Assembly: GCA_027577595.1 (NCBI GenBank)
Contig: JANBRJ010000078.1
Location: forward strand, 18,834-82,833
Direction: 5' to 3'
Length of the DNA: 64,000 nt
Source of the DNA: Coemansia sp. RSA 487
Taxonomy: Eukaryota > Kickxellomycota > Kickxellomycetes > Kickxellales > Kickxellaceae
A program made the position numbers and the translations under genes. Shown here in pieces: positions 1 to 64,000 of the stretch; the first letter of the stretch is position 1; each line of letters starts with the position of its first letter. Below the pieces are notes generated by a model, which saw nothing but the letters and a program-made list of their open reading frames with translations, did no database searches and was not told the DNA's origin.

Positions 1-1811
1 AATGCCAATAGCGGCATTGTACTAGTATTGCTATAGCTTGCAAGTATATAATTAGTACTTGGAGAGTCTCTTGTTTCCTCTTGGTTTCAAAGCTATGGAA
101 ATGAAGAAATGCATATATGTATAATGTTAAAAAGTATGTTTTAGTGAAGAAGAGATGTAAAATGCAAGCACACCTGCGGTTGACAGGTGCGTTGCACAGA
201 AACTATATGCATGGGAGCATTGCTAAACGTTAAACAGGAGAAACAGAGCTAAAAGAAATGGCTTTATTTAGCAAAAAAGGTATAGTATAAAATAGTCATG
301 GCAGCTTACCTTTTGAAATGGAAAATAGCCAGGAGTGTAAAGGCTAATAGATAATAGTACAAGAGAAAAGAAAATATTGGTGAGCAAGAACAGCAGTTTA
401 TTATATAGTCATGGAACAAATAGGACTGAACTTTTCGCTTGCACTTACTGGTATTTTCTTTGCTCTATCATGAATTCAGATAGCATTAGCTTTCCAGTAA
501 TGCTTGTTTATTGTGCTGCCTACAAATGATCACATCTCCAAACCTAAAAGAACGAAAACCCGCTTGGAAGTCACTTTGTCTGGGCTAATGTACAAAGAGG
601 CAAAGCGGTTCAAAGGCAAAGCTACAGCTTATATATATATATATATATACATAAAGCGGCTTCTAATATTTTACTAAAAGAGGGCCTCCTTGCAAAGCAT
701 AAAGCATAAGCAGTGCTGCGGAAGTGCTGTGATTGTTTCGTTCTAATATTTAAGCTTCCACGCACCTAAAAGGCGAGTGTCAACTAAAATTCGAGAGAGA
801 GTCAAAATGTAATTTAGGCTATATCAACAGCGCTCCGTGTGTCTAAAAAGCAATTTAAGCCACTATTTCACGAGCTGCGAGAACTCCCTAAGTGACACCC
901 TTGTGACAGTTTCAATAACTTTGCTAAAATACGCAAGATCCTTGGGTAGATGCCAGGGATTATCCTTCCCTATGGCTATACCATGTCATATTCGGGAAAA
1001 GATAAGCATAGCGTAGTTACCTGGCATGACAATTTCTAATTTTCACTTTTCAAGTATAACATTTGAGTTGGGTAAACGGAACCAAAGTTCCTCGTTTTAT
1101 TCAAACAACAGCTTGCCTTTTATGGCCATTAAAACATTATGTAAAACATTCTGATAATGATGGCGGCTCGGCAGCTCGAGAGCTTAATCGTTAGCACACT
1201 TGCTGTTCATTAGCTAGGACCTTCTTAGAAAAAGCTCATTTAGTTTTATAAAAAAGGGTCTACTCACACAGTGAACGACCAGCGTTTATTGCTTAAAAAG
1301 AAAAGAAAACACCATGCTTTTTCCTGGCATAACATTCAAATCAATCAAGTCGGGGATTAAATAGCCATTACATAGCACATATACTCCCACTTTTATCAAA
1401 GTAAACGCAAACTCTTGGCGTTTTCCTAAGCAAGCAAGACGCAGCAATAATGTATTATATAAAGTCCCCGAATGCAAAGGACTCAACATGCTTGACTAGA
1501 GACCACATCATTCCATATCAATTAATATCATAATATTGAGTATATCATGGAGTGCCCATACATGTCCGGATTGTTTTTTCTTTGCTTTCTGCCAAAGCTT
1601 AACATCATATTGCCGCTGCTTTTTGTTGATATCAAAAGATAATGAGTAGAAAAACGATTTTGCTGCACAGAGCCATATTGGAAATTTCAAGGTATAAAAA
1701 ACAAACCAGTGGGGTCTCTCCAAACATTTCACGCTTTTTTTGTTTACTTCCGTAAGAGCAAGTAAGCACAATAGAGCACTTTGGCGCTTTTAACATCCAT
1801 ATAGTCGTCAG
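1..1811. other. AT-rich region without a recognisable gene
   Basis: No reading frame here resembles a known family, and the short open frames on the minus strand (about 1286-1489 and 1508-1771) lack convincing starts and domains. The base composition is much richer in A+T than the coding part of the window. Apart from a TA dinucleotide run near 630-650, I see no structure I can name. It may be intergenic DNA or a decayed transposon. Confidence 0.6.
629..650. repeat. TA dinucleotide microsatellite
   Basis: A perfect alternating A/T run of about 20 bases. Simple repeat with no evidence of function. Confidence 0.9.
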
Positions 1812-1927
1812 ATACCAGAATTGCCACGAGTAAAGGCAAGGATAAGGGCAAAGGTAGCAAAAAGGCAGGGCCCAAAGAAGTAAAGGGCAACAGCGACTCC
1901 AAGAAAGACAAGCTGCAGCAGGAGTAA
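1812..1927 (+). CDS. possible lysine-rich terminal exon (orphan)
   Basis: After an acceptor-like GTCAG, one frame reads about 37 residues rich in Lys, Gly, Ser and Asp (contains KGKDKGKGSKK and ends KDKLQQE) and then stops with TAA at 1925-1927. The composition looks like a basic C-terminal protein tail, and it stands out from the AT-rich surroundings. A second frame over the same bases is also open for about 24 codons. I found no upstream exon, so this may be a gene remnant or chance. Confidence 0.2.
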
Positions 1928-2188
1928 ACTCAAGGCCAAGAGCAACGCCAAGTCATCTGAAAACGCGGTCAAAATCTAAGCTTCCAGGAATACATACTCT
2001 CCTAGTTTCTGCCAGCATTTCACATAACTGTTCCATGCAACGTATATATCTCTAACCGGATGGCAGTGGGTTTATTGGTTGCTCTTATGTTAGTCAATAC
2101 ACTACTCCTCTCGCCAGCGAAAGAAAAGAATAAGGAGAAAAGAGGCAAATATTTTGTCCATCCGTGGTACAGAATGTCTTAAAGTTAG

Positions 2189-2676
2189 CTAGCAACCAGC
2201 CCCGCATCCCAAGTACGTCGAGCCACCGCGAGAGCTCTCAGCTGACTGGATTTCGCCCTGGCAGCAGCAGCAACAAATGCTGCAGCACCATATGGTAAAC
2301 GAGCGAAAGCATCCCTTGTCATTCTCAACAAGGTCGGTGCTGGTGCTGGACGCTGCGCTCGATGGCCGCCGGCCATACTTGCTGTTTGTGTTGGGCGCCT
2401 GCGGCGGATAGTATGCGCCTTTGCCCTCGTCCATATCGCTAAAGCGTAGTGCACCTTGCTATAAGGATGACAAAAGTAAAATGCAATAGAAATTGGTGTG
2501 CGAATTGAAAAAGAGGAAAATAAGTGAGCGAAAGAGAAAACTAAAAGCAGAACACTGAAAATCCAAATTATGCCGCCTTTCTTTCGTTTTTTAGTGGCTG
2601 ATTGTTGTGCTTTGTCCATTCGCTTGGCCAGCTCTTCCAAATTCTCAACCTGCTTGGCCGTTACAAGAAACCACAT
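2189..2676 (-). CDS. putative small protein with a C-terminal cysteine cluster
   Basis: The best-supported part is a last exon at 2458-2189, preceded by an acceptor-like CTTATAG. It reads from QGALRFSDMDEGKG through a Ser/Pro/Asn-rich middle to a hydrophobic Cys cluster (WCCSICCCCCQG) and ends GCGAGC. Clusters like this are often palmitoylated or form a cysteine-rich membrane tail. The first exon is uncertain: a frame starting MWFL at 2676 could join in phase 0 through a weak donor (GTAACG), giving roughly 94 residues, or the long frame through 2676-2459 may be the true reading. I do not recognise the family. It is transcribed away from the WSS1 gene. Confidence 0.3.
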
Positions 2677-2981
2677 GGAAAATGTAATGATCTTGAGTGA
2701 TGCTCCCGTAATTCATGATCTAAAGGAACCCTGATGCACGAAAACGCAAAAACCATGCCTGCCAAACAACCAAATCGTTTTCCCCTAGCTTTATTCTTTA
2801 TATCAAATTAATACATCACAAAAACATAGGCAGACAGCCATAATAGCGCGCCAGATGTTTTCTGCCGAGCTTGAACTACAAAGCTGAACTTGGGCACACC
2901 AAGAGAAAAAACCACCCCTCAACTGGATGCACTTGAAAACCACCCGCTGGGCTTCCATCCTCTCTTGTATAACATATTCCC

Positions 2982-3851
2982 ATGACGAACCCGCTGATTG
3001 GAAGTATCCACACGCTCAAGCGGGAGCCAAAGAAGGATGAGGCGCAGCTGCTGCTCCAGCGTATTGCAGCGCTGGTCCGGCCGATCATGCAGAAGCGCGG
3101 GTGGAAAGTGACAAGGCTGCGCGAGTTCTACCCACGCAACGCCAATCTCCTGGGCCTCAATGTCAACCAAGGGATGGAGATACGGATACGGCTGCGTCCG
3201 GCACACGATAACTCACAGTTCCTCAGGTACGAGGACCTGTTGGGCACCATGCTACATGAGCTGGTTCACATCGTGCGCAGTCCACACGATGCCGAATTCT
3301 ACAGGACCCTCGATGAGCTGAAGGCAGAGGCCGAGATTTTGCTTGCCAGGGGATACACAGGCGATGGCTTCTACTCGGCTGGCCACAAGCTCGGTGCAGG
3401 TCTACCGCACAGCGTGTCATTGCACATGCGACGCGAGGAAGCTTTGCAGGCAATCGAGGCACGCAAGCGGCTCCAGAAGCTGGGTCTTGGTGGGCCGCCT
3501 CGCAAACTTGGTGGCGAATTGGGCATTCCAGGCACACCGCTGGCTGCAGCACAGAAGCAGCGCTACACGCCGGCGCAGATGGCGGCAATGGCTGCGGAGC
3601 AAAGGCGGAGAGACGAGAAATGGTGTGGCGAAGCAATAGCTGGGATTGTTGAGGAAACCCAGCCGCGTGGTAGCGATGACGATGTCGTAGTAGTAGTTGC
3701 TGTTGCTGCTGGCGGAACAAGCACTACGTCCGACCGCGGCAGTAGCAACCGAAGCAACAAGCCTCGTGTAATCGTTGTCTCGGATTCCGACTCGGACTCA
3801 GAGACTGCCGCAACAGCAGATTGTGCCCTTGTAGTTGTCGATGATGATTGA
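2982..3851 (+). CDS. WSS1: Wss1-type WLM metalloprotease (DNA-protein crosslink repair)
   Basis: A single exon of 289 residues, close to the size of yeast Wss1 (269). The N-terminal half is a WLM/SprT-like zinc protease domain. HELVH at residues 92-96 supplies two zinc ligands and the catalytic Glu, and H102 in the SPHDAEFY motif is the expected third ligand. The middle is a basic, Ala-rich linker (about 140-215). The tail has two SUMO-interacting motifs, each hydrophobic residues followed by acids: VIVVSDSDSD near residue 260, and ALVVVDDD at the very C-terminus. In yeast, Wss1 cleaves proteins crosslinked to DNA and works with SUMO and Cdc48. The start codon begins the conserved domain with little room upstream. 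Confidence 0.93.
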   Translation: MTNPLIGSIHTLKREPKKDEAQLLLQRIAALVRPIMQKRGWKVTRLREFYPRNANLLGLNVNQGMEIRIRLRPAHDNSQFLRYEDLLGTMLHELVHIVRSPHDAEFYRTLDELKAEAEILLARGYTGDGFYSAGHKLGAGLPHSVSLHMRREEALQAIEARKRLQKLGLGGPPRKLGGELGIPGTPLAAAQKQRYTPAQMAAMAAEQRRRDEKWCGEAIAGIVEETQPRGSDDDVVVVVAVAAGGTSTTSDRGSSNRSNKPRVIVVSDSDSDSETAATADCALVVVDDD

Positions 3852-4019
3852 CTGGTGTCTGCACACACCTCTTAAAAAAGCATATTTCTCTCTCCTGCTC
3901 TGTCTATACGTTTTCCTCTTTTTCTTTTTAATTTTGCATTTATTTGTGTTTTTAAAATTCGGTTTATCGCCAACGCCCTGTGCTCTTGTTCGATTGACAA
4001 TTAGCTGTCACGTAACAAA

Positions 4020-7000
4020 ATGTCCTGGCTCAAACGCAATCTGTTTTCGCGAAAACGAACTGGGTCGCAGGCAAAAGACGACGAAAAGACCGCACAGTCA
4101 GCACCGGAAATACATACCAAACCTGCAAACACAGATCATATCAATAGCGAAAAGGCTACTCTTCATAGAGCCACTCTTACATACGATGTTGAAGCAGAGT
4201 CTGGGTCTGAGTCTGAGTCTGAGCCCGAGACCGGGCAGGACCATCTAGAAGTAGGCAAGGAGAGCGTCGACGACCTATTTGCCCGGCTAAGTGTGGCAGA
4301 AGTGCGGCAGTACGAGAAAACTCTGCAGAGCCATGTCGACAAGATCCAGAGGCGGATGCGCAGAGTCGCTACAAAGCACTACCATGATCTGATCAATGCA
4401 GCCGATTCTGTCGTATCAATGGATGCATCGTCTGTAAACATAAGCATGAAGCTAACAGACCTCAAGTCTATGCTAGACGATGCATTGGCTGCAAACAGCA
4501 AAGGTACGGTAGTGCAGAATGCCGCACTGGCACCAGCTGATGCGCACGAGGATCCACAGACGGCCGTTTACGCTGCTGCGGCTCAGATCAAGGTGCTTAT
4601 AGATACACCCGAGCAGATCTGGAAGGCACTCGAGGCGCGACACTTTCTTCAGGCCGCGCTGCTGTACATGATTGCTTGCAAAATCCACCAGAAACTCAGC
4701 GCCGAGCATCGCGCGAGCACGCCATCTTCTGGGCGTAGATCCGAGTTTGGAGACGTACAAACAAAGGCTAATCCACTGCCGGCGTTTCCGGTAGTCGAGC
4801 GGCAGTGGGCGGCAATCGCATCGTTCCGCGAGCAGATAACCGCAAAGGCGCACCAGCTGCTGGAGACTGCCGACGGCGTCTCAGTTGAGGCCAATGCGAG
4901 CGCCATTTGCGCAATTGCGCTGCTGGAGGATGTCGATGCCGAGATGGCGTGCACGCTGTTTCTCACTCGTCGCGGACAGTCGCTTGCGCCGCTGCTGGAG
5001 CGAATTGGTGCATTCTCAGGCGAGTCAGCCGACTTGCCAGTGCTTCTGCAGGAGCTGCTTGGCCGTGTATGGCAGGTCCTGGCAGACTTTGTAATTATCT
5101 TTGGCGTACCTGATGACGAAGCCGACCCTGTTCGCTGGCAGGCCACGGCGAATTCCGGAACACATAGACAGCAACACCAACAACAGCAGCAGTATGCATC
5201 ATGGATGCTCACAACGCTTGCTAGTCTGAGCGCAGATTCCGATCTTCCAGTCTCGCCCTCATTACAACCGCTCTGGCAGGACCGGACTGCAGCAAGGAAT
5301 TCAGGCATTGCATACGACGAGAAGCGTACCGCTGTTGCAAACGACGCGCCAGAAAGCGCAGATTCAGAAACACCCAAAGCGCCACCACGGCGTCTGCGGC
5401 CTGGAAGAAGCGGCAGCAGCAGCAGCATCAGGGCTCGGCGCAGAAAATCCTCGATTGCAGGCTCCGTGCTGTCGTCGACACTGACAGTCAGCCCGCTGTC
5501 TGAAAGCTTCCACTTTGACACGCTACGCAGCCCAATAACACCGACTGAAAAGACGTGGAGCTCCCGACCCCAGAGCATGGTGGGGGGATCCACACCATCG
5601 GACTGGGTCGGCGCACATGCTCTGAGCGACACTCAGAAGCCATGGCAGCTTAGTGCGCAGCCTGGATCGCGCACTAGTGGGATGTTTATTATCTCAAAAT
5701 ATCTGCCTGAGGAGATCGCGCAGTATCGGCCACCGCTGGCACGCATTCTTGATTCCGAAGCAGTGCATTCGGATGCTACTATGCTGGACGAGGCTGCAGA
5801 AGACGAGAACAATGGAGAAACAGGGCTAGAGCGATTCCTAGATAACCCGCGCACGCTTCTCAAGGTACTTGCTACACAAATTCAGCCGAGGCTGGATTAC
5901 ACTGCTGCCGAGGCGCTTAGGCTGTGGTGGGCTAGCATTGCAGACAACATTTGTGCGGCAGCAACACGCGCTGTCAAGCAGCGGGTGCTCAGCGTAGCCG
6001 AAGCAGCACAGATCGGCTCAGTCATGCACAAGTGGGAGTCGGCTAACACGCGCATCTGGCTGCGCGGCTTCTCTTTGGTTGCAGTTGGCGCAAATGCTGT
6101 GCTCTCGGGTGTGATGGCAGATGGGGGTTCGCTATATGAGTCGCTTATAGAGCCCCTGCTGCGCAGTCGTGCCAAGATGCTGCTTTGTGCAGCCATGGAT
6201 CGCACGCTGTCAGGCGTGGATTCGTTTGTGCAGTCAGCCACAGAGTCGGATGTTGTCGCTGGAGCATTGCCGTGGCGCCCGCTCCCGCTGGATGGCGGAA
6301 GCCGTCCGCTGGAATTGGCAGCAGACGCTGAGGTGTCCACAGCTCTTGCGATGGATGAGCTGGTCGAGGACATTCGCGGCGCAGTGAATGCCGAGCCGCT
6401 AGCAGCGAGCACCTTCAAGCATGGCATCATCGCCGGTTTGCAGGAACCATGGCGGGACGGCGAGCGCTGGTGGATGCAGATCAGCGGCCAGGCCGCCTTT
6501 GCAGAGGCAATGGAGTGCAGCCGCCACTTTGTGCATAAGTGGCGTGAGATGGCCGAGCGCTTGGACCAGTGGGCGGTTAGCTCCACGGCAGATGCACGCA
6601 AGACACTTACCGACATTGAAAGCGCATCTATAGCATCGGGCTTGCACGGCGGCGCCGATGTTCCAGCAGAGGTGCTGCTGTGCATCAAGGGAGCATGGGC
6701 TGCAACCGCACTGGCTGACGTTGCACACGCACTATCCAACGACGGCACTCCGGCGCTAGTGCGCGAATGCTGGCAACAGCTGGATATCACTCCAAGCGTC
6801 CTGAGCGCCACGCTGCAAGCGACTGGGCGTGCGCTGCTAGAGCCGTGGCTGCAGTTTCTTGGAACGGCTATGGCGCTTACGTGGGCAGCCGAGTTTGATA
6901 CCCTCTACTACATGATCCCGCACAATCTGCGAGCCGATGTGGCGGCAACCCGAAGCGACGTTGTCGAGGCATGGACAACTGCCTCGCAAAACACAGGCCA

Positions 7001-7448
7001 GACAGCATGGGCCACGCGCTACTCTGCACTGCGCCGGATCTCTGCGACCATGGCTGCTGAGGCAGCTGGGGAGCGCAGAGCCAGCACGCCGAGCACGGCG
7101 GTGCGTGGACTGGCAATTGCGCATCGGATGCGCGTGCAGGCGGTTGCGGGCGGACTCGGGGTACTTGGACGCGGCGGCGGCGGCAGCAGCAGCAGCGCAA
7201 ATCTGCAACAGCGCAGCGTCACTCGGGCATTTGCACGCACAATGTGTGCGGTGGTTGACGCGAGGCAGCCCAGTCCAGATGCGGCCAGCAGCGGCCCTGA
7301 GTGGGACATTTCCCAGCTCTCGACCGATGTCGACTTTGCGCTTCAGCAGCTTGGACAGTCGGTGTCGCCGCCGCCTTCAGCCCACGAAGCTGGCTGCAGT
7401 TTGCTTGAAGCGCCGTGCTATCGGCGGCTAGCAGACATGGCAAGATAG
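4020..7448 (+). CDS. COG1: Conserved oligomeric Golgi complex subunit 1
   Basis: A 1,142-residue protein in one exon. After a short basic N-terminus (MSWLKRNLFSRKR) and an acidic Ser/Glu repeat near residue 60, residues about 80-170 form the Vps51/Cog1 helical domain. This includes the typical sequence around LSVAEVRQYEKTL and the following HYHDLINAADSV. The rest is helical, with a Ser-rich insertion near residues 380-520, and fits the long rod of Cog1. COG is the eight-subunit tether for retrograde vesicles within the Golgi; Cog1 links its two lobes. The protein is somewhat longer than animal COG1 (about 980) because of low-complexity inserts. Confidence 0.88.
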   Translation: MSWLKRNLFSRKRTGSQAKDDEKTAQSAPEIHTKPANTDHINSEKATLHRATLTYDVEAESGSESESEPETGQDHLEVGKESVDDLFARLSVAEVRQYEKTLQSHVDKIQRRMRRVATKHYHDLINAADSVVSMDASSVNISMKLTDLKSMLDDALAANSKGTVVQNAALAPADAHEDPQTAVYAAAAQIKVLIDTPEQIWKALEARHFLQAALLYMIACKIHQKLSAEHRASTPSSGRRSEFGDVQTKANPLPAFPVVERQWAAIASFREQITAKAHQLLETADGVSVEANASAICAIALLEDVDAEMACTLFLTRRGQSLAPLLERIGAFSGESADLPVLLQELLGRVWQVLADFVIIFGVPDDEADPVRWQATANSGTHRQQHQQQQQYASWMLTTLASLSADSDLPVSPSLQPLWQDRTAARNSGIAYDEKRTAVANDAPESADSETPKAPPRRLRPGRSGSSSSIRARRRKSSIAGSVLSSTLTVSPLSESFHFDTLRSPITPTEKTWSSRPQSMVGGSTPSDWVGAHALSDTQKPWQLSAQPGSRTSGMFIISKYLPEEIAQYRPPLARILDSEAVHSDATMLDEAAEDENNGETGLERFLDNPRTLLKVLATQIQPRLDYTAAEALRLWWASIADNICAAATRAVKQRVLSVAEAAQIGSVMHKWESANTRIWLRGFSLVAVGANAVLSGVMADGGSLYESLIEPLLRSRAKMLLCAAMDRTLSGVDSFVQSATESDVVAGALPWRPLPLDGGSRPLELAADAEVSTALAMDELVEDIRGAVNAEPLAASTFKHGIIAGLQEPWRDGERWWMQISGQAAFAEAMECSRHFVHKWREMAERLDQWAVSSTADARKTLTDIESASIASGLHGGADVPAEVLLCIKGAWAATALADVAHALSNDGTPALVRECWQQLDITPSVLSATLQATGRALLEPWLQFLGTAMALTWAAEFDTLYYMIPHNLRADVAATRSDVVEAWTTASQNTGQTAWATRYSALRRISATMAAEAAGERRASTPSTAVRGLAIAHRMRVQAVAGGLGVLGRGGGGSSSSANLQQRSVTRAFARTMCAVVDARQPSPDAASSGPEWDISQLSTDVDFALQQLGQSVSPPPSAHEAGCSLLEAPCYRRLADMAR

Positions 7449-7709
7449 CTCGATGGCTGATGCTTTGAAGGATGATTTCCGGCGCTGTGATTGGCCGGAT
7501 AATCGGCGGCGCTAGTTGTTGCAGGGCTGACACGTGCAAGCAAGGCACAGCAGCTGCAATTTCTGCTTCCAACACATGCAGCCGTTTACCCCCAACTTTT
7601 GCCCCTGTCCTGAAAGCAGTGGAGCTGATATCAAAGTCTCTTCTGCTTTTCATTCAGCTTTAGTTTTTTTTGCTCTTACTTAGTACCTGTTTGAGAATAA
7701 CAACGCACA

Positions 7710-8981
7710 ATGCTTTCGTCAGCCACGAGGACTTTGCTCCGCCGCAGCGCGGCAGCCCAGGCACCAGCACGCACGCTCTCGACATGGGCGCAGGTCGAGA
7801 TGGGGCCGCCCGATGCGATTCTGGGCATCACCGAGGCGTTCAAGCGCGACACCGACCCACGCAAGATGAATCTCGGCGTTGGCGCGTATCGCACCGACGA
7901 GGGCAAGCCATATGTGCTGGGCGCAGTCCGCAAAGCAGAGGAGCTCCTGCTGGCGAAGGGGCTGGATAAGGAGTATCTGCCCATCACCGGCCTGGCCAAG
8001 TTCACTACCGCCGCGTCTGAGCTTGCGTACGGCGCCGACAGCCCTGCCCTCGAGCGCCTCGCCATTACGCAGACGATCTCCGGCACGGGTGCCCTGCGCA
8101 TCGGCGGCGCCTTCCTGCAGCGCTTCCACAAGACGCAGCAAACCGTCTATCTCCCGACGCCCAGCTGGGGAAACCACGCTGCTGTGTTCCGCGACTGCGG
8201 ACTCAAGGTCGCCAGCTACCGCTACTACGACCCCGCCACTCGTGGCCTGAATCTGGGTGCCATGCTTGAGGACATCCGCGCCCTGCCATGCGGCAGCATT
8301 GTCCTTCTGCATGCCTGCGCGCACAACCCAACTGGCGTCGATCCAACCCCTGCGCAGTGGCAGGAAATCCAGCGCGTCGTCGAGGAGCGCGAGCACGTTG
8401 CGTTCTTTGATATGGCATACCAGGGCTTTGCATCTGGCAACGCCGACCGCGATGCCGCTGCGCTGCGGTCGTTTGTTGCGTCGGGCAAAGCGCCCGTCGT
8501 TCTGTCGCAGTCGTTTGCCAAGAATATGGGTCTCTATGGCGAGCGTGTCGGGACGTTCAGCATTGTTGGCGCAGACGCCGGCGAGAGCGACCGCCTTCTG
8601 TCGCAGGTCAAGATCCTGGTGCGGCCGCTGTACTCAAATCCACCGCTCAACGGTGCGCGCATTGCAGCCGAGGTGCTGACCAACAACCAGCTGCGCACAG
8701 AGTGGCTAGGCGAGGTCAAGCAGATGGCCGACCGCATCATCGGCATGCGCACTGCTCTGCGTTCGCGCCTCGAGGAGCTTGGCTCTGCCCAGTCGTGGAA
8801 CCACATCACCGACCAGATCGGCATGTTCTGCTACACCGGGCTCAAGCCCGAGCAGGTCGACCGCCTGGCAAAGGAGTTCCACATCTACCTCACGCGCGAC
8901 GGCCGCGTCTCGGTTGCTGGCATCACAAGCTCCAATGTCAACTATCTTGCAGAATCGATTCACAACGTCACCAAGGATTAG
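7710..8981 (+). CDS. AAT1: Aspartate aminotransferase, mitochondrial
   Basis: A 423-residue class I PLP aminotransferase. The first 25-30 residues are rich in Arg, Ser and Ala without acids ([21 protein letters not shown]), a typical mitochondrial presequence. The core then follows the aspartate aminotransferase pattern: [14 protein letters not shown] near 53, an HNPTGVDPT substrate/cofactor loop, the [11 protein letters not shown] Asp/Tyr pair, and the PLP lysine K271 in [16 protein letters not shown]. It interconverts aspartate and 2-oxoglutarate with oxaloacetate and glutamate, and in mitochondria it serves the malate-aspartate shuttle. The length matches the family and no key residue is missing. 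Confidence 0.96.
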
Positions 8982-9413
8982 AGCGCCCTTATCCCTTTAA
9001 ACTTTTTTGTTTGCAGGTTTACCAAGAAAACGTCTGTTCTTTTCTGCAAAGCTAGCTCAGCATCTTTAATAACAACAGTAATGCCGGTCAGATCTTGCTG
9101 AAACGAGTCCATCCGATCGTCTAAATGGTTTCATTGTTTTTGGCGGTCTATAATTGGTCCAGCGCAAGGATCCCCACTGTAATCCCATTTTGTGCTGCCC
9201 AGTTTTAGCAGTAGGGCTGAAGAATTGCATACCTGCCACACAGCATATTCATGCTCTCTGGCACACGTTGTCTCCCTCCAGCGCCTTTGTCTTCATTCTT
9301 TGGTCCAGTTCCTATTCTATTCGTCTCTGCTGCTATTTCTTTTGAATTGGCTTTACTTGCGTGTCGGTCTACTCTTTTGTCAAGCGATTTTCTCTTTTTT
9401 CCTCTCATCTGAA
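8982..9413. other. intergenic region upstream of the KH-domain gene
   Basis: A 432-base gap. Its second half is T/C-rich and remains open in frame with the KH protein, but those codons encode hydrophobic residues unlike the protein's Ala-rich start. I read it as 5' UTR and promoter. No other structure was recognised. Confidence 0.6.
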
Positions 9414-12400
9414 ATGTCGGATCTCTCTCCTGCCGCTCAGTTTGCCGCCGCCGCTGCTGCTGCTGCTTCTGCTTCTGCTTCTGCCGCTACTGTCACCCCA
9501 ACTGAAGTTGCCGAGTCTGACGCCAGCAGCACTGTTACAACCTCCATTGACAAAGCTGTGTCAGAATTCCCCCCAGTCTCGCCTTCCACGAATGCTTCCA
9601 CTGCCGCTGCTGCAACTGCAGCCGGCTATGCTGCCTCTGTTGCGGCTGTTGTTGCCTCGAAGCCAGCCGATGCTCCCGAGCCTGCCGTCAGCGACACAAT
9701 GGCTACATCATCGGCCGCCGTGTTTGGCTCCTCCTTTGTCTCTGCTGCCAGCATGGTAACTGATGCCGTCACAGGTCTTTCTGTGGCCAACGTGCCTCCT
9801 CCGTCAACCAACGCGGCGCCTGCCACTACGGAAAACATTGCTCCTTTGCCTGAAAAGAGCGCTGCCGACGAATCCCACGTGTCTGCTGCTGCCATGTTCG
9901 AGAGTGCTGTCGATTCAGCAGTATCTAGCAATTTTGGCGACAGCGAGGATGTGCCTGCCGAGAAGAGGGCTGTTGCAACCCCCAAGACAAGAAAGCCCAT
10001 CGATCTTGCAGACGAAGAGCTGTTTCCGTCGCTCAGCAGCACGGCGCCACCAAGGCCAGCGCCTGCGTCCTGGGGCGCCAGATCAGGATCTGCTGCTGCC
10101 TCTGCGAGCGGTGGTGGCGGTAGAGCATCGGGCCTATCTTCAGCTGCAGTGCCTGGCCCACAGTCGATGGCACAGCAGCTCAAGCTTAACCAGACCACAG
10201 AGATCATCGATCTTCCAATGATGCAGGACTCTGTGGCAGACACAGCGCGCAAGATCATGGAGCGCACCAAGACGCGCATCGAGATCTCGCACAACAAGGT
10301 CCTCAAAACTTCAACATACCTTATCACAGGCAAGCCCGACAATGTTGCGCGCGCCAAGCGTGAAGTGTGCTCGAAGCTGTCGCCGCGCATAACAAAGATC
10401 CTGCAGATCCCAGCATCGGTTCGTGCGCAGGTTGTTGGCGTGCGCGGGCGGACCCTGCAGACGATTCAGACACAGACCGGCACCGTTATTGCACTCCCCA
10501 AGATGGCAACCAAGAGCATGCATGGCGACGGTGATGACGACATCTTTGCGCTAGCGGACATCAGTATCACAGGCGACAGCATCGGAGTCCACTCGGCGAT
10601 TGCGCAGATCGAGGAGCTTGTCGACAAGCGCACGACAAAGCGCGCGATGCGCCTTGCCGACATACCACGCGAGGCGTACGCCCTGCTTGTTGGAAAGAAT
10701 GGCGAGACGCTGCAGGTGTTCCAACAGGCGCACCCAGGCGTTCGCATGCGCATCCCAGGCCCTTTGGCAACCGGCGAGGTCATCTGTGTAGCTGGCGAGC
10801 GCAGCGCTGTCCAAGCAGCAGCAGCAGACTTGCAGACGGCAGCACTCACTCTTATTGACAAGTCACAGATAGTGACGGTCGCGATCCCCAAGCGCCAGCA
10901 CCAGTTCATTGTTGGCAGCGGGGGCCAGACGCTAAGCGAGATCATGCGTGCCAGTGGATGCCATGTCAGCATTCCGCCGCCACGCAGCGCCTCGGACCAG
11001 ATTGTAGTGCGTGGGCCTGAGAGCAGCCTTGTGCAAGCGCTTGGGCTGGTCATGGCCAAGGCAAACTCAGCTGTGGTCGAGACAGTCGATCCAACTGCAA
11101 TCCACACGTACGGGCGCCCGCTGCTGTACGTCAACCGCGCTCTGCAGTACTTCCACAACCGCAACCGCTTCCGGCGCATCGAGAGCGAGCACGGCGTTGT
11201 TCTGCGCGTGCCCTCTGTTGCTGCTGCGGCTGCCGCCACATCACCGAACGCAGTGCTGATCGAGATTCAAGGGAAGGACGCCCAGTCGGTCGCTGCTGCT
11301 CGCGACGCCGTATCTGCTCTGTTTGTCGCGTTTCCTCCATACCACTTCAACAGCATCGATGTTGAGCCGCACCTGTTCCCGCTGCTTGCTGGCCGCGACG
11401 GTGCAAACACTGCTCGGCTGCAGGCTGCGCGGTCTGTGTACACGCTTTTCCCGAGCGATCCGTCCTCGCACGCGGTTCTGGTTGTCTACGAAGGCTTCAA
11501 CCCCGATATCGACCGCATAGTCGACGCCAGCACTCGCGAGGGCGCAACGCGCGACCTTCTGCGCAAGACGCTCGAGGAGTTCCGCACAACAATCCAAAGC
11601 GACGACTCGCACACGACGCGCACAACCAAGATCCCGCCTGCCCTGCAGCGCACGCTTTGCAAGGAGTCGGAGATTGGTGCTATCCTTAAGGCAGCCAACG
11701 CGCAGGACGTGGTTGTGCGCTTTGGCAGCGCTACGCTGGCGCAGGCAGAGCCCGAAAGTACACGCACAGTGCTTCCACGAAACGCTAAGCTGGAGGAAGA
11801 CGACGTTGAAGTCAAAGGCCTGGCGCACTCCGTCGACGCTGTTGTGTCTGCTCTTGCCGCCCGTATCAAGGATCACGAGGAGTACCAACGCCTGCACTCG
11901 TTTACTGGTGAGGTAGCCGTCCCGCAACAGCAAATGGCACGCGTCATTGGGCGCGGTGGCGACAACATCAAGCGCATGCGCGACGCCCATGATGTCACAA
12001 TCGACATAACTGACGGGACCGGAAGCGGACCAGGAGCCGTGCATGTTCGTGGTACGCGTGAGGGCGTCAGTGCGGCTGTTGCCGAGCTGCAGGAGTTTGT
12101 CGAGCGTATGGCTGACCAGACATCCGACACCGTCACTGTTCCAGCCGCCATCCACAAGTCGCTGATCGGCACAGGCGGCCGCTATGTCAAGAAGCTGGAG
12201 GACAAGTACGCTGTGCGTATCCAGTTCCCATCTGCACGGCGCGACGCAGGCGATGACTCGCCAGCCCTGAGCGCAGACGAGATTCGCATCCGTGGCGGCC
12301 GCAAGGGCGTCGAGGGCGCCAAGGCCGAGCTGCTGGAGCTTGCGGCATACGAGGCAGAGCACAACCACACCGTGCGCTTCACGGTGCCTGCAGAGTGCCT

Positions 12401-13577
12401 GCCACACGTGGTTGGTCGCGCAGGAGCAAACATCAACGAGATCAAAGACGACAGCAACACGCGCATCAACTTTGGCGACGCGCTTGACGGGCGTGTCGAG
12501 GCCACCGTTGTCGGCACACGCGCTGGCGTGCGGCTGGCGCGCGAGGCCATCGAGGCTGTGGTCGCCGAGCACGAGGCGCAGGTTGATGTTGTTGTTCAGG
12601 TGCCTGTGCGCCACCATCGCTTCCTGATCGGGTCGCAGGGCTCGCGCGTGCGGGAGCTTGTTCAGAGCGCTGGCGGAAACCCCGACGCTACAACCGGCGC
12701 TTCGGCGTGCCGCGTGCAATTCCCGCGTGCCTCTGAAAACTCCGACTCTATTCGCATCAGGGGTGACCGCTCCATTGTCGAGGCTGTGCGCGAGCGCCTT
12801 GAGCAGCTTGTTGCCGAGCGCGAACGTATGACTACCGTTGCTGTTAGCATCCCGATCTCACAGCACGCTTTCGTCATCGGTCGTGGCGGTGCTCACCTCA
12901 AGCAGCTCCAGGACGAGCACTCTGTCGAGATCCACTTCCGCTCGCGGGGGCCTTCTCGTGTCGAGCCTTCCAGCGAGGGCACGGATCCTAGCACCGTACG
13001 CATTACCGGTCTTCCGGAGAACTGCGACGCATGCAAGACTGCTCTGCTTGCGCTTGTGCGCGACGAGGCGCGCCTTTCTGTACCACTGGCCATTCACCAG
13101 CGCCTCGGCGGCCGCACAGGCATGCTCTGGCGCCGCATGCGCAACGAGTTTGACGTCCAAGTCGACGCTGCGAGTGTCGACAAGGCACCGCCGAGCCGCA
13201 TTGACGAATCCACCGACACATCTGCCGATACTGACGTTGTTTTCAACGATCCCACTGCTCGTCTTGCAGGGCTTAGCGCAGAATGGGTGCTGCGTGGCGA
13301 AAAGACCAAGCTTGCAAGCGCGCTCGATCTGATCAATGCCCAGATCAAGGCTGCCGAACACACCACTGAAGCACGCGTGCGATTGGAGCAGCGATTCCAT
13401 AAGCTTGTTATCGGCAAGCAGGGCGCCAACATTGCCCGCATTCGCGAGGCTTCTGGCTGCGAAATTACCGTTCCCAAGCGTGGAAGCAGCTCGCAGTGGA
13501 TTGTGGTTACTGGTGACCGTACTGGTGCTGACCACGCTATTGAGATGATTCGTGAGAGCATCGATGAGCGTGATTAA
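9414..13577 (+). CDS. SCP160: Multi-KH-domain RNA-binding protein (Scp160/vigilin)
   Basis: From the ATG at 9414 the protein has 1,387 residues; an in-frame non-ATG extension upstream looks like 5' UTR. The first 200 residues are Ala/Ser/Thr low complexity. The rest is an array of KH domains. I count eleven with a proper GxxG loop, in order GVRG, GKNG, GSGG, GRDG, GRGG, GTGG, GRAG, GSQG, GRGG, GRTG and GKQG, plus about three degenerate repeats without it, which gives the fourteen typical of Scp160/vigilin. These proteins bind many mRNAs on polysomes and at the endoplasmic reticulum and affect translation and mRNA fate. No intron is needed. The longer N-terminus accounts for the excess over yeast (1,222). 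Confidence 0.93.
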   Translation: MSDLSPAAQFAAAAAAAASASASAATVTPTEVAESDASSTVTTSIDKAVSEFPPVSPSTNASTAAAATAAGYAASVAAVVASKPADAPEPAVSDTMATSSAAVFGSSFVSAASMVTDAVTGLSVANVPPPSTNAAPATTENIAPLPEKSAADESHVSAAAMFESAVDSAVSSNFGDSEDVPAEKRAVATPKTRKPIDLADEELFPSLSSTAPPRPAPASWGARSGSAAASASGGGGRASGLSSAAVPGPQSMAQQLKLNQTTEIIDLPMMQDSVADTARKIMERTKTRIEISHNKVLKTSTYLITGKPDNVARAKREVCSKLSPRITKILQIPASVRAQVVGVRGRTLQTIQTQTGTVIALPKMATKSMHGDGDDDIFALADISITGDSIGVHSAIAQIEELVDKRTTKRAMRLADIPREAYALLVGKNGETLQVFQQAHPGVRMRIPGPLATGEVICVAGERSAVQAAAADLQTAALTLIDKSQIVTVAIPKRQHQFIVGSGGQTLSEIMRASGCHVSIPPPRSASDQIVVRGPESSLVQALGLVMAKANSAVVETVDPTAIHTYGRPLLYVNRALQYFHNRNRFRRIESEHGVVLRVPSVAAAAAATSPNAVLIEIQGKDAQSVAAARDAVSALFVAFPPYHFNSIDVEPHLFPLLAGRDGANTARLQAARSVYTLFPSDPSSHAVLVVYEGFNPDIDRIVDASTREGATRDLLRKTLEEFRTTIQSDDSHTTRTTKIPPALQRTLCKESEIGAILKAANAQDVVVRFGSATLAQAEPESTRTVLPRNAKLEEDDVEVKGLAHSVDAVVSALAARIKDHEEYQRLHSFTGEVAVPQQQMARVIGRGGDNIKRMRDAHDVTIDITDGTGSGPGAVHVRGTREGVSAAVAELQEFVERMADQTSDTVTVPAAIHKSLIGTGGRYVKKLEDKYAVRIQFPSARRDAGDDSPALSADEIRIRGGRKGVEGAKAELLELAAYEAEHNHTVRFTVPAECLPHVVGRAGANINEIKDDSNTRINFGDALDGRVEATVVGTRAGVRLAREAIEAVVAEHEAQVDVVVQVPVRHHRFLIGSQGSRVRELVQSAGGNPDATTGASACRVQFPRASENSDSIRIRGDRSIVEAVRERLEQLVAERERMTTVAVSIPISQHAFVIGRGGAHLKQLQDEHSVEIHFRSRGPSRVEPSSEGTDPSTVRITGLPENCDACKTALLALVRDEARLSVPLAIHQRLGGRTGMLWRRMRNEFDVQVDAASVDKAPPSRIDESTDTSADTDVVFNDPTARLAGLSAEWVLRGEKTKLASALDLINAQIKAAEHTTEARVRLEQRFHKLVIGKQGANIARIREASGCEITVPKRGSSSQWIVVTGDRTGADHAIEMIRESIDERD

Positions 13578-14333
13578 CCAACAGCCCTTTCCCTTTTTAG
13601 CCTATATTATTATCTTTCGATGACTCTTGCTTCAATCGCTAGCTATCCTAACCGCAGACTGTAATTGATGCCTGGTGTTGTTGGTCAGCAACAGAGCAAA
13701 CCGACTTGGACACACCCTTGTTCAGCCTTTTGTGTTGGAATGTACGCTGCTTAAAGAAGCTCTAACTTGCAAATCCAGCCAATGACAGGCCGTCATAGCA
13801 ATTCCACAAACAGTATAGCTATTTCACGTATAAGGCATATTTTGACAGGTCCCACCACTGCTATCCGGTAAGGAAACCAAAAGCAAACATTTAGAGGATA
13901 ACTACAGCATTAAATTTTATTAATAAAGAGAAGAGAAAATGCCTCTGGGAAACGCAAAGCTGCTATATTTTTTGTATGGGAGCGGCTTCTGAAATGTGGT
14001 TCAGCATTGTCATAATTAAACTCCGTCTTAGTACTCTGATCAAGCCAACCTTGATTCAGCATATTGTAAAGGATTTGGTAGTCTTGCCCTTTGTATAAAC
14101 TGTACGTGCCTTTATTTCGGATTTTCTGTCAATTAAGGACGCTGCGTTTGATACAATATTTTGGCTTCAATCGTTTTTCATTAAACATTCCTAAAATGTG
14201 CAAATAAATGCATCCCATCCATGGTAAATTAGGATATGGCCAATATGATGATTTATACTACGCAAATGAGAGAAAGTTAGAAAAGAGAAAATTGAAGAGA
14301 TGGATAATGAAATCAATATGATGAAAGAGAAAT
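13578..14333. other. AT-rich intergenic region
   Basis: No protein or RNA gene recognised. The left part should hold the 3' end of the KH gene. The right part is A+T rich with only chance frames. Confidence 0.55.
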
Positions 14334-14681
14334 TTATTTATCAAGAGGCACGTGCAGCTCCTCAAACCTGTCCAAGAGGTATTGGGTTCTAATCCCGCGA
14401 GGCCTATAATATGGTACTGCCCTGAGCACTGGCAGCCTTTCCAAAAGACTATCACTGCGAATACAAATGTTTTGCGTGGTTGTAGCATCTGTTGCTGAGG
14501 ATCCGCCAAATATAGCATCCATGCTAGTTCCGGCGTCGCAGATTGTCCTGGCTAATACACTCAAGTTCACCAGTAAATCGTTGGTGCAATTGCTGCTGTT
14601 ATCGAATTCCTCTTCTGTTGCAAGGTCGACCTTATCTATCCCAAGTTTAAAGCTAGCCTCCTCCAGTATGACAATTGAGCG
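14334..14681 (-). CDS. orphan exon-like frame, unknown product
   Basis: An open frame of about 116 codons ends at a stop after HVPLDK. It looks like coding sequence: balanced charged and hydrophobic residues, stretches such as KLGIDKVDLATEEEFDNSS and LARTICDAGTSMDAIFGG, and few rare residues. There is no ATG at its head, and an in-frame TGA precedes it at about 14684-14682, so it would have to be a last exon joined to sequence further right. The AT-rich DNA there (14.7-15.1 kb) shows no clear partner. It may be the end of a gene with undetected exons or a gene relic. No family recognised. Confidence 0.3.
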   Translation of the reverse strand, partial: RSIVILEEASFKLGIDKVDLATEEEFDNSSNCTNDLLVNLSVLARTICDAGTSMDAIFGGSSATDATTTQNICIRSDSLLERLPVLRAVPYYRPRGIRTQYLLDRFEELHVPLDK

Positions 14682-15145
14682 TCACACCATCGTAACTTTC
14701 TTATATCTTTACAGTTTTTCTTTCATTGATTTTTAGTCGTATATTCATCATTCTGTCAATACAAGTTGACAAGCCACTTCTTCAGAAATTTAAACGCTGA
14801 TTGAAAAATGACAGAGTAATCGTAATATGAGCAAGCTTGCATATACAAAACATGGGTAGTTGAATTATTATGTTGTAACCAGCAAAATCATATTCGTTCC
14901 TCTTGATTTATAGAATTGCTAGCTCACCTTGATTTTGTGGGCTTTGTTCCAACGCTCGGCCCGAAAATATAGACTTGCAACCTATAAATAAAAAAGTATC
15001 TTAACACTTTGTTGATAATATTTTTGAATTAAGTAGATCCTTAACAGCTCACGGTTTCCCCATGTGTGATTTGGTTTAACTAAATCTTAAATACGCGAAA
15101 TAAATAGCAGAGATAAATGAATTTTATCAGCTGTTGCCGAATATC
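14682..15145. other. AT-rich intergenic region
   Basis: Strongly A+T rich sequence between the orphan frame and the F-box-like gene. It probably contains the 3' UTR of the latter. No feature recognised. Confidence 0.5.
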
Positions 15146-16837
15146 CTACTCGTTATATAATAGCCGTCTTATTTTGTCGGCATAATTGTCGTATAAACCA
15201 CTGTCCAGAGCTTTACGTAGCTCATTATCATAGACACTAGTCTGGCTAAAGTACACATTGACGAATATAAATCTGGGACATAGAACTGCTAGCGCTATTG
15301 CTGAAATTGCTAAAGACTCCGTTGAAATATCAGGTGAAAGACGCATATGCCAAAATCGAAGTTGACAGTTAAGCGGATAGTAACAAGCGTAGAGACTATC
15401 AGTAATTGTTCTGCTTTGCATTATTCTCAGCTCAGGGTCAGCTTCTCTGATGCGGCAAGTAAAATCCGTCATATTTGGAAAGAGTTTAACAATATTAAGC
15501 ATCTCAAGCAGGTTTAGCGCAGTTACGTCAAGAGTGAAGATTCGGATATCCTCTGCGTAAGAACACGAGCGAACGGCATCGATGAGATACTGATATGAAT
15601 CCTTGGCGAGTATAGATAGAATCTGCGTCGCTGGAGAAATAATACCAATGACAAACTCAATAAAATCCTTAACAGAAAACCCCATATGAGATCCAGGCAT
15701 ATGTTGTATGGAAAGGTTGCGGAGCTTTGGGTATTTTTCTTTTGAAAACACTTTGTATTTTTGAAGCATACGGACGGTATCAGCGTCAAGTTCAATATCC
15801 AAGTGTTCTAAGGTGTCGCTGTTTCCTCTAAATAGCGTATCGTCTGAGAATATGTAGTCGGTGTATAGTCTAAGGTACTGTAGTACCGGAAACGGGGCTA
15901 TTGACTTGTCCACTTTGATTTTACCATCGTCTCCAGAGCCACCAAGAATCTCCAGCTCTGTAAGTTCTGGATATACCTTCCAGCAGCCATCGTCACGATA
16001 AACAAGATGTTTGAAAATTTCACTACCCTGATCCTCAATAACCAATGATTCCAATGTAGCTGCCGATTTTCTTACAATCTTGTGAGAAAATTCATTATCG
16101 TAAGGGTGGTCGGAACTGATGCGAGAAAGTTCAGGGATATATTGCTCGAATAATCTTTCGTTAGCTATGTAACTGGGACATGAGACATAGCTCCTAAACT
16201 CAGCTTTTCTAAAAAGGATTGAGAGAAACAGGCCAGCATCCCATTCGTTGGATAATAAAGTTTGAGGGCTTGTCGAAAACTTTGTGTCATAACAAAACCA
16301 GAATTCGGCCTTTTGAAGATTCGATAACGATAGTCTCATGCGCTGTGCAATCCAGTTGAAATATCTGTCCTCGTCTGCACTTCTGGTAACAACTGTCTTC
16401 TTTACACTGTTTGTTATGCGAAAGTGCAATGATCGAGCTTTGGGGAATACGAGATCTTCTGGCCAGATCTGATCGAGCGTCTGGAACTTCTCGTCATTCA
16501 GCTGGTCGACTATGTCGTCAATTACAATATTGACTTTTTTAACATAGGGAACAAGCTCTGCACGCTTTTTCGTGATACTGTACGATACGTGCGTAGAAGC
16601 GAATTCACTTTTGTCAATATGTGCTGCCAAGGCCAAGGTCGCTTCTCCATAGAGATACTCAAGCGCAAGTATCCTCCAAGAATAGCTAACGTCGTGGAGC
16701 ACATGCCATCTCTCTTTCGTCTTTTTGTCCTTCGAATTTGTATATTCGCGAAGACGATAGCTTGGACTAACGCAGTAGCTAACAATTGTTTCAGCGATAT
16801 GAAGTGGTAGTTTTTTGAATGGAGACAAAGCAGGCAT
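15146..16837 (-). CDS. F-box-like / leucine-rich-repeat-like protein of a lineage-expanded family
   Basis: I start the protein at the ATG at 16837, giving 563 residues. It then begins MPALSPFKKLPLHIAETIVSYC, which looks like a degenerate F-box helix (LP-x-H-x-x-x-x-I). The frame is open for 40 more codons upstream, but those residues are unlike a protein start. The rest alternates strands and helices with scattered Leu/Ile and many aromatic residues. Segments such as YPELTELEILGGSG, FPVLQYLRLYTDY and KYPKLRNLSIQHMPG resemble irregular leucine-rich repeats. Such proteins usually recruit substrates to SCF ubiquitin ligases. From memory, very similar 'LPLH-x-x-x-x-IV' proteins are numerous in Kickxellales genomes. 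The target is unknown. Confidence 0.6.
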   Translation of the reverse strand: MPALSPFKKLPLHIAETIVSYCVSPSYRLREYTNSKDKKTKERWHVLHDVSYSWRILALEYLYGEATLALAAHIDKSEFASTHVSYSITKKRAELVPYVKKVNIVIDDIVDQLNDEKFQTLDQIWPEDLVFPKARSLHFRITNSVKKTVVTRSADEDRYFNWIAQRMRLSLSNLQKAEFWFCYDTKFSTSPQTLLSNEWDAGLFLSILFRKAEFRSYVSCPSYIANERLFEQYIPELSRISSDHPYDNEFSHKIVRKSAATLESLVIEDQGSEIFKHLVYRDDGCWKVYPELTELEILGGSGDDGKIKVDKSIAPFPVLQYLRLYTDYIFSDDTLFRGNSDTLEHLDIELDADTVRMLQKYKVFSKEKYPKLRNLSIQHMPGSHMGFSVKDFIEFVIGIISPATQILSILAKDSYQYLIDAVRSCSYAEDIRIFTLDVTALNLLEMLNIVKLFPNMTDFTCRIREADPELRIMQSRTITDSLYACYYPLNCQLRFWHMRLSPDISTESLAISAIALAVLCPRFIFVNVYFSQTSVYDNELRKALDSGLYDNYADKIRRLLYNE

Positions 16838-16946
16838 AATTACAGCTGAAGTGAAATCTATATATAAATTGGAAAGAGCTGGAAATGGAAAAGCTAAACA
16901 ACAGCGCATAAGTTGGAGGGAACCTCCCATGCACAACTGACATGCA

Positions 16947-17050
16947 GTGTTTTGCAAAACTAATTACATCAAACAGATGTATACGCGGCGAATGGTGAAA
17001 GATTTGCGGTGGCAATAATGCATCTTGCATTTCGAGAAAAAGTCACTTAC
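16947..17050 (+). repeat. left terminal inverted repeat of the Fanzor transposon
   Basis: Matches the reverse complement of 20772-20875. Identical blocks include GTGTTTTGCAAA at the outer end, AATGGTGAAAG, TTGCGGTGGCAATAA and AGAAAAAGTC. Over the inner 70 positions I count 55 identities, and 12 of the 15 differences are transitions. The outer 34 positions also align, with one single-base gap. Confidence 0.88.
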
Positions 17051-17351
17051 GTCAGCTGGCGTTATACTTGCGCTTGGAAGCAAGAGGCGCAAACGGAGCT
17101 TTGTGGAGAAGGCTGTCCTGCTACACACCTATTATTTTACACTAAAACAGATTGGCTTCTTGGTCACTGTCTGTGCTTTCAATGTGGTTAGTTAATATTG
17201 GCCCTAATAAAACCTAGCAATATGAAGAAATACTGCCACTACCTTGAACAAGAACAACAACCAAGCCATGCACTCTTTGCCAGACGTAAACATATTGGAA
17301 GAAGACCGTCACTCAAATAAAGAGCCAGAGAACATGTTTGCATGCATGCGC

Positions 17352-17823
17352 ATGTTGATGGATGCTTCATTGAGAAAGCCTCAAGCCGTTTCTGCTGCCA
17401 AAAAGAGAAAAGCCAATGGCAACGAGATCAGGATTAGTGGGCGTGTTGGCACACGAACAGAGCACTTGCTGGCCTACATTTCAAATGCAATCGATGTACT
17501 GAGTGGCAAAGAGTATGAAAAGCTACCATCTTGTGCTGGACAATGCTCCAATCCATACGCCATTAGCCATTCGAGACCTAATATAAAACAGACGATACAA
17601 GCGCCTATATCTGCCTCCATACTCACCCTTTCTATATCCCATTGAGGAGCTTTGGTTCAAGGTAAAATCGGGGTTGCACAGAACAGCGCTTATAGCAAAA
17701 GTCAGACTCAGTGATAGAATATGCAAGGCAGCCAACAAAGTGACAACATCAGACTGCCAAGGCTACATCAGACATTTCATGGCATTCTTCTCTCGCTGCA
17801 AAGACGGAGAAACAAATCTTTAA
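17352..17823 (+). pseudogene. Tc1/mariner-type DDE transposase remnant
   Basis: Only the C-terminal half of a DDE superfamily transposase is recognisable. The first frame contains LRRP-like LRKPQAVS, then GRVGTRTEHLLAYISNAIDV, matching the region before the second catalytic Asp. A one-base shift near 17515-17523 is followed, in the next frame, by LVLDNAPIHTP (the second Asp of the catalytic triad), an in-frame TAA at 17584-17586, then RLYLPPYSPF and PIEELWFKVKSG, which carries the third acidic residue (Glu). The frame ends at 17821-17823. The DNA-binding N-terminus and the first catalytic Asp region are missing, and about 60 residues seem deleted after LRKPQ. It is dead as a transposase but types the element. 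Confidence 0.87.
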
Positions 17824-17998
17824 ATCTCCTTTTTTGACAAACAAAGCTTGTACTCAATCCTCTGATTGCTGTGGATAGTTTGAAACCCCCTTCCTTCAGT
17901 TAAAATAGCCAACGTTTCCGATTTTCTTTTGTAACTGTGATAACGATTAGGCTTGAGGCAATCATATTTCAATGGTGGGTTGGCAACTCGCATGTTGG

Positions 17999-18039
17999 AA
18001 CAATCGTATTGTTGGAAAGCATATATCATATGCTTCCAA
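17999..18039. repeat. two adjacent inverted repeats upstream of the Fanzor gene
   Basis: AACAAT-CGT-ATTGTT (17999-18013) is a perfect 6-bp stem. It abuts TTGGAAAGCATAT-ATC-ATATGCTTCCAA (18012-18039), a 12-bp stem with one bulged A. Both lie inside the transposon between transposase and Fanzor. They could be a transposase-binding site, a nested MITE or RNA structure. Function unknown. Confidence 0.6.
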
Positions 18040-18367
18040 ATTACCTAGTTCAATTGTTGTGGTGTTTGTACGGCTATAAAAGTCAGGCTGTGTATGAAAA
18101 ATAAAGACGAGGAACTTTAGCTCCGTCTGCTCTCTTGATATTCTTGTGAAAAGTGATATATCAGTATCACAAGTGTTCCCAAGCAAGCTAAAGAACGAAA
18201 AGAGAATGTGTGCCTGGTTAGGAAAGACAGCGTGAGGGCGCTTGTTTTCCTTTTCGCTTTTGTTTCTCCTTGGATTTCATTTGACATTTTATTTCTAGTG
18301 GTAACGCCAAATACACCTTTCAGTGCATATATTATATTATCTGCTCTTGTTTGCTCACCCATCACCA

Positions 18368-20571
18368 ATGGGCAACGAGAATACATCAGACACAGGGACA
18401 CGCGTTATAAAGTGCCCCCTAGAATCCTTGGCGAATGACAGAAATGACATTACCAAGGTAAACGACTATGTTGTAGTAGCCAACACAGCTTCTGCACACA
18501 TGTATGGGCTAGCTCGGTGGATATTTGTCCATGAGCTGGCTACTCACAAGCAGTTCGATCCCTCTGTGTACCTGGAAAAGAGGTTTTTTGGTGGGGTATT
18601 CCTGCACCTCACCAAGCGGAAAGCCAGGCCGAATGTCAAGGCTGAAATCCAGGAGTACAGGAGGGTCATACGCAAGCACCTGGATGCGTACAAGGAGGCT
18701 GCTGGCATCACAGAGTTTGATATAGTCAACCCAAACCAGACAGCACAGTTCGAGGCAGCAAGAGTTTACACTGCGTATGTAAATAATATACAGACCAAGT
18801 TTGGTCAGTACCTTCGGCATGCAGTAAATGTTTTGCTGAAAACTCGGGAGCGCAAGAGGGACCTTGAGGATGCAATGAAGGGCAGAACAACGGATGAGAT
18901 AAAGGAAGTGTATGAAGACCAGATTTGGAAGCCTGGGTTGGAGTTGAAAGAGGCGATAAAGCACCGCAATACTGTTCTTCCAGTTATCACTGTGGGCGAC
19001 AAGAACATCGGGGACATGCTTGAACCTGTGTTGACAGCATACGACAACGACTACGAGTTTGAGGAGGAAGGCATTTATTACGATATCAAAGCGCATCCAA
19101 AAAAGCACTTCAAAGCATTCTGCTGCTTGGCAGTGCTTCTTGAGATGAACGACTACAAATCTTTCCAGTGTTCCCCATTGCGGAAGTCGTTTGTGCCGGT
19201 GCACATCGAGATTGACACCGTGGTATTATGTCGAAGCATAATAGGCTGGAGCTATAACGCGAAGTCCCCCATTGAAAGCTATTGGTATAGATTTCTCAAC
19301 GAAAAATCGAGGGTGCTACGGATAAGAAACGGCTTCAGATTCTATGGCACAATACAGACTGACGGCGTGTCTGTGTCAGTGATCAAAAAGACCACAGCGG
19401 CAAAAGAAAAAAGCAGCAGGAAAGCGAAGAAAAGGGACACTGAGGCAAATGCTGCCATCGAGACCAGCGGAAGTGGGCTGACAGCTCCAGCTGAGAGTGC
19501 AGCTACTGGCTCATTGCCAGAGGACCAGCCCAAAAAGCCCAAGCAGCCCAAGAAGCGAGAAAAGCCAGGAGAAAAGAAGTCGGGTGGGTTCGCATATATC
19601 CACGAGCTTTCGCCAGAGCAGCTGGCCAACATGAAAAACCCAATTTTCATGGATCCGGGTCGCAAGGACATCGTCTTCGGCATGACGGATAAGAGCACCT
19701 CTGAGGAAAAAGCACTTTTCCGATACACACGGAGCCAGAAGGCCAAAGAAACCCGGACAACCTGCTACCGCAAGCTGAGAGAAAAGCTCAAGAAAAAGCA
19801 TCCAGACAGCAACGAGATCAAGGCTGCCGAGGCTAGATTGGCTACTTTTTCGTGCACATCGATATTGCCAGATAAATATGAGCAATATGTCAGGACGCGT
19901 GCTGCTGTTTGGCCAGTGCTGAGTAGATTCTACACGAACACCATGACCACCAGCAAGAATGGGAACAGCCCTCAGCCAATTCATCGCAAGCTTCGGCAAT
20001 CTGCCCACATCAAGCAGCAACAAGCCGATGAGCGGCTAGCAAAGAGGATTCGGGTGACATGCGACGATGAAAAACCCACTGTGGTCCTAGGCAATTGGAG
20101 TGCGCCAATGGCTCACTACCATAAGCCTATACGGGGGGTCGGATTCCGGCGAATTCTGAGGAAGAAAGGGTGCCAAGTCTATCTTGTTGGCGAATTCAGA
20201 ACGTCAAAGGCTTGCCCAAACTGCCTCACTGGCACTCTCAAGAAGTTCATGAAAGTACCCAACCCCCGCCCCTACCAACGGAATAAGATGAAAGAAGTCC
20301 TCTGCCACGGTCTCCTTAAGTGCACCAACGAACTATGTATGGGGCCGTGGAAGCGGATGGCGTTTTAACTCCTCGTTCACGCATGTACAACCGAGACCTC
20401 GCAGCCGTTCTCAACTTTAGGCATATTTTCCATGACCTTCGCGATAACGGCGAGACTCCAGTGCGCTTTTGTCGCAGTCAGCCTGTAGCCGTTGCTACCA
20501 CTGATGAGCAGCTGCCCAAGAAGAAAAGGAAGACGGCTGCGGCAAAGAAGCCGGCGAGGACGAACAAATAA
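18368..20571 (+). CDS. Fanzor (TnpB-like) RNA-guided nuclease, frameshifted near the C-terminus
   Basis: From the ATG at 18368 the first frame runs to a TAA at 20366-20368; the rest continues in another frame to 20571, about 734 residues in all. The N-terminal part has the long helical Fanzor layout, followed by a Lys-rich insertion near residues 345-405. The RuvC core follows: D429 in FMDPGRKDIV, a GNWS element near 576, the alternative-position catalytic Glu E609 in VGEFRTSKACPNC, zinc cysteines C616/C619 and C652/C657, and the last Asp in MYNRDLAAVLNFRHI. That Asp lies in the second frame (codon 20395-20397). The C-terminus carries a classical nuclear signal (PKKKRKTAAAKK). Fanzors cut DNA guided by an omega RNA encoded at the 3' end of the gene. 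The frameshift suggests a recently inactivated copy unless it is a sequencing error. Confidence 0.9.
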
Positions 20572-20601
20572 CAACCACCACGACATTCAGCCAAGGTTAT
20601 A

Positions 20602-20641
20602 GCCGCGGCAAATCCTAGTTCTAGGATAGGACATGCTGTCC
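20602..20641 (+). ncRNA. three small hairpins 3' of the Fanzor gene: omega RNA candidate
   Basis: Within 40 bases, starting 30 bases after the stop codon, there are GCCGCGGC (20602-20609), TCCTAG-TT-CTAGGA (20613-20626) and GGACA-TGC-TGTCC (20629-20641). TnpB and Fanzor guide RNAs are transcribed from the 3' end of the gene, are structured, and run towards the right end of the element. This is the right place, but expression and the true RNA ends cannot be read from DNA. Confidence 0.35.
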
Positions 20642-20771
20642 CTTTTGCAGGTAGGTGCTCAAACAAGAGCTGAAGAGATAAACATCTGCGGCTGCTTCTA
20701 GACAACAGTACTAATCATTTGTACTTTCTCGTGTTTTCCTGCTTTGCACTGACGCATATGCCATGCCTGCG

Positions 20772-20875
20772 CAAACGACTTTTTCTTGGATCGCAAAATG
20801 CGTTATTGCCACCGCAACCCTTTCACCATTCAACGCGTGCACATCTTATTTAGCGCAATTAGCTTTGCAAAACAC
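20772..20875 (-). repeat. right terminal inverted repeat of the Fanzor transposon
   Basis: Inverted partner of 16947-17050; on the + strand it ends in GCAAAACAC. Its outer end is about 150 bases before the PRP46 start codon. Confidence 0.88.
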
Positions 20876-21023
20876 AGTGTGCAACCCATACTACGCATTA
20901 TTTGTGCTGACAACACTGCAAAAATATTTTAAAGAAAATAGTTACGCGAAATCATGAAATATTTAAACACAATAGTCCTTCAAGTTTGTGTGTCATCTAT
21001 ATTCAATCATCAATTTTCGAATA

Positions 21024-22547
21024 ATGACAGAAAGACACCCCCAGCCAGAGGAAATTGAAACTAGCAGCCATTTACTTGAGCCGCTAATGCAAAGCGTAGT
21101 CAACACCACGCATGGTTTGTTTCGTGGGACTCCAACACCACCTAGAGCAGCGGATATAAACCCCAAGGGAATGTCATTGAAAATAGCGAGCAAATACCGC
21201 GACGAATATTTGTCTTCGCGCAATCTTCCACAGGTAGTTGAACAGCCTATTGGCACTAAAAACGGCGTTAGCTCAACAACGCCGCTTTCTCTTACGAGGG
21301 TTTCAACACAAAAGCTTATTACTGCAGGAGATCAGTCCAAAGACAGCAGAAGCATTGCCATTGATGTAGCTAATGTGGACGAGGAGGTACAAAAGGTTCT
21401 AGAGGGGCTTTCTGGCAAGCAGACAAAAGTAAAAGCAAAGAAAGCAAAGAAACCAACACGGGAATTGGTTTTGGCAGCAGCAGAAAAAGGCGCGCAAGAA
21501 GCTAGCAACCTGTCTCCACCTCTTGGCCAACAGATCGTGCGAAAACGAGTATACGAGCCGGTAAAACCCGAATGGCACGCGCCATGGAAGCTTATGCGCG
21601 TAATCAGCGGCCATATTGGCTGGGTGCGGTCGCTTGCGGTTGAGCCTGGGAACAAGTGGTTTGCTTCGGGATCGGTCGATAGAACAATAAAGATCTGGGA
21701 TCTGGCATCAGGCACACTAAAGCTGACACTGACTGGACACATTTCGCCAGTTCGTGGACTGGCGGTCTCGTCTCGCCACCCGTATCTATTTTCGTGCGGC
21801 GAAGACAAGCAGGTCAAATGTTGGGATCTAGAAACCAACAAGGTGGTGCGGCAGTACCACGGGCATCTGTCAGGGGTCTATTCGCTTGCGCTCCATCCGG
21901 TGCTAGATGTTCTGGTCACTGCAGGTCGCGATTCGGTTGCGCGTGTCTGGGATATGCGTACAAAGAAGCAAGTACACGTTCTGGCAGGGCACAAGTCGAC
22001 GATATCGTCAGTGCAGTGCCAGGAGGCCGATCCGCAAGTGATATCAGCGTCTATGGACTGGACTGTGAGGCTGTGGGACCTGGCGGCAGGAAAGTCGATG
22101 AACACACTGACACACCACAAGAAATCGGTACGTGCACTGGCGCTGCATCCGACAGAGTTTGGATTTGCCAGTGGCGGTGCCGACTGCATCAAGCAATGGA
22201 GATGTCCAAGGGGCGATTTTGTTCAGAATTTTGAGGGGCATAATTCGATTATAAACACCTTGTCTGCGAACAGCGACGGCGTTCTTTTCTCTGGGGGCGA
22301 CAACGGTTCGATGCGGTTCTGGGATTGGAAGAGCGGACATTGCTTCCAAGAGGCAGATACCATTGTGCAGCCTGGATCGCTTGATAGCGAAGCCGGAATA
22401 TTCTGCTCGACGTTTGATCGCACAGGGTTCCGCCTGCTTACTGGTGAAGCAGACAAAACTATCAAGATCTGGAAGGAGGACGAAGAGGCAACCGAAGAGT
22501 CCTACCCGCTCGACTTTAGGCCCAGCCTAAGCCGCCGGCACCATTAG
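21024..22547 (+). CDS. PRP46: Pre-mRNA-splicing factor Prp46 / PLRG1 (WD40)
   Basis: Starts at the ATG 21024 ([10 protein letters not shown]), giving 507 residues; a short in-frame non-ATG extension is excluded. After a disordered N-terminus with a Lys-rich stretch ([12 protein letters not shown]), the PLRG1 signature [21 protein letters not shown] starts a seven-bladed WD40 propeller to the C-terminus. Blades end in motifs such as [23 protein letters not shown] and [11 protein letters not shown]. Prp46 is a core subunit of the Prp19-associated (NTC) complex in the active spliceosome. It converges with FMP25, leaving 84 bases between stop codons; an AATAAA at 22579-22584 may be its polyadenylation signal. 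Its 5' region includes the right end of the Fanzor transposon. Confidence 0.95.
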
Positions 22548-22631
22548 CAAATCTTCTGCTAGTGCAGGTTTATGACCAAATAAATACAGGGCTTCTCGTT
22601 TTAACGGTTGTTTTTGTAAAGAAAAAAAAGC

Positions 22632-24509
22632 TCAACATGACTTCAAGAAGGCTGCAGTCACATCTGGGCCTGCAATGAATGCTTGCTCTACTAGATACTT
22701 TTTACAGTGACCGCTCTGTGACTCAAAACCATTGAAACTGGCGCTTGGTACCCACTGCTTTGGTGCGGCCTGTAGCCTGGGCGCTGTTATATCGTCGCCC
22801 AAGTCAGGCAAAGACCTACCAGCGTCCTGTGCTGGCGTTTCGCCGATCGTTTTGAAGAGAGGCAGTGGGTGAGCAGGCACAGAGAACCGATGCTTGCGAT
22901 CAGGGATGCACTGACCGCTTGCGTTGTTGCCCCAAACAAGCACATCGTGGCCATAGAGGGGGTACTTGCCTACCGAGTTCCCGGATCTGTCAAGGGAGGC
23001 ATTGGATTGGTTGTCGCACACCACCACAATGTGGTCGCCCGATGCAGACATCGACCGGGTTCCCAGCGGCTGCTGCTTCTGGCTGGCCGGATCGTGCTCT
23101 TGTCTGCCTGAAAGCGCAGAGACAACGACAGGTGTCCCTTGCATGTGCGTCAAATTTCCATTTCCCAGCTGGCCATCGATGCCGCGCCCAAACGAGACCA
23201 GCTTTCTGTCTGAGCCCTCCCTGATCTGCACGTACGACGTTGCAGCGCTTGCAGCGATGCGCTCTGCGTGCGCGCTGTCCTTGTCGAAGATGCTGTTGGT
23301 CCAGAGTTTTCTCAGCGGTGTCAGTTGGCGCACGGTTGCGTTGTCTTTCGTATATGGTCCTATTGCCAACTGCCCAAAGTCGTTTGCTCCACAGCCGTAG
23401 ATTTCGCCGCCTGTTGTTTGCAACAAAGTATGGCGACCGCCGCATACCGCAGACGAAAACCTGTGCTTGGACTGGATCCGCTTCAACACGAATGGCTTGA
23501 CATCTGACGGCGTGTCAGCGGCACCATGCCCAAGCTGGTGCCGGTCGTTGCCATTGGCACCAAGAGAGCATGTGTACACATTTCCGCTGCTGGTCGTAGC
23601 AGCAAGGTGGTTCTCGCCAGCAGAGACTGATACCACATGTTCGCGCCACCCAAGACGGGGCTCAAATTCAACGAATCCAGTCGGAGCACTGGTTGCAGCA
23701 GGCATATGGTCCGTCAGGCCATTGTCGCCACGAAGAATGCGCATCCTGCTCTTGCTATCTAGCACAGCAACATAAGCGTTGCTGGCAGCTATCTCGCGTA
23801 TTGCAGAGTCCTGTAGTGTGCACACAGGCTTGTGGGGTAAGTTTCCGCCAACAAATCCAGTACCCCATTGGTAGAGGTTGCCTTCAGTGTCCACTGCTGC
23901 TGCGTGCGTCTTTGAGAATGCAGCGCTACGAAGCAGCTTCCCCTCAAGTCCAGGAACCGCAGCCTTGTATCCAATGCCGCTGCTCGGATGCAGCGGATCA
24001 ATAAGCCCATGCTCGTTGGATCCCGTCAAATACAAACCTGGGTTTATCCATGCCCAGTTCACTTGCTGCATTGATGTCATATTGGACTTTGGTACCATAT
24101 CAGCACGCTTGCGGCGCTGGGAACGCGTCTGCTTTTCCCTCGCACTAATCTCGGCCTCGGCCAGCTTTTCCTTGTTGCCTGCCAGCGTCAGATAGTCCAA
24201 CCATGGCACATACTTGTGGATGGTGGGCTTATACAAGCCGTACATGTAATACGCGAGACCTCCCGCACAAAGCGCAATTGCTCCTCCGACATATGGAGAT
24301 ACCTCTGGGTCGACACCAATGTGGTGATACTCAGGCTCTTCTTCATCCTGTTTGTCCTTGGTATGGCTCTTGTTGTTTGTCGAAAACGTCCTTTTGCTAA
24401 TGATAGCAGCAGCAGCAGCAGCAGCAGAATATGGCAGACGTTGCCTTTCTCCTCTTATGGCCGCTAATGCACCAGTCCACGCTGTTTTTCGTATAAATCG
24501 TTTCTGCAT
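22632..24509 (-). CDS. FMP25: Mitochondrial RCC1-repeat protein, Fmp25-like
   Basis: A 625-residue protein with a basic N-terminus (MQKRFIRKTAWTGALAAIRGERQR) that fits a mitochondrial targeting signal. One membrane segment lies near residues 73-92 (YVGGAIALCAGGLAYYMYGLY). An RCC1-type beta-propeller follows, with repeats such as NLYQWGTGFVGGN, GEIYGCGANDFGQLAIG, LVSFGRGIDGQLGNG and DVLVWGNNASGQC. In yeast, Fmp25 sits in the inner membrane and is needed for assembly of the cytochrome bc1 complex; the animal relative is RCC1L. Its start faces the CFT1 gene across a 259-base divergent promoter. Confidence 0.82.
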   Translation of the reverse strand: MQKRFIRKTAWTGALAAIRGERQRLPYSAAAAAAAIISKRTFSTNNKSHTKDKQDEEEPEYHHIGVDPEVSPYVGGAIALCAGGLAYYMYGLYKPTIHKYVPWLDYLTLAGNKEKLAEAEISAREKQTRSQRRKRADMVPKSNMTSMQQVNWAWINPGLYLTGSNEHGLIDPLHPSSGIGYKAAVPGLEGKLLRSAAFSKTHAAAVDTEGNLYQWGTGFVGGNLPHKPVCTLQDSAIREIAASNAYVAVLDSKSRMRILRGDNGLTDHMPAATSAPTGFVEFEPRLGWREHVVSVSAGENHLAATTSSGNVYTCSLGANGNDRHQLGHGAADTPSDVKPFVLKRIQSKHRFSSAVCGGRHTLLQTTGGEIYGCGANDFGQLAIGPYTKDNATVRQLTPLRKLWTNSIFDKDSAHAERIAASAATSYVQIREGSDRKLVSFGRGIDGQLGNGNLTHMQGTPVVVSALSGRQEHDPASQKQQPLGTRSMSASGDHIVVVCDNQSNASLDRSGNSVGKYPLYGHDVLVWGNNASGQCIPDRKHRFSVPAHPLPLFKTIGETPAQDAGRSLPDLGDDITAPRLQAAPKQWVPSASFNGFESQSGHCKKYLVEQAFIAGPDVTAAFLKSC

Positions 24510-24768
24510 TTACCTATACGATTTATTTTGCAAAAAAATCAAAAATAAACCAAATCTCAAAAAGGGGAAAACACGATGTTTCCAAATAAAAAACTTTACA
24601 AACAAAATACAGTCAAAGCAATTCAACTTTTCTGATTTCGTTCTCTTTTCTTTTTTTTTCTCATTTGAAACTTTATGCATTTAGCCTCCTCTCTCGCCTG
24701 CCCAAGCCAACTTTATTTAACATTCGGTTTCCATATTTTCAAACTTTATCTTACAGCTGGGCCATTGA
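24510..24768. promoter_or_regulatory. shared divergent promoter of FMP25 and CFT1
   Basis: The two start codons point away from each other across 259 bases, so both promoters must lie here. The sequence is A+T rich with long T tracts (about 24640-24662) of the nucleosome-excluding kind. No specific factor site was identified. Confidence 0.7.
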
Positions 24769-27700
24769 ATGCGCGATCCCGTGTACACGTATTGCCGCGA
24801 GGCACTACCGCCTAGTACCGTTGACAAGGCGGTGAGCCTGAGCTTTACGCGGCCAGGCGCCAGCAATCTTGCGCTGGCCCGAGGAAATGTGCTGGAGCTG
24901 TACGAGGTTGAGCTGGTTATGAAGGAGGCAAGCGGTGGCGATGGCGAAGTCCTAACCGACGACTATCTCTACAGCAACCCTAATTCTGAGGAGGTAAGTA
25001 TTGGCGAGAACAATGTGTGCATTCCGATGGCTAGCTCTCCTCCCCATGTAGCTACTGGTGCTAATTTACTTGTGCAAAGAGTCATTTTTTGCTATCTTGA
25101 CTGGCTGCTGATAGTTTGATCTTCCGATGATCACAGACGACGCACACGCGCGCAGCGAGAACGGGAGACGAGCGCAGACAAAGCAACCACGCCTTCATTT
25201 AATAAACCGCTGGAGCCTGCACGGCCGGATCATGGACATACAAGCTGTAAGCTGCAACAAAAGCAGAAAGGGAGCAGATCGACTGCTTCTTTCCTTCACC
25301 GAAGCAAAGATGTCGCTTGTGGCGTTTGATGTAGGCACGCAGTCGCTTGTTACCGAATCCATTCATTACTATGAGCACGAGCACCTAATGCAAAAGTCCT
25401 TTGACGCAAACCAGGCGTGCGTGCTTCGCTTGGATCCCGAAGGCCGCTGTGTGGCCATGCGCATCTATGGTGACCAGGTCGCCATCCTGCCGCTGGTTGC
25501 ATCAAACGACCCCATCAGCGCAGACGGCGCAAAGCCCTACGCATCCAGCTTTGTGGTCGACCTGCAGGTCGAGGATGTCGATGTGCGCAACATTCACGAT
25601 TTTGTATTCCTCAAGGGATATCTCGAACCCACGCTTGCCATTCTGCACGAGCAGGATCCTACCTGGCCCGGCTTGCTCGAATCAGAGCACGACACCAGCT
25701 CGCTTACAGTCGTCTCGCTCGATCTGTCCAGCCAGTCGGTGTCTGTATTGAATTCAGCAAGCAGACTCCCCAGCGACAGCCAAACCCTGGCTCCAATCCC
25801 AGAGCCAATCGGCGGAGTGCTTGTTTTTGCGACAAACTCCATATCACATGTCGTCAATGGTGCAATATCGTGCTTGTGTACTTTGAACAAGGCAGCAGTC
25901 CGTGGAATAGGCGTGCAGATGAGCAACTACATCGATCCAGAGTCCGAATATCTGGGGCTTGTTCTCAGCCCGCGCGCGTCCACGTGTGTACTTATAAGCC
26001 CAAATACCCTGACGATGTGGACCCAGCACGGAAGTGTTTTTCTGCTGCAGCTTGTCGGCGACGGCAGGCTCGTGAAGCGCATCCGGATCCAGCAAATCGC
26101 TGGCCCTAATGTTTCCAGTGGCATTAAATCCCCAATTGCAGATTCATTTGACGACTTTAGCCTGCTTCCATCATGCTCGACCGAGCTAAGGCCGGTAGCC
26201 AACGACGAGAGCGAGTTTTCGTCAGGCGTGTCGCTTTTCTTTGTCGGTGGAAGATCTGGGCGCTCTCTGCTTTTGGGGATCGAGCGGAGTGGCCAGTCAG
26301 CACCAAACATTGATGAGGCACAAAAGAACACACATCATACTGACGATAGCATGGATATTGATGCAGAGCTGTATGGCACTGCGTCTTCAGTGCAATCGAA
26401 CCACCGACAGCGCGACAGTGCCTCAGGCAGGGATGGTAAAGACGGACACAGTACGCAGGGGCTTGCATCTACAAAGTGGACTGACGAGTACCGTATATCT
26501 GTTCACGATGAGCTGCTTGGAACGGGACCCATTGTCAGCATGGAGATGGGCCATGCAATGGCAGCAACAAATATATCTGCATCCCCAAGCGATGAGGACC
26601 TGGAGCTAGTTACGTGCACCGGAAACGAGTGGCGGGGGTGCCTGCGAGTGCAGCAGCGACATATCCGCCCGGACACTGTTGCTTCGTTTGAGCTTCCCGG
26701 TCCGCCAGTGCGCAAAGTGTGGACCGTTCGCTGCCTAAAGGAGTACAACATTGGCGGAGTTATGCAAGCAACAGACAGCGGCTCACTGGCGGATCTCAAT
26801 GACACGTTCATGGTTATATCTCGAGATGACAGCTCGGCAGTTTTTGCAGCTGGAGATGAACTTTGCGAGATGGAGCGCACTGGCTTTTACACCTCAGGAC
26901 CAACAATCGAGGTTGGCGAGATCTTCGACAACGCACGAGCCGTGCAAGTCTACGCAAGCGGCTTGCGGTTGCTTAACTCTTCTGGACGTGAGATGCAGTC
27001 GATCGCGTTTGATGGAGACCAAATGGTTGTTTCGGCAGAGATTTCGGACCCCTATGTTTTGCTGAGGATGGAAAATGGACTGTTTTTGTTCTACGAGGCC
27101 AAAAGAGACACTGGCAAACTCGAAGAAGCGACTGTTCCACAGCCACTCAGACATGGACACGTTGCGTATGCATCGTTTTTCCGAGACAAGCACCGCGTGC
27201 TGGTAAGTAACAAAGATTGGGCCGAGCGCAACAAAGATATGCTCGATGAGCAAGCTATGGCAAAGGGAGGTAACACCGCCGCTGACGAGGACTTTGACAG
27301 CCTTTACGCCGATGCTTCGGCAGCAAGGCGCCGCAAGCGAATGCATGGACGTAGTACCGCAAAACGCCGTGCCAAGCGCAAGCGCGGCGGCGATATATTT
27401 GATGAGCTGTATGAAGAAGATGACGACGACGAGTTTGGCGGTAAGAACCAGGATACCAGAATGCAGCGCCGCAACAAATCAGGCGAGAGGGGGGGTGATA
27501 GGGCAGATGATGGCAATGAGAAGATCGCTCGCATCGACAGAGAAGAAGAAATCACTCAGGAAGCTAGAGGCGAAGATCCAAGGTATTTGCTTGTGCTGTT
27601 TACAAATGGTAACCTCAGCATCTTTCGGCTGCCACATTTTGACCTTTTATGGACGACCCCTAGATTCAACTATCTTTTGGAGGTGCTATCTTCTGTTTTA

Positions 27701-30535
27701 CCTTCAGCGGATACGCCCGGCCGTCTGTCCTCGATACAGGCAAATAATCAACTGGGCGATGACGGCAGCAGCAGCAGCGGCAGCGGCAGCAGTAGCAGTA
27801 GCGATAGTGAGAGCGATGGAGAGGATTTGAAAGCGAGCGGTCCTGCCATTGGCCGCCATCGCTCTGGACCTGGCGGATCTGCAGGAACACACGGCAAAAG
27901 CGGGAGGGAACCAGCAAATGGATCGAGTGGAAGACAAGCAGCCGGAATGCATAGCCATTCAAAGCGCATTGACCAGTTCCAACTGGTACAGCTGGGTGGC
28001 AGCACAATTACAAATCTGCATCTTGTAACTCTGACTGCAGTTGGCGAAATCGCTGTGTATAGGGCATTCGAGTTTTGCCCCAAGGAATATATTAACAAGC
28101 TGGCCATCAGAGAGAGCAGTGGCAGCGATGCGATAACCAAACAACCAGCTACCACGCTTTCTGACGATGCAATCTTAGCCTTGCGTTTTACTCGCGTGCA
28201 GCATGATGTTCTTGCATACGAGCCTGACTATGAGCGCAAAGTGCAACAGGTTCAGGCAAAGCAAAAAGATGCGTATTTCGCGTGGGAGGCGCTAAATGAG
28301 TCCAAACTTGCCGAGCGCATTCAAGAAGAAAAGCTTGTTCGAGAGCGCGCCAGGATCAACCAGCAACACGAGGATCCAGCAGTCATTGTCGACTGGGATG
28401 AAGATTCTGAGAACGAGCAGCAGGATGATAATGCCCATCGCATCGGCAGCAGCAGCAGCAGCAACTCGGCTATGGGCGTGGATAGCCATGAGAATCGCAC
28501 AACTGAGAGCAGTCTGGAAATGGTGACATCGTTTGCTGAGCAGCCAGTCGTCGATGATTTGTACGCTGACCCCGGTTTTGGACTAACGAGTGCGGGCAGC
28601 ACAATAAACCCTGTCGCGGTAGATCCAGCTGCAGCGACAACTACCACAGATGAAAATGAAACAGAGCAAGCAAACTCTGGCGAGTATGAAACACAAGAAG
28701 GCGGAGCCAGTGGCAGCAATCTAGACCAGGCCCCCAATCCATCTGCTCCTCTTGCGTGGACGCGCAAGCTTGTTGCGCTAGACAACGTTGGCGGATATCC
28801 AGCGGTTTTTATCTCTGGGCTCCGTCCTGTGCTTGTCGTTGTTGGCACAAAGCGCTATGCCCGCGTGCATCCATTGCGTGCGCTGACTAGGCTTCCGAAG
28901 ACTCTTCTGCCCGAAAATGCGCCTAAAGACTTTGATGCCAAAGCTAGTGGGCTTCTAACATCGTTCAGGCCAATAGTTGGGCTTGCGCGCTTCCATAGCT
29001 CATCGTGCCAGCATGGATTTGTGGCACTCACGCAGGCAGGGGCGCTTGCCATTTCAATGCTACCGACGTCTGTGCGGGCAGCGCGTGGAGGCATCGAGTA
29101 TGATGCACCATGGCCAGTGCGCTGCATTCCCGTCGGCACCGCCCATCCTGGCATCAGCACACTTGGTGGAGTCGCCTTCCACCCAACGTCAGGCAGCTAC
29201 GCTGCAATCTCAACGACCATGGTGCCGTTCTTTATCAAGGAGCCATACGTTGAGATCGCTGCAAGGCATGCCAAGGAGCTGGAAGAGGAGAGTCTGCTAG
29301 CTGCTGGCAAGGATCCGTCGGCTTTTCAGAGCCAGCTGGACAGCCAGCAGCTGATTCCAGAACACAGCCGCAATGATCTGCACACAACGTCCGCACCGCC
29401 ACTGGTGCCTCATTTCTACATGGACCTACTTAGCCCTGTGACATGGGAAACGGTGGACTCTTTCGAGTTTGGCGAGAACGAGCACATTGTAGAGATGCGT
29501 ACACTTGTTCTTGAGTCATCGCAGGCCCTGAGCGGCAGCAAGCCGTTCCTATGCGTTGCTACAGGCTTTGTCCTAGGCGAGGACGTTTCTTCTCGTGGCA
29601 GGGTCTACATATTCGATATCATCGACGTTATTCCCCTGCCTGGACGGCCGCAGACCAACCGCAAGCTAAAGCTGCTGCTGAAGGAAGAGATGCGTGGCAC
29701 AATCAGCGCACTGGGCGAGCTTCGGGGAAATCTGGTTATTTCAGTTGGATCCAAGATATTTGTGCGGTCATTCTCCAACAACGATTCCCTTATCAGCATT
29801 GCCTTCATGGACTGTCAGAGCTGGGTCAGATCGTTAACGGGCTTCAAAAACTATCTACTAATTGGCGATCTGATCAACAGCATATGGTTTGCTGGGTTCC
29901 AAGAGGATGGTCCCACCAAAGTACAAGTCATTGGGCGCGACTATCACAACAGACTCCCTGTCGAATACACTGATCTGGTTGTGCGCGGCCAACAAATGCA
30001 AATCCTGGCCGCTGACTCTCATGGCAACATGCACTTTTTCCAGTATGCGCCACGCGATGTGCACTCATCCAGCGGGCTAAAGCTGATGCGGCGCGGCGAA
30101 TACAATCTGAGATCGCGCATAACCGGTGTCAAGCGCTTGGTGGTGCCAAGCACGGCTGCAGAGACTGTCGGCGAAAACGCAGTTACCCCTTTGCAGCAGC
30201 AGGTGTGCATGGTTGCGACTGAGGCTGGGTCCGTTTATGCGGTGACGATAATACCTGAGAAGATGTTCAAGCGACTGCACCGGATCAACACGCAGCTAGT
30301 GCATGGAATCCCACCGCTTGCTGGGCTGAACCCCAGGGAATATCGCTCGGTGCCGCTGAACCAGCGCCAGCACCAAGCACCGCGGCGTACAGTGCTGGAC
30401 GGCGACCTACTTGTTCCATTCTATGCTCATGGGCCAATCTCGCGCCAGCGCGAGGCTGCACAGCGCGACGGCACCAGCGCAGACCGGGTTTTGCGAGACA
30501 TTGTTGATGCAGAGCTAAAGTTTGCGTTTTTCTAG
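24769..30535 (+). CDS. CFT1: Cleavage and polyadenylation specificity factor, 160-kDa subunit
   Basis: Two exons: 24769-24993 and 25115-30535, joined in phase 0 (donor GTAAGT, branch-like GCTAAT, acceptor GATAG), giving 1,882 residues. The N-terminus (MRDPVYTYCREALPPST, then NLALARGNVLELYEVEL) and the long beta-propeller body match CPSF160/Cft1. The CPSF_A region lies in the last 400 residues (GRVYIFDIIDVIPLPGRP, FMDCQSWVRSLTGFKNYLLIGD, HNRLPVEYTDLVVRG). It is the scaffold of the complex that recognises AAUAAA and prepares pre-mRNA 3' ends. It is longer than human CPSF1 (1,443) because of charged, Ser-rich and Arg/Lys-rich inserts around 27.2-28.0 and 28.4-28.7 kb. Confidence 0.93.
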
Positions 30536-30718
30536 CATGTGCTACCATCACATGGACACAAGTGGCCTTCCCCATAGTAATTTGCTCGTTGATGTGACGT
30601 AAATTAGTTTTTCTTCTTCGCTTTAGTTGTGCAATTTTTTAATTGAAGTAAAGTCACGCCCTTTTTGTACAAATTTTTCTACCCCCTTTCGATTGAACCA
30701 TTATACCTTGAGCTAGAA

Positions 30719-32044
30719 ATGAGCAACGTTGGCGGTCAACGCACCCCTGCTGATACTACAAGTAGACAGCACCAGGATGGCAAGGACGGGCTTTCGCTGC
30801 TCCAACGGCGGGCCATTGCTGCCTCTGAGCATGCACACAGAATACGTCACTCGTCGCCCATGTACCATGAGTCAAACGACCCGACGCTAGAGTTCTTTTA
30901 CCATCCACGCACACTGTCCGTTCTGACCATACTTCTTGCGGGCTTCCTTTATGTCGCGCTCTACGTCGACCCATCAAACGACATGTTAAACACAAAATGG
31001 GGGCTTGTTGCGCTGTGTTCGGTGTTTGTGGTTGTTTCGGTAGTCCTCTTTAGAGACGGCCCATTCATTCGGCCGCACCCAGCCTTCTGGCGTGGGGTCC
31101 TCGGGCTGAACGTCTTGTATGAAATGTTTCTGGTGTTTCTTCTGTTCCAGAGCAAGCAGACGGGGCGCCAAATAATGACGTTCTTTGACCCTACTCTGGG
31201 AGTGGTGCTTCCAGAGCGCTCGTATGGTGACAAGTGTGAGCTGACCTGGGCCAACGTGAGCGAGGGCATCGACATATTTGTCTTGGCGCACTCACTTGGT
31301 TGGTTTTGCAAGGCACTTATTATTCGCAATCACACAATGTGTTGGATTTTGTCAATTACCTTTGAGCTGTCAGAGTATTCGCTTGCGCACCACCTTCCAA
31401 ACTTTAACGAGTGCTGGTGGGACCACTGGCTTCTCGATGTGCTAATCTGTAACTGGCTTGGCATCTACATTGGGATGAAGTGGTGCGAGTATTTCAAAAT
31501 GAAGACGTACACATGGCATGGGATCCGGGAGATCCCGTCCATCAAAGGAAAGATCAGCCGGGCCGGCGCGCAATTTACCCCGCATAGCTGGACGGTATAT
31601 GAGTGGGCTCCGACACGTCGCTTCAAGAGCTTTGCCGGGTTTGTTCTGTTTGCAGTGCTCATTATGCTTGCCGAGCTGAATGTGTTCTATCTCAAGTCTC
31701 TTTTGTGGATCCCGCCAGAGCACCCGCTTGTTATCTCACGGCTGTCGCTGCTCTTTCTGTTTGCCCTGCCCAGCGCACGCGAGTATTATGAATACTACTC
31801 GAATCCGCACTGCAAGCGCATGGGTGCACACTGTTGGATGCTTATTGCTACACTGATCACAGAGCTGTTGATCATCGTCAAATTTGCGCGAGGGGAGTTT
31901 TCTGAGCCGTTCCCGACGCCAGTCATCGTGTTCTGGTCGCTTGTGGCGAGCGCAGTTGCTGGGTTCTCGCTGTGGCGGTTTGTGGTTATTCCCAAGCTGC
32001 AGAAACAGTCATTTGATCAAAACGGCCGTGCAAAGGTGGAATAA
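30719..32044 (+). CDS. Phosphatidylserine synthase, base-exchange type (PSS1-like)
   Basis: From the ATG at 30719 the protein has 441 residues. It is a polytopic membrane protein of the PSS family. Landmarks are FFYHPRTLSVLTILL, RDGPFIRPHPAFWRGVLGLNVLY, KALIIRNHTMCWILSITFELSEY, HHLPNFNECWWDHWLLDVL, and the Trp/Tyr-rich MKTYTWHGIREI loop. Roughly nine or ten hydrophobic segments are visible. These enzymes work in the endoplasmic reticulum and swap the head group of phosphatidylcholine or phosphatidylethanolamine for serine. Budding and fission yeasts use an unrelated CDP-diacylglycerol enzyme (Cho1/Pps1), so this animal- and plant-like enzyme is notable in a fungus. A short upstream in-frame stretch without ATG is taken as 5' UTR. 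Confidence 0.9.
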   Translation: MSNVGGQRTPADTTSRQHQDGKDGLSLLQRRAIAASEHAHRIRHSSPMYHESNDPTLEFFYHPRTLSVLTILLAGFLYVALYVDPSNDMLNTKWGLVALCSVFVVVSVVLFRDGPFIRPHPAFWRGVLGLNVLYEMFLVFLLFQSKQTGRQIMTFFDPTLGVVLPERSYGDKCELTWANVSEGIDIFVLAHSLGWFCKALIIRNHTMCWILSITFELSEYSLAHHLPNFNECWWDHWLLDVLICNWLGIYIGMKWCEYFKMKTYTWHGIREIPSIKGKISRAGAQFTPHSWTVYEWAPTRRFKSFAGFVLFAVLIMLAELNVFYLKSLLWIPPEHPLVISRLSLLFLFALPSAREYYEYYSNPHCKRMGAHCWMLIATLITELLIIVKFARGEFSEPFPTPVIVFWSLVASAVAGFSLWRFVVIPKLQKQSFDQNGRAKVE

Positions 32045-32375
32045 AATAACAACATCCAGCTCGAAACAGTGCCAGAACTCCAATTGTCTGTTTTGTAGTC
32101 TACATATTGAGCTGGATCATTCAAATTAAATAATGGTTTTGGACTTTTTTTTTCTGTCTTGCGCATACAAAGAGCACAAACTGCCGTGTCACCAGATTGC
32201 TAGGCTCCAAGCGCTGATATTGCTGTTGATATGCCAAATCAAGGTTTTGCGTGCAAGCGATAATTACAACAACTGCAGAAACCGTGAGAATGTAGGTCTT
32301 GTCTCTTTCCTTTAAAGTTGGTTTTTTTTTTCATTATAGTAATATTTATATTTTGAAAACGTTCACCGCTAAACC

Positions 32376-34293
32376 ATGCAATCACTGCCGAACATTAATA
32401 TCTATACCGATCTGTCTGCCTTGAGTGTAGACAGTCACGATGCGCTCGTTGTCGTCTATACGGATACCAAGGCGCTTGCGTTGCTTGGAGGACCAGCGTT
32501 GACTGTGGTATCAGCGATCCAGCCGTATGTCCAGATAGACAAGGAGTTCGGAAAGACAGTTGCTCTTGTTCCGGCAGCGTCTGTTGGCGGCGGGCGTCTT
32601 GTGCTGTCTCCAATCGGATCTCTCGACAACGACACCGACGATGTGCGCAAGATAGCTGACGCTGTCAAGGCGGGGATAGCAAGAGCCATTGACGCTGGAT
32701 CAACGCATCCTGCCGTTTTCCTTGCAGAGGCACCGCCCAGCGAGGACATTGGCCCGGACACAGACTACTCCCGGTGGATAGAGGTTGCGGTGCTGGCAGC
32801 GCTTGATTCATCGTACACGACGCTTGTTGTGCGCGAGCATCTTACAGCTATACATGGCGCCGATGCGGTTCTAGAAAAAGTCGCGTCAATTGACTTTGTA
32901 GTCCATGGATCTGCAGCCAGCAAGGCTGATCTGGATGTAGTGATCAAGCGCGCACAGGCAATCGAGCAAGGGCGTCGCCTAGCTGTCGACATAGGATACG
33001 GCGACGCTGAGCGCATGACGCCGTACAAGTGTGCTGAGACGATTAAGGCAGCGGTTGACTCTATACCTGGCGTATCGTATGAGGAGATCAAGGATCTGGA
33101 TGTGATCAAGCGCGAATATCCCCTGCTCTACAACTCTGCGCGTGCATCTTTCTCAGGTAAGCGTTGTTTTGTTTTGTATTGTTGTGTATATGGTTGACTG
33201 GGGGAGGTGATTGGTGCTAATCTGTGCCCAAGTGGTTCTGCTGATATTGATCAGCTGGATGTAGAGGAGCGCACGCGGCCCTGTGTTGTCAAGCTCGAGT
33301 ACAAATCACCCGAGCCGAAGCAAGTGAAGGAACAGTAAGTAGTGCCAAAGCAACCAACGGCATCCATGTCCGCAACACAACTGCTGCCACTTGATTGCTT
33401 GTATGTATTCCCTGCGTAAAAAGTAACAGGCAGATCAGACGTGCTTAGCGCGTTGCCTTTGTGATTCAATTGCACAATATAGCTTGTACTTTGTCGGAAA
33501 GGGTGTCACGTATGACACGGGAGGTATCTCGCTCAAGATCGGAGGTGCCATGCGTGGGATGTCACGCGACAAGCTCGGTGCTTGCGGGGTTGCAGGCTTT
33601 GTCGCAGCGACTGGCGTGGTGCAGGAGAAAGCAGTTAACATCAGCAGCATCCTGGCATTTGAGCGCAACTCGATAGGCCCAAACTCGCTGCTACCTGACG
33701 AGGTCGTTGTGTCCCGCGCTGGCGTGCGTGTTTTGATTAACGACACCGACGCCGAGGGGCGGTTGGTGATGACCGACCCCATTGCAGAGTGCCGCGAGCG
33801 CATTATGGCGGCGCGCGCTGCCGGCGACAAAACACCTGCGGCCATATACACAGCAGCAACACTGACTGGCCACGTCATTCGCGCGTACGGGTGGTATGGC
33901 GCTACAGTCGCGAACGGACCGGCGCGCAAGGGCGGTTACGACCGGCGGCTGGCGGTGTCTGGGCTGGCGTACGGCGATCCGTTCGAAAATAGTGTTATGC
34001 GCCGTGAGGACCACCGGTTCGTGGCTGCCAGGACGGACCGTGAGGATGTCTACCAGAGTAACGACAGGGCTAGCACTATGACCGACCGAGGCCATCAATA
34101 CCCAGCTGCGTTTATAATCAAGGCGTCGGGTCTGGATAAGCACAGCCTTGCGTCGGGCTGCGATGCTGCCATTCCGTTTGTGCATGTTGACGTGGCAGGC
34201 AGCGCAGAGGATGGCTGCGAACCCGGACTGGGTCTTTGCGCCATCACTGGCAGCCCCGTGGCAACATTTGCAGGCGCGTTTTGGGCACTGTAG
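32376..34293 (+). CDS. M17 leucyl aminopeptidase family protein
   Basis: Three exons: 32376-33156, 33265-33334 and 33483-34293, with introns GTAAGC...GTAG and GTAAGT...ATAG, giving 553 residues. The N-terminal half is the M17 alpha/beta domain. The C-terminal half is the catalytic domain with all expected metal and catalytic residues: Lys in VGKG, Asp and Lys in TYDTGGISLK, Asp in SRDKLGA, and Asp, Glu and Arg in NDTDAEGRLVMTDP. The sequence after that (TAATLTGHVIRAYGWYG, HQYPAAFI) is closest, as far as I recall, to the animal NPEPL1 / C. elegans W07G4.4 branch rather than bacterial PepA. It removes N-terminal residues from peptides with two metal ions, probably as a hexamer. The second exon is only 70 bases; its acceptor was chosen because it alone keeps the phase. 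Confidence 0.88.
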
Positions 34294-34938
34294 ACAAGGC
34301 TCGTCATGTTGCATGTTTTCTCTGTCTTTTGTTGCACAGGCGACATTAATTCATATATAGATGGCTGGGCTGTGTAATAGCAGTGCAAGCGTGCTGCAGA
34401 AACCCACCTGGTTCTGTGGTCAACAATAACAGAGAGACTGATTTTATTTCCCAGGTGGGATGTCCAGACAATATTGACAAAGCGTGGGATGAAAAAGCGT
34501 ATTTTGGCTAGGCGTCTACAAAAGTCGACCAGTAGAGAAAAAGGGGGAGGCGTTGGTGTTGGTGTTGGTGTTGGCGTTGGTGTTGGTGTTGGAGCTGTGG
34601 GCTTGCATGAGCCTGCCAAATGGCTGTTGGGCTCTTTCCATTTCTGACCAGGCAAACCGTCATCGGCTTTTTCTTCGTTTGTTTGGAAAGGAGCGAAACA
34701 ATGCTTCCTCAATACCTTTTTTGCGTTGGAACAATTCAGGCTAGACTAGCTGACTGTTTGCACCTTTGGCCTGTTTTAGGTAGATATAACACATTAGGTG
34801 TTTTTGTTTTGCTTTTGCATTGCTTCGCTTTGTATGCGCTGTTAATGCTTAAAGGCGATGATTGTTGCATGATTACACAATGCCAAAAATAAAGGGCACA
34901 GACGCTCGGATTCAAAGTCCTGTGTCAGACATAGCTGG
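34294..34938. other. intergenic region with a simple repeat
   Basis: Contains the 3' end of the aminopeptidase gene and a GTTGGT-type repeat. No gene recognised. Confidence 0.5.
34551..34593. repeat. GTTGGT hexamer repeat
   Basis: About seven near-perfect copies of a GTTGGT/GTTGGC unit in non-coding sequence. Confidence 0.9.
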
Positions 34939-35193
34939 CTAGTCATCAATGTGCAAAAAAACAAGGTTGTCTGTTTGAGGAATGTTGCTTGGGATCGACT
35001 CAAGATGGATGCTTCTTATTGTTGATGGAGGATATTGGTGGAGTGAGATACCAATGCCAATTGTTAGCACGGCCTTGAATGCAGAGCTCCAGATTAGTTG
35101 GATTCCAAATGTCTTGATAATTATCTGCAAGCCTGTCTGCATGGCGTACACTTGCTCTACATAGTTTTTTTTGGACGAATATTGCACAAAGCC
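34939..35193 (-). CDS. possible last exon of an unidentified gene
   Basis: After an acceptor-like GTTTGCAG, the minus strand reads about 84 residues beginning GFVQYSSKKNYVEQVYAMQTG, continuing IIIKTFGIQLIWSSAFK, and ending FLHIDD before TAG. The composition looks coding, with a possible hydrophobic helix. The DNA to the right has a TTTG repeat, as an intron might, and then a few open frames (for example 35375-35605), but I could not join them into a credible gene. No family recognised. Confidence 0.25.
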   Translation of the reverse strand, partial: GFVQYSSKKNYVEQVYAMQTGLQIIIKTFGIQLIWSSAFKAVLTIGIGISLHQYPPSTIRSIHLESIPSNIPQTDNLVFLHIDD

Positions 35194-35239
35194 TGCAAAC
35201 GACAGATGTAAAATTGCCAGACTTGCGACGCACAGACAC

Positions 35240-35270
35240 TTGTTTGTTTGTTTGTTTGTTTGTTTGTTTT
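35240..35270. repeat. TTTG tetranucleotide repeat
   Basis: About seven perfect copies of TTTG. Confidence 0.92.
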
Positions 35271-37420
35271 TCTCCTTTGGCCCCATGTGTTGTCTTTGCA
35301 AAGGCTTGCTGGCCATGTGCATCAAGAACGAGGAATAGAAAAACGATGGACGCAGCAAGTAGTCACTATTCATACTATGCAAGGGGCAGATGCGCACAAC
35401 ACATGAGGTTTGCAGCACATGGTGTGTGGAGTCGATGCTCCTCATAATACTCCACCTTTCCCAGTACATTCGCTCTCACACATTTTCTTGTTCCGTGCAG
35501 CAACGGCTCCCACATGCCGTCTATACCCGCGCAATATGGCGACACAGCAAGGGGTGGATTCAAAAAGAAGGATATGCTTTTCATGATTCGATAGATGCTT
35601 GACATGTGCTACATACTCCCTCCTCTGCAACAATCGAAACAATGGCTAGAAACCACAAGGAAAGCTTTTTCACACCCGAGCCAAGCGGCATCCTGTGTAT
35701 TACAGCAATTATTAGACGCATTCATCTGCGCTGACCTAGATATAACGAAACTCAGCAGATAGCACAAAGCAAAATGCGTTTTTTTAATTACAAGAATATG
35801 AAATGTTTTCAAATTCGGTGTATTAATGCCATGTCGAGAAGGATAGCGAGTGCCTTTCTTTATGCACGTGAATATAAGCGTTATTAGCTTATATTATTCG
35901 AGCATCTATAGTGATAACGTTCTTAATTCTGTATTATATTTTCCAAACGTCCGTAAACGAGCACTCTTTGTTATCTAGCGGTCTATATCGACCAAGAATC
36001 GAAAGACTCTTTGGACTGATGCATATCGAAAGTGTCATAAAAAGAACATACATTGTGGTTGTCCTTTGTACGGACATTATCTAGCTATGAGCAAAGCATA
36101 ACTGAAATGCAGTGAGCAAAATGGCAGAAGAGGGGGTATTTATTTCTTCAATTGCCTCCGAAGCTCGGAAACAGTCGGAAATAACTAGCAAGCAGCGGCT
36201 GGAAGAGAGACATGTGCTCTTGTTAAACACCGAACAGCGCCAACTCAAACGCAAATGAAGACGATGCAGCAAGACCGATTTGGAAGATAGTGGCAAGCAT
36301 TGGAAATTAAAAATGCGGCAGCAGCTTTTGTTTTTGGGAAACCCGCTAAATGAAAGTGGTGTAGATTATACAGATATTAAGGTGCAATGTGAAGACGTTT
36401 TTTGTTTTGTTTGGCAAGCATTGCTTGGTGAAAGCAAATAAAAAAAGCGCGATTGGCATCAACACCAAGGCAATGTGGCCAACAACAAACCGCATTTCCT
36501 TGTTTTGGGCACCGGCGAATCTTGGGAGAGCGATATATGTATGTGCATTTTACCGAAACGCCATCTCCACGCTCGCGCGGCCAGAGCTTCCAGAAGAGGA
36601 AAGGGGAGGTCTGCTGGAAGACGAAGTTGCCAAAAGAAAAAACAATGGAGGCGCGGTTGCGGGCGCACGCACCCACGCCTTGGCGTGGAGAGCGGATGAG
36701 GAAAGCACCAACAATCAGAACAACGCGCTTGTTCTTGGAGCAGTTGTGCATTTCTTTCAAGTGCAGAGGCGACAGACGAGCAATATTTGCTGGACTTTTT
36801 GAATGGGGGTGGGGAGACAAGGCCGAGGCAAGACAAAGGCGTCTGTTGCTGAATACATGGGATTACTCTATCCTGCACACAAAAAAGGCTGCTTTTTCTC
36901 TTGGTCCAAATCCTCACGATGTGTCTTGTCTTCGTGGTCGCATGCGTGTTCCCGGCTGGTGCCTGTGCGCCCCCGGGGTAGCCAAATTCCTCCTTTGTTG
37001 GTGGCCAGCTCCGGGCTTTCTTGCTGGCTTGCTTTAAAAGTCTCCTGGCTCCTTGTCTGTCGGCTGCTGTATCTTACACCTTTCCTTGACTTGTGCTTCT
37101 CCTAGCTCCGGACTTCTTTTTTATCTCGCCTGTTCTTTCATCGCAAGACTAAGCTGCATTCGTCGTCACGATACACACAAGCTACCTAGACGCGACATAT
37201 TCTGACCTCCTTCTGCTTCGCTTGACGCTCACTGCATCTAAGAAATACGCCTTTGCAAATCTCGCTGATTCACGATACAATTGCGCATTCGCCTCGGCTT
37301 GGAAGCATTAGCGCAAACGAGCCATTCTTTATCCGTGTCTAGCTGCTGGACAGAAGACCATACCAAGGTAAGCCCGGCGACTATGTATATCGCCTCTCTA
37401 CTTGATAGCGTGTCCATCGT

Positions 37421-37461
37421 CGATGCCGATGCCGATGCCGATGTCGATGTCGACATCGATG
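37421..37461. repeat. GATGCC/GATGTC hexamer repeat
   Basis: About six near-perfect hexamers in the long upstream region. An open frame over it encodes Asp-Ala/Asp-Val repeats, probably not a protein. Confidence 0.88.
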
Positions 37462-37709
37462 TAATTGCTAGTACCGAGCAAGATGGCGCTTCCGTGTTGC
37501 TGCCTCTCTTTCATCAAATTCCCACACCTCAACCACCTTACCCGCTTCCTATATACATGCACACCGGTCACATATATTGAACGGCGTTCGTACCAGAAGC
37601 GCCATATTGAGCAAGCTGTCTCGGCTCACAAGGCACACCCAATGCATCCCAGGATCTGGCAACCAAGCTCTCCATTTGGCTTCAGCAAACCCCGCCTGCT
37701 TTCCCAGGA

Positions 37710-37777
37710 CTGATGGGGCTGCTGATGCTGATACTGATGCTGGTACTGATGCTGATGCTGATGCTGATGCTGATTGC
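37710..37777. repeat. CTGATG-type repeat
   Basis: About ten imperfect CTGATG/CTGGTA/CTGATA units. Non-coding as far as can be judged. Confidence 0.88.
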
Positions 37778-39092
37778 GATTCCCTGCACTCGTCCAGATT
37801 CTATCTTGCATGTTTATGTCATGGGAACTGCACCTATATTCTCATCTGCACCTGGCTCCGCACTCTGTCCCTTTGTCCCACACGTCTTCCATCCGGGCAT
37901 CAGCTCATCCTTTATTTGGGATGCTGCTCTTGTCTGATCTGATCTGATTGCGCCTTTTCAGTAGCAACGCTCGGCTAGTGCATGGTGGGTGGGCGGATGA
38001 AAGCACTTTTTGGGTAACATCACCACTTGCTGACATCCTGTTTGCTGCAGCAACTGTATTCGGATTAAGCCACAGAAACTCAGCAAGCAGATGCGCAAAT
38101 GCAGTGTTTAAGCTTGGGGTAGAAAGCGGAAGGAGGAGCGGCAGGGCTGGGAGATTCGCAAGAGCATGGGTTGGCTGGCAGGCAAGCCGATCTGCAGCAT
38201 GCACAATCCAGATTGCGCCGAACAGCAGAGATTTGCACGGTGTTCAAATACAGGTCCAGCAGCACCCCCTCCTCCCTTTTGCGGATCGCACGCGCGCACT
38301 TGAGCATTAGCCCGGCGGCGCTGGAACGGCGGCTGCATGCGGCCTTTTGCAAAGCTGTGCTGTTCGATTTCCTTTCTCGCATTCATCCACAGCTCTGGAT
38401 GCTGCATGTCTTGCCCCTTCTTTGTGGCGGGTTTGTGCTTGCGCGGGTGATATCTACATACACGCACTTGTTGCTGGTTATTTATACATTTTCTGCATCC
38501 GCCAGCCGCCCCGCCCTCTCGCCCATCCATGGTCTTGCGTGCAAACCATCGATGCATCCCACCGATGGTCCTTTTTCTCCTCCATTCCTCTCTGCATCCA
38601 GCGGATCCTGCTACGCGAACCACCCTATTTCTGCCTTCTTGTATCTATATATCCCCTGCCAAACCCTCCTCTCCCCTTCCTGTCCTTCTGCGACGCCTGT
38701 CCACCTAGCCAGCAAAGCAGCCGTTGCCTGCTTTCCAGCGGCCCCTTCAGCCAGCGGGCTTCCCGACAAGCACCCAGGCTCATCCCAAGCACATCCACAC
38801 ATACAATCACCGCATTCATATTTTAAGCTTGCGATCTCCTCCGTGCTTTGGTCGCATCAGCAACGGCAGCAGTAGCTACTGGATCCGCTACCGCCGCAAA
38901 AAGCAAATAAATAGATCCAGTCGTGGCGTGAATCGCCCAGCGCACATCCATCAAGAGTACACGCACTCAACCACCGCTCTTCTGCACTCTCCACCCAACA
39001 GGGCGTCTTTCTCCTTTCTCTCCTTTCTCTCTGCTTCTGGTGTAGTCCAAGGCACATCTTGCCGAATCCACAGCACACAACAGCACGACCAG

Positions 39093-40139
39093 ATGGGCAG
39101 CAGCCCACATAGCTACCACGCTCACTACGCCCACTACGCCCACCACCCACTCCCGTCAATGTCGGTGCCTGAGGCTGCGCACGCTCTGCTCCCACACCAC
39201 ACCGCCACGCCAGACCCACCATCGCCCGAAGCAGCCGCGCACTACGTCTGCCGCACCGCCGCATACGACCCAGTGCGCGTGTGCTCGTCGCAGTCGCCGC
39301 CCTCCACCCCTCGCCAGCAGACCTCAATGCATCCTCCTGCAGACCGCCAGCCAGCCCCTGCGCACCCTCCCGCAGACCACCAGCAGAATCCCGCCCAGCC
39401 GCCTGCCACGCAGAGCGCAGCCATGCCTCCGCCGCGCTCGATTCCGCCGCCGCCGTCGCCAGCGTATGCATTCCACCCGAACATGCTGACCTCTGAGGCG
39501 CACGACCGCCACCACCGCATCCCAGCCCAACAGCCAGCTCAGCCACAGCCACGGCCAATGCATCCGCCTGCAGCGCAGTCTCTGCGCCGACAGCAGACAT
39601 ACCACTACACCCAGCATCAAGCGCAGTACCAGTACCATCCCGGCACACACGCGTACCGCCACAACGCTCCCCATTCGGCTGCAAATCAACCGCCCACCAG
39701 CTACCACCAGCCACAGGCAGCTCAACAACTATCCCTTGCACAGCGTCAAGCCGATCGCCCGTCGATGGTCGCCGCACACCCAAAGCCGGAGCCCTCGCAG
39801 CACCCACCGCCAACACATGTATCGCCGTCGCATCTCCACCACCACCGCCCCTACGAGCTGCAGCCCACCGCGCCGGCCTCACGCACGTTCTGGAACCACT
39901 ACGAAACCGGGCTTCTAGTGCAGCTGTGGCTGGAGTTTGAGGCCCAGTTCCTGGCCAACAAGCGCAACGCCGGCGTGTGGGCGCAGCTGGCGCAGCTGCT
40001 GACTGAGCGGTCCGGGCGGCACCGCACCGTACGAGAGTGCCGCATCAAGTGGAAGAATATGTGGGCCAAGCACAGGGTGAGTATAACCACGCCGACCAGG
40101 CTCTCTGTCTGTCCTTCTGCCTGTCTATCTATCTATCTA

Positions 40140-40171
<32 letters not shown>

Positions 40172-42090
40172 ACCCCACCTTGCTTATGTACGCCAGGGGA
40201 CGCCTCCTTCTGCGCCGTCCATTGTCCTTGGTTTCTAGACAATGGCTCTTTCTTTTGTGCTGCGGGCGTCTCTTGTGGGGGGACGACCAAGCTTCTTTAT
40301 CTGGGCGCCCATTCTTCTTACAAATCATGCTGAGCCCCTTTTTGGATCTTGGTGTCTGTAGGATCTCGCAAATGCATCGCACATGAGCCTCGATGCAAAA
40401 CTGCGCGAATTCCCGCACTTTTCGCAGTTCACCGCCATCCGCCAGCGCGGCTCTCAGCAGCATCCCACGCACCCAAATGAGTAAGTACAAACAACTAGTT
40501 GATGACAACTTGCCGATATAAAAAACGTGTAGCTGCACAAAACGCTGTGGCCTTTGCGAAAAGGGAAAACATTCTGCATGCCATGCAGGCCACAAATGGC
40601 CTTGTTTGTGTGGCACAGCAAGCCTTCCAAAACAAATTTCCACCTGCACGCAGACTTAAGGTTTGTCTGTTTGCGATGTTTGTGGTTTATCCTCCAGATA
40701 CGCTGCATGGCAAAGCGCAAACAATGCAGGCCAGTGCAAAGCAGATCAGGCGCCTGCAGACTTTGGGGATGTATGCTGCGGTCTATGAGAGACACATGGT
40801 CTGTGTGGACCGCCAGCCGCCTCGGTGCTTCCTGGATGTTGTGCACCGATCTCTATCCCTGCAAAAACCACTAACTCTGCCTCTGTGTCTCACGCTTTCA
40901 CTTGTAGAGGACCCGAAGGAAAGCTGATGCCGTCCGAAGACGACTGCCGTGCGTCTGCCTCCGCCCCGTCCGATACGCCGCAGTCCAAGTGGGCCTATCG
41001 CGAGCCGCCAACCGCAGTCGCTGGTCCCGCCGCCCACAGCCCCCGCCATGCGTACCACTACAAACCCGACCAGGTTGCATTCGGCGTCGAGCTGCCACCC
41101 ATGCAGCATGCATTTGCGACTGCTCCAGCGCCAAAAGACCACGACGAGCGCAGATCATCGCTTGCGTCAATTCTAATCACCGACCGCCACAGCGACCATG
41201 AGAATCACCGCTACAAGTCGCCCAGCGTGACATACGCAGCTGCTCCCAGTGATACACGGTCTTTGTCACAGGCACGCCGCACGCCGTCAAGCCTCACAGA
41301 GGCGGTTTCGTCAATGGCCGTCAACACAGAACCAGCCCTTGCAGACTCCCGTGGCAGCTCTGCAAGTCAGGATCATGCTGTTAGAGCAACGTCGATCACC
41401 GACATCCCTCTGCTCTTGCGCCAAGTCGACAGCTCCACCAGTTGCTATTCTGCGCTCGATGGCGACGAGTATAGCCAAGACAGCCATATCCCCAGCAGCA
41501 TGCGGCATAGAGACTATGACGACGGCCATTCCAAACCGCTGCGCAGCGTTACAGGCTCACTGTCCATGGACAACGTCATCGAGCGCATGTGGGTTCTGGC
41601 AGGCATATCCACGTCGGCTGACGTTTCAGCCGCTGCGCAGCGGATCATGAGCTATGTCGAGAGGGAGAGCAAGCGGAGGCAGATCCAGAGCGAGCGCCAC
41701 TACCGCGTTGTCACTGAGCTTGCTGAGATCCTGACCCGATCAAGCGTAGATACAACAGCAGCGCCGTCAGCGTCAACAAGCAGGCGCTCGTCAGGGCCTG
41801 CACACGAGCTCCTGTCGCATTCAGCCGCTCGGCCTTGCGCTGACTTGCATATGATCCACGAAGCGACTTCGCCAGTCGGCCACGACGTTGGCAGCGATAG
41901 CGCCTGCAGATTCAATGAACACCCAGATGATAATGGCGATTCTAGCAATGGAGCTGCCGCCTACGACAGTAATGCTCCACTTCATAGAGCAGAGACACAT
42001 ACACCACCAGCAAAACCCGGTTTGGAGCCGCCGTCCCAGCCAACAGCCACCAGTCCAATGGATACCACCAGAGCCGACTCTCCCCTGTGA
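39093..42090 (+). CDS. Trihelix/Myb-SANT-like DNA-binding transcription factor
   Basis: Three exons: 39093-40076, 40362-40480 and 40908-42090 (donors GTGAGT and GTAAGT, acceptors CTGTAG and TTGTAG), giving 761 residues in phase. The first 260 residues are His/Pro/Gln-rich low complexity. Residues about 265-350 are a Myb/SANT-like trihelix domain: FWNHYETGLLVQLWLEFEAQF, then AQLLTERSGRHRTVRECRIKWKNM. The evenly spaced Trp residues and the final WK-N-W pattern are typical. The second exon extends the domain, and the C-terminal 390 residues are Ser-rich with a helical stretch (VERESKRRQIQSERHYRVVTEL near 575-600) that could dimerise. It is likely a nuclear regulator; its target is unknown. Confidence 0.78.
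40120..40170. repeat. CTGT/CTAT tetranucleotide repeat in intron 1 of the trihelix gene
   Basis: Four CTAT units followed by about eight CTGT units, entirely inside the intron. Confidence 0.92.
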
Positions 42091-42459
42091 GCAACATGTA
42101 CCTTTTTCTTCTCCTTCATCCTTGCTTTCTCGTACTTCGCATTTCTCTGCAATATAAACATTTAGTAATTGTGCACTCCCAGAGTTACTAATGACCTCCA
42201 GTCTCTGATCAGCGCAACCGCAATGTGACAATGCGTAAAATGCCATCGAACCGTCACAGGGGTGAGCCGCAGTGGCTGGCACCGCCGGTTCGTTTGAGCA
42301 GCTCTACCCAGTCAGCTCGCATCTGGTTGGCTTTCGTTAAAAAGGCGAAAGGCAAAAAAAGTGCATTGCCTTGGATCCTTTTCTCCTCTTTAACTCGTAA
42401 TTCCCAACGCATTAGTTTTTTTTTGTTACGCTTTCTGCCCAGCAGCTAGATTCGCACAA
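42091..42459. other. intergenic region between the trihelix gene and EIF2A
   Basis: A 369-base gap containing the 3' end of one gene and the promoter of the next, with a T-rich run just before the EIF2A start. Nothing else recognised. Confidence 0.6.
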
Positions 42460-44283
42460 ATGGCAACACGAGAGGCTACCCAGTTTGCGTTCCGCGCACA
42501 GAAGGAGATGGGTGTGTGCAATGCGCCGCCTGCCAGCACCGCCGCCGTTGCGCTGCCAGCCAAGCCCACCGAGGAGGTGCGTTCCCTCGCGTACAGCGCC
42601 AACGGCCAGCGCCTGGCATGGTCTGTTGCAGACCACGTGCACATTGCCGACGCGCACTCGCTAGCGGCTGTCGCACAGGTAGCTAGCCCCGGCATACTGG
42701 ATGTGCGGTTCTCGCCCAAGGGAACATACCTGATCACGTGGGAGCGGCTGGTGCGGGCGGCTGGTGCAGAGCCCACGCCGAACCTCAAGGTGTGGGACGC
42801 AGCCACTGGCGAGCTCCGCGGCAGCTTTGTGCAGTCGTCTTTTGCGACGACGGCGCTGCAGTGGACGGATGACGAGAAATACTGCGCCAAGCTATTCCCT
42901 GGACAAGTGCGCTTCTACACGCCAGAGGCAATGAGTAAGGCTGCGCTGACACTGAAGCTGGAGGGCGTCGCAGCCTTCTCGGTGTCGCCCGGGCTGTCGC
43001 CGTCGGTTGCAGTGTTTGTGCCTGAGCGCAAATCAAAGCCGGCGCTGGTGCGCATGTATTCGCTGGGCAGCTTCACCAGCCCCGTCGCCAATAAGTCGTT
43101 CTTCAAGGCCGAAAAGGTCGAGTTCTTCTGGCACAGGCTAGGCACCAACGTTCTGGTACTGACGCAAACCGACGTCGACAAGACTGGCCGCAGCTACTAT
43201 GGCGAATCCAGTCTGTACTTCATGGCGGCAGCTGGCAACTTTGACTGCCGCGTGCCTCTAGATCGCGAGGGCCCTATCCACGATGTCGCGTGGAGCCCCA
43301 CTGATAAGGAGTTTGCAGTCGTGTACGGCTTCATGCCTGCGAAGGCTGCGCTGTTCAACCATCGCGTGGAGGTTACGTTCGACTTTGGCGTTGCGCCGCG
43401 CAACTTTGTGCGCTTCAACCCTCACGGGCGCGTGGTTGCCCTTGCTGGCTTCGGAAACCTCTCGGGGCAGGTGGACATGTGGGACCGCAAGACCCTCAAG
43501 AAGCTCTGCTCTGTGGACGCCCACGGCGCATCGTTCTGTGAGTGGGGCCCCGACGGCCGCTATCTGATGGCCGCCACGCTGTCGCCGCGCCTGCGTGTCG
43601 ATAACGGCATCCGCATTTGGCACTACTCCGGTGCCCTTGTCTACAACAAGGAGATCAGCGAGCTGTATCAGGTCGACTGGCGTCCGGCTCCCGCGTCGCT
43701 GTTCCCACAGCGGTCAGCGCTTAGCCCCGTCCCCGACGGCATTGCCCTCGCTGCCAGTTCTTCCTCCGAGAAGGATGCAAAGCCCGCCGGCGCCTACCGC
43801 CCGCCGCACGCGCGCTCCAGGAACGCCGACAACAACTCGCCGCGATCGCTGTACGACATGGCTGAACAAAAGTCATTTGGCGGAGCCGCAACCCAGCGCA
43901 CCGTGCCTGGCGCTGCCCCCAAGCTCCCTGTTGGCGCAAGCCCAAACGCTGTGTCGAACTCCAGCGAGAAAAAGCGCCGCCGCAACCGCAAGAAATCCTC
44001 CAAGAACGACGCTGACACCGACGCTGACAAGGCAAGTGAAAAGGACGCTGGCCCCAACGCTTCCGCGCCTGCCAGTGATGCACCACCAGCAACCGACATC
44101 GACGTGCTGAAGAAGATCAGGCAGCTGAACAAGAAGCTCGTCCAGATCGAGACACTGACCAAGAAGCGAGACCAGGGCGAGTCACTTGAAGACAACCAGA
44201 TCTCAAAGATCGAGTCGAGGCCACAGATCGAATCAGAAATCGCCACTCTGACCGCCCGCCTCTCGAATCTTCCTCCTTCATAG
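42460..44283 (+). CDS. EIF2A: Eukaryotic translation initiation factor 2A
   Basis: A 607-residue single-exon protein. Residues about 15-430 form the WD-type propeller of eIF2A. Markers are FSPKGTYLITWERL, TALQWTDDEKYCAKL, VAWSPTDKEFAVVYGFMPAK, FNPHGRVVALAGFGNLSGQV and FCEWGPDGRYLMAATLSPRL. The tail has a YRPPHARS motif, a very basic stretch (KKRRRNRKKSSKN) and a C-terminal coiled coil (DVLKKIRQLNKKLVQIETL) typical of the family. eIF2A can bring initiator tRNA to the 40S subunit without eIF2 and supports alternative initiation. The start fits the conserved N-terminus. Confidence 0.95.
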   Translation: MATREATQFAFRAQKEMGVCNAPPASTAAVALPAKPTEEVRSLAYSANGQRLAWSVADHVHIADAHSLAAVAQVASPGILDVRFSPKGTYLITWERLVRAAGAEPTPNLKVWDAATGELRGSFVQSSFATTALQWTDDEKYCAKLFPGQVRFYTPEAMSKAALTLKLEGVAAFSVSPGLSPSVAVFVPERKSKPALVRMYSLGSFTSPVANKSFFKAEKVEFFWHRLGTNVLVLTQTDVDKTGRSYYGESSLYFMAAAGNFDCRVPLDREGPIHDVAWSPTDKEFAVVYGFMPAKAALFNHRVEVTFDFGVAPRNFVRFNPHGRVVALAGFGNLSGQVDMWDRKTLKKLCSVDAHGASFCEWGPDGRYLMAATLSPRLRVDNGIRIWHYSGALVYNKEISELYQVDWRPAPASLFPQRSALSPVPDGIALAASSSSEKDAKPAGAYRPPHARSRNADNNSPRSLYDMAEQKSFGGAATQRTVPGAAPKLPVGASPNAVSNSSEKKRRRNRKKSSKNDADTDADKASEKDAGPNASAPASDAPPATDIDVLKKIRQLNKKLVQIETLTKKRDQGESLEDNQISKIESRPQIESEIATLTARLSNLPPS

Positions 44284-44739
44284 AGCTTTATTTCTAACTT
44301 GCCTTTACTTGTGTTTTCATACAGCTGGTTCAAAATGGCGCGTGCTGCTGGATCTGGCTTGCAGTAGAATAGTCCTGACTTCAAAGAAGCTCTGCATAAA
44401 TTGACAAGATGCTCAGTAATTTGCTGAGGCTATGTGCATGTGATCAAGGGCATGATTAACGCTGAAGAAAAAATTTCTGTAGGGAGAGGGAGTCCAACCA
44501 CAATACAATATACAATATTCAACTTTCCAGAAAGAAGCACGATTACGTGAAATCGAGCAACACAAAAGTCCACTTAAGCCTGTGCCTGCACTTTTCGCTT
44601 TCTTCTTTTCTTTGCTCATTTACCAGAGAATCAAAACATCTACCACACTTGCAATCAGAATTGCCTTTTAACCTTCTTTCCTCTGAACACCACCCGCTGA
44701 CTACTTTTGCTTCTAAGCAACGTTTTTTTGGAAGAAAAA
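44284..44739. other. intergenic region upstream of the GYF gene
   Basis: A 456-base gap. The right part is pyrimidine-rich with a TTT tract directly before the start codon, fitting 5' UTR. No other feature seen. Confidence 0.6.
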
Positions 44740-47700
44740 ATGTCCACAATGAAATTTGGCCCCCAATGGATGCGCAATGCATCGTCGCAAACCAAGCCTC
44801 CAGGCGCTGGCGAACAACCTTCGTTCGGTGGTACGCTGGAAGGAGTGTCTGGATCCGACCCCAGGAACGTACCTGTGGATGACACTACCACTGCAGCCGC
44901 TGTGCCAAACCCGCTCAGGTACTCGCGCGAAATGATGCTCGAGCTGTTCACGCCGTCGGACTTGGCTGATGGCTTCATTGTCAATGAGATTGTGTTTTCT
45001 AGCGAATCTCTTGTACCCGTTTGCTTTACCGAGCCCTCAGAGAAAGAGCACGAGCTCCTCGCCGGCCCCATCAACAGTGGCTCCGCCAAGCGCTACAACA
45101 ACGCCAGCAGCGCCAGCAACGCCAGCCATTACCAGCCCGGGCGCCAGCAGTCGTCACTGAACTACCAGCCCCGCAACGGCAACATGGGCAGAAGCAGCAG
45201 CAATGGCATGTATACAACCCCCAGAGCGCGCGCGAGAGACAGCATGGCGCGCAGCTCCGGGAGTAGGCTCCACGGCGCAGATTCCGGCCCTGTAGTTGGT
45301 GAGGAGCTGGCATTTGGCGGATCATCGCATTCCGTCAGCGATGGTCCCGACAGCAGCAGCCTGTGGGCCCATCAGTCCATCGCTCGCAGCAGTGTCGGCA
45401 CCTTTGGCGCAGATGGCATCTTTAGGCTTGGAGGCGATGATGACGATGGTGGTGAACCGCTAGAAAGCCACCCTCAGAAAGATGGCGCAAGAGGTGGTGG
45501 CTCTCCTGCTTCCAGAAGCAGCGGCATGCGAGGCGATCCGGCTAGTGCGGCAGACGGCAGTTGGGCCTGGGGCAAGGCTGCCGGTGAACCTGTTGCTGCT
45601 GTTGCCGCCACAGCTTCTGCTGCCGGCCTGCAGCAGCAGCAGCAGCAGCAACCGTCTCTTTTCCAGGAGAATCAGCTGGTCGAGCATGCGGAGCAGCTAA
45701 AGTGGTGGTACCGCGACCCCCAGGGCGAACTGCAGGGCCCGTTCACGACATCGCACATGCAGGAGTGGCATGTACTTGGATACTTCCCAGCCGATCTCCA
45801 GGTCTGCCATGACGGCGGAGCGGGCTTCCAGCTGCTGAGCACCATAATCTCCAACCTCGGCAACACGCAGAGCCCATTCCTGCTTACCGCGCTGGCATTT
45901 GTTTCCAGCACTCGCTCTCCCATAAGTGGCGTCAGCACCCCAGCAACAGCAGCTGCCTTATCCCGCGCTGCGAGTTCCATTCGTATGCCGTCCGCTGACG
46001 GCGACTCTGCTCAAAGCCGTGCCTCCATGCATGCTGTTCCTGCTACATCGTCTGCACTTGTGTCGGAGCCACTTCTGCCAGAAGCACGCTCTGCTTCGTC
46101 TTCGGTTTCTGTTTCTGCTTCTGCTGTTGATAGCCCCGGAGCCGATGTACTGAAGTACCATGGTGGTTCAGCTCAGAGTGAAAATCCTGGTGGCCCAGCC
46201 TCCCAGGCGGTTCAGCTGACACTTTTGCTGGGAGAGCAGCATATGCTTGTCAACAACATCGGAGAGCAGCAGCTGTTCGCTGTGCGCCTCCAGGACCAGC
46301 ACCAGCAGAACCTTGCAAACCTAATGCAGGATCTGACCCAGGAAAGCAATGCTATCCACTACAGAGCCCAGATCGACCGTGTGCCAGTGCAGCCCGAGGT
46401 GCTTTATGCGCTCCAACAACGCGCTCAGACTGCCGAGGAGAGGCTGCGCTACGAATACGCGCAGCTTTCAAAGGCAAACGCCCAGGAGATCGCACATCTT
46501 GAGGCAAAGGTTGATCCGGTTATCAAAGACATCATGGTGCGCGATGGAGCAGCCTACGCGCTGACCTTTATCAACCAGCGTCTGCAGGATCTAAGCGCCC
46601 AGATTGCCAGCGAGAACAATCAGCAAGCCCATGACGGCGGCGCCTCCCAGGCCCCCAGTGCAAACCGCGACGATGCCGGCGCCGATGCACAACACGCGGC
46701 TTCAAATCGCAGCAGCCTTGAACCCCTTGATACCAAGAAAGCTGCAGAATCCGAATTGGCGTCCATGGCTGGTGTGGACGATGTCCAGGAAAAGCTGGAG
46801 CAGATCTCGGTTTCCAGTCCCAAGAATGATGGCACCCGAAAGGCACCAGCTTCTAAAAGGGGCGTTTCCAAGGCAAAGGAAGGAAAGGCACCCCCAAAAG
46901 GACAAGCAAAACCCAAGGGCACCTCCACCCAGAAGCAAGATAAGAACATCTTTACAGCAGACACGCCATCGGCTTCTAGTGCTCCGGTGCATAGCGAAGC
47001 AGCCGACAAGCCAAAGGTATCGCCGGGCTTGTCTTCTAGAAAAGAGTCGGCCGCTGCTTCAACAGATGACGTCAAGGACAAGAGCAAGAGCAAGAGTAAG
47101 AACAATAGCAAGACATCAGCCGCGTCTGCTGCTTCCTTTGCAGGACCTGCTGCGCCTTGGTCGACAGGCGCTGCTGGTGCTACGAGCAAGAAACCAAAGA
47201 AAACGCTGTTGCAGATCCAGCAAGAGGAGGAGGAGGCCATGAAGAAGCGCCAGCTGGCCGAGGGGGAGAAGCGTGCCCAGGCGCTATCAGCAAACCCACT
47301 GCTGGCAGCTACTGGCAGCACGGGTGCCAGCTATGCAGGTCGCCTAGGGAGTTCGAATTCTGCTAGCAGCGCTAGCGTCGGTTCTAGTGGACTGTCTGCT
47401 GCCGCTGGCGGATCTTCGCGTTACTCGCTTGCTGCCATTATGGAAGAGCAGTCGAAGGAACTGCCCAAGGTCTCTGCAGGCCCTGGTACTGTTTCTATCT
47501 CGCATCCTCCAGCAGCAGCAGCCACCATTGCATCTCGCATTGCGGCTGCTACGTCCATACCACCCTCCTCGCAAAGTCCACCGGTATTTTCGTGGGCCAA
47601 CACGGGAGCTTCATCTACAACACCATCGTCGTTTTCGGTCGGTACCAGCAGCAACGCTACCAACAGTGCAGCGGCCAAGAAGCAGCAAAGCACAAAGCCC

Positions 47701-48180
47701 GCTGCAACGGAGGCCTGGGGAGGAGGGCAGAAGCAGCAGCAAGACAACAGTGCTTCTAAGCTGCCATCAATGGAGTTCCTGGAATGGTGCTACTCGCGCC
47801 TGACCAGCCTGCGTGGTATCGATGTGTGCAAGTTTATCGAGGTGCTCTTGACGTTCCCGCCCCAGGCTCCCGAGTCTGCACTCGAGATCATTTCGGAGCA
47901 GATCTACGCATACTCGCAGTCGCTCAATGGCCACGACTTTGCAGAAGACTTTGCCAAACGCCGCCGCAAGGATTATGCAAATGTGCGCAGTGGATCGGCG
48001 AAGAGTGCCCCAGAGAACTGGGCACAGGTCCTTAAGTCCAAGCCGGCAAGCTCTGGCCGCCACGCTATTGGTGCTGGGTCGTCCGGGTATGTGGGTGCTG
48101 TGAGCGCACAACCCTCGTCAACGAGGAGCTCAGGACCTGACAATTCGTTCCAAACGATCAAGCGTAAAGGCAAGAAATAA
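44740..48180 (+). CDS. GYF-domain protein of the GIGYF/Smy2/Syh1 family
   Basis: From the ATG at 44740 (MSTMKFGPQWMRN) the protein has 1,146 residues. Three family landmarks are visible. RYSREMMLELFTP near residue 60 resembles the 4EHP-binding motif of GIGYF proteins. The GYF domain at about 322-380 has KWWYRDPQGELQGPFTTSHMQEW and is preceded by a poly-Gln run. The conserved C-terminal module at about 1008-1085 contains FLEWCYSRLTSLRGIDVCKF. Between them lie Ser/Ala-rich disorder and a helical Glu/Gln/Lys region. GYF domains bind proline-rich PPG-phi motifs. GIGYF-type proteins repress translation and promote decay of mRNAs, also on stalled ribosomes. Fungal Smy2/Syh1 act in COPII transport and mRNA control. 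Confidence 0.9.
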   Translation: MSTMKFGPQWMRNASSQTKPPGAGEQPSFGGTLEGVSGSDPRNVPVDDTTTAAAVPNPLRYSREMMLELFTPSDLADGFIVNEIVFSSESLVPVCFTEPSEKEHELLAGPINSGSAKRYNNASSASNASHYQPGRQQSSLNYQPRNGNMGRSSSNGMYTTPRARARDSMARSSGSRLHGADSGPVVGEELAFGGSSHSVSDGPDSSSLWAHQSIARSSVGTFGADGIFRLGGDDDDGGEPLESHPQKDGARGGGSPASRSSGMRGDPASAADGSWAWGKAAGEPVAAVAATASAAGLQQQQQQQPSLFQENQLVEHAEQLKWWYRDPQGELQGPFTTSHMQEWHVLGYFPADLQVCHDGGAGFQLLSTIISNLGNTQSPFLLTALAFVSSTRSPISGVSTPATAAALSRAASSIRMPSADGDSAQSRASMHAVPATSSALVSEPLLPEARSASSSVSVSASAVDSPGADVLKYHGGSAQSENPGGPASQAVQLTLLLGEQHMLVNNIGEQQLFAVRLQDQHQQNLANLMQDLTQESNAIHYRAQIDRVPVQPEVLYALQQRAQTAEERLRYEYAQLSKANAQEIAHLEAKVDPVIKDIMVRDGAAYALTFINQRLQDLSAQIASENNQQAHDGGASQAPSANRDDAGADAQHAASNRSSLEPLDTKKAAESELASMAGVDDVQEKLEQISVSSPKNDGTRKAPASKRGVSKAKEGKAPPKGQAKPKGTSTQKQDKNIFTADTPSASSAPVHSEAADKPKVSPGLSSRKESAAASTDDVKDKSKSKSKNNSKTSAASAASFAGPAAPWSTGAAGATSKKPKKTLLQIQQEEEEAMKKRQLAEGEKRAQALSANPLLAATGSTGASYAGRLGSSNSASSASVGSSGLSAAAGGSSRYSLAAIMEEQSKELPKVSAGPGTVSISHPPAAAATIASRIAAATSIPPSSQSPPVFSWANTGASSTTPSSFSVGTSSNATNSAAAKKQQSTKPAATEAWGGGQKQQQDNSASKLPSMEFLEWCYSRLTSLRGIDVCKFIEVLLTFPPQAPESALEIISEQIYAYSQSLNGHDFAEDFAKRRRKDYANVRSGSAKSAPENWAQVLKSKPASSGRHAIGAGSSGYVGAVSAQPSSTRSSGPDNSFQTIKRKGKK

Positions 48181-48421
48181 AGAATAGTTTGCACTTTTAG
48201 CACGTGCGATCTTTCCGCAAAACCCATTTTCCATTTTTTGCGCTTAATACTGCTTTTTCGGAGCTTTTAATCCATATCTTTGGTACATCCAACCTTGACC
48301 ATCCTTGTGGAAAATACCTGGTGTTTTTGTTTTTGTTTTTGTATTAGCTTATTTTGTTATTTTGGCAAAGGCGCAGAGATAAACTCCCTGACACGGATCT
48401 ATTTCCTTTTATTTTGCAGCT

Positions 48422-49057
48422 ATGGTTTGTATCGGATTTCTCAAAGCAGTTGGTGACATTGACAAAGGAAGAAGCTTCCCTATCTACGGCGGCCTGAAAT
48501 GAGAAGGAGACAATAAGCTCTTCTTCTACTCCCCCTATCTACGTATTAGCGGATACAACTGGATTAATTCAAGCAGCTTTTGGCATGTATTTAATTTTTT
48601 TCCTTGGCTGACCAGCGAATGGATGTAGATTCGGTTTATTCTTGTTCAGAACCGCCAGGGAAAGACGCGGTTGGAAAAGTGGTATGGAAACTACAGCGAA
48701 CAGGAACGCAATAAGCTCAAAGCAGAAGTGCATCGCACAGTAGCGTCACGCGACCAGAAGCACCAGTCGAACTTTGTCGAGTTTCACAACCACCGCATCA
48801 TTTACCGCCGATACGCCGGGCTTTTCTTCTGCTTCTGCGTCGACACAAACGACAACGAGCTCGCATACTTGGAGGCGATCCACCTGTTTGTCGAGATTCT
48901 GGACTCTTACCACGGCAATGTATGCGAGCTTGATCTTGTATTTAACTTTTACATGGTGTATGCTGTGCTTGACGAAATCATCCTTGCAGGCGAGATCCAG
49001 GAGACAAGTCGCAGCGTCATACTCAACAGGCTGGACCACCTTAGCAATCTAGAATAA
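48422..49057 (+). CDS. APS2: AP-2 adaptor complex sigma subunit
   Basis: The second exon (48629-49057) reads [19 protein letters not shown], then [56 protein letters not shown] and [10 protein letters not shown]. This is nearly the whole sigma-2 adaptin but lacks the initiator Met. The only ATG followed directly by GT upstream is at 48422-48424. Splicing ATG|GTTTGT to TGTAG|ATT (intron 48425-48628, branch-like CTGAC) gives 143 residues, against 142 in human AP2S1, starting MIRF as in the family. AP-2 links clathrin to cargo at the plasma membrane, and sigma-2 binds dileucine signals. The first exon is inferred; the family call is certain. It converges with the fatty acid synthase gene, 133 bases apart. 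Confidence 0.9.
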
Positions 49058-49190
49058 CATAGGTCACCTTCATTTGTACTTGGAATCAACACTAGTGTAT
49101 TAATTTGGAAACGTTTGAGAAAATTAAAGCAAGGCCAAGTGGGCTCTAGCACTAGCACTTGACAAAAAGAAGAAAAAAGCTGCCTCAGTT

Positions 49191-52100
49191 TTATATCTTG
49201 TCGCCAAAGCTTAAACGCTGAAGAGGATTGAGATACAGTTCCTCTTCCTGGTCGTCCGTGTATGGGGGTTTCTCTTTGACCTGAACTAATGGATGGGCTC
49301 CAACAAGAACGTTGTGCCAGTAGCGGTAAGCGCGTGCCTCCCTTTTAGAAACCTTGTGTCTGTATTGCTCCAGCTGATCCTGTGTCAGCGTTGCAAGGAG
49401 GTAGTCTGGATGCACCACAAGGCATTCTGCGCCAACCTGGCCAAACCCAAAGGACTTTAGCAATCCGGCCTTTATTCCAGTAGTTTGGATCGGCCGCGAT
49501 GGATACACTATATATTCGCATTGCTCGAGCTCTGATGCGATGTTGTCGGCGTTGCGGTTCCCTGGGATTAGCCCGGTGCGCAACGACTGCAGCAATCCGT
49601 TAAGCATCCATATCGACGCAGGGCCCTTTGGATGGCCGGTGAGATACTTTTGGCACACGGACAACACAGCATTTCCAGGCGTGCGCCCAAGATGTCTAAA
49701 CTGCTGCTCTATTATCTCGGACTCGTTCTTGTCGTTTGCTTTTGTTGATGTGCCGTGGAATGAAGCAACGCCAATGTCATCGACAGTCAGCCCCCAGACT
49801 GCCAACGCGCCACGGAGAGGCGCTATGTAAGGGTTTCGCTTCCAAAAGTCGTTTCCCCATGTGTCTAGCGCCTCTGAATGCTGCCGCTGCGATGTAATCT
49901 CGATAAGCTCAAGCCTTTCCTTCAGTACCGCCGCCGCGTCAGGGCGGTTGGCTTGGCGTACCCCGCCTGCACATTCTCCAGAAGAGACGAAAGTGTGGCT
50001 GTGGGTCTTGAAGCCCACATCAGCAGTGCTTTGACTATTAGCCCTAAATTCATCAGTAGCCAGCTTCTGCTCGTTGAGTGTCCACTCGTTTATCTGGGCC
50101 ATGCGTAGGTCTAGCTGGCGACGCCGATATCCAATGTCCAGCAGCTGCTGCGGCGCGACACCTGTGTGCAGAATCTCCCTTGCCGACGTGAGGATGCCCT
50201 TACCTGGCGCTGGCACGGAGCGACCTTCCTTGTCGGTTGCTGTGTTTGTCATGGCGACTATCCCGTATATTGGTGCGCCGATCTCGAGAGCAGTCGACGC
50301 AGCCATCAGGGTCACTATGCCTGCGCCTTCGCCCTCCATGAAGCCATTACGGGTGGTTGTGCATGGACGCGACATTTCGCGCGGTGTGCGGCCGTGCAGC
50401 CTCTCGCTGACTGCGTTGCTTGTTGCGTTCATCTGCGCAAACTCATAGCTGCTCTCCTCACTGAAGTCGTCGGAGCCGCCTGCCAGCATCACCCTGGCCT
50501 TCCCGGACTGGATCGTGTCGATTGCAACCTCAATCGACACGATCCCTGTTGCACAGGCGCCAATCGTGGTTTTGATGGGACCTGACGATGACATTAGAAG
50601 CATATTGATCCAGGCGGGAACTGTGTTCAGGAACGACTCCTGGTAGATGTCGGGCTGCTGGTCCCTGTCACACATGCGTTCCAGATACACCTTCTTGGCA
50701 GACCGCTGCCCACCGAGGGCTGAGCTTGTTGCACTGCCGACTTCAGACACATGCACGTATCTGTACAGCTCGTACGGGTCGGTGATTCCCGAGCGCACCA
50801 GCGCCTCTGCTGTCGCCACCAGCGCATAGCACGTGACTGGATCGATCTGATCGACGATCTCCTTAGGGATTCCGTAGCGCACAGGATCCCAGCCCGTCGG
50901 CAGCTGCGCAGCCACCAGGCGGTCAAAGCGTAGCGCCTTGGGCACCATGAGCGTCGCACCCTTGAGAAGTCGCACCGACCATGTGCTGTCGGCATTCTCC
51001 CAGATATCGACCTTGTCTCCATTCCTCAGCTTGAACTGGGCTGCCTCGTCTGCAGTGGCCTCGAATGGCTCCATGGCATGCTCGATCTGCAGCTCGCGCA
51101 GCATTGGCTTCTTGTTCGGGTCGTAGCCACCCATTTCCTCAGGCTCAATCAGACGAATACCTGTGTGCTCGAGTATCTGCCTCTCATAGCGGGCCTTCAC
51201 CTGTGCGTCAGAGACAGGCTCTTCGGTTTTTGCATCGACCCACCCCGTGTACATCTTGCCAACACTCTTGTGCTTGCCGTTGAAGTGCCTCACAAGTCCC
51301 ATGATCCACGCCAGTTCCACGCAGGCCTCGAGCGAGAACTCACCATATGCCTCCATCTCCCACCGCGTCTCGGCATTGCCATACGGTCCAACCTCACCAT
51401 ACCCAGTGATAACAACGACTTTGTCGAGGTTTACCATGTCCTGGAGATGCCGCAGACTGCCAAGCTGTGTATATTCCTTGACCACCGGGAACTTGAACTG
51501 GTGGTTGCACAGCACCTTGGCCTTGCGCAGCTTGTAGACCCGCTCAGCGTCCTCGTCAGCTGTGTCGCCAAAGTCCTTCAAGGCCTCAGCCGTCGTGGCC
51601 TTCAATATGCGATCCATCTCGCCCAGCGCCCAGCGCCTATCACCAATGGAGCGAGTGATCTCGGGATAGAACTGGAAGCGCCCAGCCATGTCGGCCCACA
51701 CCGGGCCCTGCGCCGCAAGCTCGTACATGGCTGGATGCAGCAGACCGAGGATGTTGAAGGCCATTTCTCCGGCCGAGAAGGTGCGCACTCCTGCTCTCTC
51801 TACACAATCGGCGACAATGTTGTTAGCGCTCATAAGCCCGGTGCCGCGCGTCCAACCAATCACGGCGCCGGCGACTGAAAGATAAGGCTGCCACCGCGTC
51901 TCCGAATGCCACCGGTGCATGAGCGTCTCTAGGCCGATCTTGCTCTCAGAATACAGTCCATCCATTCCGAACGCCCCGTGGTTTGGTGAGAGAGGAAGAA
52001 CCGCCAGCGTCGGATGCATATCCAGTCTGCGCCCGGCTTTGCATGCGGCGATCTCCCCCAGCAGTCGGAACGTGTTTGTCAGCATCGTCCGATGTGCAAG

Positions 52101-55100
52101 TTCTGAGCGTGATCCGAGCTCAGTGATGTCGTGGCCCAACTCCGGTATCGCCGCAAACGGCATCACGTAGTCCAGATCCCATCCTAGGCCTTTACCCCGA
52201 TCAGTACCGCCGTAGATGTACTTCACAAGCGCGCTAATGTCCTGTCGCGACGCCTGGTTGAATGGAACCACCGTAAGGGACGAACCTCGCGATCCATGTG
52301 TTTGGTATAGCGTCTGGAAATACCGCATTGTCGATGCAGAATATCTGGAGGTAGTCGCAACCACTTGAGCCCCGCCCTCGAGAAGGCCTTTGAGGACCTC
52401 AGCACCGATCGACCCCTCGCCACAGCCAACAACCAATGCGCGCTTACCTGAAAGAGTCAGCCCGTTGTTGCAAATGTCAATAAGCGCGCCTGCGTACTGT
52501 GCAGACAGATCCGGGTCGTACTCCCATCCTGTGACTGGATTGAAAACTCTGCGGCGCAGATGGACCATCGGCGGCAGATCTGCATTTTGCCTCTGCGCAG
52601 TACCACTTTCTGAAAGCTCCAGCTTCTTTAGAGCGACATTAAGTGCGTTAGCAGCGTCCAGGCTGCTCCTCGGTTTGGCAAACCCATGGCTGTCACTAGT
52701 TATGGCGCGAACGTAGTCGTGGATGCTCTTTTCGCCTGGACGGGCGGTCTCTGTGTACTTTGAGTTGCCCGAATCGTCAATGCCCAGGCAAGGCATAAGC
52801 AGCTGCTGCGTGAATTGGTATGCTGGCAGAGCACCCTCTCCTTGTGAAACATACTGGTTGACTAGGCTGGTGCCGTACTTATGTGCAAGAGCATGACCTG
52901 CAGACGTTTCGTTGGTGGAACACCTGACGAGGTAGCAAAGCATGCGCACGACAGCAGGCGTAAAGCGATTGGCGAGACGTAAACAATTTGGCATTAGGCT
53001 AAGATCAACCTTTGTGATCTTGCCCTGGATAATGTTGTAATACAACTCAACAAGATCCTGCTTTGCCCAGTTCCAGTAAGAGTCAAATTGGCGTGCTTTG
53101 AGTAGTGTAAACGTGGGTCGTATCTGTTCAAGGAATTCTGGGCCAAGCTCCGCAGTCAGCAGATCAATATCGGGCGCCAACACCCCAGGTTGTTCGTGGT
53201 CCTCTGCTTCTGCCGTAGGCTGGTGGTGGTGCGCCTGGCTGGCGTTTCCTGCGACGGGATCGCAGCTCGCTCCAAGATACGCGGCCAGTGCCTGTAACGT
53301 ACACCTAGCTAGCGCCTTCTGGGCTGCTTGTGCGGCAATAAACTCCTTGCTATCGATGACAGCTACTGCACCATTGCTGCTTCCTTGGACAGGCGACGAC
53401 GACGGCTCGAGTAGGGGCTGCGTCTGGAAAGTGATACCAGCTCTTTTGGCATAGATACCGGCAGCCGAAGCCAGCCATTCCCAGGCGCCCTCGTTAGACC
53501 CCAGGCGCGAAGCAGGCTCTGTGGAAAGTGCGACCAGTAGTACGCCCTGCTGTCGCAACGGGCCGAGGCCATACCTAGTCTTGAGATATTGGCACATCTG
53601 CGCCTTGGTGAAGCCACCAGGCATCTTGCTGCTCACCATACGGGCAATAAGACCCAGAGACTGCTTCCCAAGCGAGTCAGTCAACGGTGCCAAACTCTGT
53701 GAAAACTCGGCTAGCGGGACCTCCTCGGGTTTCTCAGGAAGTCCATCACCAAACTCCTTCTGCAAGTCGCCAATGATTTCGTTCTGGAGCGTCGACTTTC
53801 CGCCGACAAAATCCTTGATAGCCAAGGTGCTATCAACGGCTTCAATGCGCAGCTTGAGCTTGTGCGCCACCAGCGCCTGGATGACTTCTAGCGGCTGAAT
53901 CGCGACATCATCGATGTCCTTGGCACGCGTGTTGACAGAAGAGGCCACCGCCGGTCCGGATGCAGGCTGGTAGCTATCTTCTGGAGCCACTGTTTCCTCT
54001 GGCATCTTGTCTGGTGCCGCAGTCTGGGAAAGTTCGGCGCTTGCATTCTCATAGAGGATTGCGTCCATATCTGACGCAGAAGAGAGGATCTCGATGTTGC
54101 TCTTGAGACTGTCTGAGCAGCCCTCCAGTTTGTAGAGACTGCAGTCAAGGGTGTGACGGAGCATGTTTGATAGCACACTACGGGGCCCGATCTCAATGAA
54201 GCGCGTCACGCCCAGATCGCGCAAGAGAGCATCCTGGGTCTCGATCCAGCGCACGGGCGAGGAGAACTGGTAGCTGAGGACCTCGATCAGTAACGTGTAG
54301 GCGGTTTCCCGAAAGTACTCAGCGTCGCGCTCAAGCCTGGCAACTTCGAGCGTGGTGAGTAGACCGGCAAGTGCCTCCGAGTGCGTCAGCTCGTAGACGT
54401 GGCGGATGTAAGCAAGCGTGACGTCAAAGGGACGTGCAGTGAGGTTGGGGACGTAGCGTCCGCGTAGCCGCTCCACTTCCACATCGTGTGGCTGGATCTT
54501 GGACCGCAGCATCTTGCGGAACGACCACACGCCGTCGTGAAGAAGACTCGAGTGGAAGGGCACATCGACTCCTGGAACTGGGATTGTCGCGTGAGTGCGG
54601 CAGAGCTCGAAGTGTGGTCCTTCTTTCTCCTTTAGCATGCAGGCGTTGCTGACTGCCGAGGCAGCAAGCTGCGCCATAACCTCCTCCGCCACGGCGTGCT
54701 CGACCTGCAGCGAATCAAGGAACTGCCCCAGCGCTTCGAGAAGAACCAGCTCGCCAGACACCACGTACTGCGTGCCTTGCACGTTGTAGTTGACGATCTC
54801 AAGCAGGCCGTCGTATCCACCGTGTTGTCTGATCGCGCGGACAGCTTGCACAAGGGACTCTGGTGTGAACCACGCGGCAACGCGCGTAGGATTGACAGCA
54901 ACCATGCCATATATGGAGGCATGGCTGGCTGCATCGCGACGGACGGCCTGCTGCATAGTCAGACCGCGACAGAAGCCGATGTCAGCGGCGGTCTCGGGGC
55001 TGAAGACGTGGCCAATGGCAGTGAGCCCGGCATATTCGCCAAGAGAGTGGCCAGCAAACAGCGCGCCAGCAGGCACAACGCCGCAGGACTCCAGGTGCGC

Positions 55101-58100
55101 GAACTCGGCAACCTCGCAGACCAGCATGGCAGACTGGGTGAACTGCGTGGCGTACAACAGCCCCCGCGCGTGGGAGAACGTGAACGACTCTGCGTCGACA
55201 GCAATCTCAGGGAACAGCGGACGGCTCACGAGTCGCGAGCCGTCGTGCTTGCTGTGCTCGTACGCCATCGCGCGGTACCGAGCGCGCACAGCAGCTCCGC
55301 GCTTGCCGGTGAAATGCACAGTTAGCGTGCGTGGGTTTGAGCGCACTATGTCCAGCAGCGGAATTCCGTAGGCGCTGCGCATGAAGTGGTCTGCCGAGTC
55401 CCACACGTCGCGCGCCACCGCCGACTGTGCGTACAGCTCCATGCCCATACCGGGTGCGTGCGCGCCCTGTCCAGCAAACGCAAACACTGTCGTCGGCTGC
55501 TCGATCTCGGCACGCGCCTCGAGGACCCTGGCACCGCCGATGCAAGATGTCTCTACTGCAACTACCATGCGTCCGTCGGCAAAGCCTGTGTGGTGGACGC
55601 GTGTCTCGAGCCGGTCGCCTGGCCGCACCATGCCAACAAACGCCGCGCTGAAAGCTGTCATGCGTGCCGGATCTCCCCGCGCAACCAGATCCTCGACTAG
55701 CGTCCGCGTCGACGCACTGGTCCACATCCCATGCGCGATCGGGCCCGGTAGCCCGACAAGATCCGCAAAGTACTTGCTTGTGTGGATCGGGTTGTGGTCC
55801 GCTGACGCACACGAATACTCGCGTCCGCTTGCAGGAGCAGTGGCGCCTGCTTGGCCGTCTGTCACAATCTTGCGCTTGCCGTTCAGACTGCGCTGCACCA
55901 CGCCATCCACGCGCCCGTGGCTCTGCAGGAACTGCATGGCCCCGTTCCTGTGTGTGGCACCGCTTTCGTAATCAACGTCTGCTACGTGCTCCCACTTGCC
56001 ACAGCGGCTCCGGGCGTAGACCGGCCCAAACGAGACAATATTCGAATAGGCTGCTGCAGAGCTGAAGCGGTACTGAGACTCGAGGTTAAACCTAAGGGTG
56101 CTTCCCAGGCGGGTGCAGTCGTTGGCTCCCGGCCGGGGAACAAACCACTCCTTTGCCTTGAGCAGTGCGACCATGCTCTTTCTGTCGAGTGTAAGTAGAA
56201 TCGGCTGCTCGCGTGTGTGCGTAAAGTTTGTCGCAAATTCGGGTGTCTGACCGCGAAACAAAAACACCGTATTCACCTCAACTACGGGCCTACCACCCAC
56301 AGTCACGGCTCCCTGGACCGTTATGTTGCGCCCCGCACTAGTGTCCCGCACGCTGGTTATGCAGGCCTCGCTGCTTACCGTCTGGCCCGCACGCAGTCCA
56401 TCGCGCGCCCCTAGAAGCACACGGAACCCGTTCGACAGGTGCACCATCCTGGTCAAGTCTCCGTCGCACGTCTGGGTCATCAGACACTTGCACAGTGCCG
56501 GCCAGAACACCCGCATTGCAAAGTCAAGCGGTGTATGTGCACCTTCGCAGTCCCATGGCGCAATGTATCTGCTGGACAGGCTGCCAACTGCGCTGCAGAA
56601 GGCATTGACATCGTCTCGGTCAATCGTGATCTGCTCTCCACAGTGCATGATCCCGTAGCCTGTCTCGTGGATGAGCCTCTCGCCATCCTCGCTGTTCTCG
56701 AACCACATCTGTGCGTAGAACCGCTTGATGCGCTCGTTGCGTCCCTCCATTACTTCGTGGATAGGTGCATAAGGCATGCGTGCCTGATAGCGGAACAGCA
56801 GCTCCAGAGTACAGGTGGTGCCACGCGGCGACGAGTACATGTTGAAATGGATGACGTTGTCACCGTCAATCGAAAAGTCAAGCGCCTTATACCCGCTGGT
56901 ATCAATGACCTCAACTGCCTTGGGGCGGCCACTATTGTCGAGTGCAACCTTGACAACCTGGCTGGAGCGCGGATGTAGAACGCGCTGAGCAATGTTGCTC
57001 TCGTACTTGTGGTTCTGCACAACGATTGGCGTGGTCAGGAAAGCACGCAGCCAAGTCATCTCGTTTCCAGCAAGTATTTCGAGCCACGCCTCTGTTTCAG
57101 GAAGCTGCACTTTGCTCTTAGGCAGAGTGTAGATACGCTTGGTCTCTGTTGTTTCAACGCCCACATGCGGCAGAGCAGGGCATGCAGCAAGTGCGTTGCC
57201 CATATATCCGACTGTGGGGACCTTGGACTCGTCGCCATCGTAGTAGCGTTCAAGAAGCGACGCAATCTGCCCGTTGTAGATGTTGTCCAGAATGTCTTTG
57301 ACAGGCTCGTTTGCTTTGGTCGAGTAGCGGGCGGCAACAGGGCCCTGCAGGATGCATACGCGGCCGACATCCTGGTCTGCAACAGCATCAACGTCCTCAG
57401 CCTGCCAGAGCGAGTCCTTCTTGAACCAGATGTGGAAGTCCTTGTCCATAACTGGGATGAACGGAACTGGCTTCTGTCCAGGACGCATGCACAGGTTGAT
57501 GAAGAACTGGATATCCTCGCTTGTCAGAAGCTGCGTGTAGCAGTCGGGGTATAGGTCAAGAATGGCTTTGACTTGGTCGAACGGGTCGTTGATCTGGTTG
57601 AACGACTGGAGCGTAGCTGGGGACTCTTTGGCGATGAAGCGCTCCTCCAGGCGCAGCAGGTAGTCGCCGACAAGGTTGCGCATGGTAACGTCGATCCAGC
57701 GCGACTGGTGCTTTATGTAGAGCACCCCAAGCAGGCGATTAGCGACCTCGGCATAGGTCATCTCCTCAAGGTCGGCGTTCGATCCGTCAGCCTTCTGGCC
57801 AAACCATGGCTTCTGAAAGTCTGCGTTGAGGCGGTTGATAATGTACTCCTTCTTTGCGAGCAGCACAGGCAGGCGCTTGTCGCGTGGCAGCGAAAAGACG
57901 GTGTCGTCCATTTCCTTCCAGAACATCACGCCGCGAGTGGCGATTTTGTGGATCGGCTCACCGAGCTCAGAAAGCACAGTGACAATTCCACCGGCAGGGC
58001 TCTTGTACGTCTTCTCCCACTCTGAGTCGTCGATTCCCGGCGCTGCCACGATCGCTTCTTTGACCGAATCGGAAGCACAGCCTTCCTTGGCAACCATGAC

Positions 58101-60654
58101 GCGCGAGGCAAACAAGCAGCCGTCAAAGGGCATCGGCGCGCAGTCAAAGCGCTTGCTCCACTCGCCAGTAAGATAAGGCAGAGTGTCGTCAACACCCCCG
58201 AAGCCCGAGCCGGCAACAAGAACAATGTTCTTCTGCGCGCGCACAGCGCCGTATGTCTCAAGAATGGGCTGGTGGAAGTCCTCGAACGAGTGATGACCGC
58301 CGGCACGGCCGCCAGTCCATTGCAAAAGGATCGGGAAGTCGGGGTTGGCCTGGGCGATCTTGATGACCAGGCGGATCGTGGACACTGAGCTCGGCTTCAG
58401 ACCAATGTGGCGAAAACCAGCTGCGCAGATGCTGGTGATTATCTCGTTGCAAACCTCGTAGGACGGCACACCGGCGCCAATGCACAGGCCCTCCATTGGA
58501 ATACCCTCGCGACGCATCCGCTGGATGGCTGGGTATTGGATATTCCACAGGAACGGGTTGACGTAGATCGAGTTGATCGAGATGCCCAGCCCCGGATCAA
58601 CGGATTTGAGGATCTTGTCAACCTTGTCACGCAGCATGGGCTCGCTGAAGTGGCCACCGCCCGACAGCTCAATATGGTATCCAGCGCGCATAACAGCCGA
58701 GACAAAGACGTCGCTGATGGTCGACGGAGTCATACCGGCAACCATGACCGGCGGCTTGCCCAGCAGGCGGCTCATCGGCGTGTCTATGTGAATTTTGCCA
58801 TCAGCCTCCGTGCGCACGAGACGCGGAGCAAAGTTGCGCTGCCAGTCGCATGCTTCCCCAAGGTCTGCTGCATCTGCTTTGTACATATCTGCCTTTGGCG
58901 CAACTGGCGACCGTTTGCTGCTGCTGCCATGGCTAAACACACTTGCGCAGATCAGCGGCACACCGCGACCCTCCAGAATCCGGAAGTTTATGTCCCCAAA
59001 GCCAGCGGCACCGCCTGGCCCAAAATCGACGACATGTGTTGCGCCAGTGCTACGAACAGCAAGCGGCCAGTTTACAGGAAGCACACACATGCTTTCTAGA
59101 AGATAGTGCGTGAGGTTCGCCTCTGTGCGGATGTCGTGGCCATCGTCGTTGGCGCGCACAGCGCGGCGCATCTCGCCTGCGTCAAGCTGCCACCCCTTCC
59201 TTGCCGCGTACTTCTGCGCCCTCTCGGCGGCGTGGGCCAGGAGCCTGCAGTGGTATGGTGCATTGATGCTGATGTAGCTTGTTACTACCCGGGGCTTCCG
59301 TTGGGAGAAGTTTGTCCGTGACTGATCTGTGCCCTTGGCGTCGTAGGTTGTGCCCAGACGCCTAACAAGCTGCGCAACCGACGATGTGACGCCCGAAACT
59401 ACGAAAAAGTGAGCTCCGTTTACAAGCGAAATGTACACATACATTGCTGCTTCTCTCTGCTGTTTGTTGTGTTGATCGATGACCCTTTGCAGCTGCTCCT
59501 GTGTGAGCTTTAGTACGCATACCATCGATGTTGGGCGCTGCACTGTGCCGTCCGTTGCCGCCAACCCGGGCATCTCTATCGAGAATGGATAGTCCAGCTG
59601 TGGGAATACACCAGTAATCATCAATAGGCCAAGCACACGCTTTGCGATGCCGTAGAATGACGACTCATCCGTCGCCATTGATAGTGCTGTTGCTGTGGAA
59701 ATCCCCTGGCTATGCCCTGCAAACTCTACAAGTATTCACAAATACTTAAGCACACGATTTAGCAATACTATCCTACCCCCTTTCAACATGTCCATTGCAT
59801 GGTTTGAATGATGAAGAAAGAAATCTGCATGTGCACACATTACCCTTGAATGATTTTGCTAGCTCTCCTGGCGTTATCCCTAGCGTTTTATAGAGAACAA
59901 CAACCTGCATCAGCTGTGTTAGTCCGACCACAGGGATGGAAACAGGCACAGATAAAAGGTATTCGGTGTTCGGCAAAGCGTCGTCCGAGTTTGTGATCCA
60001 GCTCAATACATCTAACCCGTGCCTATACAATGACGATACGTCTGGATCTGCAGACTCCTCGACGAGAAATGCATTCATTTGCTCAACAAAATCCCCAACT
60101 AGAGGGCGATACGTTCTGTAAACTGTGCGGGTCTCGTCAATGTAGTTATCCATTCCGCCCTGACCACGGAAGATACCAACAGGCCTAATCGCTGCCGAAG
60201 AGAAGAGAGCTGGCATTGGCTGCTGCTGCTTCTCCCCATCAATGCACATTTCCTGCGCTGCATAGTACGACTGAAGCACCAGCTGTACCAAGTCCTCGCT
60301 CAAGCTTTGATCGCATATACTTGCATGGATGTTTTGTGTAGAGCAGAACTTTGCGTTAAATGCTGCAAAGAGCGCCGACATTGTCTCTATGCTTGTTGTA
60401 GGTAAATTCGCTGCATATCCGATAAACCTGGCACCTACTACAACCTCACTCAGTTCTGGTTCTGTGTTAACAAAATCGACTTCTTTAGAAGTCACCATCT
60501 TGTTTACAAAGTGTTTGAATAATTCTTTAGCCTCCATAACGGCTGTCTCTGGAAGGGGCAAGCCTAACATCACCACATCGTCGCCTACGCTGGCTATGAG
60601 TCTGACATCCTCCAAGCAGGGCACACTTTGAAATCTGCTATCGCGCTTTGTCAT
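49191..60654 (-). CDS. FAS1: Single-chain fungal type I fatty acid synthase, lacking the phosphopantetheinyl transferase domain
   Basis: Two exons, 60654-59844 and 59725-49191 (donor GTAATG, acceptor TTGTAG), encode 3,781 residues: a beta chain fused to an alpha chain. Domain order is acetyl transferase (S276 in GHSQG, right after the intron), FMN enoyl reductase (MVAGMTPSTISD near 600), dehydratase hot-dog (DHNPIHTSKYF near 1580), malonyl/palmitoyl transferase (S1831 in GHSLGEY), one acyl carrier domain (S2248 in GGKSTLQNE), ketoreductase (GCGEGSIGAEV near 2700, Y2862 in YSESK) and ketosynthase (C3328 in GACATG, H3594 in FHGTSTKAND, H3635 in TGHPKG). It makes C16-C18 acyl-CoA in the cytosol. 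It stops after LNPLQRLSFGDKI, where yeast Fas2 continues into the transferase that loads phosphopantetheine, so a separate enzyme is needed. An ATG 47 codons further upstream is less likely as the start. Confidence 0.95.
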
Positions 60655-63002
60655 TATGCTAATATGCGTCGCTTCGGTTTTTATAACTATTAAAAAGGTG
60701 CTAACAAATATAGCAAATATACAAATAGTTGAAATAAATACTCTTGACCTAGGCTTTGTTAATATGTGTGACTGGTTATCTCTAACTATCACCACAGCTT
60801 ACTATGAATAACACTGTTTTTTATCACTCAGAATTAATTACCTTGTTAGTTGTGCAACTATGCGCTAGATAAATGAATATTATACCTATATAAAAACAGC
60901 AACTATAAAAGTAATGGTTTTGCTGATGCGAAGATAGTATATTATTTTATAAGGAAGGAAAGCATTACGGTTTGTTTTGTTTTCAACAGATGTATACGTC
61001 CTATGCCCCAGCTTCCATGCCTATTTCAAAATTTGCACTGCCATTGTGCTGTTTCTATCATCTAAAGCAGGTCCGTCTGCAATTGTTTTCCATTGCCCCT
61101 GGCAAACTACAATTGCGCTTCAGCATGCACATCTTTGTAAATGATTCTAGTATCCAAGCCACACTCAAGCCTTCCAAATTTAAAAAATGGCAAGTCTACA
61201 GCGGATTGGGAAGATAATGGATCGTAGAATACTTGTTATGCAGCCAACAGTGCTGTGGCGTCCACAGCTTGTATAGTAATATGCAATTACTTTGCTGCCG
61301 AAATAACTATATTCCAGCTGCATGGTTTGTTTTGCTGTGTTTCTACATCCAACTGGAATCATGCTGCATAGCTTTTGCATGTGCACATTAAACTTTGCCC
61401 ATTTTCCGTTGGCAGGGGCGGGGCTGTATTGAGGCACAATTGGTCCATATTTGTTGATACCCTATAACAATATTTATTACATTTGAGTTTGTCTGCTTCC
61501 TTGCTTGCATTACGCTGGTTCCTGTAACAATTGCAACACCCACATCTGCCTCGATTGCAGCTACGCAAAATATTTGACGTATATTATTTAGAAATTATTA
61601 AAAAGCCATTGGCATTGAAAGCCATAGAATATAAGCAATGCAGGCGGCACATTTGTTTGATTCATTAACTGCGGGGGAACGTTTTGAATTTATTCTTTTC
61701 ATTCGCAAATCGTATTCTACAAATGATTGCACTTGCTAAACTATTGGCAAGGCTTGTCAATGTATGATGGTAGATATTATAGTGAAAGACGCACAAAGCA
61801 TCATTAGCAATATCAAGCAACATGTGCTGTAAACATAATGCTTCTACAAGCTAAGGAGGACAAATTTCTAGGCAGCTTGCTAAACGCTAGTTTTCAGCTA
61901 TAAAGCATTCGAAATTGAAACATGCTAAAGTATCAATATGCCTCAATGTGCTATTATGAAATAAATAGTTTGTTCTAATGGCATGTTTATTAAACAATAT
62001 GAGCTAGTGAAACAACAAAATCAGTCTAATTCCAAGACAACCTTTCTGTTTTACCACAAATACAGTCTGATTATATGTTTTGTACATATGGAAATGTAAT
62101 ATTTGACGAGTGGCTGCATCTCTCAAACTGGCAGCTTTTGGGAACCATTAAGCAGCCAATTTTCTTGGAGAGCCCTGCTTATATAAACAATACATAGTAT
62201 ATCAGCTGCGTTGTTGTCTCTTAGTTTTATAACCACATAATAAGAGCTATCATGTTGCTTTGATTGTTAAGCATTTACACAGTACTTTGTGGAAATAATG
62301 TTTATATTACCGTTGTCATCCTACAATTGATATTTTACTTGGGCCGCTTAACAGGTGCAGGATATGGACGTGGAAGAGGCGGCTTTGTTACTGGTCTGTC
62401 TGGAGGCATTTCTGTGAATGGAATATCTTAATGATGTTGTGTCTCCTTTGGCAAGATGAAGCAGAGACAGAAGTTCAGCGTTTATATAGCATGGAATTTG
62501 GGAATGCAAAGCGGATATTTTGACGAACTAGATACCTAACAAATATTAACTTTTTACCATATTAGACAATTGTACAAATAAATTTATATATTTTAAAGTC
62601 ATTGCTTATATTGAATAAACTTTACTTTTATTGTTTTTTATCAGAAAATATGGTGACTTTAGACATATTATAAAAGTAAACAGAAAAACTGATTTGCTAG
62701 CCATACTTTAATCAAAGTGCTGAGTAATGCTAAAACATGGCAAATGTCTAATTCAGGGGCTTTATGTAATTACAGAGTAAGAGATGAAAGAAAGTGTTCA
62801 AGTAACAAATTAAATAACTATTAAAAGGCAAAATAAAAGCACAATCGGAAGTGCTGGCCAAAGATATATTCATATAAACAGGTGGACACCAAGACAATGG
62901 AGAAAGATTGAGAAATCTATCACAGGATTAGAATTCTGTATGTCTGTGTCGCCGAGAAGGCAAAACAAAGCTAGTTCCTGGTTCAGTGTGATTGCGTTCT
63001 TG
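60655..63002. other. AT-rich intergenic region
   Basis: About 2.3 kb of A+T rich DNA. A TATAAAA on the minus strand near 60679-60686 lies just upstream of the synthase start and may be its TATA box. Short frames around 60972-61568 show no family resemblance. The right part may include the decayed 3' portion of the copia element, but I could not recognise its RNase H or a long terminal repeat. Confidence 0.5.
62340..62412 (-). CDS. possible short proline-rich frame
   Basis: On the minus strand, just after an acceptor-like TTCACAG, a 24-codon frame reads MPPDRPVTKPPLPRPYPAPV and ends KRPK before a stop. TATATAAAC lies about 75 bases upstream on the same strand. It could be a last exon, a micropeptide or chance; the opposite strand reads Gly/Arg-rich. 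No family recognised. Confidence 0.18.
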
Positions 63003-64000
63003 CTTTAGACTAAGTCAATGCAAAGAATAGTCATACATGGCCCAAGATCCTTCATCAATAATTCAGCATCCGGACACAAAACCCGTCCAAGCGCACAGAT
63101 AAGTGCTGAAACTTTTGTTCCAGGCGCGCAGCGCTTGTTTGGATTCATAGCAGCCCAGCTTGCAGACATCAGACTTGCGATCGCCACCTATTCTACCTGG
63201 AAGCTCAATTGCAGGTCTTTGCCAATGTCACAATGAAGGAAAGCAGTCTTGACATTCATGCTGTGAGCTAGGAGACCTGGCTGTGCTGCGAGAGTAAGCA
63301 TGATATGAATCAACCTGTACTGCACAGCTCGAGCAAACAGGTCATTGTGGTTGACACCAGGGCGCTGTTGGAACCCTCCAATTGCTTGGCGATAATTATA
63401 CAGTGGAAGAACATCATTGCCACGAAACTTGGTGACAAGCACCCAACGTGTAGTCAGAATGTGCATCCAAGAAGGGTTGAAAACAGCTTCCAGCACATTA
63501 TTGTTGTCAATCGACCCCAGCTTGGCCATAGTCGCCTCTTGCCCTTTTGATGAGTCCTTGGATCGCATTGCAATTATATATGAGGGCAGCCCGCTGACAT
63601 TTGCATTAGGAACATGTCACTGTCGTCCTGATCCTCATCTCCCAGTATCCACCATGCCAGCTCGTGTGTTTTGACAGCTGCTTCTCTTAAGGATGTTCAG
63701 TGATCAGTGTAGTGTCGATGTTGTCTGGAGTGACTGCTTTCTCTTGATCCGAGCTGCTTCCAGTCTATTTAGCAGGATTGCCTGCAAATGTAAGGACTAT
63801 AGATGCCGAGCTGGAAGATAACTTGTGCTCAACTAAAGATAGAGAATGAACTTTAGCAGAACGGGAAATGGAAAGCTGTCTTCAAGAAATACGCCATGGT
63901 GGGGTCTAGGAATTCTACCAGAGCTTAGATTATAGAAATATATACCTGTGATGCTCTGCTCCAAAGCACATAAGACTGGGAACGTTCACCAAGCTTTTTG
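63003..64000 (-). pseudogene. Ty1/copia retrotransposon remnant (integrase end and reverse transcriptase)
   Basis: Read on the minus strand from the right edge, a fragment like GERSQSYVLWSRASQVYIS near 63.9-64.0 kb resembles the spacer after copia integrase. The frame 63568-63188 then matches the start of copia reverse transcriptase: TTRWVLVTKFRGND, FQQRPGVNHNDLFARAVQY, and SMNVKTAFLHCDIG, which carries the first catalytic Asp region. In another frame further left, CYESKQALRAWNKSFSTYL corresponds to the YGLKQ-x-x-R-W motif. Frameshifts and stops make it dead, and conserved residues in the KARLV stretch are changed. The element continues beyond the right edge. Confidence 0.82.

Follow-up and report, generated by a model that had tools for sequence, protein, structure and literature searches.

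A Tc1-like transposon family carrying a Fanzor1 gene in the fungus Coemansia

A transposase relic and a Fanzor1 gene between inverted repeats

The window analysed is a 64-kb stretch (64,000 nucleotides) of the Coemansia sp. RSA 487 genome. It contains a unit of 3,933 bp (16945-20877) with imperfect terminal inverted repeats (TIRs) of about 110 bp at its ends. Enclosed by them are the remains of a Tc1-like transposase gene and, in the same orientation, a Fanzor1 gene. The left repeat (16945..17055, forward strand) has the tip CAGTGTTTTGCAAAAC and pairs with the right repeat (20767..20877, reverse strand). A repeat search of the window detected inverted arms of 77 nt, 81% complementary, at 16975-17051 and 20770-20846. 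These were the longest of four inverted pairs between 15 and 23 kb. Aligned with gaps from the tips, the repeats match over about 110 bp with a score of 122, compared with a maximum of 31 for 500 letter shuffles. Similarly, the window holds exactly two instances of the tip pattern, in inverted orientation, and the largest count in 100 shuffles was 0. These controls exclude a chance origin, as an earlier note on this DNA had argued. That note placed the limits at 16947..20875; the unit stands, but the exact tips are two bases further out on each side. A TG dinucleotide lies outside the left tip (16943..16944), where most copies have T and a purine. The right flank of the window copy also begins with TG (20878..20879).

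The transposase relic (17268..17823, forward strand) starts at a probable ATG and has one in-frame stop. In tblastn comparisons, a short N-terminal piece is fused, at about 17361, to residues 311-466 of a 466-residue relative (P0055). The C-terminus is retained and the first catalytic D falls within the deleted part. A domain search identified DDE_3 at 17512-17694 (E 2.6e-12). Compared with copy C41, 718 bp are deleted, with an identical junction in 11 of the 19 copies compared; a second deletion, of about 440 bp, is present in six of the 19. The transposase of copy C81 matches DDE_3 with E 8.2e-23. Counted by eye in the frames of C19 and C81, 34 residues separate the second D and the E (DD34E). 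Note that the C19 transposase itself has a deletion elsewhere, relative to C41. The domain, the spacing and TIRs common to the copies are those of a Tc1/mariner element. Tc1-like DDE transposases of Mucoromycota (Rhizopus, Mucor, Parasitella and others) share DDE_3 and the same C-terminal ending. Among the best 120 of 538 matches, those with an organism name are 42-61% identical to the C81 relic, and none of the 120 is a Coemansia protein.

In contrast to those relatives, no uninterrupted full-length transposase was found among 92 matches in the Coemansia genome, none of which extends over more than 273 of the 466 P0055 residues. The best match, C41, comprises N-terminal pieces and residues 194-466, interrupted by one stop. 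This survey scored 91 of 109 candidates. An intact transposase able to act in trans was not found in the assembly, whose contigs break inside many element copies. Judged by an uninterrupted full-length transposase, none of the matches represents an autonomous element.

The first frame of the Fanzor1 gene (18368..20368, forward strand) runs from a probable ATG to a stop that follows a 1-nt frameshift. This lies between 20346 and 20347 and is common to copy C10. The C-terminus is in another frame (20320..20571, forward strand), with the third catalytic D (NRDLAA) and a PKKKRK tail. Parasitella parasitica Fanzor1 (PpFz1), in the PDB, matches the window protein with E 7.5e-89 and that of C19 with E 2.5e-103. 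At E <= 0.001, PpFz1 and SpuFz1 were the only PDB sequences matched. With the predicted fold (model pLDDT 63.5), Foldseek ranked Fz1 chains 1-7 and a Fanzor2 chain 27th (E 0.13). Hence, in sequence and predicted fold, the protein is nearer Fanzor1 than Fanzor2 or TnpB. The pairing of a DDE transposase relic with a Fanzor, as the earlier note had it, is borne out. By homology, the Fanzor is predicted to be an RNA-guided nuclease. In Pfam, the window protein reached no cut-off (best match Cas12f1-like_TNB, E 0.011). The protein database had already assigned PF26935 to most Fanzor relatives.

Catalytic residues D428 and E608 are invariant, and D676 nearly so, in an alignment of 16 rows; eight of the other 15 share 87-100% identity with the first row. 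Also invariant is T331-D332-G333, the TDG motif of the WED domain. These residues line up with PpFz1 and SpuFz1, giving the catalytic D, alternative E, D and TDG motif of Fanzor1. The Fanzor1 motif D-X(125,275)-[TS][TS]XX-C4 finger-X(5,50)-RD (Bao & Jurka 2013, PMC3627910) is present in open copies C19, C5a, C82, C71 and C60. Hence, five of 16 copies checked have an open, motif-complete frame with the PKKKRK tail, and 11 do not. C23 also contains the motif, in a shorter frame, and C5a lacks the literal string EFRTS. In the window copy, the frameshift prevents the motif from falling within one frame.

Among solved structures, PpFz1 (PDB 9cf0-9cf3; Xu 2024, PMC11423790) is nearest in both sequence and predicted fold. 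The two proteins are 29% identical in the Foldseek alignment. A PpFz1 stretch of about 108 residues between aligned RuvC pieces, presumably the FRI insertion, is absent from the Coemansia Fanzor. The C19 Fanzor is 100% identical to a protein (P0002) from Coemansia RSA 1813, and at least four further Coemansia strains have recorded homologues. A search of one open-access paper collection found none on Fanzor in Coemansia.

Between the Fanzor stop and the right tip is a candidate guide-RNA (omega RNA) region (20572..20877, forward strand), placed following Saito 2023 (PMC10432273) and Yoon 2023. The guide sequence would be expected to derive from the flank beyond 20877. A strongly conserved block marks the start of the region (about 20576-20625). 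The consensus fold of the 3' region has an energy of -24.4; column-shuffled controls gave -11.1 ± 4.0, and 0 of 60 reached that value. When the last 57-117 nt were folded as a consensus, the hairpins were short and showed few two-sided changes, and therefore we claim no solved guide RNA; covariation is weak. An Rfam search returned a single sub-threshold match (E 0.94).

A family of copies and their insertion sites

The genome contains 36 loci with Fanzor sequence. The unit recurs nearly whole in copies C1 (query 2-3929; 3,928 of 3,929 bases) and C71 (1-3890; 3,890 of 3,929), and there are many further derivatives. TIR, transposase and Fanzor keep a single order across copies. Since copies at unrelated sites have the same tips, the repeats, transposase and Fanzor constitute one mobile element. 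The earlier note had set a genome-wide copy search as its own test. The search returned other copies with the same ends, boundaries that include the Fanzor, and repeats belonging to one element. Its guess of an early-diverging fungal host was also right (Kickxellomycotina), and its view that differences are mostly transitions agrees with their share of 70% among non-coding private changes. Its "intact" unit is complete from TIR to TIR but not functional. The copy in the window is a defunct derivative, with the 718-bp transposase deletion and the 1-nt Fanzor frameshift.

Tip counts included 24 further left ends and 26 further right ends, out of 40 + 40 candidates. Six left ends with a missing, truncated or unalignable tip (C17, C148, C40, C54b, C151 and C3) were set aside, as were three right ends missing the outer part (C23, C5b and C52). 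Of the left ends, 45 of 46 scored at least 12 of 17 against the tip consensus; all 40 right-end candidates scored, the best 40 of 218, matched.

Other copies are reduced or interrupted. At least eleven have a Ty3/gypsy insert in common, with its left junction crossed in each. Three different deletions (C17, C60 and C119) removed the transposase and kept the Fanzor, and one (C2) removed most of both. Most or all of the Fanzor is gone from five of eight named reduced copies (C2, C5g, C23g, C40 and C69). Hence, a copy can move without a Fanzor of its own. A Fanzor tree of 17 copies is star-like with long terminal branches. Gypsy-bearing and gypsy-free copies interleave in it, and we dropped the idea of a clean subfamily tree.

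Classical Tc1 duplication leaves TA beside the tips. Aligning copies located the tips exactly, but a simple, clean TA duplication was not upheld. Exact TA on both sides was found in only three of 11 two-ended copies; five have TA/CA, two TG/CA and the window copy TG/TG. T occupies position -2 at 39 of 45 left tips and 36 of 41 right tips. There is a link between TIR base +1 and the base beside the tip (p 0.0037 by stratified permutation); by side, the link holds for right ends alone (p 0.014) and is not significant for left ends alone (p 0.17). All seven flank pairs searched were single-copy, and so was a seemingly repeated flank (L103). Joined to represent empty sites, these seven pairs (of 11) matched their own loci only.

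The flanks of this one Tc1/Fanzor family differ between sides. The motif A-N-A-T-R (A.AT[AG]) occurs in 23 of 44 left flanks, compared with six of 42 right flanks (background 0.068; Fisher p 2e-4). Left and right are also unlike at positions -3 and -4 (Fisher p 5e-4 and 3e-4). The right flank has its own preferences: T at -3 (19/42), A at -4 (19/42) and A at -5 (18/42). The left is the side where a Fanzor TAM would be expected. We infer that A-N-A-T-R is TAM-like, and a candidate Fanzor TAM; it agrees with ATN for PpFz1 (Xu 2024, PMC11423790) and CATA for SpuFz1 (Saito 2023, PMC10432273).

Selection on the two genes

In the same four copies, dN/dS is 0.27 for Fanzor (bootstrap 0.22-0.33) and 0.77 for the transposase (0.58-1.13); note that these transposase copies had already lost N-terminal sequence, and their C-terminus to the gypsy insert, so neutrality is expected of them. 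Context-corrected values for changes private to single copies were 0.63 for Fanzor and 0.92 for the transposase. Tested against neutrality, Fanzor deviates (binomial p 1e-7) and the transposase does not (p 0.57), while a direct Fisher test of the private-change counts gives a modest difference (p 0.038). Private nonsense changes number 10 in Fanzor, where 29.5 are expected, and seven in the transposase, where 10.1 are expected. From private changes, Fanzor omega is 0.54 in open copies and 0.67 in interrupted ones, where it is also reduced. We conclude that Fanzor was preserved by purifying selection, whereas the transposase of those copies was left to drift.

Relation to known elements and the possible role of Fanzor

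The family looks new, as the earlier note had proposed, but its kind is not: Fanzor1 with a Mariner transposase, TIRs and a TA target was described in 2013 (PMC3627910). PGv-1, PUl-1 and PUl-4 are Fanzor1 elements of Tc/Mariner type, and elements in that paper combine Fanzor1 with a Mariner-like transposase, or have Fanzor1 alone with Mariner TIRs, at TA targets (Bao & Jurka 2013, PMC3627910). The host differs here, the family is large and multi-copy, and exact TA on both sides is the exception. That paper makes no mention of Coemansia. Spu-1 of Spizellomyces punctatus, encoding SpuFz1, is similarly a multi-copy Fanzor1 element in inverted repeats, with many Fanzor-less ghosts, Gypsy/Ty3 inserts and further conserved bases (CA) preceding the left repeat (PMC10432273). 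Unlike the Coemansia family, with its longer TIRs, transposase remains and one widely shared gypsy insert, Spu-1 has inverted repeats of 30 nt and an Fz locus of about 2.1 kb with a single ORF (PMC10432273).

We are highly confident of the anatomy of the element. Probably, this is a Tc1 family of non-autonomous elements that were mobilised in trans, with Fanzor presumably helping its carrier to persist. Copy comparison shows that the ancestral element had, between TIRs of about 110 bp, genes for a Tc1-like transposase and a Fanzor1 that pointed the same way. Copies with a broken or deleted transposase would have multiplied in trans, judging by the deletions and the Ty3/gypsy insert common to copies at unrelated sites. 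To reach the element-free site, with the TAM-like A-N-A-T-R on its left, Fanzor would use an RNA from the stretch separating its stop codon from the right TIR, continued into the right flank. Once the empty site was cut, repair templated by a filled copy would put the element back or spread it. Such cutting and repair would favour the carrier, and so may be why selection kept Fanzor and not the transposase. We give this retention or homing role about an even chance. A more far-reaching version seems rather unlikely to us. Here, selected Fanzor cuts empty sites for its own copy, only insertions beside the TAM persist, and the odd tip bases (T-purine on the left, pyrimidine-A on the right, linked to TIR type) mark break-repair copies rather than TA-duplicating transposition.

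Alternatively, Fanzor might be cargo only, a passenger between Tc1 TIRs that brings no benefit and is carried until it decays. Ghosts missing most of Fanzor, and the 11 copies without an open, motif-complete frame, the window copy among them, fit this idea. However, the lower dN/dS of Fanzor in the same copies, its deficit of nonsense changes and the three deletions that spared it, compared with one that took most of both genes, make it unlikely. The five open, motif-complete copies with a PKKKRK tail could instead indicate a Fanzor domesticated for a host function, with the transposon a vehicle only in the past. This is very improbable given the 36 loci, the star-like tree and the multiplication of right ends as well. 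That the two repeats derive from different elements, enclosing Fanzor by chance, has nothing in its favour; the near-full-length copies exclude separate or nested elements, both tips are common to other copies, and the likelihood is negligible.

A further question is whether the left motif is a Fanzor TAM or a directional target preference of the transposase. The latter is a serious possibility, if a somewhat doubtful one. AT[AG] is found at 17 of 25 left ends for which no Fanzor is known, as well as 11 of 19 carriers, and the right flank has preferences too. Yet symmetric Tc1 insertion should yield equal preferences on both sides, whereas positions -3 and -4 differ, and the motif fits the TAMs described for PpFz1 and SpuFz1.

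Beyond the known kind, what is new is the selection contrast between Fanzor and transposase and the left-sided A-N-A-T-R motif, which make testable predictions. The family is also a source of open, so far uncharacterised Fanzor1 proteins for which a TAM is predicted. With its many Fanzor loci, ghosts, Fanzor-only derivatives and homologues in other strains, this family could test whether Fanzor keeps the element in place.

An inverted-repeat unit and its copies

The tip pattern CWGTRTTTTGCAAARCTARTTG has exactly two matches in the 64 kb (at most 3 mismatches), at 16945 on the plus strand and 20877 on the minus strand, and none in 100 shuffles. These inverted tips therefore delimit a unit of 3,933 bp (16945-20877). 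With gaps, the ends align over about 110 bp; without gaps, complementarity is 81% across 77 nt. Outside each tip, the dinucleotide is TG. The window corresponds to G000:C78:18834-82833 of the genome, and the unit lies between a minus-strand gene for a hypothetical protein (15146-16957) and a plus-strand gene for a WD40 protein (20988-22547). The insertion is in the short upstream region common to these divergent genes.

Searching the same genome with the unit gave at least 101 matching pieces (40 of 240 candidates scored). Used separately as queries, the terminal 316 bp on the right and 214 bp on the left each matched all 40 candidates scored. Note that the first-look candidates, 218 and 202 respectively, are not copy counts, because left and right ends resemble each other. 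The Fanzor protein gave at least 74 matches (65 of 209 candidates scored), sorted by hand into 36 loci belonging to the main family and 17 with more distant Fanzors. In one comparison of 46 left and 44 right ends, 45 and 41, respectively, had tip scores of at least 12 of 17. Flanks are unlike each other from copy to copy, and all seven joined flank pairs searched matched their own locus only. Two loci, L103 and L104, have about 28 bp of left flank beside the tip in common and then diverge; the L103 flank is single-copy in the genome. Many contigs end inside copies (C4, C8, C13, C21, C22, C41, C54, C81, C112, C140, C144, C148, and C151). Hence, young, near-identical copies may be absent from the assembly.

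Transposase loss and a gypsy passenger

Copies are named by contig, with letters where a contig has several. The ancestral order is most complete in C41, where the TIR is followed by transposase residues 54-466, their frames interrupted, and then by Fanzor up to the contig end. From tip to tip, the C19 copy measures 6,435 bp. Its TIR is followed by a transposase frame of 298 aa that retains all three catalytic acids, a Ty3/gypsy block in antisense (RVT_1, E 6.9e-32), and a Fanzor of 733 aa that is complete from ATG to stop. The block stands where the transposase C-terminus would be. Eleven copies (C19, C82, C22a, C23, C5b, C39, C7a, C10, C52, C49b, and C3) span its left junction, so this reverse-transcriptase block travelled with the transposon. 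The transposase frames of C81 and C99 also run into it; in C5a the block is present and the junction absent. By locus, carriers are C19 (L012 and L030), C82 (L013), C22a (L014), and at least eight further copies. Copies free of gypsy sequence include the window copy, C1, C71, C140, C54b, C112, C41, and C28.

Relative to C41, a deletion of 718 bp has removed part of the window copy's transposase, and the first catalytic D with it. Among 19 copies compared with this reference, 11 have the same junction, within a few bases: the window copy, C1, C71, C52, C54b, C112, C49b, C3, C99, C28, and C5b. A second deletion, common to C19, C7a, C22a, C82, C81, and C140, takes about 440 bp from the N-terminal part; C23 and C10 differ from both groups. 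All four combinations of the two deletions with gypsy presence or absence were seen, suggesting that copies exchanged sequence or that events recurred. Three different deletions removed the transposase of C17, C60, and C119, where Fanzor was kept. At a fourth junction, in C2, most of both genes is gone. In the ghosts C5g, C23g, C40, and C69, little remains beyond the two ends and the 3' region, apart from the transposase N-terminal part in C5g. We conclude that this is one composite mobile element, amplified together with derivatives that have no usable transposase.

Fanzor is kept by selection

Among solved structures, PpFz1 (E 7.5e-89 with the window copy and 2.5e-103 with C19) and SpuFz1 are the closest relatives of the Fanzor. 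The C19 protein was modelled with AlphaFold (pLDDT 63.5, pTM 0.55, from an alignment of only 16 rows); PpFz1, SpuFz1, and GtFz1 chains take ranks 1-7 among the structures matching the predicted fold. Catalytic residues D428, E608, and D676, the TDG motif, and the zinc-finger cysteines are conserved. Open, motif-complete frames were found in 5 of 16 copies checked. The window copy is not among them: like C10, it has lost one base (between 20346 and 20347), so that its third catalytic D and its PKKKRK tail fall in another frame. The C19 protein is 100% identical to a database Fanzor, P0002, whose name gives Coemansia sp. RSA 1813 as its source. Hence, the C19 copy is probably common to near-identical strains.

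Pairwise dN/dS for Fanzor has a median of 0.275 (range 0.20-0.44; 17 copies, 136 pairs). Both genes are long enough in four copies (C19, C7a, C22a, and C82), whose pooled values are 0.27 (0.22-0.33) for Fanzor versus 0.77 (0.58-1.13) for transposase; six transposase copies give 0.61 (0.47-0.82). Transition and CpG bias was allowed for by estimating the mutation spectrum from the elements' own non-coding parts. Among changes private to one copy, Fanzor (348 N, 230 S, and 10 nonsense in 17 copies) has a ratio of 0.63, and the transposase (161 N, 75 S, and 7 nonsense in 19 copies) one of 0.92. The former departs from neutral expectation (p 1e-7) whereas the latter does not (p 0.57); the direct contrast gives p 0.038. 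The Fanzor tree is star-like. Selection has kept Fanzor. Private-change ratios are 0.54 in open and 0.67 in interrupted copies, so the signal is partly older than the breaks.

The 17 distant Fanzor loci, a hand count of everything outside the main family, are at best about 38% identical. In L049 (G000:C54:61700-66700), the gene follows the relic of a different transposase of the Tc1 type (HTH_Tnp_Tc3_2 and DDE_3). L049 and L050 (G000:C66:74600-79300) agree at 90.6% up to about 130 bp beyond the Fanzor stop, and hairpin-like sequence is visible there by eye. No long TIR was found at either locus.

Flanks, candidate guide RNA and proposed mechanism

We compared 44 left and 42 right flanks, after one near-duplicate was dropped and three right-tip positions were corrected. 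Left flanks favour A at -5 (30/44), C at -4 (18/44), and A at -3 (31/44). Weaker right-flank preferences are T at -3 (19/42), A at -4 (19/42), and A at -5 (18/42). A.AT[AG] occurs in 23 left versus 6 right flanks (background 0.068; Fisher p 2e-4), AT[AG] in 28 versus 11, and CATA, the exact SpuFz1 motif, in 8 versus 0. Spu-1 elements, which carry SpuFz1, have two extra bases, CA, conserved upstream of the left repeat and a TAM, the short motif beside a Fanzor target, of CATA (Saito 2023, PMC10432273); the PpFz1 TAM is ATN (Xu 2024, PMC11423790). We therefore read the left motif as a putative TAM footprint; the rival explanation for a motif favouring left flanks is a directional preference of the transposase. 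The base beside the left tip is A in 31 of 45 and G in 14 of 45 cases; beside the right tip, on the plus strand, it is most often C (22/41). Hence, the A of a TA duplication does not by itself account for this base, which is linked to TIR base +1.

Fanzor1 RNA passes through the right repeat into the flank, TIR and TSD included (Yoon 2023, PMC10711439; Saito 2023, PMC10432273). Here, a block just 3' of the Fanzor stop (columns 20-40) has a mean pairwise identity of 0.96; neighbouring 20-column windows mostly have 0.80-0.91, with one gappy window at 1.00. Over the whole 3' region, the consensus fold has an energy of -24.4, versus -11.1 +- 4.0 in 60 column shuffles. Two-sided changes are few. 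This region is likely the source of a guide RNA. The right flank of the C82 element (L013) has, immediately downstream of the element, a frame recognised by eye as a cyclophilin-type peptidyl-prolyl isomerase. PpFz1 binds cyclophilin via its FRI domain (Xu 2024, PMC11423790), and the proximity is probably coincidence.

The open-access literature searched contained no publication on Fanzor in Coemansia. The passages compared from the Fanzor literature contain no equivalent of the Fanzor/transposase selection contrast. Fanzor1 with Tc1/mariner is an arrangement already known (Bao & Jurka 2013, PMC3627910). The Coemansia element is a new family of this known kind. Copies without usable transposase would be mobilised in trans. 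Fanzor, guided by RNA, may cut empty sites, which would then be repaired from filled copies.
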